From: Antedon mediterranea
Taxonomy: Eukaryota; Echinodermata; Crinoidea; Comatulida; Antedonidae
Direction: 5' to 3'
NCBI RefSeq assembly: GCF_964355755.1
Contig: NC_092671.1
Span: 15,046,501-15,110,500, forward strand
DNA length: 64,000 nucleotides
Positions 1 to 64,000 of the stretch are shown here, piece by piece. The number at the start of each line of letters is the position of its first letter. The stretch's first letter is position 1. The position numbers were made by a program, and so were the translations under genes. The notes below the pieces were generated by a model, which saw only the letters and a list, made by a program, of their open reading frames with translations, did not search any database and was not told where the DNA came from.

Positions 1-3000
1 CCCGGATGGGCAAGAGCAAATGACGCAACTAGATGCGGAGCGACTGGCCAAAGGTATTAGCGGTGTCTTGAAGGGATTATTACCAAAGCTCTGCCAAATC
101 CATGATATTTTAGTAGATCCACCAAAGGTAGGTGATAATCTTATTAATCCTCCTTAAAGGCCCTTTCGTGTCTGTTTAGTTTTCAGTTATATTTACAATT
201 TGTATTTTTTTTTTACGAATCTACTTTGCATATTGGCTATGCCAACATCACACATTAGTCAGCCACTGATCATTTGTATCTTTTACTTATTGACTACAAG
301 CAGGTGCAGTGGAGGTTATACACTGGTCAATTATAATATTCAATATCAATAAAGTTATGCATTAATTAATGAAGTAGCTATTTATTTAATGAGAGCAATT
401 TCCATCTAAACTATCTTTTTAGATACTAGGTGTGAATGGCCACTAGTTAATGGATATTAAAATAATGGAAAATTATTTATATTACCAATTTATGTGGAAA
501 AACTTGCAACTCTCAAGGTGTACTATGTAATGAAGAATAAATACTGTTTTTAAATCAATAGATCACTGTTTATAAAGCAATGTATTAACATTAATTGCAA
601 TAAATTAGGCTGATATTGTGCATCCTAAAGTAGAATTTAGTACTAAGGATCAATTTAAAAAGTTAAACAGCTATCCTCAAGCTGCAACATTATTTATAGT
701 TTTATATTTGTGTTTGAAAATGCAGAATTCCAAACTAGCACGGTGTAAATAAACATTATCTGGACAAATCATTAATATTTGATCATGTTTACCTTGTATT
801 TTTACATTTGATAGCGCAATTAATTGTGGGAAAAAAGATTTTGGCCAATTGGAAATTTATGATTCTTCAAAATAAACACTAAAAATATTATCATTATTTA
901 GTAAATTGTGAAAAACAATAGATTTATGATACATAATTGTAGATTCAAGATTTAGTTTAATTTGCCTTTATTGCAGCATCCACCAATGCCTACAACTACG
1001 GGCCAGTTAGATCCACCATTTGGAAATTCAAGGCTACAAGTCTCAAAGCTTATAGCATCGTTACTGGTAACCAACTCACCATTAATAAACAGTGAACTTA
1101 GCAGGTTGGGAACAATGAAAGTTTTATTGGTAAGTTTTAATATAAATATAGTTTCGAAATTAAAGAAACAAACATCGGCTTCCCAGAATATGTACATTGT
1201 ACAGTTTCTGGATGGCCTGCTTGTCTTTTTCTAGGTGGGCTGGTCTGGATGTCCAGTTTCTGGATAGGCTGGCCTGTATGTCTTGTTCTAGGTGTTTAAG
1301 TCTGGATGGCCTGGTCTCTTGGCTGGTCTGGATGTCTTTTTCTAGGTGGGCTGGTCTAAATGTCTTTTTATAGATGGGCTGGTCTGGATGTCCAGTTTCT
1401 GGATGGCCTGGTCTCTTGGCTAGTCTGGATGTCTTTTTCTAGGTGGGCTGGTCTGAATGTATTTTTATAGATGGGCTGGTCTGGATGTCCAGTTTCTAGG
1501 TGGTCTGGATGTCCAGGTTCTAGGTGGACTGGCCTACAAGTCCACTTTCTGAATGTCTGGTTTTGAAGGAGTTGACAGCTATCATTAATTATTTTCTTTT
1601 TCTTTGTAGGACCTATTCTTTCAGTATTTGTGGAATAACTTTTTACATTTAGAAGTTGAAAAGTGTATAACAACAATACTCAGCAATAACCCTGTTGAAA
1701 CAGATGGAGAAAAACCTCAACATCCTCTATTAGTTCAGGTATGTGAAATGTTCCATCATTTGCTTAAATCAATCATTTACTGCCTATTGCTACTAGCATT
1801 TTGTCTTAAATTATAATATCCCTATTTTAAGTAATGTGTGCAGAAATCATGTTATAGAAATTCCCCATTGAGAAAAAAAATATTTAACATATATAAAATA
1901 CAGGAAAATACATATTCCATTCCACTACTTTCACAGGGATCACCTCAGATGTCGCATTGTCACATTTAAGAAAAGGTGACATAATATATTTGTGGTCTTG
2001 TATTTGTTTGTAACAAGCTTAAGTATTCACATTTTAAGTGCATAGTGTTGCTAAGTTACTCATTTTATCATGACCATGATTTGTCTTGACAGTTATTCAC
2101 AGATTGTAGGCTAGTTCAACGAATACTAGACGCGTGGGAAGAGAATACACAAATACAATCACAACCTGGGGGTAACAGGCGGGGGTATATGGGTCATCTG
2201 ACTAGAATTGTTAATGCACTTGTTGAAAACAAGGAAAAGGGAAACAATAGTGAACAAATTCAACAGCTTATACAAGGTTAGTAGTATTTTCATGGTTTCA
2301 ATCAGTTTCTTCTACCCAGCCTATTTGTTAATGTCTCTTAAAAATACGTTTTGCAATTTGTATTAAAAGTGCTTCTTATTCAAAACCAAATTAGCTTAGA
2401 CTAAGTAAACAATTGTTTCAAAAATGATATATAAATAATACGAATAACTCAACATAGTGCTTAATAAGTGCTTATTTAAAATTATATTAAGTATACTACT
2501 GTCAAATCTTCAAGCCCAACACCCACCCACCCCCAGTTCTGCAGTAATTGACTACATATGATTATATGCTTTTTCCCCTTTAGAGCAAGTACCTGAAGAA
2601 TACAGAGAAAAGTGGGATAATTTTATAGCTAATCAACTAGCAGATACAAATAAACGAAATACTGTCGATTTGGTAAGTTTGGATCTATGCAAGTCCCCGT
2701 TATCAGTGACTATAATTAATGAAGGAATTGTTTTTAAACATGTCCTACAGTCAGTTACAGTACCGGACAGAATTATTGCAGATTTTGAACGCATTCAACG
2801 CATTGTTAAAGTGTTGACAACGCGTTGAAACTGCGTTGTCCGTTGGCGTTGAAAGTGTTGAGTTCGTTGAACTGTTTATTCAACCAACACAATGTGTTGC
2901 GTTGAGTTTGCGTTGAAATAACGAACAATCGGATTCGTATGGTATTTACAGATTGCCAGTGTGTATTAGTAGTAGTAGTAATAGTATAAAATACAGTATT

Positions 3001-6000
3001 ACAAATATTTAAGAAAACAAACAAAATGTGTATTTTTCCGCGGAAACCTAGCTTAATATATTACACTAGGCTAGGCCTACTACTAACGAGTAGGCCCCGT
3101 GTGTATATGAGCCGCGTCTGCCATCGCAGTTAAAAGTAGTGGTCATGTCCTTAATTACTGTGTGCCTATATTAACTGGAGTATTAAATACCAAAGTTAAG
3201 GCGGCGGTGAATCTTGGAGGCTAGGTCACATCGTAATTAATTATTTCCAAACTAAAAACTTCGCAGTACTGTACTACATTTTTCTCGATAAAAACAACGT
3301 AGCCTACACCCGCCGCCATGGAAGGCAACAATACATCACCAACATAACGATCCAGCATGGTCGTCGTCTTTTTCACGCATGCTTTTCGTGACGTGAGGGA
3401 CGAACTGATCGAAAGGTGAAGAGTTCATTCATTATGAAATAACGCGTAATTAAAAGGGAAAAAAATCGTTTAGTTTTATTATTATCCATAAATATATCAT
3501 TATCATGTATTATATTATAAATTAATTATTGTGATGCCTAACGTAACCCATGCAGAGAAAAGCGTTAAATATAATAACCAAGAAATAGGAATGACCAATT
3601 TGATGACAATAGGCAATTTTAGGCGTTTTCTTTAAAATCAAAACCTGTGCCATACCATATTATTCACGCCAAGGTGTAACCCACAAATATTTGAATAACC
3701 AAACAATTCAGAATAAAGAACCACTTTATTCTGATGCAAGACAATATATTATTACAGGCGAGGTTTAGGCGTTTTCTCTTTAACATACTATTGTTTTGTT
3801 TCTTAATATAATTATATTGGCCTCCTCCTGAAACTGTATGAATGGGATGGGAGTTGCGAGAATATGCGAGCGAACAGCCAACATTTTAATCAGTTTACAG
3901 TGTGATGCTTTTCAAAACGCGCAACGTTTTCAACGCGTTCAACGCTATGGGATTCAATTGTTTAACGTCGTCAATGAACGGTCAACGGGTTCAACACATT
4001 CAACACGCTCTATTGTTAACGTATTCAAAACGCTTTTTGTACTTAAAAATGTAATGTTGTTCGATTTATAAAGATTTAAATTGGTTCATGGGTGTCGGAC
4101 ACGTCAAATTTTTTAGTTCTTTCAAATTACATTACAACAAACAATGGGACAATTATAAAATAAAAACCAAAATAGAGAAACAATATTTTAACTTTATCTC
4201 TTGAATCTCGAACAGCTAAAAAATGTAGGCCTAAATAAAATTAATTACTTCGTCGTCATTAACGATCGTTAAATACGTCATAACACACGTGGTGTTTTTC
4301 TTGAGGAAACCAGGGTGGCGGCCTCGTGTGTTGATGTCAGTAATTTCCACGTTGTTTGATTTTACGACGTGAGATTGTGTTTTCCCCCGGAAGGCCTACA
4401 GTACAGTGTTAACTGTTAGACTTGGCATCGACCTTATTATTCTATGTTTTCCTTCACTAAACACTGGGAAATATCACTGTGTGTTTTATTTGGTGACTGT
4501 CCGTTCAATACTTAAAAATATATCTAAGCTTCATATATATTCTTTATTTATATTAAAATATCTGGTAGTGACTGCCGATAGGTATTTTGCCTGTTGTTGT
4601 TACTGATCGTTCAGGCGTGCAATCGGCCAGTCTAGAGTGCTGCAGCAGCTAGCGTTGAAATAACTAATTGTTTACTTGACATGCTGATAACGACTTTCGT
4701 TGAATAAACAACTAAACGTTGAAAGCCGTTCAACGCAACGCAAACACAACGCAACGACAACGTGTTGAATGCGTTGGGATTTTTGCAATAATTCTGTCCT
4801 GTACTGTAAGAAAACGCACAACAGGATATGCTGTATCAAACCACAACATAGTATAGGACATTAATGATATCAGTAACAAATGTTGTAATTATACCATTGA
4901 CAGGTTGGAAGCCATCCATTGCATTCATCAAGTGAAGATGATGACTCAGATTTTAAAGATATTCATTTTGGTCAAGAGACTACAATGCAACAGGTAGGTA
5001 GAAATAAATGTACTATAAAAATGTACTGTATTTATTATGTTATCCAAAGACAGTTGAATATTTTCATGCATATACAAAATCAGCATCGTCCGCAAAACAA
5101 ATGACTTGAACAAAAAATTTATTAATAAAATATAATATAATATTAAAACACCCAAATTGTATAAAACTATAACAATAATTAATAGTAGAAAAAAGGTACT
5201 ATTTAAATAGTGCGTACTATTGCACACAGTGTGACCCACAATCATCCAATCAAATGACAGGAATTTATTTAGGTGTTATATAATATGAACTAATCATCGC
5301 TTTGAATAGTCATGCAATCAAATTGAACTGTCTAGTCTTACAAATAAAAATAAATACACAGTAAATAATATTTTATTTACACTGTATGAAGCAGTATAAA
5401 CAGAAATTGTAAACCAAACAAATGTAGAATAAATATATTTTGAAGTTATCTTTAAATTGAATGTGCATTTGCTGTTGGTTAGCAAAGCAAGAAAGTACAT
5501 CAACGATCTGGCCTTGTGTCTCACTAGCCACATGATTCATTTTAATTGGCTGTAGTTATTTCAGTTTTACAAAAATATCTCTTCCTGTCAAAACGCCTCA
5601 TACTAATGATTCACTTCCCTGCTTTTAAATATTTATCAAATATTGTCTGCCAATAATAAAACTTGCATTATATTGAATCAACTAATTTTTTATGTAAATG
5701 TTAATGTAATTGTTTGTAATTTTGATAAATTACCTTATCATAACTTAAAATTAATTAATTTAAACATGTTGATATTAATTTACTTAATTACATAAATAAT
5801 GATTTTATTATATTAAAGTTGTCTGTCATCATAGAGCTCAATAGAGTAGATAGACTGTTATTACTTGAAAAGGTTATATGAATACTATCGCATAATGTAC
5901 ATGCCGAACTGCAATTTATGACCACATATAAAACAATTTAGTGCCAGTGATTACCAAAATTATTGTACATACCCTGGGCTTACAGTGTTTTAATGAAGCC

Positions 6001-6838
6001 CACAAATAAGACCAGTAGTGTAATGAGTAGCTCCTTATTACGTACAAAATGACTTTTGGTCTGCTACGTCAGGCCTTCTCCGATTATCAGATGCAACAAA
6101 TGACGTCCCATTTTATTGACCAGTTCGGCTTCAATGATGAAGAGTTTGCAGAGCAAGATGAGAATGTCAAGTAAGTAAATTCATTAATATTTTTTCCCCA
6201 TTTCTTTTTTATATTGTGGTATTTTTTGTTTTAGACTAGAATTCATGCATTAATAATTTATTTCCATTTCAAAGCACCCTACCATTTAAAATAATCAATT
6301 GCTAACAACACTTTGCAAGTTCAACATTTTCATATTTACAAATGGAATAAAACAAATCAAATATTACATCTGATATCTGTATACTTATATATAAATATAT
6401 ATTTATTTTCCAACTGAAAGATTAAAAAAAAATAAAGAATCAGAATGCATTTACTACAAATTACAATTATGGTGTAGCAATCTATTTCTTCTATTCCTTT
6501 AATGGGTGGGTTTTTTTGTACACTTTTTTAAAATTATATTTGGCTATAGATTGATTGTCATATTGTCTTTGCCCTCTTCTGTCTTTGTTATCTACTTATG
6601 AACTATATCTCATTAGTGTCACTTACATTATTTTATCGTGATTATCATAATTCAGTTATATATATATATATATATTGCACTGATGAAGGGCTAGTGTTAC
6701 CCGAAAGCTCTGCTAACTTTTCTGGCTGTTTACTTTATCGTTTTGATTTAGCTTTTCGCTTTTTATTTTTGTATCTCCATTGAGATCCAGCCACTGATAC
6801 CCACAGCATTGTCATTTTTTTCAGTAATTTGCCTTTGG

Positions 6839-6897
<59 letters not shown>

Positions 6898-9800
6898 TGT
6901 TTGTTTTGTTTATTATTGATCACAGTACCTTATTTCTTTCATTTAAACTGTTATGCACCTGTTTTGTATTCAGTGTGTGTTTTGTATATATTGTCATTGA
7001 TAACTGTATTTAGGAACCACTAACATCCACTAACTTGCTTCTTCTGACAATAATATTTTGAGTATTTGTTTAGTTTCCTTGTCTGTTACTGTATCCTTCA
7101 GATAAACATTTTTTACCTTTGTTGACTACTTGTTTGGTCTAAAAAATAACAATTTAAATATAGTTTTAATGTAACAAAGTTATACTTTAATGGTTATTTG
7201 CCATTTAATAAGACGACCTGGAAACAAGTTTGGTTATGCCAATTGATGCAGGGAAGTTGGTACGCATTCTCTACACCGTTTTGGCACCTACAAGTGGTTT
7301 GTTATTGTAGGTCTAGACGATGACCAAAGTCACATCAATCAGTGTAGTAGGTCCTGGGTTGTTAGTCATCAAATCTTCCATTATGTTTTTGAGAAACAAC
7401 ATCTTTTTCCATTTTATTAGAGAATCTAAATAATCATTTAATTTAATAGTGTGGGATGGTAATTGATTTACCCTATTCGTTTATTCAATAAATATTTTCC
7501 ACACATATTAAAAATACATAATAATAATTTTCATGAGTTCTTAGAAATAGCATAATATATATGTTTTTGAATGTGGAGAATATTTCATTTGCCTTTCAAC
7601 TTAAAAAATATTCTTACCATCCAACCCATAAGCATTCATTATTTATATACTAATATCTATCTCTTTAATACTACAGTAATCCATTTGATAGAATTGCTGA
7701 GGTGAAATTTTCGATACCAGCTAATGAAAATAATGTAAGTACTTTTCCATCACCATGTACAATGTAGAAATGTTTACAATGATGTATTACGCACATTTAT
7801 GATCAATAAACTGGAAAAGATTCAGGATAGTTTTTATATAATGGAATTGTTACCGTTATGTATTAATTCCAGTAAAAATTACTAATTCATAGTCATAGTC
7901 ATATATACTTTATTGTCCATTTAAAAAAACAAAAATGTGATTTGAAAACTGGCAAAATACAAAAATATAAATGTTCTATATAATAACAGTATGTTGTAAA
8001 CCTGATTAATTTGTATTACAGCCCAACTCTGCTTTGTTTGATGCATGTTGTAATGAAAAGATCCAAGAATTTAACGACAGTAGCGATGAAGAAGACGATA
8101 TGTTTGAAGTTAGGGAGATGAGGTATCCTGCTAATGTGGATTCCAGAGAGAGGTAATAGCGCTTGATTGAACTCTAGCTTTGGGAACTGTATCTAGCATT
8201 GTCATTGAGCCCTGTGGACTAAAGCCTTGTCTACACTATAAAACTTTATGACAAAAAAATGTGATGTGCCCATATATGATGTCATATTACTACCAAACTT
8301 GTCAAACTAGTTTGATAGTGTAGACAGAGCTTAATAAAAAATAATCTTTTCTAGCATCAAAATACTTAGATAATTTATGTTATTGATATTAGTGACGCGG
8401 CTTTAAGAAACATAGGCAATGACAGTGACAACAGTACAGATAGTGAAGATGAGACAAAAGAGGAAGGCTTTGATGCCCCAAAAACGATACGGCAAAGTGA
8501 GGAGCACCGGATGGACATCGAGTCAACGGCTGGTTGGACTGCAAATTTCAACTCGGCTGAATCTGCGGTCGCAATGGATACAACACCTGTAGGCTGGAAC
8601 GACCCAACATCAACCACAGAAGATACCGGTTGGGCTAACTTTGCAGATTTTGATAGAGGATTTAGATCTGATAGGTTTGTGTTATTTACGTATTCTCATT
8701 GTTCAATGAACTCTGTTGCCCGTGCCGTTGTATAAAAACCACTCCTGGTTAGCTGAATTGCCCAGTGAAACATGAGATAAATGCTTGATCAAAATATAAA
8801 TATTTCTTGCAAATGTAAATAATCGTTGCTTTGTGTTGCACATTTGTACTGGTACATTATACTGAGTATTTCTAAAAAAGCTATTGGAAAAGTCCATAGT
8901 TAATTATTATTTCAATTGTTTATAGTGTTGGCCAATCAGCACCAAGGAGCAGTTCCCCTGTTGCCATGGATAGTGAATCAGCAGACGACGCCACACCAGA
9001 AGCAGACAGACAAGCTGGAGTGCCTTACAGTAAATTGAGTTTTATTACAATTTTAACTATTATAATAATTATAACTGTTAAATTACTATATTGTTTGTCA
9101 ACATTCCCTTGCTGAGAATGCATGTTATCCTCAAGTAATCCTGGAAACTGGAAAAAAAAGAGACCTATTTTTTGTATGAACGATTTGTATTAATGTATGT
9201 ATATCATATATTTCATGTGTGCTGAAGGTATTTCATAACTGCCTAAACATAAAGTATAATAATAATGTCAATTCACCAAATACTTGGACAGACAGAAAGT
9301 GTTTCCTGACAACTGAGGTTTTCCATAGGACGTTTGAACTGAAAAGGAATGTTTATGGAAGAATTTAATTCTAATTTAAATGTTTCTTTTTTAATCTGAA
9401 ATAAAATGTTACCATTATTCTATTTAGTGGTCACAGAAGGAAGCCCTCCTGAGACAGAAGAACCCTCAAAAGGAACACCATCACCTTCTGCTGCTCCACA
9501 AGATGCATTGCCAGAAAGGTATTTGTTCATCAGTTGTACACCAATACAAATGTAATGGCAAACACTGCAGCATTGAATTGGAGTGATTTGATTACTGGAC
9601 TGTATACAGTCACAGATTGATGTAGACACTTGATGATAAGAAGCTAGTCAATTGAATTATCATGTCGTCAGATTATTTTATTGGAAAATTCTAACTTTCA
9701 TAAAGCCGATTTTCCACTGAGCGTATTTGTTTACACCAATCAAAAGCGTCGACTTACACGCATGCGTATTTACGTTTCCATCTTCCAAATCCCTCTCTAC

Positions 9801-11299
9801 GCATGCGTGTAAGCCTACGCTTTCGAATTGGCGAGAACAAATTTGCCTAGTGGAAAATAGGCTTTAGAAAGTTTGACAAAAAATGTGTAATGTTCCCAAA
9901 TAAGGTAGTAATATGATATCATCATTACCATATATGGGCACATCACATTTTTTTGTCACATAAAGTTTTATAATGTAGACAGAGCTTAATCACAGTTTTT
10001 TAATAATTTATGAATGCATTGACCATATTATGGTTAATAAAAATTTTAGAATTGTAGTTAATCATAATGATTTTGTTTGGTTTTCAGTGAAAGTGTGGAA
10101 CCTATGCAGGTAAATGAGGAAGTGACAGGAGCTGCTGAAGGGCAAGAAATGCAGGAAATGAAGCTAGTAGACGATTTAAAAAATAGTAAACCAGAAGATG
10201 ACCAAGAGGTATCATCACCTGAACCTAGAGACAATATTGCATCCCCCTCTGCTAAAGTAGTTGGAAAAGTAGTAAGCAATGTACAATGTGCAGCTGTTGA
10301 GGCAGATACAAAGCCTGATAATGAAATGGACACGGAGGAAGAAATTGAAAGTGGTAAAACCCCACCAATTGCTAACGCAGAACTGAATGACCAACAAAAC
10401 GACAAGTTATCGTCGTCACCCGAGGCTGTAACTGAAAATTTAGAAAATTTACAAGATGAAATCAGAACTGAATCTGATAGTAAAGATATTGAAATAGAAA
10501 CTAAAGATGAGGTGTGTGTTGATGTAAATGATGAACTAAAATCACCAATTATAGAAAATGAAAAATGTAAAGAAAATTTAGACCCTGCAGAAGAAAAAGA
10601 TGATGATGATCTAAATGATAATTTTGAGTAAGTTGTTTTTAATTACTAAACAAAAAAAAATGTCTTTTCAACCAAGCATTAATTTAAAAACATTTACATT
10701 ATGCATTTATTCTTTATGAATATATATGAAAAAACCTTTAAAAGAAGGTGCCAATCTGAATATTCAATTGTTATTTTCATGTCATTTTATAGTAGTAGAG
10801 TGTCTTAACTGCTTGACATTGGACAGAGACATTTCACGATTGAATAATAAGATACAAGTAGAACTGCTAATGCTTGCCATATTATGATATGTGCTTTTGT
10901 TTGTTACAGCTTTCTTGCAACAAGTGGTTTAATGAAATCTCCAGAACAAGTCAAGACCAATGCAGATAGTTTAGATAACGAAAAGCTGGAGAAAGCGAGG
11001 TTAGTTTATTTACTATCATGTTAATTGCTGTATTAGTTTTTTAAGTTGGTTTTACATTTTACAATAGATTAAGAATGCAAGTAAGTGCTTGTATTTTCAT
11101 CATTTTCAAAATGTCTGACCATGTTATGAATCCGTTTCCCATGAAATACAGTGACCACACACTAACCCCTAGTTTGTGTAGAATATGTTGTATGTGCTAT
11201 TGAAGTGCTAAATATATTTGTATTTCTATCAATAGGGCTGAAGCTAGACAAGCTCTGGAAACATTTGCCACAGAAACGAAACAAAACGGACCGATTTGA
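1..11299 (+). CDS. PPP6R3: PP6 regulatory subunit (SAPS domain), 3' part of a multi-exon gene
   Basis: SAPS-family regulatory subunit of Ser/Thr protein phosphatase 6. It binds the PP6 catalytic subunit and ankyrin-repeat scaffolds in the cytoplasm. The 5' part lies outside the window. Exons read by splice sites and continuous phase: 1-127, 977-1129, 1610-1738, 2093-2276, 2584-2672, 4904-4993, 6073-6170, 7677-7734, 8022-8152, 8393-8674, 8926-9029, 9428-9518, 10088-10627, 10910-10999, 11236-11299 (stop TGA). They give about 742 residues here. Family hallmarks: [19 protein letters not shown], an acidic [11 protein letters not shown] stretch, the very conserved [20 protein letters not shown] block (exon at 6073), and [15 protein letters not shown] (exon at 8022). 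The C-terminal half is acidic, low complexity and probably disordered, with WTANF and GWANFADFD motifs seen in vertebrate PPP6R tails. The exon at 10088 is unusually long (540 bp) and Glu/Asp-rich. Which vertebrate paralogue (PPP6R1/2/3) is closest cannot be decided; the symbol is a family-level label. Confidence 0.93.
1205..1560. repeat. Intronic minisatellite
   Basis: Irregular tandem array inside the PPP6R intron 1130-1609. Units of about 20-30 bp are variants of GGTCTGGATGTCTTTTTCTA and GGATGTCCAGTTTCTGGATG, joined by GGTGGGCTGGTCT. Higher-order blocks recur (for example 1320-1400 and 1412-1480). It is G/T-rich on the plus strand and open in one reading frame on the reverse strand, which is a by-product of the repeat and not a gene. 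Confidence 0.85.
2758..4806. mobile_element. Tc1/mariner-like non-autonomous DNA transposon
   Basis: About 50-bp imperfect terminal inverted repeats. The left end starts CAGTACCGGACAGAATTATT and the right end, reverse-complemented, starts CAGTACAGGACAGAATTATT. Each is flanked by TA (2756-2757 and 4807-4808), the target duplication of Tc1/mariner/IS630 elements, whose termini often begin CAGT. Subterminal regions are dense in CAACGC/GTTGAA motifs (2785-2925 and 4675-4775), with another cluster at 3905-4030. No transposase ORF is visible in the 2.05 kb, so it is non-autonomous or badly decayed. It sits in the PPP6R intron 2673-4903. Confidence 0.8.
5200..5295 (-). repeat. Solo end of a dispersed inverted-repeat element
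   Basis: About 90 bp containing GCGTACTATTGCACACAGTG and ATCCAATCAAATGACAGGAA. It is the reverse complement of the left end of the element at 41243-41899. I found no partner end nearby, so it is probably a truncated copy in the PPP6R intron. Confidence 0.65.
6680..6848 (+). mobile_element. Penelope-like fragment with hammerhead-ribozyme-like core
   Basis: About 165-bp dispersed repeat, nearly identical to 34790-34949. At its 5' end it has CTGATGA (6680-6686), a short stem-loop GGG...CCC, then GAAA (6703-6706): the catalytic-core order of a hammerhead ribozyme. Such cores are known from the terminal repeats of Penelope-like retroelements. One extra A separates CTGATGA from the GGG stem, so activity is uncertain. 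It lies in the PPP6R intron 6171-7676. Confidence 0.6.
6841..6893. repeat. (TA)n microsatellite
   Basis: An almost perfect run of about 26 TA units following the Penelope-like fragment. Confidence 0.95.
8224..8335. mobile_element. MITE, family A copy 1
   Basis: Short element with terminal inverted repeats: left TTGTCTACACTATAAAAC, right GTTTGATAGTGTAGACAG. The core TGTGATGTGCCCATATATG is shared with copies at 9864-9992 and 60731-60885. It lies in the PPP6R intron 8153-8392. No coding capacity. Confidence 0.75.
9702..9868. mobile_element. MITE, family B
   Basis: About 165 bp with inverted ends: left AAAGCCGATTTTCCACTGAG, right CCTAGTGGAAAATAGGCTTT. A second internal inverted pair is centred on CGCATGCGT. 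It lies in the PPP6R intron 9519-10087, directly next to a family A MITE. Confidence 0.75.
9864..9992. mobile_element. MITE, family A copy 2
   Basis: Same family as 8224-8335. It ends TTTTATAATGTAGACAGAGC and contains GGGCACATCACATTTTTTTG. It abuts the family B MITE, so the left terminal repeat is reduced to AAAGTTTGACAAAAAATG. Confidence 0.65.
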
Positions 11300-12960
11300 T
11301 GAAGCTTGTCTGGCCTCAAGATAAGGGAGTCATTATTATCTGTCTGTACACACATGCTGTAAATCAAGAATTATTGGAATAAATGAATTAAACAATATGT
11401 GAACTCAAGAAGGAACATGTTACACAAGTGATCAGAGATTATTCGTAACCCCACAGCCAAGCCCCATCCCTGTGATGTTCATATATAATTAAAATCTGAG
11501 GTTTTATGTGTAAACTGGAGATGTTTTAATGATTATATAATTTAAAGAAATGCAGTTTACTGGTTAGACCAAATTTATTTCTGAATAATACTGTAAATAC
11601 AATTTAAAAGATATTTCTAGGTTTCGTGAGTGATCAAACTTGCTAACAAACTAGCAAGGGTTTATAGATCGCCGTTAGAAGTCTATGCAGGTGTTTGAAA
11701 GAAAGTTTTAAAACTAGTGATGTTATACAATATGGTGAACACACAACATGTACTTTGAATTGCTTTAGGAATTCTAAAGTATGTGTGCAAATATTTAAGA
11801 GCCCTTTCACTTATATTTACTGGTTAATAGTGATACCTTTTCATTATTTTTGTTATTTTTTAAAATTTTGTTTTGGCTACAGTGAAAGAATCAACACACG
11901 TAGTATGGCTAGAAACTAAGACCATCATTAGTACACCACCAGCAGGCATGTTACTAGTCATAAATGATACATGTATACTTTAAAAAACCAAGATTGATAA
12001 AATATTTTTGCTATAGATATGCAATTATACATCTCTATAAATTTCTGAAATAAATTGACGACTTAAATATTTTTGAACTTGACCCCATAAAGCAATATTT
12101 TATGCAGTAAAAATTGTTTGAAATGTAATTATGTTTAGTTGATGTGATAAGCCTAGAACCAAATAAGAATGTGACCACTACAAATGAATATGCATCTGCA
12201 CTTTTTCTTGTCCTGGCTTTGTTTAGAATCGTTACAGAATCCGAGAGTATTAAACAAATCTAAAACACTGTGATTAAAGCAGTCAATGTCACATGATAAA
12301 GCTTATAGATTATTACTTTACACACCGACTTAACTAAATTCTAATACTGTATCTTAGTACTCATTTTATTCTTTAAATGTTTTTAATATTGTATTTTATT
12401 TTGTGTGATTTCATTTGTAATGCAAATTACAAGCTATGTACAGTTGTGAAGATGAATTAATATTTGAAAGAATGTATTAATTTAAGATAATATATAACAA
12501 TTTATGTGTATCTATTTTAGATTATTTCATCTCCAACAGACAATAAATTTAATGCTGTATTTACAATAGGATGCTGTAAACATCAATTCTCAGTCTTCCA
12601 TGTATTCTTTACCATCATGCTTCAAGTGGCTATGTTATACTGAATGATAAAGTATAACAGTGTTATTTGTACTGCATTATACAAGTTTTAATGTAAGTAG
12701 TGCAATCGGCAACAAAAATGACTATTTGTATTCTAGTTTATTCCATTTACACCAATCAAGTACATTATTGCCTTGTGGTTGTTAATATATGTACGTTTTC
12801 AATAAATAGTTTTTTTTATCAATACAGTAACTCTAAGGGTGGGGAATAGTACGTTCAGTATATGCAGTACCAACATTTACACTTCTGCTTCAACAGGTAA
12901 CTGTAGGGACTTTAGTCATGTTTTATGTTGCAATAAATAAAAATTAAAGTAAAATTATTC
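11300..12960 (+). other. 3' UTR and downstream flank of the PPP6R gene
   Basis: AT-rich sequence after the stop codon with no further coding signal. Candidate polyadenylation signals are AATAAA at 12801-12806 and further AATAAA words near 12932. A long 3' UTR of up to about 1.6 kb is inferred; no transcript evidence is available. Confidence 0.5.
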
Positions 12961-14690
12961 TTATTTATGATTGTATGACATAGTTATGGTCCTGGATAAG
13001 CTCCCATTGTGAGTCTACTGTACAATTATTGTGAATACACCACCAATTTGGTATACCATTTAGTGCTCTATTTGCGCTACTAGTTCTAAAATGATTTAGC
13101 CATAAATTGATATTCTACACATCCCAGAAGATCGGAGATAAATAGTATTTTACTCCTTTCGTATCTATTATAGTAAAACTTTGCATATTTCTTTTTAATT
13201 ATCACTTGTAAATTCTACAGATAAGGAATTGAATTACTCAAATGTTTCTAGTGCCTACTGTGAGCCTTGATAGTTCAAATCAGCATTCCAACTTACTGCT
13301 CAATCTCATAGTAAATTAAATTTTGTACATATATTAGAATCACAGTTCTGTGAATTAATACTTGCTCCAGCATCTTATTTTTTAATTGTGTAAAACACCA
13401 CTTCTAAGAGGTCAATGAACTTAATTCTGGGTTTGTTGAAAGTACACAGCTTCTTTTAACATTTTCTTCCTCCATTATTTCTGGGCTGGTCCCTTGTTGC
13501 CATGGCAATGTCATTCAGTTTGTGTACTAAGCGAACAAATCAATGTTTTATTTTAATCGGAAGTTTCAAATATTACAAATTTGAAACCTGTCACCATGAA
13601 CATTAATAATATTTTGTAATATATTGATTTTAATTTTTAACCTCCATCAATTAGATAGAAAGATGTTGAATGGAATGGTTGTCATCTACCCATGATTTAC
13701 TTTGATTCTCTGGTGTTCAGATTCATAAATATGTAGATATTTATATAACTAAACATTCAACATTTTCTATAGTATACTGGAATACCAATAATATGTTTTG
13801 AATAGGTCATTTTTTATTTCAATTATTTCTCTCATTTTATTTTATACTATACTGTGTTCTATAGAAACTCTCCTGAATATAATTAGCTTGGAAAACATTT
13901 ATTTTCCCTTTATTTCTGTTATGTATTCTCCTTACGTGTAAAGTTCAGTAACCAATATTATGAATATAGATCTTGATCGTTATTTTTATTGTTATAATAG
14001 AGAGGTTTAATAAACTGAGAATTTTATTAAAGTCCTCAGTTTCATTGCAGGAGTACATAGTCAGAATTCAGTCATTTTCTGTTTTTTATATTATCTAACT
14101 TGACATTTTAGTTACACGTACAGTACATTTATTACAATGGTTTTTCTCAAAACAAAGCATCTTGATGACGGAGTTTAGAAACATGGCTGATTTGAATTGA
14201 TTATATTGATGTGGTTGAGCGAATATAAAGAAATGGAAGAGTTTGTAATGCTGATATACAAAATAATACTGTACTACACATTCACAAAAATTGAAAATAG
14301 CATTTTACAGTGCCAGAAATATGTTTATGCATATCAAGAAAGTGCCTTCCTGCAAGCATGAATTATTTAAAAATGCCACGATATTATTAGGATATGGTCA
14401 TAGTATATAATTTTAAATTTAGTTTATTAATTTTGGAAAACAAATGGCTATTGTTGTGTCAGAAGACTAGCAAGAGACCATGCGGCTGACAAAGTCAGAG
14501 CAGAAAGAGTGAATGGTCAGACTCGGAGCATAGATTTAAAAAAAATTTTTTAACAAGTTCTCATTTTCGTAATAAAATAACATACAGTTTATTTATTATG
14601 ATTTACACATAAAATAATAATACGTTGCTGACGAGGTAAATGCAGTGTTCATAAAAACTATAGTACTGTAAAATAGGAAAAAAAACATGA
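12961..14690. other. Gene-free AT-rich intergenic DNA
   Basis: I see no convincing ORF, splice-compatible exon, tRNA-like box or recognised element here, only AT-rich sequence with scattered TACTGTA words. Confidence 0.5.
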
Positions 14691-14704
14691 CCTATTTTTA
14701 ACTA

Positions 14705-15130
14705 AATTCTACACACCGCCGTAAGAGGGCCGACTCCATGTGTTGTTGTTGATCGATGATGATCGATGATATGTCGCGCGTGAAATGCATCGACGGCCGA
14801 TCAGAGACGGACGGGGAAGAAGATGTCCAGTAGTCTGGTGCTGCTGTGTTGTTAGTTGAGCCTAGCTGTGTTTGAAAAACATTTATTAACGGAATTTGTG
14901 AATGAAAATGCATATTTTAGATGTTTGATGGCATAAAATGTTATATTTGTGTAAGTAGTTGTTTCTGTGTGTAGTGATGATTAATAATAAGCAAGGAAAC
15001 TTTGTTTAAAGAAAGGTGGTTTCTTCGCGTTTCTTTGTGAAGCTATTCCGCCGCCGGCTAGGAGTTCAGGAGCATGCAGCAGCAGCTAACCTGACCTTGA
15101 TGATCGAACTATCACTGGCAACTCTCTGAA
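14705..15130 (+). promoter_or_regulatory. CpG-richer block, possible promoter or 5' noncoding exon
   Basis: Against an AT-rich background this block is locally rich in CpG and GC words (ACACCGCCGTAAGAGGGC, TGTCGCGCGTG, GACGGCCGATC, TTCCGCCGCCGGCTAGG) and CAGCAGCAG. It lies 4.2 kb upstream of the sulfotransferase coding exon, whose 5' side has an acceptor-like TTTACAG at 19210-19216. A distal promoter or 5' UTR exon of that gene is plausible but unproven; orientation is assumed from the neighbour. Confidence 0.3.
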
Positions 15131-15179
15131 GAAAGGAGGCCAGTTTGTTTAGCCTGGCTAGCTAGATAGTAGGCCAAAC

Positions 15180-17990
15180 TCCTTACTTTTTGTGTTCTTT
15201 ATAAAATAGTCTAGGTATAAAAAGAATTAGAATATCAGCAATCTTTTGGTAATTACAAATCAAATCCATTGTCTTTGTGTGAAAAATTTGTAAATAAAAT
15301 TGAATTGTGCAAAAAAAACAGCTACATTTTTCTTTGAAAAATTTTAAAATGAAATAATAAAGGAGCATCCATAGTAAATATGCCTAGAGGCCTCTATAGT
15401 ATAAATGATCAAATACTACTACAGGAAAGCCTAGATAACTGTGATGAATGATACATGAAATAACCTTCACTAGTAGGCCTAGTTCACTGTTATCAACTGT
15501 CGGAGAGAATGACTGCCAGATCAGTGTCTACTGTCAAATAAATGTAGTTATTATAAAATAAGCCTAGGTCTTTGATTTGAAGTTCCGTCAAAAACTTCTC
15601 ATCCTGTCTCTGTGACTAATAAAAACAACATAATTTTTGTATTAGTAAATGTATTACTTTACATGATATACTGTCTGTAGTGTACAGTTATATATAATAT
15701 TATTTTATTATCGCATACGTAATTATCACATCACAACTAAGTACTGTATATTCCTCCAATCTTGACCTAGCCAAGACCTATTGCCTGCCTAGGATGTTAT
15801 GACCTAGTAAACTAACAATTTTCTATTTTGAGAAGATTCAGATCTGTTTAGGTTGATTCGATCCTACTGTATTTAACATTATTTTGTTTATACAGTAATT
15901 TATATGATTTGTATGACAAACAGTTTACTGTACGGAACTTCTATCTATCAGTCTGCATTTGGAAGTAAAGTTTAGTGTGTAGTTTTATTAGTACTCAATT
16001 CCAGTCTTTTCATTTTGTACAACTTTACAACATTTTTATTGTATAATTTGGTCATTACTCTACAGTACAAATTCACATGACTTCAGTATTATTTGATAAG
16101 AGCTAGGTAAATATGTATTTAGAAATACAGGTAGTTTTTGTGAAATTTAATGTATGTCAATGTCATTGTCATGACAAGTTTACAGTATGGTTATTCTATT
16201 GTTACGAATGTGCCTAGTGGTGCAAGACCGTAACAATAGTGAGATTTTAAAAATCAGAGAACAATAATGAACATAGATTTAACTCCACACACACACTACC
16301 GGTTTTTAACAAATTATCAAATCAATACATGCACCATTAAGCATCAAGTCAAAAGATAGACGTGTGAAATTTGTTAACATCATGTAACTAATTGAGAAGA
16401 CTGCAATACTGGAGAATTGGTTAGAAGGTCAGGTCTAAAATATTTATACTTTTTAATTCAGCGCCATATTATTATTTAACTGTGGGCAACAAAGCAAGCA
16501 ATTTGCCTTTTATATTTTCCAAAAATATCAATCATCCTAGATAATAGATTTTAAAATTCATAACCTTGCAAACTATGTATTAATTGGGCCATCATAAGTA
16601 CATTCAGCTTTGCAAAGCTACAGTACTTACATTTTTATTTCCAGACAAAGGAAGTTCAGTGTTATGTCTGGTTGTTTAGTTTCCTGTTTTGTAACCTTTG
16701 AAAATGTATTGAATCTTATTTATTTTAGTAATTTTTACTTAATTTGTACCATACCGGTAATTAAATTTGTTGTTGTTTGTTTTATACATTGTTTCTTATT
16801 GTCTGAAAATAGAATAAATAAAATCCTAATTTCTCTTAATTTTTGTTTTGATGTTTTAAAACACAAAAAAATAACTAACATAGCGTAATATCACATGTAT
16901 TATTGTTAAATTAAATAACTCAGCATGTTTTAGTTGAACATAATTTTCAATTCATACTCCGTATGAAAGTTAAGAATAGAATATCTCATAATAATTGGAA
17001 GGCACTATGCTAGCTATAACAAATAGATAATATTTGCCATGGTATTTGCTGGTTGTCACTGTTGTACCCTGACCCTGGTTCCAATTTAGGTTACAGCTAA
17101 TGGATTGTGACAATAAGCTAGGCCCTGCTATGGTTAGAGGTGCATCCACCCGCTGTGTAACATTTTTGAAATGATTTTGTTGTTTTCATATGTTTTCATC
17201 AGGCTCAATTTATAGACAAAAATATTATAATATAAAGCATAAATACAATATGAGAAGTCCAAAATATATTGAATATTTAGCCAAACATAAGAAATATGTT
17301 ACTCCAAATAAACATGACATTTAAAGGTTTCTTTTACCTATGTTGCATCTTCATCATGTATAAACTAAAAATACTGTGCTGCCACATTCCATCTCAATAG
17401 GGGTGCATTGTTGGGTTCTTCAGTGAATAACCTTCTGTGGAAAATGCATTATGCTCCGATTGCACTTTAAAATGCCATATGTTAGCATGCATACCAAGAT
17501 CTTTGAAATTTTATTTTTATTTATTTACTTTAGATGCTCACTTGCAATTTCTTATTGACCAACCATATTGACCAACCATTGACTTATTTGTGAGATACCT
17601 ACTTTATAAATATTATTTATCAGCTGTTAACAATGAAATGCTTGGACATGCCATGCTTGATCACCCCCTAGTTATTTCAAATTGATCTTAGTTAAACTGA
17701 TGGGTGAGAAACATCTTGGTGCACACATAGCATCGTCAATGTACTGTATGCAGCAGCATTTTGCAGCAGCATTTTCACAAGAAGACCCTGTCTATTATTG
17801 ATTGATTGAAAATTTAACATTTTACAAATTTTAATTTTACAACCCACTCTCAACCTGGCCAACTAACTCCAACCTGCCCTAAATTTAGCCTTGTTCGCAC
17901 TGTACTTGAAAATGGTAAATTTAACCATGGTAAACTTTACCCAGTAATTTTGACTATGATTGACTCCCATGGGAAGTCATGTGTTTGCAT
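15180..17990. other. AT-rich non-coding stretch, probable 5' intron or intergenic
   Basis: No exon recognised on either strand. If the 14.7-15.1 kb block is the sulfotransferase promoter, this and the sequence to 19216 would be its first intron. Confidence 0.35.
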
Positions 17991-17994
17991 GTTT

Positions 17995-18333
17995 GGATTG
18001 GACTTTTTACCCAGCTTGTTTAGTTTTACCATAAGACCATGGCAAGTTCTACTGGTCAGACTGTGGTCAGTAAAAGTAACAAGTGGTTAATCACGGAGGT
18101 ATAATTTATACTGTACGTCCATGATTTGACCATGACAGAATTGTAACCAGTGTTCGGATTGGACTTTTTACCCAGCTTGTTTAGTTTTACCATAAGACAA
18201 TGGCAAGTTCTACTGGTCAGACTGTGGTCAGTAAAAGTAACAAGTGGTTAATCACGGAGGTATAATTTATACTGTACCTCCATGATTTGACCATGACAGA
18301 ATTGTAACCAGTGTTCGGATTGGACTTTATTGG
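17995..18333. repeat. 161-bp tandem duplication
   Basis: Two nearly identical 161-bp units followed by the first bases of a third. The marker GGATTGGACTTT recurs at about 17995, 18156 and 18317. Few differences (for example GACCATGG versus GACAATGG) indicate a recent duplication. Confidence 0.9.
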
Positions 18334-19318
18334 TAATTTATTTTTTGTCTTATATAGCGCCTAATACAATGTTTCTTTACAAACAAAAATGATCCATAAA
18401 ATATTCTAAAATAACCAAAAAAAAGGAAGCATTTTCACCGCTCCGTTCTCCAGCTCTTTGAAGCTCCCATGGGAGCTCGCTGGAACAGTATTCACAGGAT
18501 CTTAATTGAAATAGCATCTGTCTATCCTATCCTACTGTACCAAAATTTGAAGATTATGTCTATTGTGATTTTATCATCATTATTGAACACAGTAGCAACT
18601 AATTCAATTGCATTGTTATTAGCATCAAACAATTTGTGCAATCTCCAAATATACATTACTATATGGTGTGGTGATAGTAATACTTCCTTCTGTAATGCCT
18701 ATAAACACTATAGCTTGCCAACTGTATAATAATAATAATTTACCCAGTGATGATACTGTACTATACACTTCACCATTAGACCAGTGGGATCTTTGATAGT
18801 ACAGTAGGTTCAAATCTGATAAAATTCAATTCATTTTAATTATGTAAAAAAAAAGTGACTCGACAGTTACTTCTGTTTACCAGCTACATTAGGCTTACAA
18901 AAGCAAGCTAGGTTAGGCCGTCCACGAGAGGACATTCAACTCGAGCTACTTAGGTAGTGCATTGTTTCTCTCTTTTAATCATAATTCACCATAACATGTA
19001 CATTTAAGACAAGGAATGACCTGGATTAATATTATTTTAAAAGTAATGTATGCAATTATTTGTACAAAACGTCCAATATTGTAGGGAATACAGTAGGTCT
19101 TTAACAAAATGTAATAATATTACAGTATTAATTATTATCCTACTCTTTTTCGTTGCTTTGTTAATGTTACACAGTACAGTGAATAAATAATGAATGATTA
19201 TTGTTTTGTCTTTACAGGTAAATGAGATGACTTTGATTATGATCAGCATTTAATAAGGAAATCTTCAATAATAACAACAAACTAAAATCTATCTGCTTTT
19301 GTTCTCACTATTGTAAAA

Positions 19319-20458
19319 ATGGCGCTTCCAAAAGCGAGTGTTTTGTTGGTGCTTTTTGCAGCTACTGCACTACTGTACATAGGAATCATTTACATTGATC
19401 AACCCGTGTCTAATATACATTATGGTGTAGAAGTTGCAGAAGGACAATATGGTGTTATCTGTAAAGATTGTAATAAATACTGTTATACGTCGCCATACAA
19501 TAAGAAGATGGTACCACTTCCTGAAGAGGAGTTGCATCAAATTGGTTGCGAAAAAAGATTACCACAAGCTTTGGTAATCGGTGTAAAAAAATCTGGTACA
19601 ACAGCGCTCAAACATTTTCTCAGTTTTCATCCGCAGTTAGCTTCCCCTGTTGATGAGGTGCATTACTTTGATAATCGTTATTTCATGGGAATTGATTGGT
19701 ATATATCGCAGATGCCGTATGCTTTAAGGAATCAAACGGTGTTAGAAAAAACGCCGCGCTACTTTGTGTGGGCTGATGCACCCGAACGGGCGAGCAGGGA
19801 CTTGTCGTCAGATTTACGCATGATTGTGGTTTTACGAGATCCTATTCCACGTGCTGTGTCCGACTTTGTTCACATAAAATTTAAAGATAACTTGAAAAAG
19901 ATCGCGGAAAATGGTGGAAAACCTGTGAAACAGATAGTTTTACCATTAACTGCAGAATTAAAGAAAGTGAGAGATAAGCAGAAAGTGTCCGATGACGTTC
20001 ACAATAAAGCTATTGGCAGCTCATTTTATGATGTTGTTGAATCTTTTGAAGAATCTGTGATAGACCCTGACGGAAATGTAAAAGGACACAATGCTTTAGT
20101 GGATACCGGAATATATGTGAAATATTTAAGACGGTGGTATGAAAAATTCCCACGCGATCAAATACTTGTAATGGATGGACTAGACTTGATTAAAAACCCA
20201 TATAAAGCAATGAAGTCTGTAGAAGAATTTTTAGGCCTAAATTCTCATTTTACTGAAAAACATTTTTATTTTGATGAGGAGAAACATTTTTTTTGTTTAG
20301 CTCTTCCAATAAAAGCATGCATGAGTGCTTCAAAAGGTCGAACACATCCTGAGGTTTCAGAAGAAGTCATGGCTAAATTACGAGAATTTTACAAACCATA
20401 TGATCAAGAACTTGAAGAGCTAACAGGACAGACCTTCTCATGGGTTCAGAGGGATTAG
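19319..20458 (+). CDS. HS3ST-like sulfotransferase (type II Golgi membrane protein)
   Basis: 379 residues, predicted PAPS-dependent glycosaminoglycan sulfotransferase related to heparan sulfate glucosamine 3-O-sulfotransferases, acting in the Golgi lumen. An N-terminal signal anchor (about residues 6-25) precedes a Cys-containing stem (Cys48, 51, 55, 77). The 5'-phosphosulfate-binding loop is VIGVKKSGTTAL (86-97; HS3ST usually has GVRKGGT). The catalytic-Glu region is DEVHYFD (112-118, Glu113). The 3'-phosphate-binding motif is VLRDPIPRAVSDF (171-183). A Cys326-Cys334 pair and KGRTHP (339-344) match the HS3ST C-terminal loop. N138-Q-T is a potential glycosylation site. The ATG is in context AAAATGGCG, 100 bp after an acceptor-like TTTACAG, so the 5' UTR is probably spliced while the coding region is one exon. 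Members of the wider family with other substrates cannot be excluded. Confidence 0.9.
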   Translation: MALPKASVLLVLFAATALLYIGIIYIDQPVSNIHYGVEVAEGQYGVICKDCNKYCYTSPYNKKMVPLPEEELHQIGCEKRLPQALVIGVKKSGTTALKHFLSFHPQLASPVDEVHYFDNRYFMGIDWYISQMPYALRNQTVLEKTPRYFVWADAPERASRDLSSDLRMIVVLRDPIPRAVSDFVHIKFKDNLKKIAENGGKPVKQIVLPLTAELKKVRDKQKVSDDVHNKAIGSSFYDVVESFEESVIDPDGNVKGHNALVDTGIYVKYLRRWYEKFPRDQILVMDGLDLIKNPYKAMKSVEEFLGLNSHFTEKHFYFDEEKHFFCLALPIKACMSASKGRTHPEVSEEVMAKLREFYKPYDQELEELTGQTFSWVQRD

Positions 20459-22350
20459 TGAATTATTGATTAATTATACTAATCTATAAAGTAAATAATA
20501 AAATTTATAAAGCATGTTTTTTTTTTAAAATTATGAATAAAGGTAGAAAAAGTTGTTCAATTTTAGTTTAAAGCTGTACTGTCCCCCAAAAACAATTGTT
20601 GTTAGACCATTTTTTTAAAGACATTTGATTTGGCTTATACAAAAATTGTTGTTTTTTGCTGAATCAAATTATTTTCTGTTGCTTTATATCGTGCAAAAGT
20701 AAAAAGAATGCTGTCTTTCATTTTATTTGACACTTCCTGGTTTTCATGGACATAGCCGGCTCATTAGTTTGCACAAAGGAAATGAAATGCATTATTATTA
20801 TAAATTATCTATACAGTACGGTAGATTTAGTACTCCTAGATAAAATGGACATGGAATTTTACTTAAAATACAGGGTGGAAACAAGATTGTATTATGGGTG
20901 GCTTAGCCAACTCTGCCCAGAAGCAAAGCTAAACTAATTGCAATAATACTGTAGCAATTGGTATACCACGTGGTACTTTTAATAAATTATTGGTATTTAT
21001 TAAAAAATAAGATTAAAAATTGAGTTAATATTGAATAGAAATAAATAGTCCAATTTAAAGATAAAAATGCTACCATAATTATTATGCAAAACAGGCTAAA
21101 ACATTAATGTTTTATCTATAAAAGGCAATTTATGCATTAATTTCAGTATTACAATTTATCAAATAAATGATGACAAATATTTAAGAGTAAAAATTATGAT
21201 ATGCAACTATTAATACCAATTGTGCATGCAAATATTGTATGGCTATATATCTGTGGACTAAAATTAAGCAATGAGAAAGTTTTTTATTTTATATCTTTTA
21301 TAATATTTAAACTTAATATTTGAATATTAAATACACATTGAATTTAGTGTTTATTATTCTTTTCTGCAAAGCTTGCCATGCTGTAAAAATAACAAATAAA
21401 AGTTTAGGTTTAGTTTTGGTATAAAAAAGTGATTGTTAGAGGCAGACTCCAATGCAGTGTCACAGTTCAAAAAGGGATTCTTTATAAGACTGTGTACAGT
21501 ACAATGCCTAGCGCCCTCTAGACAATATTTTCTAACAGATCACTACAGTACATTTTTTTTGTACAACATTTTGTAAAAATAATTAAACTGTACTGTATGT
21601 AATACTTTCCTAGTTAGGCCTATTAATGTTCTTATTATTCTCTGATTTGTCTTGAATATCTTTTTAACTTTATACTTTTTATAATGTGATAGAAATGATT
21701 GTACTTATGTTTGCTTTGTATTTTGCAAAAACCCAGAATTTAACGACGACCACTTAAATCTAAATTTGTATTGCTGTAAACTATTTGGATTGTTTTGTAT
21801 AAACCAAAGAGCTACTATTATAATATTTAATTAATGATATTGAAAGAACCCCAGTTCATTATTCGAGAAGAGTAGGGGTTACCCCGGTGAACTGGCACAC
21901 AAAATAGCCCCTGTATCAGGGGGATTATCACCTATCTGAGAGGACAGTGATTAATTTACTATTGGTATCCTTGGCCACATTGCCTAAAGACTATTGTATA
22001 AAAACTAGGCCAAATATCTACTGTATTTCTTGTACTTATATCATTTCCAATATCTGTAGTGGTACTGAAGTTTCAAATAATGTATGATGCATGCACAATT
22101 AAATTTTTTAGCAATTTTTGTCTAATAGATGTTGAAGTTTGTAAATAAAATTATATATATGCTGGAATGTAAAATATTTAGTTATGCTAGTTTTATTTTA
22201 TGCATTATATTATTAAATACGGTATCTCATGTAACACCCCACACACACTAATTAAATATTACTGTCCCACCCCCTCTATACACTCCCCCTCCCTTCCATA
22301 CTCGCACATATTAAATACGGCAGTTGAACTGATAATACTATTATAGCTGT
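20459..22350 (+). other. 3' UTR/flank of the sulfotransferase gene, then AT-rich non-coding DNA
   Basis: AATAAA at 20497-20502 is the first candidate polyadenylation signal. At about 20570-20600 the sequence GCTGTACTGTCCCCCAAAAA resembles the left end of the MITE at 37888-38239. Nothing else recognised. Confidence 0.45.
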
Positions 22351-22364
22351 GCCTCGTTAGTTGG

Positions 22365-22840
22365 CCGAAATGACGTCACTTTAGAATTTCTGCATATTAA
22401 AACTCTCTCGGCGGCGCGTATATTTTCGAGTATTTCAAATCCCTTTTTCTAAGCAAATATTTTATTTACAAAATAGCGGTAAATAGTAAATTTCTATGTT
22501 ATTTAATTACTTTATATACACATTTTTTTTAAAAGGTTGACATATCATCTACTTTTTGTACTGAACACCATCACAAACATACTACACACCTGCTGCAGCT
22601 CTTGTCGTGCTTATAACTTGAGGTCGCTGGTCATGTGTCAGATCGGTTCTTGGAATGAAGAGATCGACCCCAGAGAGAGAGAGAGAGTAGCAGCAAAGAT
22701 AGAAGTGTAGCAGTGAATATTTGGCTTCGCTAATGAATGGTCTTTTTAAGTTGAAAGACTGCTTCATGCAACTGTCAACAAGACGTTATCTAAGGTTTAG
22801 TCTGATCAAATGTGTTTGAGTTAAAGAAAGGGGTGAGTGA
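22365..22840 (+). promoter_or_regulatory. Possible promoter with CRE palindrome
   Basis: A perfect TGACGTCA (CRE/ATF) lies at about 22372, followed by a CpG-rich run (CTCGGCGGCGCG) and, at 22831, a strong donor-like GTGAGTGAG. A TSS and noncoding first exon here for a plus-strand gene downstream (possibly the acyltransferase) is a guess. A (GA)n run lies at about 22673-22688. Confidence 0.25.
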
Positions 22841-22854
22841 GTGTATTTTTTTTA

Positions 22855-23075
22855 GAGCTAGGCTAGGCTAGTCTTAGTTAAAACTGTCAGTGTTTAGGCT
22901 CTGATCCTACAATCTAGCTAGGTAGGCCTAGGCCTAGGTAGGGGCCTGCTAGGCCTATCTATTAGTAGTAGAAGGCCTAGGCTAGGCCTAGCCTCTCTGC
23001 TGTAGGCGCGCCAGGCCTAATCTAGGGCTAGAGTATTATTACTAAGCCTGCTTATTGCTACAGTAGCCAGGCCTA
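22855..23075. repeat. GGCCTA/TAGGCC-rich low-complexity block
   Basis: Dense repetition of TAGGCCTA, CTAGGC and palindromic CCTAGG words, the strongest local concentration of a word that is scattered through the whole window. Confidence 0.7.
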
Positions 23076-23539
23076 GGCAGACCTCCCAACTCGCACGCTA
23101 AATTAAAATGCATTTTCTCTCCTAATATTTCGGATAAACCAAAAAGTCTCCCGATGCGATATGTAGGCCCACCTTTCCTTTACAGATTTTGATAAGAGAA
23201 TAAAGTTTATCGCAAATAGCGTGCGCGACACGCAAACATGACAATGCATACAGGGCCTAGGCCTATGTGATTTGTTGTTTGTACCTGTGCGTTGTTCCCA
23301 AACCCTTCGCCATCATGTATTGTGCAATGCCGCATGTGATATTTTAAAATTTGAACAAATGAATATAATTTCAAACCATGTAATATATTTTACTGTGTTT
23401 GAACATGAATAAATGAAATCAAAATGAAATGAGATACATCTTATTTATTAATAATAATAATATATTTATTTATTTCAACAATATTTCACGAGAGTGGTCC
23501 ATCCAGCCGAAGCTGATATATATACAACATGACGAGACA

Positions 23540-24150
23540 TAAACATGTAGCAACTAGAGGGTACTCCGAGAGTACAAACCTCCGCCTACTGTAAAATTCC
23601 CCTACATAAAATTCCCCCACATAAAATTCCCCCTGAATATTTTTTTTTTACATTTTTTTTTATTAGTTCTAAGTGTTGTAAATATGTTAACTGCACACTA
23701 CAAAGTTGTGGGTGACAGTGTGGTGTAATGGTTATGTATCCAGCCTCTCACAGTTGAGATCGCTGGTTCAAGTCCCACTGAGGTTTTTTTTTTTTTGATT
23801 ATTTTTTTATTTCTTTTTTTTAAATTTTTTGTGGACCTTGATCTTTGACCCTGACCCTTCAAAATTTAACCACAATTATATGATGTGTTATTGATCATTG
23901 TGGCTAAGTTTGGTGAGAATCGGATAAAAACTGTGGTCTCTAGGCAGTAAAATAGTTTTTGTTAGTTGTGACCTTGACCTATGACCTTTTCCCCTCAAAT
24001 TCGAACTCGTCCAAGCTTTTGGGGCATAGATCATTGTTGCCAAATTTGGTGAGAATCGGATAAAAACTGTGGCCTCCAGGCTGTTCACAGACACACACAC
24101 ACAAACATACAGGGGTGAAAATATAACCTCCTTGGCGGAGGTAATAAAAA
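23540..24150 (+). mobile_element. Composite tRNA-derived SINE-like repeat with ACCTCCGCC inverted ends
   Basis: The block is bounded by inverted ACCTCCGCC (about 23577) and GGCGGAGGT (about 24135). Inside is a pol III promoter pair: A box TGGTGTAATGG (23721-23731) and B box GGTTCAAGTCC (23765-23775). T-arm and acceptor-stem pairing is poor, so it is a tRNA-derived SINE head and not a tRNA gene. The 3' body holds two diverged copies of a block with GAATCGGATAAAAACTGTGG (about 23915 and 24053), plus a short CA repeat. Recognised as repetitive DNA; the family name is not known to me. Confidence 0.65.
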
Positions 24151-24159
24151 TAAATATAA

Positions 24160-26180
24160 TTATAGATACAAAAAAAAAACACAAAAAAATTAGAATAAAA
24201 AATAAATTCATATTCAATTGACTATCTCAGAAGATAGGAAAAGGAAGCAACTAAACAAGAAGATGGTTCTTGGGCAAACATTTGAAGGAAAACTGTGATA
24301 TAGAAAACATGCCGTATATATAATCCATTTGAATTGATTTGGCACGCATTATAGATCATGATGGCAATATTATCAGATTTTCATAGCGCCCTCTATAGTT
24401 TATAAAACCTCGATATTTCATTCTTCCAAGATGGGAAGTCTTTAGAGGCCACGTCACAAAACTTAACTAGACGAGGCCCTCTACTTTAAGCCTCTTAGCT
24501 ATTTATTAGACTACTACTATGAAAGACAGCTGGTCGCTTTTTGGTCCCGCGTAGCCAGTTTGAAAAACTTCGACATCCACTGTTTATTGGTTGGTTTTAA
24601 AGAAAAGCTGGTACAAATAATTCTCTTTAGTAATTAATCATTAAAGTATTACCGTATACATTGGCCCAATGTTATTGTTTTTACATCAAAATATATCAAG
24701 TATAAAAAACAAAAATAGAATTTTCACGGGATTTCAGGACACCATGTTAATTAAACATCGTACCTCCTGAACGGAGAATAATGTACTGTAATCCATCGAA
24801 AACGCTAGGTTATTTTTGTTCTTTATGCTCGGCTCGTTACCACCGTTTGTCACCTCTGCAAGATGGCTTCCGTAGCACGAAAATCGTCTTTTGATAAAAT
24901 GGTTTATGATAGATGTGCAAACAAAGAGGCATACTGCAGTGTTAATTGTTATAAATATTACCGGTTAAAAACGATGGAAACACAAAAAGAATGATTCACG
25001 TAAAACTGTTCTTTTCAAGGTATTGATTTTCATTAACACTACCTTATGGACACAATTCAACAAAAGTGAAAGGGTGACTGAAACACTAATGAACACTTAA
25101 TTGGACATGTCTTGAACAATCAATACTGTGTTCATCTTTTATTAAATATTATGAAATTTTGAAATATAATAATGAAACACTTGATGGTTATTAAATGCAT
25201 AATTGTAATTCAGAGTTTCTATGTTAAAGAAGCATTTTTGATGGTGCGGATAAATATTATTTTGTTGACATTTTATGTTAATATTGTATACAAAATATAT
25301 ACGATAAACTTCATAATTTTATTGTTGTAATACTGATATTAAATATAATTTTAATAATTGAAGTCTCCTAAAATCCCCATTTTATTGTGAATTTGGTAAC
25401 AAAATTGTTGTAATTCCGTAGTTAATTTGAACTACTATTTTATAATGTAAATTGTTGTTTTATCAATTTAATAATTCTGTTTTTTATCATTAATAAATGA
25501 TAAATTTTAAATATTGAAATTCCACAATTTTTACTCTCAAAGGATTTTATTTCTTGCATGCATGGTTAAACAGTCATACAGTACTGCTCTATAATTTAAA
25601 CCTTCATATTAATGGCGTTTTTACACTTAGTACACAGCATATGAAGTAAATTGTGTGGAAAATGATACATTATGGATTTTTTCATAAGAAGGGAACTCTA
25701 TTTTAATTTATTATGATGATTATCAATGTTATATTTTTTTTCTTTTGAACTATGACCTAAAGTATGCTAATATTATATTATCATTTGTTGCATTCAATTT
25801 ACAGTAGATCAACACATGAAGGAGGTTTAATTTAAATTCATGCTTTAATTAGACTCTACAAAATTGTTTTCAGTATTGTTATTGTTTTTTTACTACACAG
25901 GTGACACTTTGACAATGTCTGTTTTATCTGCTGTCATATGCAACATCATTTACATTCTGCTGGTTTAATTAGTGTTAAAACCATCAAAAAAGAACTTGTA
26001 CTTCGCAAATAAATAATCGAAAAGGAATGACAGGAGAGAAATCTTATGTTCCAGCACCTACTTGGTTAGTAAAACCACTTTTTATTGATAAAAATGTAAT
26101 ATATAGTAGATAGAACCTCTCCGTTAAAACATCCCTACCGATTCATGTGAAATCCTATTAAGAGGACATCAATTTGTCAT
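24160..26180. other. AT-rich non-coding stretch
   Basis: No exon recognised with confidence. One 43-residue ORF (24863-24994) with a good start context (GCAAGATGGCT) follows a GC-richer run. It has no recognisable motif and could be a first exon or chance. Confidence 0.35.
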
Positions 26181-26184
26181 CTAA

Positions 26185-29100
26185 GGGTATGTTCAGACCC
26201 ACGGAGTTATGGTGGAGTTATTTACGCAAGACGTACGGTAATCCGTGGCGTTAAAAGCCAAGGTGTTGAGACACAACGACCAACATTCCAATGCCATGCG
26301 TTTAAAATACTCTGATCAGGTCAAAACAGATAGAACTATATGTATACATTCATGGAAATTCATGAAAGTTAACATCGTTTACATTGTAACTGTACTGTAC
26401 TGGATCAATTTCTATGTTTTTCTTCTTTCTTTCCTCCACTTTTTTGTGGCTCCTGTATCTCTAAAATGTGTTAACATAACATTTCATAACTTTGTCAACA
26501 TATGAACATTTATATGAAGTTGTGCAGCATGTATTTTTTAAATACGTCAGAGTTGCGCAACATAACTTACTTGCGATTTTATGAATTTCAATGATTGATC
26601 ATATTAAAAACCAAGCATAATTTTTTTTTTACACTTTGTGAAAATTTAAGTCACATCAAGGGCAAACTTTTTGTGGATTAAAAATGGCATGTTTTACAAG
26701 AAGTTACGCGCGCACGCGCATTTAAAATTTCAAGATGCGCAAAATTTATTTCTAATCAACTTTGTACGCGTTTCATGTCATTTTAAGCATGTCAAAAATT
26801 CCCACGGATGCGCAAATTTTGCGCGCGCGGTGTACACAAAGCGTGAAATACGTCAATGTTTTACGTAAATCATATTTTTCCAGCCTTTTATAGTAATTTT
26901 ACCAAATATGGAACCATTTCGACTTAAAATTATGTCAATATGAGCATGTCGAATTGGACAATTTGCGCATGTTTTTGATGAAAAAGTTCAAAAATTCGTC
27001 AAAATCATGCCCTTTTTTAAACAGTCGTAGTTTCTAAACTAAACGGTGAAAGTTATTTTTATTACATATTCTGGAAGTTGATGAGTTGTAGATATCGGTT
27101 CATGCTTTAATATGGCTAACCGGACATTGTGACGTCATCGTATGGCCACGCGAATATAAAATATAGGATTTTTGTATCTTTCGTCATAGCTCATCACATT
27201 TAATAGAGTGCATCTCCACTTATCTGTTTTTCATTTTCATCCCGATTTTTATATTTTCTAGGTCAATCAACTATCTTTCGCATGAGTTAAAAATATTTTA
27301 ATTTTTATGACGTCATGATGTCTAAAAATGTAAATAACCTGGGTCACTTATTTTCATCTTTACAGTAAATTTTAATCTGTTATAGCTCGTCAGAATAAAA
27401 CGTGATAATCATGATTAAAACATTTTCAGGAAGGTATTGGATTGTAGATACGAATTCATGTGAACATTTTGCCAATTAGATGTTGTGACATCATCATATG
27501 GCCAGTTAAATAAAAAAAGTCGTATTTTCATCTTTTGCATTACATTTAAAAGAGCGCGCATCAATATTTCACATATTCAAATTTCTTAAACACGTTAATA
27601 TGTTGTTGCTGAGATAATTTCCTTCCGAAATTGCTACCTTAGTTTTTCATTTTGAAACCGTCAACATTAAAAATTGGAATAAATAGCGGGTCCCGTAATT
27701 TCACCTATTCTACACTGTATGTGATATGTACTGTATACAGATTATACTGTGTATGGCCCCGTTTCTGCTGCCAAAAATATACCGTATATATACGGTATAT
27801 TTTATATACGGTATATTTTTTGGCAGCAGAAATGGGTCTCATAAAAAATATACCGTATATATTTGCGGTATATATACTGCATAAATATCCCCATCGTTTG
27901 TGGATATTATACGGTATATTCCAAAATATACCGTATATTTCGTTCCCCGTTTCTGCTGCACTCAAAATATACCGTAAATGTGACCCGACTCATGACACGA
28001 GGTCAAAAACTAACAGAGCGCGACGCGTTTGTTTTGGTTTTTCTGCTGCATTGAAAGTTGAAAAACACGTGTAAAAGCAAGCAACAGATCAAAATGTCAC
28101 TGTGGACCGAACAAATCACTATTTTTGCAATTCAATTGTGGGGGGAAGCGAAAGTTGGGGGGAGACTGCATGGCAACAGAAGAGATACCGAGATTTTAAT
28201 TACAATAAATCGAATGTTCTTACACGACAACAACGTGATGTAAAATCATGGTAAAATACTGTATAATAGAAAATGGAAATTATAACGGCAATATAGGATA
28301 ATATAGCATAATATAAACTCAATTTGAATAACAGAGTTTATTTATAGTGACATTTCTAGATGGTGCTTGTATGTGCAGTGTAAATTCGTTGCCACTTCTG
28401 CTCATTAGATTTAAAATAGAAAGCAATGCTACGACGTTTTGAGAAACCATCATTGTTTTTGTCAGCATGTACCGGTAGGTAAAAACCTCACTACACGAGG
28501 TCAATCCATACTTCCGTCTCACGAAATGCATTTTGGGTAATGAAAGCCAACTTTTTTACAACCCACCCACGAAGTATGTGCAGCGGAAACGGTGCACGAA
28601 TTTCATATACGGTATATATACGGTATATTTATACGGTATATTTATACGGTATATTTATACGGTATATTTTGGGTTGGCAGCAGAAACGGGCCCTATGACA
28701 CAAAATAACAGAATTCAGCAATAACAACATATCATATTCTTCAGTTCAGGTCATAATGCCATAATCTTTTTCTGTGTGCAATATTCCAACGTATGACGTG
28801 CACGTGGCGTTTGTCGTGCGGATAACTAACTCGTCAAAGTGACGAGTTTCATGTCTAGTTTGTTTTTTTTATTTATATAATGTTTACCTTCAAATATACT
28901 GATTTGTTCTTACTACTTGTAGAATTGCATTTTAATTCAAAATAATTTAAAACGGACAATTATCTGATTAATTGATTTAATTTATGAAAATATCATATCA
29001 CTGACGCTAACTTTACTGTTCTTTAAAATATGAACCTGAAAATACATTTGACATAGCTATTTCGCTGTCGTATCATAGGGTACGGGTATGTAGTTGCTGT

Positions 29101-29317
29101 CTGCTAATCGTGGTCGTGTATTTTTATTGGTTAAGGTTAAAATCACTGATGCATCACTGGATTAGGGTTATGAAATCTACCCTCTTCCGCTAGAGTTATT
29201 AACGCCACTGGCGCGGAGTAACAACTTCCTAACGCTAATCCGCGGCATGGTTCAGACACAAAAATATGTACGCCGCTTGCTTAACTCCACCATAACTTCT
29301 TGAGTCTGAACATACCC
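26185..29317. mobile_element. PIF/Harbinger-like non-autonomous element, 3.1 kb
   Basis: Terminal inverted repeats of about 38 bp: left GGGTATGTTCAGACCCACGG, right (reverse-complemented) GGGTATGTTCAGACTCAAGA, both continuing into GTTATGGTGGAGTTA. TAA flanks both sides (26182-26184 and 29318-29320), matching the 3-bp TWA duplication of PIF/Harbinger elements. No transposase or Myb-like ORF is visible. The interior includes a CpG-rich run (26700-26860, GCGCGCACGCGC and TGCGCAAA words) and the nested element 27755-28692. Confidence 0.7.
27755..28692. mobile_element. Nested inverted-repeat element with ATACGGTATAT arrays
   Basis: Inverted ends: left CCCCGTTTCTGCTGCCAAAA, right TTGGCAGCAGAAACGGGCCC, with TAT on both outer sides. 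The end motif recurs internally (inverted at about 27821, direct at about 27944), so 27755-27837 alone is an almost perfect palindromic mini-element. Many TATACCGTATAT/ATACGGTATA words fill both subterminal zones (27778-27975 and 28605-28665). No coding capacity. Confidence 0.65.
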
Positions 29318-29329
29318 TAAGTGTACAGT

Positions 29330-30735
29330 CAGATACTAAGTTCAAGGCTTGGTGAGATATAATACAACATTTTTTGTTGCTAATATCCTCCTCATGAGGA
29401 CGATCAAAGTTCATCGACACTTGAGAAACTTAACAGTTCTTTTCAGAACTGAATATACATGGTGCACCGCAACATTTATATCAAATATTTGAATCCAGGA
29501 ATTTTGACAAGAAATAGTTACATTCATCATTTTAATTGTTTAGTAAGTCTGTATTTTAACAACCTTTAGTAAATGAAGTCCTGCAACATCTTTTTTTTTT
29601 AGCATTTTAGATTTCTTGGTTTAATATCTCATTAGTAGAAAGTACCATATTACACATTGTCATGCAAAAATTAATCCATCTCTCACAAAAACAATTTAAC
29701 TGATCAAATTTTCAATAATTCATCTATTATCTTTAATAAGGCCCTATGCATGTTGATGGTACAGACTGTCAAGACGTGCAAATGCGATTAGTATACTGCT
29801 TTATCTATTCTGTTCTGATAAGTTAAAAAGTTATCAGAATATAAGCATCTCAATGCACGATTTCAAAGAATCCGACATAGATCTGCAAAATAAAGTAAAC
29901 ATTGTATTATTTATATTATTATCATTTGTCCACTAAGCTGTCTTTCACTATAATTATATAAATTATTATATCGTTTTGTGGCATCTTTTTCTTGACATGT
30001 GTAAGGCAGACAAGCATTCAAATATTTAGGCACTAGAGACTGATAATACAAGCTTTTTTTACAATTTTGTATTTTACACCTTCCTTACATTTTAATTGGT
30101 TAGTAATAGTATGAATATGATTAAAAAGTGCTCATTAACTACATGCTTTTAATTTAGTATTTCTTACAGTGATTAATATCCTATAAATTATAGTAACCTG
30201 TATTTTAACTGTACTGTAGTAAGCTGCCGTATTTAGGTACTTAATGAAATTCTGCAATTTTTTTTCTCAAGGCTAATGAGTAATTTATAATTTCAGAGAA
30301 CGATAATACTCGATAGATACATTCTTTGATGCAATTGGCTACTGCTGCTACTTCTACTACACTAGTAAATGATACAAACCCAATTGCTTTTTGATCATAC
30401 ACAGCATGGTAACTGTGTTACATAGCGACTTATATGCTGTTAGGCCATTAAGCTAGGCATGAGACTGTCCTTCAGTACTATTAGTATTCTCAGACTGCTA
30501 TCCAATAATATTGTATCATCATAACAATAATATATAGGAGGTGCCTTTTCTTGTACAACCGTACAATTCAAACAATAAGGTAAATTTTAATATACAAATT
30601 TTGTGATAATATTTTTATTTAGTTAAGTCCTTACAGTATATGGTATCTTATGAAAGAATATGACACTTGACTGTTGTCAATTAGTTTAAAGTACTGTACA
30701 GTACTTTATTTCTGTACACAATTTGTTCTTTAAAG
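29330..30735. other. AT-rich non-coding stretch
   Basis: No gene, tRNA-like box or inverted-repeat element recognised. Confidence 0.4.
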
Positions 30736-30737
30736 TG

Positions 30738-30905
30738 CACACGGACAAACCCTGTACACTGGACCTACAGTTTATAGTCCTTCTCCGAGTACTATTCCAC
30801 CACCAGAACTAGAGCGAGTCGGCCTCGAACCCATGCCGATATTGTTGGCTCTTTAGGTACGTTAAGCGGCGCCCCTGCCTTAACCACTCAACCATTTAAC
30901 TACAA
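30738..30905 (-). mobile_element. tRNA-derived SINE-like element
   Basis: On the minus strand there is an A box TGGTTGAGTGG (complement of about 30884-30894), then a B box GGTTCGAGGCC (complement of about 30821-30831), which matches the GGTTCGANNCC consensus exactly. About 50 bp separate the boxes, longer than in most tRNAs, and no cloverleaf is evident. About 80 bp of unrelated sequence follows. A pol III-derived SINE fragment is the simplest reading. Confidence 0.6.
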
Positions 30906-30909
30906 AATC

Positions 30910-32460
30910 CATATCAAGCTTGCTATATTTTCAGGTTTAATTTTCTCTTAATTTTCTTGATTGATTTTAGGTAGAGAATTTTTAAGTGTACAGGAACATG
31001 ATTTACCAATGTTTATTGTGTAGATCTAACTAATTTGTTTACATACAATAAAACGCTACTGTAAATTACACTACTAATTTACTATTGAAACATTCACGCA
31101 AAAGAAATGTGATGTTCAATGCCTCTTTACCGAGTATCGGGTTTCTTTTTCATTATTTTTGAAAGCCTTGAAAAACCAAACTCTTAGTTATATGACAGAG
31201 ATTCGTTTCAAAGATGTGATCAAACGTCATCTCAAACCCACAAATATCAATGTTGAAACCTGGGAGCCTAAATCAAACTGCAGGAAGGCTATTTCGCAAA
31301 AAAAGTACTTTCTATCAAGAAAAAAAACGAGAAGACACACAATATACTCAATACAATCAAAGATCATCTTTGTACACACTGCGAAAAAAAAAAGAAAGAA
31401 AGATCCTTCTGCGACAGAAGTGACTCTTGTACTAGAAGAAAAAGAATAATACTACTGCTGTACAATAGAATGTGTTTTTTTTTGGAATGCTTTACTGAAG
31501 GAATATTTTTATTATAAGTCTAGTAGAAATACTTAATGGTATCCGCTCATTATTGGGGGACTGTGTTTGATAGATTTCATTCATCCTTTATGAAAGCTTA
31601 CTAAAACTACTAAACCAAAGACTTGACTGAGGCTACAAAATGAAAACGAAAATATTTCCAGATTTCTACTGTATTACCGGCATATCAGTGTAGTATCGAA
31701 GCATCAGTATGTACAGATAGATAATGAAAGAAGGTGATCTGCATAAAATTCTACTTTGGTAGTCTGTAGGCGTAGAGAACGTGTTAAAGAAAATTACTAT
31801 AATTCTGTTCAAACTGCACACACAATCAATTTTCTTGAAACCATAATGCTGAATAATAATGCAAATATAAATATAATTGCATTGTGCTAGAGTACTATTG
31901 ATGTTAGTATACAGTGTTTATAGGATTTTTATGAGGGATATTTTATCCAGAAAACAAAACTTTTTCATGGCATATTTTCTTCCAAAAAGGGCAAAAACCG
32001 GATTACACTCTTGGTTTTACCCCTTATCAATTGCAGTATATTGTACTGTCACTTTTCTATAATTATAAATAAATATTGGATACCATTGCCAAATTAAAAA
32101 ATTCCATTATCAGAACCACAAATCTGTGAATATTTATTTATTAATGTAATTGCAAACAATGAAATTCACGAACTTATCTCAAGAGTCAACTTGATAAGGT
32201 TGCTGAGCAACACAGGGCATGATGGGAGTATTGAATCTGATTGCCCTGTTTGCTGATCACTGTGATATGCAGTGTCAACACATAAAACAAACCATTTAGA
32301 TCATGTGACTAACAAACGGCGTGTATTTTGTAGTAGATCATATTTGGTTCTATATTGTTTGTAATGCTTGGTGTTTAAGTTGTTTTTTTATCCATACTAA
32401 ACGGTAGATCATTTACCAGATATAAATTGTATATCTTACTCGATATGAGTTTAATGTATT
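30910..32460. other. AT-rich non-coding stretch upstream of the acyltransferase
   Basis: No exon recognised. The Lys-rich open frame at about 31159-31449 lies over poly-A-rich sequence and lacks any domain signature, so it is not called. Confidence 0.35.
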
Positions 32461-32505
32461 AGTCGTACAAAACAAGCAATTTAGGTGGAATTCCAGATTT
32501 CAACC

Positions 32506-35500
32506 ATGTCTTTTTTTGCAATCACAGCAAAGCGTAAGTGAACAAAGATGATTCTGTTCAATTTTTAGAGCTTGAAGGCTTTTTCTCTAGCCCTCTTTGG
32601 TTAATTATCAGTAGCTGTACGGTAGGTTTCATTAGACGATGTACCATTATCTAGGCTTAATTTGTTAGATGAGGCTGGTGGGGATGGCTGCTTATATTCA
32701 CTAACCACCAGGCACAAAGAAATATCGGTTGAACAGCCCAAATTGATTGATGTTCTACCATATATCTGTATTTTTCAGCATTTAACAAGTTGTCATGCCC
32801 TTTATGTATTGCAGCAGTTTAAATGCAATGCCTGTTTTTCTCTTTAACCTTTAAAAGTTATGATGCTCTAGGCTGAATAATAGGTTCTGATTTTTAGTGT
32901 ACCAAGTTTTTTTTCCATGCAAATGTGCCTTTTGCACAGGACCTTGTGGCCAAGTGTCCAAAAGATGAGCCTTCTCACACACCTACGTTCATTATTTAAT
33001 TACCCATGATTTTACATTTTGCTGAGAATAAGATGGTCCTTTCACCATGGGCCATAGACGTTAGATTGTTATAAATAACATCATAATGCATTTAATAGAT
33101 TTTAAATGTATGAGGATTATCCTGATCCATAGGAATGTGGTAGAGAGAGAGAGATAGATTAAAATACCTTCATAAATTTATCAAGATCTCAACAATCATC
33201 CAATGGCCCTTTGGCACATACTGAATACTGAACAGTCTATATATCAGCATATATTGCTATCATTCATAACTTGGTAATAATCTCTAGTATGTATTCACAT
33301 TATGCAAAATCTAATAATCTGAATGAAATAGCCGGGGGCCACATATGAGGTCCATATTTTCATTCTACCTAGTCATTTCTGCTTTCTAGAAGTAAATGTG
33401 TATGCCTCTAGGCTGAGTTCAACCAAATAAACTTATTACTGTAGTACCTGAACCTTTTTTTTTCATAGCTTAAAAAGATTGGGCTATAAGTACAGTATAT
33501 GAAGACAAATAAAAATATTTCAAATAAATCTTAAATTGTTTAGCTTCAAAATCTATAAATAGTTTTTGTGTCTGATAATTAAATTAAATTTTAAATTAAA
33601 TTGACCAATACTGTTCAGATTATTTATAGAGTGCTTTCATAATTGTAAAGCAAGGTCAATATAATTATGTAATGGCATAACTTCATTAAAGACACTGAGA
33701 AGTGTCACAGATTACTTAACAAACAAAAGCTCAGTGTCCATAAGAAGTGGCTTTCACTAATCTTTTTAGTTCATACAATACAAAACCATAACTCAGTTTG
33801 TGCTGGGTTAAAATCTGATAGTGTAGTGACTCCTCCTTTCACTTTTCACTTGATGCGATACTGTACTGGTTTTTTTTTAATACTTTTTATGAATTTAAAT
33901 TTTAATTTAAATAAAATATTAACTTTTGAAAACAGCTTTGGATCTGGCCCAAAAAAAGAGGTTGGGAGTTTCTGGTTTTCTTTGTGTTGTGGGAGACAAT
34001 GTTGATTGACTAATGATGACCATCAAATCGTCAAACTTTTTTCATCTTTTTTTTAATCCCATATTTGCCACCTAAAAATAAATTATGCTCTTTTAAATAC
34101 AGCAAAAAACTGTTCTTTTGTTAAACATGATTTTGTTTTCCATAAAAAAATGTGGAATAGATATTATTTTGACAATATTTATGGTCGTATATCTTTCTAT
34201 TCTCATCACTTTCCATTAGTACTGTCTGATTTTGCATTAAAACAATGACAACATTTCTTTATATTGCTCTTAATTGCCATTTCTAATTTGGTTTAAATGC
34301 CAAGACAACTTGTGTATGATGTGTGTATTTTTAGGCTACTCGTCTTGTAATAAATGTACTGCCATCATAGAGCGTGCAATGTTATGACATTTTAACATGT
34401 AATTGCCATTGCTTCTCACAGATACACATTAATGTTTAAGCAATACAAGCATTTGACCCACTTCTTATCTTGTCAATAAAATCATGTACATTTCTATACA
34501 ATATTCAGTTCAGTATATCCTGGCTTGTTATTAGCTTGAATAAACAATCCATTTTAAATCACAAAGTGTGGTATCGGCATCAGCAGCATGCAATATCATG
34601 ATATTTTTAAAATAAATTCCCAGAGCGCTGTTTATTATTCATGGTTTTTGAGGGAGGTGTTTATTTTTTGGGTATAAAATGGTAACATACTGTAATTAAC
34701 TTTAAAAATTGTATCAGTCAAGAAATTCTACTATAAATAGATATTTGTTATAATACAGTATTTTGTGTATATATGAATGTGACTGTATTTGGGCTAGTGT
34801 TGCCCGAAAGCTCTGCTAACTTTTCTGGCTGTTTACTTTATCGTTTTGATTTAGCTTTTCGCTTCTTTTTTTTTTTGTATCTCCATTGAGATCCAGCCAC
34901 TGATACCCACAGCATTGTCATTTTTTTCAGTAATTTGCCTTTGGATTTATATATATGAATGTGACTGTATTCAATATACTGTATTCAAGTGGATTTTTTC
35001 AATGCGGGATGTTTACTTATTATTATAATGATTTTTTAGTATAATAATATAACTCCATTTTAAAAGTATTATACAATATTAAAACTTGATTTGACACTGT
35101 GACTTGTCTCATCCTGAGGATGTTTTATTTTGTAAGGCTACGTCCCCAATTGTTGAATAATAGTTTTTAGTATAGTACTGACATGGCCATTTTCACTTTT
35201 ATATGTGATACTGTAAATTTTATTTAGTATCATTATTCTGTCATTCTTATTTTATTGCTTTAATTATAGTCTTTTTATTGTCATCGTACTGTAATTAAAA
35301 ATTAAAAGCCAATTTAACATTTGCATGTGGAAACTTCCATAAATTATTTATTGGTTGCCAAACAAAACTGCACTGACTACTCTGCTTGTGAAAATAAATG
35401 TCATTGTGGTATTAATAAACAATAATACTGTGTTTAGTATGAGAAATGATACTGTACGCAGTGGCGTAACGCAGAGGCCTAAAGGCCAATTTACACAGAC

Positions 35501-38500
35501 AAGTGGTAGCGGTAAGCGGATAATTATGTAGCTTGTCCCACATCGAGTCGGTATCTATCCTGAGCGGAAACCGCCCATCCCCTCCGCGTTGTGTGTAAAA
35601 TGGTCATAAGGAATAAGATTCTATATTTTTATTACCGTTACTGCTCGTCTGTGTAAATTGGCCTTATGACCGCTGGAGGCCTCGGGTGTTTTTAGCCTTT
35701 TTTGACCTTTAATGCCTGTTTTTTCCTCTGTGCACTGCTCAGGGGCACCCATAAGATCCGGGGCCCCTGGGTTTAGCCAATGACTGTACGTTCAGTAACT
35801 GTACAATAAGATAGGTATTGGCACAATAGTGAAGGTTTAGCCAATGACTGTACGTTCAGTAACTGTACAATAAGATAGGTATTGGCACAATAGTGAATAC
35901 ACTAAACCAATCCTGCATTATATATTAAAGGTGATTAGAAAGGCTCAAATTAGAAAGGCTCAAATTTGATAAACTTGATTACTCAACCTGCGATATCCTG
36001 AATACTAATGAGTAAGATTGGAAATAGCTGAATTCCCAGGTGATCTTTATTAGCTTAGGAATATCGCCTTAATAGCCAAGAATCCAATTATCTTGATTTT
36101 ACAGTGCAAATAATGTGTTCTACAGTAATTTGTAAATGCTTTAAACCTATAATAATATCAAATGAGATTATTGCTTATTTCAACATAGAAAAGAATGATT
36201 TCTTTATATGTAAATAAACTAGTTTGAGACTAAGATAAGAGAAGACAAGGATTTCTCTGAATTATAGCAAACGTTTTATAGTGTTGTTCTCAATTTTGAT
36301 GAACTTCAATATTGGGACTGTAGACGTGGAGTCTCATAACTATCATATAATTGTATGTTGCATCTGTATCCATTTGCATTTTGTTTTAGTATTATAATTC
36401 TTTTTCTTTTTTATCATAGAAGAAGAAAATGAGGGGGAGACACAGCCCCATTCTGATGGCAGTAGTGGCATCTCTTCCTTATATAAGCATGGTAAGCAGT
36501 CATTCTTTAAATTTTTTATTTATTTGGTTGTTATCACGCAACTTGACAAATTTATTATGTCCAAACCTCATGCTACAAATTGAAACATGCGGATTTGTTT
36601 ATGGAAGTTTTAAGACATCAAGTCATTATTTATCACAGCTTAGGGTATACGATAAAAATCCTTTCAAAAATCTACTTATTTTATAAATATATTAAAAATT
36701 TAAACCAAACACACCTTTAATACTATTTAATGTAGACAGATGTTAATATAGCATATTACTGCTCTTTTTACAGTAAATTAATGTCTCATTATAGATATTT
36801 TATGAATTGTAATTAATTTAATTTCCGTTACATTATTAACTTCATAAATGTCTTAAAAATTATATTGCTTTGTTGTATTATGTCAATGATTGATTTGTTT
36901 ATGGAAAAATTACTATTAATAAATGTATTGAGGCTGCTCTTTTTGTAAAGTACGTACACAATATTATAATTACAAAGTCATTACACATACTCCATGCACA
37001 CACTGTACTGTAATAATCAGAATTGACTGCATCAACCAAAATGTAGAGAATGTGAGAACAATTCTGGCAATTTATTATAATTATACCAAAGATAATAAAG
37101 AGTATTTCAAGAACACTAGTTTTACACTTTATATTACAAAATTTTTAATTTTAACACTACTTGGCTTAAGCAAGAGCAACGTATCAAACATCACAACCAT
37201 CACACTACAGCATACCTTGTCTTTACATCTACTGTACCTAGAGAGAACATATGCAAATTCTATGTATTTGCCTAAAGAGTGAATGTGAGTGAAAGATATA
37301 CAGTAGAGAAACATGTTAATGTTTTTTTCACATCAGCCTGGAAAACATTTTCTAATGTCATGTCTTCTTCACATACTGCTTTAAGGCAATAGCCATAATG
37401 TCATTATGCTAATGAACATTTTGAAACCTGTACCATGTTGATTTCTTTTGAGATAACATTTAAAGGTCATGTGAATAAATTAAATCTATAATTACTCTAA
37501 AATAAATTGGCAACTGTAAATTAATTTTTATAAACGAATTATTCATTACTAAGGAAATAACGTGCTCTCCATATAAAAATTAAATATAAGATTATATCAT
37601 TTACAATATATTTCAGTTAAAATACCCAATTTATAAAAATGTCCATTTTAAATAGTTTGATATTGTTACTGTACAATACAATATTACTACATTGCTACAG
37701 TAAAGTGTTCTTTTTATACTGTAGGTACATCACTCTTAATGCAGCCACTTCTTGAAATCACATTAAAATCATCCTTAAAAGTATTATCACCTATCCATGT
37801 AAAGAGTACAATATAACTTTATTCATGGCCATAAATGAACATAAAGCCCATTAGAAAAGTATAGAATGTCATTTGCATTTCAATCACTTAAAGATGTATT
37901 GTCCCCCAAAATCATGAAAAATAAAGATTTTTAAAATCGGACTTTGAATAGGCAATTTTGCAGTTTTAATGAAGTTGTTCACTTCCATAAGAAAAAAAAC
38001 GGGGGAAAAAATTATTTCACCTTTAAAAAGACAAAATAAACAGTTAAATTACCCAAAAACTCATTGTCTTCCAGACAATTTGACCATTTTTTGCTTTAAA
38101 TTACATTTTTCTCAGGTAAATAAATTTTTTTCAGACCCAATTTTTTGTGAGAGTGAATAACTATAATGTGACATTAAAATAACATATTCAAAAAAAAAAT
38201 TAAAAAAAATATTTTTTTAGGCGGACAATATATCTTTAATAATGCTAACATTGTTTTCAAAACATAAAATTCTTAGATTTCCCAAGATGAAATATTATCT
38301 GATAACGAACACAATTTACTTATTCCCCAGATCAATTACACTATTGCTAATAGACACACATTGTAGTGTGCTCATGTTCTCTTCAAAATCCTTGGGTTAA
38401 GGGCGGAGAAAATCAATTTTTTGTACTTTTTGGGATACTTCTAGGTATTTTAAATATTTAAAATATAGATAGCAAACACATAGATAGTTTGTATATGTTT

Positions 38501-41088
38501 GTATTCTAACCCTTCCTAACAAAATGTTATATGCAAATGGTTTTTCCCGCAAACAGGAAAGCTGTGGTCAGTAACATACCATTATATGCAAGAGACTTAA
38601 CATAATGTGTCTTAATTTTGTCCACAGAAAACAGGAAGGCTGTGGTTGCTAACATACCATCAATAAAAAGTTTTGGTCATGCACCATCCGCTATCTCATT
38701 TATCACGATGGAGGATGGTGAACAGTACTGTGAATTTCAGTTCCAAGATGAAAACTGCACCGATATCAAAAACAAGAAACAAAAGGCGGAAAAACCAGAT
38801 ATGTATGCCCCTTGTCCTGGAAAACTTAAAAATCCACTCCAGAAAAATTTCCTATATACAGTAGCATCATTTATCGTATTTGTTAGTACTGCAACATTCC
38901 TATTGCTTCCAACATGTGTAATAATGTTAGTTTTGGTTCCAGTTGCATATATTATTAGAAAAATAATTCGCTGTTTTGCAAATACTTGTAATTGCTATGC
39001 ACCATGTTGCTGTTATACAGCAAATTGGCTCACAGACGATGAGAAACACTGGCTAGATGATCCAAGTTTGGAAAAGCCTGTAGTTCAAGCGTTACTTGAG
39101 GTCGAAGGTCGTATGGAAACGTCAAGATTAAAATCATTAATTTTATCGCGTGTTGTATCAAAAGAAAACAAGCAAGGAAAGAAACAGTTTCAGCGTTTTA
39201 CTCAAAAAATAGTTTGCCTTAAGTCTGGTAGTATTTGGGTTAATGATCTCAATTTTAATATTGACAATCACGTTTTTGACGCACCCCAAACTTTTAATAA
39301 TATAGAAGATTTACAAGAATTTATTTCACAAATATCAACAAAACAACTACTATTTGGCAGACCACTGTGGGAAGTATGTGTATGTTATGTAGGAAAGGGA
39401 GAAAACATAAAGACATATCTCCTATTTCGGATTCATCCATGCATGACTGACGGTATTAGTCTTGTTGAAATTTTACGCAAGTTCTTAGCAGATGAACATG
39501 AAACTTCGGATTTTAAATCTAGGTATGGCCGTGAAGCACTCATGTTCAATAGCGTACAAGCATTTTGTGTCGGTCTTATTGTGTTTTTGTCTCATTTACT
39601 TGGAAAACGCGACGTTTTTATGCCATGTATAAAGCCTATGAACGGAGAGAAAAAATTATTATGGTCGGATCCAATCAGTCTTGCCTCAGTGAAACGTATA
39701 AAGCTTATAACACGAATGTCTCTAAACGATGTGTTGTTGTCAACAATATCCGGTAGTTTACGTGGCTATTTCAAATCGCAAGGTATTACAAACCCGTGCA
39801 ATCTTCATGCTAACATTCCTGTTGATTTTCGCAGTTCTACGCAGCTGCTTGAACTCGGTAACCGTTACACGTTTGCACGTGCACCATTAACTACTAATAT
39901 TGAGGGCACTATTCCACGTCTTTGGGAATTAAAACATCAAATGCTGGAAGTAAAAAACTCAGGTGACCCTATGGTTATATATAATGTAATGAAAGTAATA
40001 AGAGTTCTTTTCCCGCAATTTATTTCCAAAGGTGTTCTAGCTAGTCTTTATAACCGTAGCTTTTGTACAATAGCAAATTTACCAGGATCTGAAACAAAGT
40101 TGAGTCTGGGAGGTTTCAAGATACAGTCAATCGTCTACTGGATGCCTACAAGAGACAAGGTTGTTATGAGTTTCTCAGCGATAACATATGCAGATGAGCT
40201 ACGTGTTGGATTACTTGTCGACAAAGCTGCAGTTCCTGATCCTCAAATAATTCTTTGCGAATTAAAAAAACAGGTTTGTTTAATGACATATATTTTATTA
40301 TGTGTATTAAATTAGAGGCAATTTAGCTTGAAGAAACCTCATGGATACAAAGGCTTGATTTGAACCTAGATCTTGAGATTTGAGATTTTCATATTCTAGG
40401 AACATATTATTTTACCAGTTTGCAATCATTCATTTAAATATTTTTAATTAACATGTTTAAAAAATGTATTTGAAATTTTATGATTTTAAAACAAATGATA
40501 TCCATTTATTATTATATTATAATCATAATATTTTATTATTATTTTAAATAAATTTGTTTATTTCAGTTTGCAGTGATAACTGACATTTTACAATACCGAC
40601 GCATCCCTGGAGAGAAAAGGCCACGTACACTAGATGATAATGAATATGAGGTCAGTTTGTGTGAGCCCTAATGCCTATCTTGTGAACTAAGTTCCCATAT
40701 ATACCCTACACTACACTTTATTTGTTTCTTAAAACAAAGCAATGGTTCAACATATATTCTGGTTTTAAATACCAAAATGAATACTTAATTGAAACCCAAT
40801 TTATATGTACTATTAATAGTGTATTAATTATTAAAAAAAGATAAAACATTTTATATATTTTAGGATGAAGATGACCCTCTAGATGAAGAAGTACGGCATC
40901 CAAAGCTGAAACAGCCATCGGAGCATGAGGCTCACACATCTCAAATGCGCCCTCTGTCGGGTCCGAACATTGCCTTATCAACAATTATTGCAAATACCCA
41001 GGTAGATTTAGAGGAATCTAAAGTAATTGAGAAAGTAAACAATGCTGAAAATCAAAACTTTTCACCATGCGTAGAGCGTAAATGTTAA
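32506..41088 (+). CDS. WS/DGAT-like O-acyltransferase with altered HHxxxDG motif
   Basis: Predicted membrane-associated acyltransferase of the wax ester synthase/diacylglycerol acyltransferase family. I assembled five exons by splice phase: 32506-32533 (MSFFAITAK plus one base), 36420-36491, 38628-40273, 40567-40650, 40864-41088 (stop TAA), about 684 residues. After an acidic N-terminus, a hydrophobic hairpin (FLYTVASFIVFVSTATFLLL and beyond) suggests ER-membrane insertion. Family features: LFGRPLWEVCV, the active-site region RIHPCMTDGISLVEIL (His303, Asp308-Gly309), MSLNDVLLSTISGSLRGYF (Asn400-Asp401), NIPVDFRSS and IANLPGS near the C-terminal domain. The family motif is HHxxxDG; here the second, catalytic-position His is Pro304, so activity is doubtful or altered. 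Exons 4-5 add an acidic tail. The 28-nt first coding exon is inferred (context CAACCATGT, donor GTAAGT) and is the least certain part. 5' noncoding exons may exist. Confidence 0.83.
34790..34949 (+). mobile_element. 5'-truncated Penelope-like fragment with 22-bp target duplication
   Basis: Second copy of the 6680-6848 repeat, starting at GGGCTAGTGTTGCCCGAAAG, so the CTGATGA half of the hammerhead core is missing. A 22-bp sequence at 34768-34789 is repeated exactly at 34950-34971 around the insert, a target-site duplication showing retrotransposition into the first intron of the acyltransferase gene. Confidence 0.8.
35482..35665. mobile_element. MITE, family C
   Basis: 184 bp with perfect terminal inverted repeats AAGGCCAATTTACACAGAC / GTCTGTGTAAATTGGCCTT and a GC-richer core. 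It lies in acyltransferase intron 1. Confidence 0.85.
35770..35897. repeat. 64-bp tandem duplication
   Basis: Two essentially identical 64-bp copies starting GTTTAGCCAATGACTGTACG. A smaller 16-bp doublet (TTAGAAAGGCTCAAAT) follows at about 35937-35967. Confidence 0.9.
37888..38239. mobile_element. MITE, family D
   Basis: Ends TTAAAGATGTATTGTCCCCC and, inverted, TTAAAGATATATTGTCCGCC. About 350 bp, in acyltransferase intron 2. A diverged reverse copy lies at 57640-57860, sharing the order TTTACCTGA, TTTAAAGCAAAAAATTG, AACAGTTTATTTT and CATTAAAACTGCAAAA-type words. Confidence 0.7.
38548..38586 (+). pseudogene. Decayed duplicate of the start of acyltransferase exon 3
   Basis: AAACAGGAAAGCTGTGGTCA and the following AACATACCAT closely match AAACAGGAAGGCTGTGGTTG and AACATACCAT at the beginning of the real exon (38629 on), 80 bp downstream. 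It keeps a CAG that could act as a weak alternative acceptor. Confidence 0.6.
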
Positions 41089-41242
41089 AAGTAAACTTTG
41101 CTGTTGTGTGTACACTTTTAAACTTAGATTTTAAATTTTGTAATTTGTTTACATGCAATATTATCCACCTACAGTAGGATACCCAAAAAAACAACATAAA
41201 ATGAACCGTTATAATAATTCCATTCCATACAATATTCCTTAT

Positions 41243-41899
41243 TATATAACACCTAAATAAATTCCTGTCATTTGATTGGATGATTGTGAGTCACATGGCG
41301 TGCAATAGTACGCACTATTAAACGATCGTTTAATAGTACTTTTTGAAACATTTTTGTGTACGAAAAAAAAAAACGTCTCGCGGATGAAAAAAAATCTAGT
41401 ACACAAATTATCTTATGATATGGCTCTGTACTGTGAAATACAACAGCGCCACCTGTCTTCTGGCCTCAGTTTCATTTGTAAACACCACCGCGAGATATGC
41501 AACAGCAGCAGATATTTGTGTACGATTTGGACATATATGTACTAATTTCATTCAAAAAGGCATTTAAATTAGCTTTAGATCGTTTTTAGGATTTTGATTA
41601 ATTAATGGGGAAATCCCTACAATACGTGGAATTGTTGGAAAAACCATAATTAGCCTAGATAAGTTCCAATTTTCTAGGCGTTTTAACCTTGCTAGGCCTA
41701 AGGTTGTTTGGTCGTTTGTTGACATAATTAACACTAAAGTAGGTGTGTTTATAAAATCCATATAAATATAACATTTAATATAATATTAAAAACCAAATGA
41801 TACTGTTTTTAATCAATGTGAATGAAATGTAGGCCTTTGGCTAGGGCTACCTTACCTTATTTGATTCAAATGACAGGAATCTACTTAGATGTTATATAA
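41243..41899. mobile_element. Inverted-repeat element, family E
   Basis: About 35-bp inverted ends: left TATAACACCTAAATAAATTC then CTGTCATTTGA, right TCAAATGACAGGAATCTACT then TAGATGTTATATA. About 650 bp, no coding capacity. The left end also occurs alone at 5200-5295. Confidence 0.75.
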
Positions 41900-41901
41900 A
41901 A

Positions 41902-42070
41902 CAAATAATGAATGTTTTATATTCGTGTAATGGTACAAGTGATGGCATTTGGTGAATGATGAAAGGTTAATATCAACTCGGCTGTCGCCTCGTTGATATA
42001 CAGTATAACCTTTCATCATTCACCTCATGCCATTATTTGTACCATTACACTCATAAACATTCATTATTTG
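41902..42070. mobile_element. Foldback MITE, family F
   Basis: Two arms of about 70 bp, starting CAAATAATGAATG and ending CATTCATTATTTG, separated by a short CpG-containing loop (CTCGGCTGTCGCCTCG). A diverged partial relative lies at about 55340-55440 (TGGTACAAGTAAT, GATGAAAGGTGAAA). Confidence 0.8.
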
Positions 42071-43010
42071 TATAATAACATATCCTGTTATTACTATTTC
42101 CTGCTATATATTATTATTATTATCTGTATATTGCTACAGAATAAAATAAAAGCCAGTTATCATTAACCACATTACAAGGGTAATCAAGCATTTAATACTA
42201 AGAAATATTTATTTTGGTATAAATTTGATGATGCTATTACTACATGACAAATTTATAAATATGGACATTGTAATTCACATATGTTGTCATACAAACTAGC
42301 CTAATGGTTTTAAAACAGTGTATCTGACATAGTATAATCCCTTAGGGTGGCAAATGTTTACCATATTTAGTATTAAAATTATGCAGTAGGATTACTCTTA
42401 TCTCATATTAATACTCTTTTATTCTCTAACACTACACACATTATATTCACAATTTCACCAGAATTTATAAAATAAAAAAATAAAACAGGAACTGTTTTCA
42501 TTACTAAATAATTGATTTATTCATCACATCTAAGATATTAGATTATTATTAACATAAATGAATAAAAATGTTGAAATCCAACAACATTTTGAGAGATACT
42601 GTAAATTGAAAAACACAAAATACAGATATATTAAATAAGGCTAAGGTCAAGTCATCAATATAATTAGAAATTATGATTGATCATGGAAAATAATATGATT
42701 AATAATTGAAAATAAAATATAAACATTTTAATTAATTAATTTAATTAATGTAAACTTGAGTATAATTTACAAATTTAATTTAGATTTCCAGGACGAATTG
42801 AAGTATTATTTACAATCTTAGATAGCATTGTAAATACATTTTATACTTTTCAGTGCAATCAAAACCATGTAAAATTTATATGTAATAATATTAGAAATAC
42901 AGTAAGTAATATTGATTATTATGATTGCAGTATGATTCTGGACAATATGTATGTCAACTTCAAAGTAGAGACCATATTAAGGAGACACCTGGACCCAACA
43001 AAGTGTTTAC
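42071..43010. other. AT-rich intergenic DNA
   Basis: No gene or element recognised; very low GC with long A/T runs. Confidence 0.5.
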
Positions 43011-43019
43011 TTAATAAAT

Positions 43020-43435
43020 GTGTCCCTTGAATAGAGGTTGGTTATAGTGTACACGTTTCCACTTGTTTGTTTTACAAAAAAGTGTCTCCTGAATAGGGGT
43101 TCCCCTTAAATAGGGTTGCACCTGAATAGTGATTGTCACTTGAATAGTGGTTTCTTGTGAATAGGGTGGTTGCACCTGAATAGTGATTGTCACTTGAATA
43201 GTGGTTTCATGTGAATAGGGTGGTATCCTGTGAATAGGGTGGTCTCCCATGAATAGGGTGGTGTCCCTTGAATAGTGGTGTCCATCTGAATAAGTTTGAA
43301 CAGTGGTTTCCTGTGAATTGAGTGGTATCCTGTGAATAGGGTGGTATCACTTGAATAGTGGTGTCCATCTGAATAAGTTTGAATAGTGGCTTCCTGTGAA
43401 TTAGGCGTATCCTGTGAATAGGGTGTTCTACTGTC
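43020..43435. repeat. Minisatellite
   Basis: About 20 imperfect units of roughly 20-22 bp of the type TCCTGTGAATAGGGTGGTAT and TGTCACTTGAATAGTGGTTT, with higher-order blocks. Open reading frames across it on the minus strand are repeat artefacts. Confidence 0.88.
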
Positions 43436-43439
43436 ATTT

Positions 43440-45290
43440 TACAATCATCTGTGTTTCAGCTGCTTGGCAGTCTCTGGTGCGACTTTATCTAAGTACCATT
43501 TGTAAATGAATAATTTATTTAAAAACAATTACACAATAATTATGTTTAGATAATTGTTTTTCATGTTTGATAAATGTATGGCAAATATTTGTTGACAAAT
43601 GTTTTCAATGTTTATGTTTTTTGTGATCGTAGAAATTTAAATTAATGTTTTAACATGAATGTACCGGACTCTGTAGTTGCCTTACTCATGGAGGTATTTT
43701 TTATACCTCCATGCAATACTTAAATCTTAATTTCTTATGTTGTAAGAAAAGCTTTGCCACAGGAATTAGACATACCATTTGCTTGTAACCTAAGACTTTG
43801 GGCACTGAATTGCCGTATGAAAGTTTTTTTATTTGTATTTTAAGTTCAAGGATTGAATAAAACATCCGTATAATTTATTCTTGTACTGTAGGACCGAGTT
43901 AAGGGCTTAATAATATAGGGCTTGGTGTTTAAGAGGATCCTTTACGGAGGCTGTTTCTTATACATGTTTTACCGATGTATATTAAATATAGTAAATACAG
44001 TAGGCCTAAATACCACAGTTATGTTGTTTACTTAAACAAAGTAGTTACGAAATTGTATATTCTATATGTACTTATGAATACATATAGATTATTGGTTGCA
44101 TAATATTTAAGTGTTTTCTGTATTTGTATATATTTTGAATAATATCCGTACGTCTGTGCAATTACAATTGTAAATATTGTTAATTTATTTAAATTTGTAT
44201 AAAAAATAGTATTCTCTAAAATTAACTGTGCAACCGGTCAATTATGTTTTTTAATTGTCTAGTGCACAACTTTGTAATTAAAGATATCTTGATAGAAATT
44301 AAAATTTAAATCTATGAAATTATATAATGAACATGATAATATTAACTACCATTAAGGAACAACTTGGTGGGCAGTAGAGCAAGACTCTTCTACTATTTAC
44401 ATATTTCTACATGTTATATGTAACTGATGGTTTGCCCCCTACTAAAAGTTCAACGATCATCTACAAAACATATATTCTTTTTATTGAAATACAATGTCGC
44501 AAATAGAAAAATCTAACCCATCCCATTTTTGTTTAAATAAGCAAATTCTTATATGCCTGTAGGCCTACTCTATGTAACAGTTTATTAGTCATAATATTTC
44601 TATCACCATGGAGAAATCCTAACTTATTTCTCCATGCTATTACAAAAACAATGCATTGTGCTTAATGAACAAGTATTTTAGTGAGGATATCTTTTTTTCG
44701 ATTTTTCATTTTCTTCCAAAACCTGACTGCTTTTTATTGTATACTGGCCTGAATGTTTATCAATAAATAATCTGTACTTAGATCATGACACTGTTGAATT
44801 CAGTAAAACTGTTCTTATGTGTCTTTAGGTCTAAAAAATGCTCAGTTTTAAATAAAGCTATTATTGCATGTTGAAATTTTTACACAATTTCTGGCCCGGA
44901 GGGGCAAGTTTTACTACACCAAGTCTAAACTGCGAATACATAGGCCTATTACAAGTATTATTGGAAATCAATGTTTTATGGGTGGAGTTTTGGAAATTTC
45001 CAGACATCAAAGATAAGAATAATTCAGATGAGAAGTAAAATATGTTGTGTTTAATATTTGATGATTTTAATTAATAATTTACAGTTTGAAGATCGAGAGA
45101 GAAGTTATTGAAAAAAAAAATTAGAGATTATGTATTAGGACTAGGGACCTGTATTTTTAGACTTTAATTAGTATTACCTGCAAAAGGAAATGTTAAAGGG
45201 TACAGAAGGCTATCAGTCAGTTGTAATTTTTCATTAGTCCTTCTTCTCTACAGATCATCGTACTGTAAATCATTGACTAAACTAAGTAAG
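43440..45290. other. AT-rich intergenic DNA between acyltransferase and IFIT-like cluster
   Basis: No exon recognised on either strand. Confidence 0.45.
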
Positions 45291-45309
45291 TAAATATTAC
45301 ATTATGTTA

Positions 45310-45400
45310 CTTATCATCCAATTGGTTCAGTTTTATCTTATCATTTGCTTCTGGAAATTCCCAAATCCCATCATAAACAATAAAACTGAGTTGCTTTCGA
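45310..45400 (+). promoter_or_regulatory. Degenerate kappaB-type promoter of IFIT-like gene 1
   Basis: CCAATTGGTT, then CTGGAAATTCCCAAA (a one-base-off kappaB palindrome at about 45352-45363), then AT-rich ATAAACAATAAAA in the TATA position and TTGCTTTCGA. The order and spacing match the modules upstream of genes 2 and 3 although the surrounding flanks differ, which supports function. Confidence 0.5.
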
Positions 45401-45933
45401 ATAATTAGTGCAAATATAGCTACATGTTAAAGATTGAATCGAACATTTTGGAATAATTTTGCAAGTGTGTTTTTTTTGTACGTAGTAAGCCATTAATTAA
45501 AGAGAATAGGTAAGCACAGTACCCATGTATTATGATTGCACGTAACACGAATGATGTAATAGGCCTATTGTAGATTATGCTTTTTTCGTACACCTTTGGA
45601 ATGAAAAGGACTAAGTAGCGCAAACGCCTATATTATGGCAATTTTGCGATTTATAATAATCTATTTTATAATTTTTTTCCAGCATAAAATTATGTATGTA
45701 TTAACATAACTCTATAGGGAGAGTTGGACCTACTGAACCTGCGTCTCCGCCACTCGTCTGATCTCTTTGATAAATTATTTGCATATCTGCAACTTCCTTT
45801 ACTCCGATTTGCTTTGTACTTTATTCTTAGTTGAGGCTTGTATGTATGACAAGATAAATGTAAGAACATAACTTCATTTGTTAATGTATAGGCCTAATTT
45901 ATTCTTATTAGATATCACCTGTACTTGTACAAT

Positions 45934-47472
45934 ATGACGTCATTAACAGACTTACAAAACCAGCTTCAGGGATTTCCCTGTCACTTTATTTGGGAACTTG
46001 AAAAGAAGTCGATCAAACAATTCGGATCTCTGGTGAAGCTTATTGACGAGCATATCAGCGATTCTCCTGCAATGGTAATTGAGGGATTGTTGTTCAAAAG
46101 CTACCTTTTCTTTTCGGAGTTCAGAGGAAATGCAGAAAAGAACAAAGCCGGAGCAATGGAATGTATCGAGGAAGTACGCCGTAAGATTCGAGAGGAAGAT
46201 CCATCCAAACAGCCCAATAATAATGGTTATTTGGCAATCGCTATTGCTCTTGAAGCCTGGTTCAACCATCGTGACCAGGATAAGCTCGAAGCTAACATTC
46301 GGGAACTGCAGAGGCTTGAATCACTCTATGAGGATGGATCACCAGAACATAATATGTTTAAAGGAAGTATCCACGCAACAAAGGGGTTTGCTTTGACACG
46401 TGTTGGTATGAATCGGTATTCTGAGAGTATTCAAGAGTTTGAAACAGCATTGGAATTATGCCCAGGGGAAAAAGACTGGCTCTTTTCAGTCGGCCTTGTG
46501 AGGTGGAGATTAGCTAAAGCCGCAGTTGTTAATCGGAATGGATTATGTGATGGTATGGGAAAAGTAGAAAGTATTTTCAATGAGGTTATAAAATTGAATC
46601 CTCAGCACAGCTATGCAATGGTTTTGATTGCAGAAATAAAACGAAGAAAAAAAACATTTCCAAGAGCACAATACTATTTAAAATGTGCTTTAAAAGTAGA
46701 ACCAGTACGTCATCATATATTAGGACAGGCAGCATCAGTGTACAGAAAGATGAAACAGTATGAAAACGCCCTGCGTGTTCTACATATCGCCGAGAAAATG
46801 GAAGGGTGTGGTTCTTTCATTTTTCACCAATTATACCTAGTGTATCGCGATATTTCATATAACGGTATTGCTGGATATAGTCCACCCAAGCTGGATTATC
46901 TCCAACTATCAATTGATTTGAATCCTTCAAATCTTGCTGCAAAAATTGATCGTGCCAATGAACTCTCGGCTACAGTACATGCTGAAGCTGCCGAAGAATA
47001 CTTCAACCATATTCTAGACAACGTAGAAAACGACACAGAGTCAGTGATTGTCGTCACTTACCAGTTTGCTACGTTCTTCCAAAAACAAAATAAAAGCAAC
47101 GAAGCAATTGGTCAGTTTCAAATAATTGTAGACCGAGCGTTAAATGAATGTAAAGAAGACGGTGGTCCGCCATTCACTTTCTTTAGAGAGATTAATTGGA
47201 GGGTAAAAAAGTCTATCGAAAGCATCATAGAACATCATGAAAATGTGCTTACAGACGATGCAATGGATATAAAGTCACGACTATTGCTAGCAGACTTAGA
47301 AAAGAAACTTGGTAACACAGAAACTGCTTACAAGCACTATCAACAAATACTTGACTTGGGATTGAACATTAACGAAGAACGCAAACGGACTATTCTACAA
47401 TACTTGGCTTCCGCCAAAAATGAAAACGTTGGTGACGTTGATGGCATAATTGTAGCCATAAAACACTTGTAG
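45934..47472 (+). CDS. IFIT-like TPR protein, tandem copy 1
   Basis: 512 residues, a cytosolic all-helical tetratricopeptide-repeat protein resembling vertebrate interferon-induced proteins with TPRs (IFITs). Vertebrate IFITs bind non-self RNA ends or act as scaffolds in innate immunity; that role is an inference here. The N-terminal LQNQLQGFPCHFIWEL matches the IFIT LxxLxCHFTWEL signature (Cys16-Leu22). The KGFALTRVGMNRYSESIQEF segment (about 150-169) aligns with the IFIT EGWALLKCGGKNYERA region. Further TPR-like pairs lie near 225-258, 260-293, 370-403 and 450-483. The ATG at 45934 is chosen because it aligns with the ATGs of copies 2 and 3. The coding region is uninterrupted, as in vertebrate IFITs with a short 5' exon. 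A 5' UTR acceptor is probable just upstream (TTATTAG at 45904-45910). Confidence 0.88.
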   Translation: MTSLTDLQNQLQGFPCHFIWELEKKSIKQFGSLVKLIDEHISDSPAMVIEGLLFKSYLFFSEFRGNAEKNKAGAMECIEEVRRKIREEDPSKQPNNNGYLAIAIALEAWFNHRDQDKLEANIRELQRLESLYEDGSPEHNMFKGSIHATKGFALTRVGMNRYSESIQEFETALELCPGEKDWLFSVGLVRWRLAKAAVVNRNGLCDGMGKVESIFNEVIKLNPQHSYAMVLIAEIKRRKKTFPRAQYYLKCALKVEPVRHHILGQAASVYRKMKQYENALRVLHIAEKMEGCGSFIFHQLYLVYRDISYNGIAGYSPPKLDYLQLSIDLNPSNLAAKIDRANELSATVHAEAAEEYFNHILDNVENDTESVIVVTYQFATFFQKQNKSNEAIGQFQIIVDRALNECKEDGGPPFTFFREINWRVKKSIESIIEHHENVLTDDAMDIKSRLLLADLEKKLGNTETAYKHYQQILDLGLNINEERKRTILQYLASAKNENVGDVDGIIVAIKHL

Positions 47473-48317
47473 ACTCACTGTGCTGTATTTACAACAGGTG
47501 GTACAATGTTCTACAAATAAACACTGAACTAAATTAATTTTATTAGACCTAATTCTGTCAAAGTATAGATTTTATCCCATAAAAGCAATCAAAATACGTC
47601 CATTTAATACTTGAGAGATGGCGCTACATCTTCACTCCCCATGATCCATTGTTATATGCTGTATGATTCTTTTTCTGGTTTCGACCGGGATAAAATCCTC
47701 AAATTCGATTGATTGACTGACCTATTCATTGTGGAAATAGATATTTAAAATACATGGGACTCGGCTGTACGAGTCAAGACGGGTGTGGCCCAGTTTATAG
47801 TATTTAACACTCGGTGTGTGGCACGATCAGCCGTTGACATAACGTGTTTGAAAAAGAGACAATTGAGTGTCAGGAGACATAAACAGTAACCAATGTGAGA
47901 GTCAGCAGACATGAAACTGCCGGTATTATTGTCTCTTGACATGATGCCGTACTTGAGTTGGGTGTCGAAGCGATAATATTATAACTATATTATATAGAAT
48001 TCGTAGAACTTTTCTTTTTAAAGAAAATAAATAATTACTAAAGATAGGATATTATAAATTTAATTTCATTGTTTAAAAGTATTATATTCTATACTGTAGC
48101 TATACTTTTATTTTGTGTATTATAGTCATAAATAAGTTACAGGTGAAACCAAAAGAAACTATCAACGTTTTCATCAAGAAAACAGTCTACACACAATTAT
48201 TGATTTATAAATTTATAATGGATAAGGCCTATTATTTCATCCAAAACAAATTGTGTCTTTTTTGTTCTTCTAATATTAGAGAAATGGTTAATAAAATGTC
48301 ATTTATTTACTTCCTTG

Positions 48318-48432
48318 TCCGATTGGTTAATACCATCACGTGACCCGTCGTTCGGGAAATTCCCACGTCACACCTATAAAATTGCTTTCGACACTACGAT
48401 ATACTGTCTTAAATGGTTGATTGAAATGGAAA
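48318..48432 (+). promoter_or_regulatory. Promoter of IFIT-like gene 2: kappaB site plus TATA box
   Basis: In order: inverted CCAAT-type box CCGATTGGTTAA (48319-48330), E-box TCACGTGA (48336-48343), perfect palindromic kappaB site GGGAAATTCCC (48354-48364), CACGTCAC, TATA box TATAAAA (48375-48381). An ISRE-like GAAATGGAAA (48423-48432) lies just after the expected TSS. The compact arrangement suggests Rel/NF-kappaB-driven induction; binding is inferred from consensus only. Confidence 0.65.
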
Positions 48433-48750
48433 GCGACGAAGACTAATTTCTATACAATGAGGTCGAAATAATATATATTCCAGTACTGTATACTGTACAG
48501 TATATACTGTACTTGTTAGGATTGTTGTTCTAACTTCACAGTCACATGGGAAGAGTAGGAAATGTAACTAGGAAGGGTAGGTAGGCCTATTTATTGTTTG
48601 TCGTAATGACGGATAGGCTGCAGATGATGTAGGCGTAGGCATATACATTTTTATACATACAGGATTTATTTGCATGTTACTCCCACTTGGCGGCAAGTAA
48701 TCAATTTCTGATGGCTGTTTTATGTTAAAAAGTATTGTTACAAGTAAAAA

Positions 48751-48943
48751 ATGGCTGCTTTCCACCGTCTACAAGTAAGATCGTTATCCTCTAAATAATC
48801 TTATAATTTTTTAGAAATAAATTTAAAATGAAAACAACTTAAAATTGACAAATTAAAATACTAGAATTCAAGTTTCAAGCACTATATTATTTGTATATAT
48901 AAACATTAAAATATAACTTATTCAATTATAGCTGGTGTTTTAA
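48751..48943 (+). promoter_or_regulatory. Upstream ORF spanning the 5'-UTR intron of IFIT-like gene 2
   Basis: ATG at 48751 (context AAAATGG) opens 8 codons ending at donor GTAAGA (48775). After the intron 48775-48931 (157 bp, acceptor TTATAG) it continues CTG GTG TTT TAA, encoding MAAFHRLQLVF. The uORF stop lies 3 nt before the main ATG at 48947. The same arrangement occurs in gene 3. Confidence 0.5.
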
Positions 48944-48946
48944 GGT

Positions 48947-50485
48947 ATGGCGTCATTAACAGACTTACAGAGCCAGCTTCGGGCATTTCCCTGTCACTTT
49001 ATGTGGGAACTTGAAAAGAAGTCTATCAAACAATTCGGATCTCTCGTGAAGCTTATTGACGAGCATATCAGCGATTCTTCTGCTATGGTAATTGAAGGAA
49101 AATTGTTCAAAAGCTACCTTTTCTTTTCGGGGTTCAGAGGAAATGCTGAAAAGAACAAAGCCGGAGCAATGGAATGTATCGAGGAAGTACGCCGTAAGAT
49201 TCAAGGGGAAGATCTATCCAAACAGCCCAGTAATAATGGTTATTTGGCAATCGCTATTGCTCTTGAAGCCTGGTTCGACCGTCGTGACCAGGATAAGCTC
49301 GAAGCTAACATTCGGGAACTGCAGAGGCTTGAATCACTCTATGAGGATGGATCACCAGAACATAATATGTTTAAAGGAAGTATCCACGCAACAAAGGGGT
49401 TTGCTTTGACACGTGTTGGTATGAATCGGTATTCTGAGAGTATTCAAGAGTTTGAAACAGCATTGGAATTATGCCCAGGGGAAAAAGACTGGCTCTTTTC
49501 AGTCGGCCTTGTGAGGTGGAGATTAGCTAAAGCCGCAGTTGTTAATCGGAATGGATTATGTGATGGTATGGGAAAAGTAGAAAGTATTTTCAATGAGGTT
49601 ATAAAATTGAATCCTCAGCACAGCTATGCAATGGTTTTGATTGCAGAAATAAAACGAAGAAAAAAAACATTTCCAAGAGCACAATACTATTTAAAATGTG
49701 CTTTAAAAGTAGAACCAGTACGTCATCATATATTAGGACAGGCAGCATCAGTGTACAGAAAGATGAAACAGTATGAAAACGCCCTGCGTGTTCTACATAT
49801 CGCCGAGAAAATGGAAGGGTGTGGTTCTTTCATTTTTCACCAATTATACCTAGTGTATCGCGATATTTCATATAACGGTATTGCTGGATATAGTCCACCC
49901 AAGCTGGATTATCTCCAACTATCAATTGATTTGAATCCTTCAAATCTTGCTGCAAAAATTGATCGTGCCAATGAACTCTCGGCTACAGTACATGCTGAAG
50001 CTGCCGAAGAATACTTCAACCATATTCTAGACAACGTAGAAAACGACACAGAGTCAGTGATTGTCGTCACTTACCAGTTTGCTACGTTCTTCCAAAAACA
50101 AAATAAAAGCAACGAAGCAATTGGTCAGTTTCAAATAATTGTAGACCGAGCGTTAAATGAATGTAAAGAAGACGGTGGTCCGCCATTCACTTTCTTTAGA
50201 GAGATTAATTGGAGGGTAAAAAAGTCTATCGAAACCATCATAGAACATCATGAAAATGTGCTTACAGACGATGCAATGGATATAAAGTCACGACTATTGC
50301 TAGCAGACTTAGAAAAGAAACTTGGTAACACAGCAACTGCTTACAAGCACTATCAACAAATACTTGACTTGGGATTGAACATTAACGAAGAACGCAAACG
50401 GACAATTCTACAATTCTTGGCTGCCGCCAAAAATGAAAACGTTGGTGACGTTGATGGCATAATTGTAGCCATAAAACACTTGTAG
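48947..50485 (+). CDS. IFIT-like TPR protein, tandem copy 2
   Basis: 512 residues, same architecture as copy 1 (CHFMWEL at 16-22; TPR-like helices through the rest). It differs from copy 1 mainly in the first 115 residues (for example S45, K52, G62, Q86-G87, L90, D111-R112) and at a few C-terminal sites (T430, A463, F490, A493). The central region is identical at DNA level. The start ATG follows a 5' UTR exon beginning at 48932. Predicted inducible innate-immune TPR protein. No signal peptide or membrane segment. Confidence 0.9.
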   Translation: MASLTDLQSQLRAFPCHFMWELEKKSIKQFGSLVKLIDEHISDSSAMVIEGKLFKSYLFFSGFRGNAEKNKAGAMECIEEVRRKIQGEDLSKQPSNNGYLAIAIALEAWFDRRDQDKLEANIRELQRLESLYEDGSPEHNMFKGSIHATKGFALTRVGMNRYSESIQEFETALELCPGEKDWLFSVGLVRWRLAKAAVVNRNGLCDGMGKVESIFNEVIKLNPQHSYAMVLIAEIKRRKKTFPRAQYYLKCALKVEPVRHHILGQAASVYRKMKQYENALRVLHIAEKMEGCGSFIFHQLYLVYRDISYNGIAGYSPPKLDYLQLSIDLNPSNLAAKIDRANELSATVHAEAAEEYFNHILDNVENDTESVIVVTYQFATFFQKQNKSNEAIGQFQIIVDRALNECKEDGGPPFTFFREINWRVKKSIETIIEHHENVLTDDAMDIKSRLLLADLEKKLGNTATAYKHYQQILDLGLNINEERKRTILQFLAAAKNENVGDVDGIIVAIKHL

Positions 50486-51301
50486 ACTCACTGTGCTGTA
50501 TTTACAACAGGTGGTACAATGTTCTACAAATAAACACTGAACTAAATTAATTTTATTAGACCTAATTCTGTCAAAGTATATATTTTATCCCATAAAAGCA
50601 ATCAAAATACGTCCATTTTACTTGAGAGATGGCGCTACATCTTCACTCCCCATGATCCATTGTTATATGCTGTATGATTCTTTTTCTGGTTTCGACCGGG
50701 ATAAAATCCTCAAATTCGATTGACTGACTGACCTATTCATTGTGGAAATAGATATTTAAAATACATGGGAGATGCTGTACGAGTCAACACTCGGTGTGTG
50801 GCACGATCAGCCGTTGACATAACATGTTTGAAAAAGAGACAATTGAGTATCAGGAGACATAAACAGTAACCAATGTGAGAGTCAGCAGACATGAAACTGC
50901 CGGTATTATTGTCTCTTGACATGATGCCGTACTTGAGTTGGGTGTCGAAGCGATAATATTATAACTATATTATATAGAATTCGTAGAACTATTCTTTTTA
51001 AAGAAAATAAATAATTACTAAAGATAGGATATTATAAATTTAATTTCATTGTTTAAAAGTATTACATTCTATAGGCCTACTGTAGCCTATTAACTTTTAT
51101 TTTGTGTATTATAGTCATAAATAAGTTTCAGGTGAAACCAAAACTATCAACGTTTTCATCAAGAAAACAGTCTACACACAACTATTGATTTATAAATTGA
51201 TAATGGATAAGGCCTATTATTTCATCCAAAACAAATTGTGTCTTTTCTGTTCTAATATTAGAGGAAATGGTTAATAAAATGTCATTTATTTCCTTCCTTG
51301 T

Positions 51302-51363
51302 CCGATTGGTTAATACCATCACGTGACCCTCTTTCGGGAAATTCCCACGTCACACCTATAAAA
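51302..51363 (+). promoter_or_regulatory. Promoter of IFIT-like gene 3: kappaB site plus TATA box
   Basis: Same module as gene 2: CCGATTGGTTAA, TCACGTGA, GGGAAATTCCC (51336-51346), CACGTCAC, TATAAAA (51357-51363). The ISRE-like motif of gene 2 is reduced to GGAATGGAAA here. Confidence 0.65.
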
Positions 51364-51713
51364 TGTTAATGCGTTCGACACAACGATATACTGTCTTAAA
51401 TGCTTTATTGGAATGGAAAGCGACTATAAGACTAATTTCTATACAATGAGGTCGAAATAACATATTCCAGATACTATACAGTATATACTGCACTTGTTAG
51501 GATTGTTGTTTTAACCTCACATGAAAAGAGCCATAGGTAGGAAATGTAACTAGGAAGGGTAGGCCTATTTATTGTTCGTCGTAATGACGGATAGGCTGCC
51601 GATGATGTAGGCGTAGGCATTATACATGGTGTATAAGGATTTATTTGCATGTTACTCCCACTTCGGTGGCAAGTCATCAATTTCTGATGGCTGTTTTATG
51701 TTACAAGTAAAAA

Positions 51714-51906
51714 ATGGCTGCTTTCCACCGTCTACAAGTAAGATCGTTATCCTCTAAATAATCTTATAATTTTGTAGAAATAAATTTAAAATGAAAACAA
51801 CTTAAAATTGACGAATTAAAATACCAGAATTCAAGTTTCAAGCACTATATTATTTGTATATATAAACATTAAAATATAACTTATTCAATTATAGCTGGTG
51901 TTTTAA
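51714..51906 (+). promoter_or_regulatory. Upstream ORF spanning the 5'-UTR intron of IFIT-like gene 3
   Basis: ATG 51714-51716, donor at 51738, intron 51738-51894 (157 bp, the same length as in gene 2), uORF stop TAA 51904-51906, main ATG 51910. The encoded 11 residues are identical to those of gene 2. Confidence 0.5.
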
Positions 51907-51909
51907 GGT

Positions 51910-54057
51910 ATGGCGTTATTAACAGACTTACAGAGCCAGCTTCGGGCATTTCCTTGTCACTTTATGTGGGAACTTGAAAAGAAGTCTATCAAACAATTCG
52001 GATCTCTTATGAAGCTTATTGATGAGCATATCAGCGATTCTCCTGCTATGGTAATTGAAGGATTATTGTTCAAAAGCTACCTTTTCTTTTCGGAGTTCAG
52101 AGGAAATGCTGAAAAGAAAAAAGCCAGAGCAATGGAATGTATCGATGAAGTACGCCGTAAGATTCGAGAGGAAGACCCATCCAAACAGCCCAGTAATAAT
52201 GGTTATTTGTTAATCGCTATTACTCTTGAAGCCTGGTTCGACCGTCGCGACAAGAAGAGACTCGAATCTAACATTCGGGAGCTGAGGAAATTAAATTCAC
52301 TCTATGAGGATGGATCACCAGAGCATAATATGTTTAAAGGAAGTATCCACGCAACAAAGGGATTTGCCTTGTCACGTGTAGGTATGAATCGGTATTCTGA
52401 GAGTATTAAAGAGTTTGAAACAGCATTGGAATTATGCCCAGGGGAAAAAGACTGGCTCTTTTCAGTCGGCCTTGTGAGGTGGAGATTAGCCAAAGCCGCA
52501 GTTAAAAACCGACATGAATTTTGTCCCGATATGACGACAGTGCTAAGTATTTTCTATGATGTTTTAAAAATGGATTCAGAACATAGTCTCGCATTAGTTT
52601 ATATTGCAGAAATAAGACGTAGAAAGAAAAATATTCACAAGGCTAAACAATTCTTAAAGAATGCACTGAGGAAACATCCAGTACGTCAAAAAGTACTAGG
52701 TGAAGCAATAGGAGTGTACAGGAAGATGGCATGTTTTGATGAAGCCATAAGAGTTATAAATATCGCTGAACAATTAGAAGAGCCCAGTTCTTTCATTTAT
52801 CACCAAGCATATCTTGTGTACCGAGATATCTCAGCTCCAAGACATCGTGATCAATATTCACCCCCCAATATAGATTATCTCCAAAAAGCTATCGACACGA
52901 ATCCATCTAATCTTGCCGCAAAATTTGATCGCGCCAAGGAATTGATATATGCAAGGAAATACGATGAAGCTACCGAATACTATAATCAGCTTTTTGAAAA
53001 TTTTGAAGATGACCCAGAATCTGTGATTCGCATCAATTCTCAATTTGCTTTGTTCCTTCAAAAGCAAAAGAAACAAAATGAAGCTATTGATAAACATCAA
53101 ATGGTAATTGACGTGGCTTTAGAAGAATTTCTGGAAGATAGAGGTCCACCAATCATTTTCTTTATGGAGATTGATTGGGTGGTGAAACAATCTATTGAAA
53201 CGACCGAAAAGTTTCATGAAAAAGTGCTTAGTACCGATCTAAGAAATATACCATCACGATTACAGCTAGCAGAATTAAAAGACAAACTGGGAAATACAAA
53301 ACGTGCTTGTTGGCACTTTCAAAAAGCACTTGACTTAAACATTGACGAAGAACGCAGGTGGTATATTCTAGAATACTTAGCTGCTGTAAAGACAAAGAAT
53401 AAGACCTTAGACGACGTTGATGTCATAATTGAACATATGAAACAATTGAATATTTCGTATCCTAAGCCTGATGTTATAAATGAAAGGAAGGCAGCTCTAG
53501 CGGTGGAGAGAGGCAAAGTTGCACTACGTGATGATAAAAAAGAAGACGCTATTGAGTTGTTCAAGGAATCGACAACACTCGGTAACATTAATGGAGCAAA
53601 ACTTCTACTCGATGAGGTAAAACAAATGGACAGAGAAAATAGAAACGTTTATATCTATTGTGCCCACATTGATGTTTGCATTGAAAATAGTCTTGAAGAA
53701 GACAAGGAGCTATCAAATGAATTACAGGAGAATATATCAAAACTACTTTCTGCCGATTCTTCTTCTGTTGGTATTGTTTTACAAGATCTAAGAGAGGCAC
53801 AATTCAGAATGGAGCGTAGTGTACTACAAAACAGTGCGCAGCTCGTGTCTTTAAGAGTTGAGGTAATTCACAAATGTCGAACAATCCTCAACCAGACAAT
53901 GACCAAATTTAGAGATCGTCATTATAAAACTGTTGACAGTAGTTGTGATTATTTCAACATACCAAAGTGTTCGTCTGTTGATATTGCAAATAAAGTCAAG
54001 AAGAAACTCCAGACGTCATATAAGTGGGCTAAATTTAGTGAACGATTTCCATTCTAG
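51910..54057 (+). CDS. IFIT-like TPR protein, tandem copy 3 (longer, chimeric)
   Basis: 715 residues. Residues 1 to about 198 are almost the copy 2 sequence (CHFMWEL at 16-22). From VVN/VKN on (about position 52505) the DNA diverges sharply while the TPR architecture is kept (EHSLALVYIAEIRRRKKNIH, VRQKVLGEAIGVYRKMACFD and similar). A C-terminal extension of about 200 residues beyond the end of copies 1 and 2 contains another helical pair (ALAVERGKVALRDDKKEDAI) and a longer helical tail with no motif I recognise. It ends at TAG 54055-54057, but the frame continues open for six codons to a strong donor (GTAAGT at 54076) that would join in phase to 54297-54524. No transmembrane segment. Function inferred from the family: RNA-binding or scaffold protein in innate immunity. 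Confidence 0.88.
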   Translation: MALLTDLQSQLRAFPCHFMWELEKKSIKQFGSLMKLIDEHISDSPAMVIEGLLFKSYLFFSEFRGNAEKKKARAMECIDEVRRKIREEDPSKQPSNNGYLLIAITLEAWFDRRDKKRLESNIRELRKLNSLYEDGSPEHNMFKGSIHATKGFALSRVGMNRYSESIKEFETALELCPGEKDWLFSVGLVRWRLAKAAVKNRHEFCPDMTTVLSIFYDVLKMDSEHSLALVYIAEIRRRKKNIHKAKQFLKNALRKHPVRQKVLGEAIGVYRKMACFDEAIRVINIAEQLEEPSSFIYHQAYLVYRDISAPRHRDQYSPPNIDYLQKAIDTNPSNLAAKFDRAKELIYARKYDEATEYYNQLFENFEDDPESVIRINSQFALFLQKQKKQNEAIDKHQMVIDVALEEFLEDRGPPIIFFMEIDWVVKQSIETTEKFHEKVLSTDLRNIPSRLQLAELKDKLGNTKRACWHFQKALDLNIDEERRWYILEYLAAVKTKNKTLDDVDVIIEHMKQLNISYPKPDVINERKAALAVERGKVALRDDKKEDAIELFKESTTLGNINGAKLLLDEVKQMDRENRNVYIYCAHIDVCIENSLEEDKELSNELQENISKLLSADSSSVGIVLQDLREAQFRMERSVLQNSAQLVSLRVEVIHKCRTILNQTMTKFRDRHYKTVDSSCDYFNIPKCSSVDIANKVKKKLQTSYKWAKFSERFPF

Positions 54058-54296
54058 TTGGAGTTTCTTGTTTCAGTAAGTATTTTCTTTTCGTTCTTAG
54101 CATTAACTAAACGTTGATTCAATTATTTTAGGTTTTTAGGTAATAACGTCTTTGTATGCAAAAATACAACAATTAAAACTCATGTGCCTATGCTCATATA
54201 AAAATAAGTATGTCTTTTTAAATCACCATTTCGCAATTTTTAGGACTACTCCTTTTTTTACTGGATAATAACAAATATTGTTTTTAATTAATTCAG

Positions 54297-54524
54297 ATTC
54301 AACCGGCATCCAACCCTAAAAAAAACAACTGGTTGTTTGCACTGTTGAGAATGGATAACTCAAATAAACACGAAAGTCCTTTAGGAGACAAGCTGAAAAT
54401 AAATGTGTATTCAGACGAGTTAGGAAACATGGCAGAGCGGGAGTTTCTAACACTTGATGTTGCACGAGAAGCTTGTGACAAGATTAAAAATATCTTAGAT
54501 GCATTTTATATGTACTTACCGTAA
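54297..54524 (+). CDS. Candidate terminal exon of IFIT-like gene 3
   Basis: Acceptor TTAATTCAG, then 75 open codons and TAA. It is in phase with the donor at 54076, giving a 221-bp intron. The protein has a coding-like composition (for example LGDKLKINVYSDELGNMAE is helix/strand-like, followed by an amphipathic REACDKIKNILDAF). Reaching it in frame requires passing the TAG at 54055. It could be 3' UTR, an alternatively joined exon, or the original C-terminus lost to a nonsense mutation. Confidence 0.4.
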   Translation: MQPASNPKKNNWLFALLRMDNSNKHESPLGDKLKINVYSDELGNMAEREFLTLDVAREACDKIKNILDAFYMYLP

Positions 54525-57105
54525 AACCTCTAAAGCTTGGTCCCCACTTTCATGCAAAACAAGGCAAGAAATTTGACCAATCATGACGCGATGAAGAATC
54601 ATCTGAACTGTCGCTTGTGATTGATCAACTCACTTGCGGTGCGCTTACATTATTGCATTGCGTTTAAGTGGGAACCGCGCTTTATCGTCGTGGTGGGTTA
54701 CTATTGTGTATTGCGTGGAAATGTGGGCCTATGTTATACGGTAAATGCTGATTAACAAATATAGGCCTTAAGTGACTCTTGTATTCTATTGCTGCCTCAT
54801 CTCTATTACAACTAGCTCTTTGAAGGATGTTATTATAAAATAGATTAACAAAATTGTATAGTATTTATTATTTACTTAAAATCTTTAACAAATTGTTCAC
54901 AGCCTCGTGTTTGAAATAGTTGAGTGTTTTACTTTTTAAATCTTTAAGAAGAGCGATCTAACTTCCGGATGATCGTCTTCTTTAAAGTACTGTAGTTATG
55001 CCAACAATCATATCGTTTAGCAATGCATTTTGATCTTAGAGATTATACATTATTTTAAAGCTCAGAAGAAGTACCCTTCAACATTTGTAAAGAATTTCTA
55101 AATTCCATTTAAGAAGCTAACTAAACATTTCGAAAACGCATTGTTTTGCTGATTTACAGTACACTACTGGTATCGGTGTCCTTTTGTAGGAATGAGAATA
55201 AAAAAATAAGTACGTTTGCCAATGATGCAGTAGCTCGTTTTATTATTTAATTGTTTATTTCAAAACCAACAGCGATTCATCGCCACTGACTGGTAGAAAT
55301 TAGCTATACTAATAAATAAAACAATATATGACGTACATATGAGTGTTTATGAGTACAATGGTACAAGTAATTTCATGATGTAAAAGATGAAAGGTGAAAA
55401 TCTCAAAGTGAGGAACACGTTTACATTGATAATGAACGATTCTATAACACGTCACTATACCGTAAACCTCGAAAAGAAGCCCATGGGCTTCTTTTAAAAA
55501 TGAGCTTCTTTTTTAGATTTACTTTAGTAAATTGAAGATTATTTTCGAAATGAATGCTGTAGAATTTGCTACTACATAATACGATTTTGAGACATTACCG
55601 GTACCTGCCAATTATGCATTATTTGTGATCAAAATACCATTTTCAATTGTAAATGGCATTAAACACCTTGTTTCTTTGAAATTCAAAGCTTTCTCAACAT
55701 GAAGCTCATACTATCTTAAAAAGAAGCCCAGTGGGCTTGATTTCGGCGTGGGCTTGGCTTCTATTCGAGATTACTTTTGCAGACCAAAGAGAGGGGCGGG
55801 GGGGGGGGGGGTTCTTTTCAAGATGGGCCTCTTTTCAAATTGAACGTATCTTTCTTATTTAGCCTACAATGTATTTTGTTGGATCTGGACTCGGTTTGAA
55901 CGTATCTTTCTTATTAGCCTACAACGTATTTTGTCGGATCTGGACTCGGTTTGAACGTATCTTTTTAGTCGCGTGGACGCGACTCTATAGTTCACTATGT
56001 CGGTCGGTCGGTCTGTCGGTCCGGTGGTATCACTATGCGTTTTAGCACGCGACTTATGGCTGTTGGCCTTGTTTACTGGCATGGCCTACAATGTATTTTG
56101 TCGTATCCGCGGACTAGGTGTTCTTTACATACAGTATATGCTTACTCTGTATTTATCAGATCTGGATTTTTTTTTATTACAGTACAGTATAGCAGATAGA
56201 TACCCTCCATAAGCATATTATTATTTATCGGATACCGACTCGGTTTGAACGTGGCAGTCTTTATAGGCCTACTACTAGAGTACCATAATTTACCGTAGGC
56301 ACATTATACACGTTGATTCTGATGTCATGAACATTGTCGATGATCCGGGTTGTCATTAACAACCACAACTATGCAAAAGCAATTTCCATGGAAAATCTCA
56401 GTTATTTATTAACAATGTTCTTTCTTAAACTTTTGATCTTTTGTTTATCCAAAGATAAATTGTTGTTTAATCCAGGGATCGGTTACAAATCTGCCACGCT
56501 TATCCGTTGTGTCTTTGTACTTACAACATCGCGTCGATACATTCATTTTCTTTATTTTTTAAATTGTAATAAAAATGTTTAAAAAAATTGAAACAACACG
56601 ATTTTTTACTGGTTTGTGTGTGTGCAGTTTTTTTTTATTAACAATATTTTAATTAGTGAGTTTACAATTTGTTCATTATAATAATGTAGTTTCATGGAAT
56701 TATGAGGCCTATCGGTTGATTTGGTATAAATGCATTGAATTGAAATTGAATTGTGCTCGGAAGACACACGACGATGTTGAGTCGATATCAAGAAAATATG
56801 TTTGCAAGAATGTGTTGTTGATGCATTTTGTGTCCGCTACATAGGTTTCAAAAGATATAGTTCTGGCTCGCGTTCAACGTGTGTCTTAGACTTTGTGCAT
56901 GGAGTCGGTGACGAATTGTTATGCTTTTATCAATTTCAAATAATAAGAACTTAAAACAAACTAAGTCCCTTATTTTGAACCATTGACCGGAGACCTAGAT
57001 TTACTGAATATTAAGACATAGTTCGTAATCTTGTTCTATTGTATGATCGTTGCTACTTGATTTAGTCCCGTGTCCGCGAGCCTAATTTGGGATGTGGTCC
57101 ATTCA
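54525..57105. other. Intergenic DNA with small repeats
   Basis: No gene recognised. It contains an inverted-repeat-like block at about 55458-55780 (GAAAAGAAGCCCATGGGCTT, later AAAAAGAAGCCCAGTGGGCT), a G homopolymer at 55799-55811, and a 55-bp tandem repeat (55841-55963). Scattered related words such as GGACTCGGTTTGAACG follow. Confidence 0.45.
55841..55963. repeat. 55-bp tandem repeat, about 2.2 copies
   Basis: Units start TGAACGTATCTTTCTTATT and contain GGATCTGGACTCGGTT; the starts are at 55841, 55897 and 55952. Confidence 0.88.
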
Positions 57106-57109
57106 GTCC

Positions 57110-57121
57110 GGTATACTATAA
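57110..57121 (+). promoter_or_regulatory. TATA box of the EGF-repeat gene
   Basis: TACTATAAAAGC, about 80 bp before the ATG of a signal-peptide-coding exon, at a spacing consistent with a short 5' UTR. Confidence 0.55.
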
Positions 57122-57195
57122 AAGCTAAGATATCAACACAGAACAGTAAGTAGAAGACGTCAAGTTAGAAGCCAGACGTTGGTCTCTGTATCGGT

Positions 57196-60100
57196 ATGAT
57201 GAACCAACAAATTCTTTTAGGGGTGTTGTATGGAATAATTGCGTTGGAGGTAGTCCATTGCTATGGTAAGTTTTAATTAATTTTTTTTGTAGATTTTTAC
57301 TGTGGAAATAATCGGATACGCGCCTACATTCACGGAACGGCGAAGTCTTCCGTTCCGTAAAACGGAACCAGTTTGTGCTTAACTCACGATGTCCACAGTA
57401 ATGGGGTTTTTTTGCGACTGCGCGCACTCATGGACCGTAATGGTACTTAAGTTTACTCTTAAACCGGGATATAATAATTTTCCTTCAAGTTATAGAAATT
57501 ATGCTCCCAGGCTTAAACACCAATTTGCACTCAAACATTTTGACGTTTTGAAGAGAGTTGACACATTATTATTCATATAGAATGCTCTACTGAACTTTTA
57601 TAGTTATTATTTCAATGTTTTGGTTGAATATGTCATTTTAACATCACATAATAATTTTTTTTAATATTTACCTGAAAAAAAAAATGTATTTTAAAGCAAA
57701 AAATTGAAAAATTGCATGGCTGCCAGCTGGGTTTTTAGTTAAATTTAACAGTTTATTTTCTATTTTTATAAGTGAAAACATATTTTTCCCCACAAAATTG
57801 ATTAACTTTATTAAAACTGCAAAATGACCTATGTAAAAAGAAGTTTAGATCTTGAAAACGAAAAGGGAAGATGGACAGGAATTTAAAGGGAAAAACGAAT
57901 CTGTAAACATCAGAGATTAATAATCGCCTCATCTGAAATTTTTAATTTTCACTACCAACCCCAATCCCGGCCCAGCAGATCATTTTATTTTATCTATATA
58001 TAAATTATGGTTAATTCTGACATAGGCGAGCACAATGCAAAAACTTTGGTACAAATCTCCGCCTTGGATACCTACCTTATCTATCTGAGATGTACCGCGA
58101 AACGTAGATTTGATAACATTAGTGTTCACATCGACGCTATTGTTCCATATTTCTATCTTAGGAAGATATTATAAATAGTTTTTTAACAAAATTTATGATT
58201 TCAACATTAGATTTTTATCTCAATTTCAATTCTTCCCGGTCAAAGTAATTTCCGGGTTTAAGATAAGTTCACCTTGCAACAACCTGGTTTCAAATATTTT
58301 CTCTCTTTTATACACAAGGGAGCAGTTAAAATAATAGATTTGACCCTAAAGGTGACTGGAAACAGGCACTTTCCATCAATCAATACAGTGTCCCTTTGGA
58401 AGACAAAAAAAAAATCAGATAGTAGGACTGGAGCTTAAGTTGGACATTAGTCATAGCCATTTCAGTGTTTTGTTTATTATAAAACATACCGCGCGTGTGT
58501 GAAGGTACAGTAATAATAGAAATTATACTGCAAATTAATAAAGATCAAATTAAATATACGCCATAAAGAATCAGAATATATTGTGGGGAATAGTATTATA
58601 AAATTACATAGGGAGATTTGATGATAAGACATTTTTCGAGTGAAATCCCGATAGCTGAGTTTTATTGAGTAAGCTTGCAGGAATAACTGTAGGCTATCTT
58701 CCCTGTGTCCCGTTAGGACCGAGATGTCTGCCCATGTTGCAAGCCGTAATGTCTTCTTTCTTGGGCCCACTCTGTCACGACAGTTAGTTTCAAAAGATGA
58801 TTAAATTAAATAATGTATTAATAATTATTAGGATGGTATTCATTTGAATAAACGCCTCTCCAATAAAACATCACTTTGAATAAACCATCCCCCCCCCCCC
58901 CAACCCACCTATCTAATAGACGTCCATCCACATATTTATAATAACACAATTATACTATTTGTAGTAGAATTCACCGCACTGTTATCTACAATTTACCAAG
59001 CATTTGTTATTCTTTTTTACCACTTTTCATATCTATTAGAGGATTTCATTTGATTATAAATGTTACCATATTATTAAAACTAAAAAATTTAACATATATC
59101 CCTCGAATAAGCACCTCCCTCAAATGACCTCCGCCTCCCCAAAGGGCCCTACCAAACAATAAAAACGATACTTTAAAATGTTATTTATCATCTAAAACAC
59201 TGTGAAACAAAGTAGTTTAGCTTTACGAATGTCAAGCATTTTCAATAATGGTAACCGACAGAAAACGTATAAGGAGAACATTATCATTCCGAGAACCATC
59301 GTCTACACTTCCTAGAGGGGGAGCGAGCGAAGCGAGCTCACCCTCTAGTATTAATAATTTTGGTTTTTAACCTCTCGCTACGGCCTTGTATACTATAGTA
59401 TACTCATATCAATTAAATTGTGATTAATTAACCTAATACATAATTTTTGTCTAGAAGATTACCGTATCAACATTTATTTAAATAATTGTTAGGCCTTTTA
59501 ATAAAGTAAATCTTTGGCTCCTCCTCCTCCTCTAAACTACTCCCTCATTACCAACCACAGAGGGCGCACATTGTATACCTTTGTTTTTTGTGTACAGTTA
59601 TGATGTTTACAAGAGGAGTGACGTACAAAATATAGAAGATTCTTGGGTAGAAATCTATGATTATTAGAATATGTATCATCAAAGAACTTAAGTTCTTTTT
59701 TCATTCATTGTTAATATAATATCTAGGCCTACCTGTCTACTGCTGCAGTGAGTGTACCTACTCTACTATACGTACTATACTACTAGCAAGTAGGTACTGT
59801 AGGCTGAGCCTACCTAGCCTAGGTGGAGAGTGGGAGGCGAGATGTTAGATTCCGCGCGAAAATTTAAATCCCACCACACAGTACAGGTGTTGTCTATATA
59901 TACAGTATATACGGTTCATATTATTCTAGTCTACTACAACATACTGATTACTGCACCACCTTTAAACTAAATGGATGACGACGTGGTCTATGAGTTCTTA
60001 TTAGACAAAAGAGGCTTACTAGGCCTAAGTAATAGCTTACAGTAGGATTGTCTTATTTGTTTTCTGTTTTTTTAAATATTCAATTTGATTTCAAGTCCAT

Positions 60101-63100
60101 CGGCATAATATGGCCTACTGTAGCTAGGCTAGATCAAGAGAAACCAACAAATTAAAAGAAATAGCTCTATATTATTAATTATTAAAGCCTGAATATATTG
60201 TATTTGATTTCTTCTTGGACTGCCTACTTTAATTATTTAGTTGTTTTTTTAATTTTTTTTTGCATCAAAAACATATTTGTATTTAATTCCACAGTATACT
60301 ATCCATTGTGCTATTGTGAAAATGGAGGTACATGTATTTCAGACTTCACAGCACCTTTTGGACAAAGATGCGAATGTACAAGTTGTTACACCGGTTTAAC
60401 ATGTGATATATATAGTAAGTCAACTATTTCTGGATTAACAGATAATGAATATGCCTGGCTTACCAAAATACAATACAAAATGTTTGTACAGTGGATGCCA
60501 AAGGGTTACTTGAAAAGATTTGTTGGGGGGTTAGGGATGGGGGTGTTGGATGCTGTGAAAAACTGACTGAGCTGGATTATACCAACACAGCTAACAGTAC
60601 ATCAATGTTTTTTTTTCCATTTTGTACAAATTTAGGCATTTGTTTTGTTTTTAAGATTCCCATTGGTGTTGTATACTCGGATTAATGCAAACCATGTGAA
60701 CAGGATCATTCAATAATGTACTATAGCTAATGCTCTGTCTACAATATCAAACTTTATGTAGCAAAAAAGTAATCAAAAAGATGTGCCCAAACAAGATAGT
60801 GATATTACATTATCGTGTCCATATATGGTCACATCATTTTTGTCACATAAAGTTTGATAGTGTACAGTCAATAGTGCTTAATGCATAATTAATCGTTTTG
60901 TTAATCGCTTTTTGAACAGACCCATGTGCACTAGTGGACTGTGAGGAAGGATTTGCTTGTGTTGAGCTAGAGGATTGCAGCACATTGTGTAGACCTATCA
61001 TCAATAATTGCCCAAATTGTCGTTCCGGACTATACTGTGAAATATGTAATAATTACTTTCATTTTATAGTAATAGTATTAATAACAGTATTTTTATTTTA
61101 AATTGAATCATCATCACACTTTTGATAAAGCATCAATACTATCCCATGAGGGTAGGTGGAAGGTTCTACTTCCCAGCTGATGCATATTACTTCTGCCCCT
61201 TGCACAGGGAATTTATTCATATATTATAACACAGTAAACACTATTATATAATTTTGTCATACTGTAGATCACCATCCATGCAGTAGTGTTTCATGTTTGC
61301 ATGGTGGAACGTGTAGTGTTGCGCCTAATGATCCATGTGACTTTGTATGTGGTTGTACACTAGGAAACAGTGGAATATACTGTGAAGAGCAAAGTAAGTA
61401 GAATTTATTTTGGCATACACACATTGACAGGCCACTAATTTAAAAACAATTAAATACATAGTATACCTTTTTTTTGCAATTTTTAATGTAGATCTTAAGG
61501 CTTAATGTACTGTCAGTGATATCATTTTTGCCTATGGGAATAATCTTGGCAGGTTCAAGATTTGAACCAAACCCATGGAATCCATAAAAAAAATATGTTA
61601 TACCATGAAACTATAGTGCTAGTAGTATCTGTATAACTGGTTCAACATTAATTAATTTTCTTTCTTTTATTTCAGCTGGTAATCCATGCGTAGGTGTGAC
61701 TTGTCAAAATGGAGGAACATGTGTATCAGATAGTTCAGTTAGTTCTGGATACAGATGTAATTGCTTAAGTTGTTACTCAGGAGACACCTGTCAAGCATGT
61801 AAGTACAATGTTTGTGTATACTACCCCATACTTATTTCTTCTCACCTCTTTCCCTCCCTCCCATCTATTTTCATTTCACTATGTCCTTTACTTTATATTC
61901 CATAGATCACCATCCATGCAGTAGTGTTTCATGTTGGTATGGTGGCACATGTAATATTGCTCCAAACAATCCATGTGATTTTGTATGTAGTTGTAGACAA
62001 GGATACAGTGGTAGATACTGCGGAGAGCAAAGTAAGTAAAAACTTTTTGCATAATGTAATGGATTATTTATGACCATTAGAAAGGTTTTTGAGTACTTAT
62101 CCTGCAGCAATTTACTGGTATAAGCAAATAAGTTAACCACTAAGCCACAGTGGCGCTACTATTATCAAAAAGTTGAGTGGCTCAGCATTTATTTTTTCTT
62201 ATTTATTTAAGCTGGTAATCCATGCGTAGGTGTGACTTGTCAAAATGGAGGAACATGTGTATCAGATAGTTCTGTTAGTTCTGGATACAGATGTAATTGC
62301 TTAAGTTGTTACTCAGGAGACACCTGTCAAGCATGTAAGTACAATATTTTTTTTGTTTTGTTTTTTTTTTCTCTTTTGTGGTTAACCACCACCTTTATTC
62401 ATTCAATATTTCATACATATTTCGTTCACATTTCATTTTCGTACATTAAATTTCCGTTTTCTACTGTTTTCGTTATTTTCTGATTTTTAAGTAAGTACAA
62501 TGTTTGTGTATACTACCCCATACTTATTTCTCACCTCTTTCCTTCCCTAAACCATCTTTGTTCATTTCACTATGTCCTTTACTTTATACTCCATAGATCA
62601 CCATCCATGCAGTAGTGTTTCATGTTGGTATGGTGGCATATGTAATATTGCTCCAAACAATCCATGTGATTTTGTATGTAGTTGTAGACCAGGATACAGT
62701 GGTAGATACTGCGGAGAACAAAGTAAATATAAACAGTTTTGCATAATAAAAAAAGGGTTGTTTATAACCATTATAAAGGTTTTAGCAAATACAGGACTTA
62801 CCCTGCAGCAATGTACTGGGATTGGTAAGCAAATAAGTTAACCACTAAGCTAAGTAACTGTGGTACAACTATTATCAATAAGTTGAGAGGCTCAGCATTT
62901 ATTGTTTCTTATTATTTTTCAGCTGGTAACCCATGCTCAGGTGTGACTTGTCAAAATGGAGGAACATGTGTATTAGATAGTTCTGTTAGTTCTGGATACA
63001 GATGTAATTGCTTAAGTTGTTACTCTGATACCCTTTGTCAAGCATGTAAGTACAATGTTTATCTATAATATAAAATTACTGGTCTTTTTTTTCTTACCTC

Positions 63101-63965
63101 TCTTCATTTTAGCCCAATGTGTGTGTTTACTCCTAAGTTAGTGGTCACAAATGTGAGTCATGTAATGCATTAGAATACTAAAAAATGTGATATGTATATT
63201 CAGTTTATTATTGTTTCTGTTCCAGATGTAAGCCCATGCGCAGCATTACTTTGTGGTCCTAATACAATATGTGTGATTAGTGAAAATAACCGCTGTAGTT
63301 CACTGTGTGTGCCTAATGGTTGCCCACCATGTAGATCAGGCTACAATTGTGGATCAGGTAGGCTTGTCAAGTATATAAAACTTGTTCTTCTACTAATTAC
63401 TAAAAAAAATCATTTTAAATTATACACAGACTGAAAATAAAATTCATTTTGGTTTGTATATGACATTCTCGAATATTTTATAATGTATTTGCATAATATT
63501 TCCTGAATGTATTCCTTACTATACAAACCTTCATACAATAATAAGTATGAATTATTGTATAATGGCATTTTTTTGATTTATTTTTTAGTGATCGATCCAT
63601 GTGCTAATGTTGTGTGTTATCATGATGGTACCTGTACAACAGATACATCTAACAATGTGTGTAGCCATAAGTGCAACTGTAAACCTGGCTACACTGGAAG
63701 TAACTGCCAACAAGTTGGTGAGTATGCTGTTGACTTCTTTAGAAGTTGTTTTACAACATTACATTTACTAAAACTAAATAGTTTCATTACACAAATGTCT
63801 TATACAGTGCTGCTTTAATCATTTTGTTTGCTCATTTTAATTGTATAGTTAGTAACCCATGCTCAGGTGTCCTTTGTCAAAATGGAGGAGCATGTGTTTC
63901 AGATAGTTCTGGAGGATTCAGATGTAATTGCCCTAATTGTTACTCTGGTACTTTCTGCCAATCAT
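57196..63965 (+). CDS. Secreted EGF-like-repeat protein, 5' part
   Basis: Predicted extracellular cysteine-rich modular protein; the gene runs off the right edge. Exon 1, 57196-57265, encodes MMNQQILLGVLYGIIALEVV, a signal peptide ending in HCY. Then follow phase 1-1 exons, one EGF-like module each: 60295-60414, 60920-61045, 61268-61393, 61676-61798, 61906-62031, 62212-62334, 62597-62722, 62923-63045, 63226-63357, 63589-63717, 63849-63965. Type A modules read NPC..VTCQNGGTCVSDSS..YRCNCLSCYSG; type B read HHPCSSVSCWYGGTCN..PCDFVC. Types A and B have seven cysteines instead of six. Two modules (60920 and 63226) have eight and lack the GGTC motif. No transmembrane segment or C-terminus is visible. 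A missed exon in the long first intron is possible. The function (matrix, adhesion or lectin-like) cannot be told. Confidence 0.85.
57640..57860 (-). mobile_element. Diverged reverse copy of MITE family D
   Basis: In intron 1 of the EGF gene. It shares ordered words with the reverse complement of 37888-38239 (TTTACCTGA, TTTAAAGCAAAAAATTG, AACAGTTTATTTT, TTATTAAAACTGCAAAATG). Confidence 0.55.
57910..60290 (+). other. Long first intron of the EGF-repeat gene
   Basis: No further exon recognised with confidence. It holds a C homopolymer (about 58889-58902), a GC-rich palindrome (59314-59350) and a TAGGCCTA-rich block near 59720-59830. Confidence 0.4.
59314..59350. repeat. GC-rich hairpin
   Basis: CTAGAGGG and CCCTCTAG flank an inner GAGC...GCTC palindrome with GAGCGAAGCGAG at the loop. 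Possibly the core of a repeat family. Confidence 0.6.
60731..60885. mobile_element. MITE, family A copy 3
   Basis: Left GCTCTGTCTACAATATCAAA, right AAAGTTTGATAGTGTACAGT, with core GTGATATTACATTATCGTGT and CATATATGGTCACATCA. Same family as 8224-8335 and 9864-9992; it lies in an intron of the EGF gene. Confidence 0.7.
61676..63045 (+). repeat. Recently amplified EGF exon pair (A-B-A-B-A)
   Basis: Exon A 61676-61798 and exon B 61906-62031 are repeated at 62212-62334 and 62597-62722, with a third A at 62923-63045. Flanking intron sequence is also shared (AGTTGAG.GGCTCAGCATTT before A2 and A3; GTATACTACCCCATACTTAT between A and B). A1 and A2 appear to differ by only one base. Confidence 0.9.
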
Positions 63966-64000
63966 GTAAGTACAATAGTAATGATAGTCTTACATAGTAC

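Follow-up and report, generated by a model that had tools for sequence, protein, structure and literature searches.

Vertebrate IFIT proteins (IFIT1, IFIT5; PDB 3zgq, 4hor, 5w5h) combine a CHFxW N-terminus with a TPR superhelix that forms an RNA tunnel, and are encoded in tandem clusters by genes of a simple two-exon layout, in which exon 1 is 5' UTR and coding sequence lies mostly in exon 2. Names such as IFIT5-like have been attached automatically to invertebrate proteins in sequence databases. The origin of the family was placed in jawed vertebrates, together with interferon, by a 2013 survey, as far as its available text goes (PMC3688568), and no report of an invertebrate IFIT was found in the open-access literature, including the accessible portions of PMC5787515, PMC9334734, PMC6723221, and PMC3750612. 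An ISRE near the TATA box is usual for IFIT genes, yet it is missing from some vertebrate members (PMC3688568, in the part available), and it was not treated here as defining an IFIT.

The window analyzed here, 64,000 nucleotides of the crinoid Antedon mediterranea, contains three tandem genes, g1 to g3, that are IFIT homologues. All three are long single-exon open reading frames, and their products begin with the CHFxWEL signature, as the initial annotation had claimed; its observation was confirmed as a whole, while the interpretation placed upon it was supported in part. The coding features are as follows.

45934..47472, + strand: g1, IFIT-like gene; 512 aa in a single coding exon, lacking the extension that g3 has at its C-terminus
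48930..48931, + strand: AG of a putative 3' splice site (..tcaattatag), directly before the g2 start codon
48947..50485, + strand: g2, IFIT-like gene; single-exon open reading frame, 512 aa, protein 96% identical to that of g1
51910..54057, + strand: g3, IFIT-like gene; single-exon open reading frame, 715 aa, with C-terminal extension and in-frame TAG at 54055
54297..54524, + strand: 3' exon past the g3 TAG, with homology to the final exon of paralogues (65% identity to that of copy C10)

Read from the sequence, the splice sites of the 3' exon are an AG acceptor that ends directly before it, at 54296, and a GTAAGT donor farther upstream, at 54076; its stop coincides with the end position (54524) of the region first delimited. 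An additional 3' exon is seen in some paralogues, unlike the simple two-exon IFIT layout. The C-terminal extension and further 3' exon of g3 and other copies set them apart from vertebrate IFITs; relatives were not found, and sequence and structure searches with the extension gave neither a family nor a convincing structure. At least 14 IFIT-like copies, some of them broken, were found in the genome, falling into two subfamilies (groups A and B). In 13 of the 14, a pyrimidine-rich stretch and AG lie no more than 55 bp before the ATG, which implies a 5' UTR intron. Together with a kappaB core 481-1013 bp upstream, this splice-like AG fits the IFIT arrangement of one large coding exon behind a non-coding first exon, the latter being predicted from splice and TATA signals alone.

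The homology is carried by searches in both directions. Without its first Met, g1 matched IFIT5 (4e-12) and IFIT1 (2e-6) in the PDB, where the best natural non-IFIT TPR protein reached 0.017 and one designed TPR protein 1.5e-6. A profile of 10 paralogues matched IFIT5 at 8e-18 and IFIT1 at 2e-15. In the reverse search, human IFIT5 (residues 9-404) against the whole 354-Mb genome recovered g1-g3 and three dispersed relatives with E from 2e-12 to 4e-5, and the next match after these six group-A genes, among nine candidates scored, had an E of 0.46. Among TPR proteins, the IFITs are the best match in the forward direction, and group A is the partner in the reverse search. Group B was recovered through paralogue searches and a mixed profile rather than from a single group-B query; its member C2b alone gave no match in the PDB at E up to 1.

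It is very improbable that a non-IFIT TPR family has converged on IFIT-like features, with a likeness that stems from generic TPR repeats. Such convergence would agree with the Pfam results, which above cut-offs comprise generic TPR or TPR-like families only; in NCBIfam bacterial TPR families alone appeared, all of them sub-threshold. An engineered TPR array nearly equals IFIT5 in the profile search (1e-17, over the repeats only), a designed array (8.8e-11) outranks IFIT5 (1.3e-6) when g3 is used alone, and acorn worm and lancelet matches were dismissed as non-IFIT in the 2013 survey, according to the text available (PMC3688568). Against it, the 207-aa N-terminal part derived from g1 also finds IFIT5 first (3.9e-4), and the reverse IFIT5 search is specific, yielding at E <0.4 none but g1-g3 and their three relatives. 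On these two results, generic TPR similarity was rejected as the main explanation.

Fold comparison and conserved residues also argue for IFIT homology over convergence. The g1 model is of moderate confidence, with a mean pLDDT of 72 and the first 37 residues <50; the three sequences behind it are closely related, and TPR folds match promiscuously. With Foldseek its top 14 rows were exclusively IFIT5 or IFIT1, and with VIA-align the top 11 were all IFIT (Z 21.2 to 19.4), followed by LGN at 18.2. In this structural comparison, of the kind suggested by the initial annotation, g1 is predicted to adopt an IFIT-type TPR superhelix over its full length (Z 21.2, rmsd 5.4, 408 residues); the g3 model was poor. 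The IFIT-like identity of the proteins is accordingly borne out by reciprocal search and fold together.

For residue comparison, g2 (near-identical to g1) and C2d, C2e, and C7c (broken frames) were set aside, leaving an alignment of 10 paralogues. H19, W22, K144-G145, R186, and Y293-R294 are invariant in all 10. Within the N-terminal CHFxW, H and W are present in 10/10, whereas C and the F after H each occur in 4/10, in the same four group-A rows. IFIT5 residues R186 and K150 have been termed critical for RNA binding (PMC13197388), and they appear largely retained: R186 in 10/10, with K150 replaced by R in seven and by M in three, all three of group B. Further residues are kept to varying degrees (R294 in 10/10, Q288 in 9/10, R260 and H287 in 5/10 each), and group A shares R186, K150 (as R), R260, Q288, and R294 with the vertebrate proteins. 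In contrast, pocket residues E33, T37, Q41, R253, and Y254 of IFIT5 are not kept and Y250 is H, K, or R in 9/10, mostly K or R, so these proteins of an invertebrate genome may differ from IFIT5 in 5'-end specificity.

Upstream of the three genes the following elements were located.

45352..45362, + strand: kappaB site of g1, TGGAAATTCCC, one mismatch; no TATA[AT] within 45 bp after it
48336..48344, + strand: partner element of g2, TCACGTGAC, 10 bp before GGAAATTCC
48354..48364, + strand: kappaB site of g2, GGGAAATTCCC, perfect, 10 bp before TATAAAA
48375..48381, + strand: TATA box of g2 (TATAAAA)
51319..51327, + strand: partner element of g3, TCACGTGAC, 9 bp before GGAAATTCC
51336..51346, + strand: kappaB site of g3, GGGAAATTCCC, perfect, 10 bp before TATAAAA
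51357..51363, + strand: TATA box of g3 (TATAAAA)

The perfect sites ahead of the g2 and g3 TATA boxes are as first described, and so is the one-off site of g1, except that it lacks the TATA box. With up to one mismatch, GGGAAATTCCC occurs six times in the window, where shuffled sequence predicts 0.60; the six include two readings of the palindrome on the opposite strand and one match (48981) within the g2 coding sequence. Of the 14 copies, 10 have the core GGAAWTTCC within the 1.3 kb upstream, against an expectation of 0.12 genes from shuffling, and the core has no occurrence elsewhere in the window; the exact core is not within 1.3 kb upstream of C10, C2c, C7b, and C2e. Remnants without a start codon (the C5 remnant; C2:3830033-3830358) were kept out of the 14. 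TATA[AT] follows within 45 bp in six of the 10 core-bearing upstream regions, the others being those of g1, C4, C2b, and C7c. A short cis element near TATA in an immune effector family recalls vertebrate interferon-stimulated promoters, but here a kappaB-type core with its partner element stands where mammalian IFITs carry ISREs.

The partner element sits at near-fixed spacing from the core, and the same composite precedes some genes for ZNFX1 (NFX1-type zinc finger-containing protein 1), an antiviral RNA-binding helicase with zinc fingers that is unrelated to IFIT. Across the genome CGCATGC-N11-GGAAWTTCC is matched perfectly six times: three of the matches stand before ZNFX1 genes, two in IFIT-like promoters, and one at an IFIT remnant. 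For TCACGTGA-N3-20-GGAAWTTCC there are eight matches (none in controls), of which three are at IFIT-like genes and two lie in a ZNFX1 cluster. Five of 12 ZNFX1 loci carry CGCATGC-N11-GGAAWTTCC or TCACGTGA-N5-GGAAWTTCC upstream. In vertebrates ZNFX1 is virus-induced, and its promoter has been described with STAT1/2, IRF1, and IRF9 motifs instead, according to the accessible part of PMC11959080.

The g2 and g3 upstream regions are 93.5% identical, and as recent copies they are not independent witnesses; the promoter of C2a recurs with little change in the C5 remnant, and of the three ZNFX1 copies that carry the CGCATGC composite, two are duplicates lying side by side. That the shared kappaB sites are mere leftovers of recent promoter duplication, functionally uninformative, is nevertheless hardly credible, since the core is retained although the other 54 of 55 pairs, among the 11 of 14 copies compared (without C10, C2c, and C2e), are 41-53% identical, since it is missing from the rest of the window, and since the composite also precedes an unrelated gene family. 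In 10 of 14 paralogues the kappaB sites are conserved promoter elements (footprints).

The Rel-type DNA-binding domain (PF00554) gave 11 matches at no fewer than four places in the genome and the IRF-type domain occurs at two or more, lower bounds that agree with the earlier reading of the animal as an invertebrate. A COX1 search aimed at the mitochondrial code gave no match. The wiring to Rel/NF-kappaB proposed for the cluster is consistent with a core conserved amid diverged flanks and with these Rel-type domains, Rel binding itself being predicted. The ISRE-like input proposed alongside it was rejected. GAAATGGAAA does exist at 48423, but it lies 3' of the g2 TATA box and is not retained in g3; ISRE-like 10-mers, occurring in 3 of the 14 upstream regions against 1.37 expected, are not clearly enriched, and none of the 14 contains the strict form.

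We consider it likely that these genes are invertebrate IFITs that trap RNA and are induced through Rel/NF-kappaB and a partner factor, with transcripts starting in a non-coding first exon. A basic tunnel within the TPR superhelices would most likely capture foreign RNA through its 5' end. A Rel/NF-kappaB dimer at the kappaB core, which lies approximately 10-15 bp ahead of the TATA position, would turn the genes on, and a second factor at the CACG- or CGCATGC-type element would act with Rel across the near-fixed spacing. It is unlikely that the genes, while IFIT homologues, have constitutive or developmental promoters whose core is bound by a factor not concerned with infection, such as an unrelated protein that binds palindromes or a Dorsal-like Rel with a developmental role. 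Induction by infection is a prediction, a MYND/DUF4470 gene also carries the composite, and the partner elements TCACGTGA and CGCATGC presumably resemble sites of housekeeping factors, for example USF/TFE or NRF1. On the other side, five of the 10 composite matches outside IFIT-like loci (both motif scans, five each) are at ZNFX1 and one is before a TLR gene. Moreover, vertebrate IFIT and ZNFX1 genes are virus- or poly(I:C)-responsive in the text available from PMC3688568 and PMC11959080.

Extending the Rel-driven reading, we tentatively propose, with slightly less than even confidence, that IFIT and ZNFX1 formed a pre-interferon antiviral battery read by Rel/NF-kappaB and a partner on a composite whose spacing is set (CGCATGC-N11-GGAAWTTCC, or TCACGTGA with N5 or N10-11). 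On this reading IFITs would be older than jawed vertebrates, and vertebrates would later have switched IFIT from Rel to IRF/STAT. The presence of at least 14 IFIT copies in an invertebrate would place the effectors before the cytokine, and the composite common to IFIT and ZNFX1 offers a specific regulatory code, open to experiment, for an interferon-independent antiviral programme.

Several remaining composite matches were attributed to chance: C6:7786507 (spacing 15) falls within the coding exon of a kinase, C6:29471971 (spacing 8) stands at no clear gene, and C1:35593570 (spacing 16) adjoins a tandem array. One-mismatch N11 matches comprised one on C2 by an IFIT-like remnant, eight in a single C11 tandem array, and four singletons, which were treated as noise because the control also gives four; downstream, one has a Bcl-2 domain, one a reading frame judged MFS-like by eye, one an unidentified reading frame, and the fourth nothing clear. 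By the composite, the TLR gene on C9 and the MYND/DUF4470 gene on C11 are further candidate members of the battery.

The three tandem genes g1, g2 and g3 lie inside a 40.9-Mb contig, and the window is therefore not a stray contaminant. They share it with ordinary neighbours, as follows (C10 is an IFIT-like copy elsewhere in the genome).

19286-20458, sulfotransferase-domain gene (Pfam), ordinary neighbour
38606-40315, wax synthase/DGAT-domain gene (Pfam), ordinary neighbour
45934-47472, + strand, g1, one long coding exon
48947-50485, + strand, g2, one long coding exon
51910-54057, + strand, g3, one long coding exon bearing a C-terminal extension, its frame closing at TAG 54055
54297-54524, + strand, further 3' exon after g3 (good donor 54076, acceptor ending 54296), sharing 65% identity with the final exon of C10

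The palindrome TAGGCCTA occurs 22 times in the whole window against 0.55 expected under a first-order model, seven of these within 20-24 kb.

The g1 protein is 96% identical to g2 and 67% to g3. In 150-base windows, g1-g2 DNA identity is 91-100% in the coding region, 76-99% in the 3' flank and 37-56% in the 5' flanks; 45934-48200 and 48947-51240 match at 91-100% in all windows but one, and the 5' flanks are unrelated. Likeness that begins at the coding region and extends into the 3' flank suggests gene conversion or partial duplication. Because the in-frame TAG of g3 comes ahead of the donor and of a conserved 3' exon (54055-54524), the product may lack that final exon, or else the stop may be polymorphic. 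The C-terminal extension is found in both subfamilies of IFIT-like copies (groups A and B); neither g3 residues 513-715 nor the paralogue 3' exons gave a Pfam match above cut-off or a convincing one among PDB sequences.

Genome searches using g3 and one distant copy recovered 14 or more IFIT-like copies whose start can be recognized, a lower bound as are all copy counts here, falling into the two subfamilies:

Group A: g1, g2, g3, C4, C1, C10
Group B: five on contig C2, 3.81-3.87 Mb (C2a to C2e), and three on contig C7, 15.93-15.97 Mb (C7a to C7c)

Broken reading frames in several copies point to a birth-and-death family. A remnant on contig C5 (L011; G000:C5:9342523 and 9345231) lacks its middle part and consists of a promoter almost identical to the C2a promoter and a C-terminal stretch.

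The IFIT relationship proposed for the three proteins in the initial annotation was upheld by forward and reverse searches and by fold ranking. Searched against the sequences of the whole PDB, g1 lacking its initial Met matched IFIT5 at 4e-12 and IFIT1 at 2e-6, compared with 1.5e-6 for a designed TPR protein and 0.017 for the best natural non-IFIT TPR protein; its first 207 residues alone again placed IFIT5 top (3.9e-4). C10 likewise placed IFIT5 top (2.6e-11), g3 alone gave a weaker result than g1, with a designed array top (8.8e-11) and IFIT5 second (1.3e-6), and the group B copy C2b alone found nothing among PDB sequences. A profile of 10 paralogues reached IFIT5 at 8e-18 and IFIT1 at 2e-15, and an engineered TPR array at 1e-17 over the repeats only. 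A reciprocal search with human IFIT5 (residues 9-404) returned the six group A genes at 2.2e-12 to 4.2e-5 and one further match only, at 0.46, among nine candidates scored in the genome. With the g1 structure model (pLDDT 72, pTM 0.61), IFIT5 or IFIT1 filled the first 14 rows in Foldseek and the first 11 in VIA (Z 21.2 to 19.4), where the next protein was LGN (18.2), a small margin because TPR folds resemble each other. Above cut-off, Pfam assigned the IFIT-like proteins generic TPR or TPR-like models only. Searches of an open-access library turned up no account of invertebrate IFITs; a 2013 survey detected no IFIT in sea urchin and rejected acorn worm and lancelet candidates (PMC3688568).

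Residues of the IFIT5 RNA tunnel were mapped onto 10 paralogues via the g1-IFIT5 alignment of the PDB search. R186 is R in all ten; its IFIT1 equivalent, R187, is described as essential for RNA binding (PMC12543323), and R186 and K150 of IFIT5 as critical (PMC13197388). K150 is R in seven and M in three, R294 is kept in 10/10 and Q288 in 9/10, and R260 and H287 are kept in the five group A rows. Among the ten, E33, T37, Q41, R253 and Y254 are not retained; nor is Y250, where 9/10 have H, K or R. This pattern makes group A likely to bind 5' RNA ends, with less certainty for group B.

The kappaB-type promoter sites of the initial annotation proved to be conserved. Ten of the 14 copies (g1, g2, g3, C4, C1, C2a, C2b, C2d, C7a and C7c) have a single GGAAWTTCC core in the 1.3-kb interval 5' of the start codon, at -481 to -1013, against 0.12 genes in all expected from shuffled upstreams. 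In C10, C2c, C7b and C2e this interval holds no exact core, nor do the remaining 62 kb or so of the window. Among 11 of the 14 copies compared, upstream identity is 41-53% in 54/55 pairs, the remaining pair, g2-g3, reaching 93.5%, which indicates that the core was held while its surroundings drifted. TATA[AT] follows within 45 bp in six of the ten core-bearing copies. In 13/14 the start codon is preceded, at no more than 55 bp, by a pyrimidine-rich stretch and AG (C2b has the AG behind an insufficiently pyrimidine-rich stretch); transcription therefore probably starts near the TATA position and is followed by a 5' UTR intron, matching the two-exon layout given for mammalian IFITs (PMC3688568). 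Mammalian IFITs have ISREs by the TATA box, whereas here the kappaB core takes that place. The ISRE-like input that had been suggested did not hold up: such motifs occur in 3/14 upstreams against 1.37 expected, not clearly enriched, and none in strict form. We regard these IFIT-like genes as homologues within the IFIT family whose regulation is of a new type, rather than as interferon-induced.

The core has a partner at near-fixed spacing on its 5' side. In g2, g3 and C4 this is TCACGTGAC, 9-10 bp away, and TCACGTGA-N3-20-GGAAWTTCC has eight genome matches and none in either control direction. The group B partner is CGCATGC (C7a and C2d have looser versions); CGCATGC-N6-20-GGAAWTTCC has eight matches against one in the control, six of them spaced exactly 11 bp. 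These partner sites may resemble those of USF/TFE or NRF1. The composites are:

g2, g3 and C4, TCACGTGA, N10-11
C8:11204442 and C8:11225677, second ZNFX1 cluster, TCACGTGA, both N5
Contig C9, TCACGTGA, N5, some 2.5 kb upstream of a reading frame for a TLR (LRR and TIR domains)
Contig C11, TCACGTGA, N5, directly before a MYND/DUF4470 gene
Contig C1, TCACGTGA, N16, adjoining a tandem array
C2a, C2b and the C5 remnant repeating the C2a promoter, IFIT-like, CGCATGC-N11
Two neighbours at C8:8.50-8.52 Mb and one gene at C8:11.196 Mb, ZNFX1, CGCATGC-N11

The remaining two CGCATGC composites (spacings 15 and 8), one in a kinase exon and one beside no clear gene, were set aside.

Since ZNFX1 genes were not used in defining the motif, their appearance is independent support. 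Their identity is firm: PF25396 matches the three CGCATGC-N11 genes at 4e-33 to 2e-32, and the C8:11.196-Mb copy matches human ZNFX1 at 2e-288. At least 12 ZNFX1-domain loci, several of them near-duplicates of each other, lie in the genome, all on C8; their two clusters (G000:C8:8401736-8513296 and C8:11198844-11228533) form a large local expansion. Either composite occurs at 5/12 loci, provided that C8:11204442 is assigned to the 11216361 locus, to which we infer it belongs (putative first exon ~4.4 kb after the site). The core lies in the fetched upstream stretch of 10/12 (three of which were selected by the core itself) and is absent from those of L027 and L030; seven loci of other composite matches (L013-L015, L019-L022, about 47 kb) hold only one core besides the selected ones. 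In the C8:11.196-Mb promoter (L018, about 286-315; G000:C8:11196067) the composite is closely trailed by ISRE-like GAAACGGAAACT, shortly 3' of the core, so ZNFX1 may receive IRF input.

Rel-type domains occur in four places of the genome and IRF-type domains in two, counts that speak for an invertebrate. Most likely, an immune signal would release Rel/NF-kappaB, which would occupy the core beside a second factor and load the TATA promoter; the resulting products would be IFIT-like RNA traps and ZNFX1 helicases.

The TLR and MYND associations are single cases. In the latter (L032, 278-2691; G000:C11:6646777), TCACGTGA-N5-GGAAATTCC stands just 5' of the likely start of a gene encoding MYND and DUF4470, possibly a new immune effector. 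Allowing one mismatch, CGCATGC-N11-core has 19 matches against four in the control; besides the six perfect matches, there is one on C2 that precedes an IFIT-like remnant by about 350 bp, and there are four singletons and eight matches within a single tandem array on C11. At L019 (G000:C2:35135179) a one-mismatch composite is followed after ~0.9 kb by a reading frame of the Bcl-2 family, a case within the search noise level. The C11 array (G000:C11:9028459-9029108) has 89-bp spacing and carries CGCATGC-N11-GGTAATTCC in each of the eight units listed.
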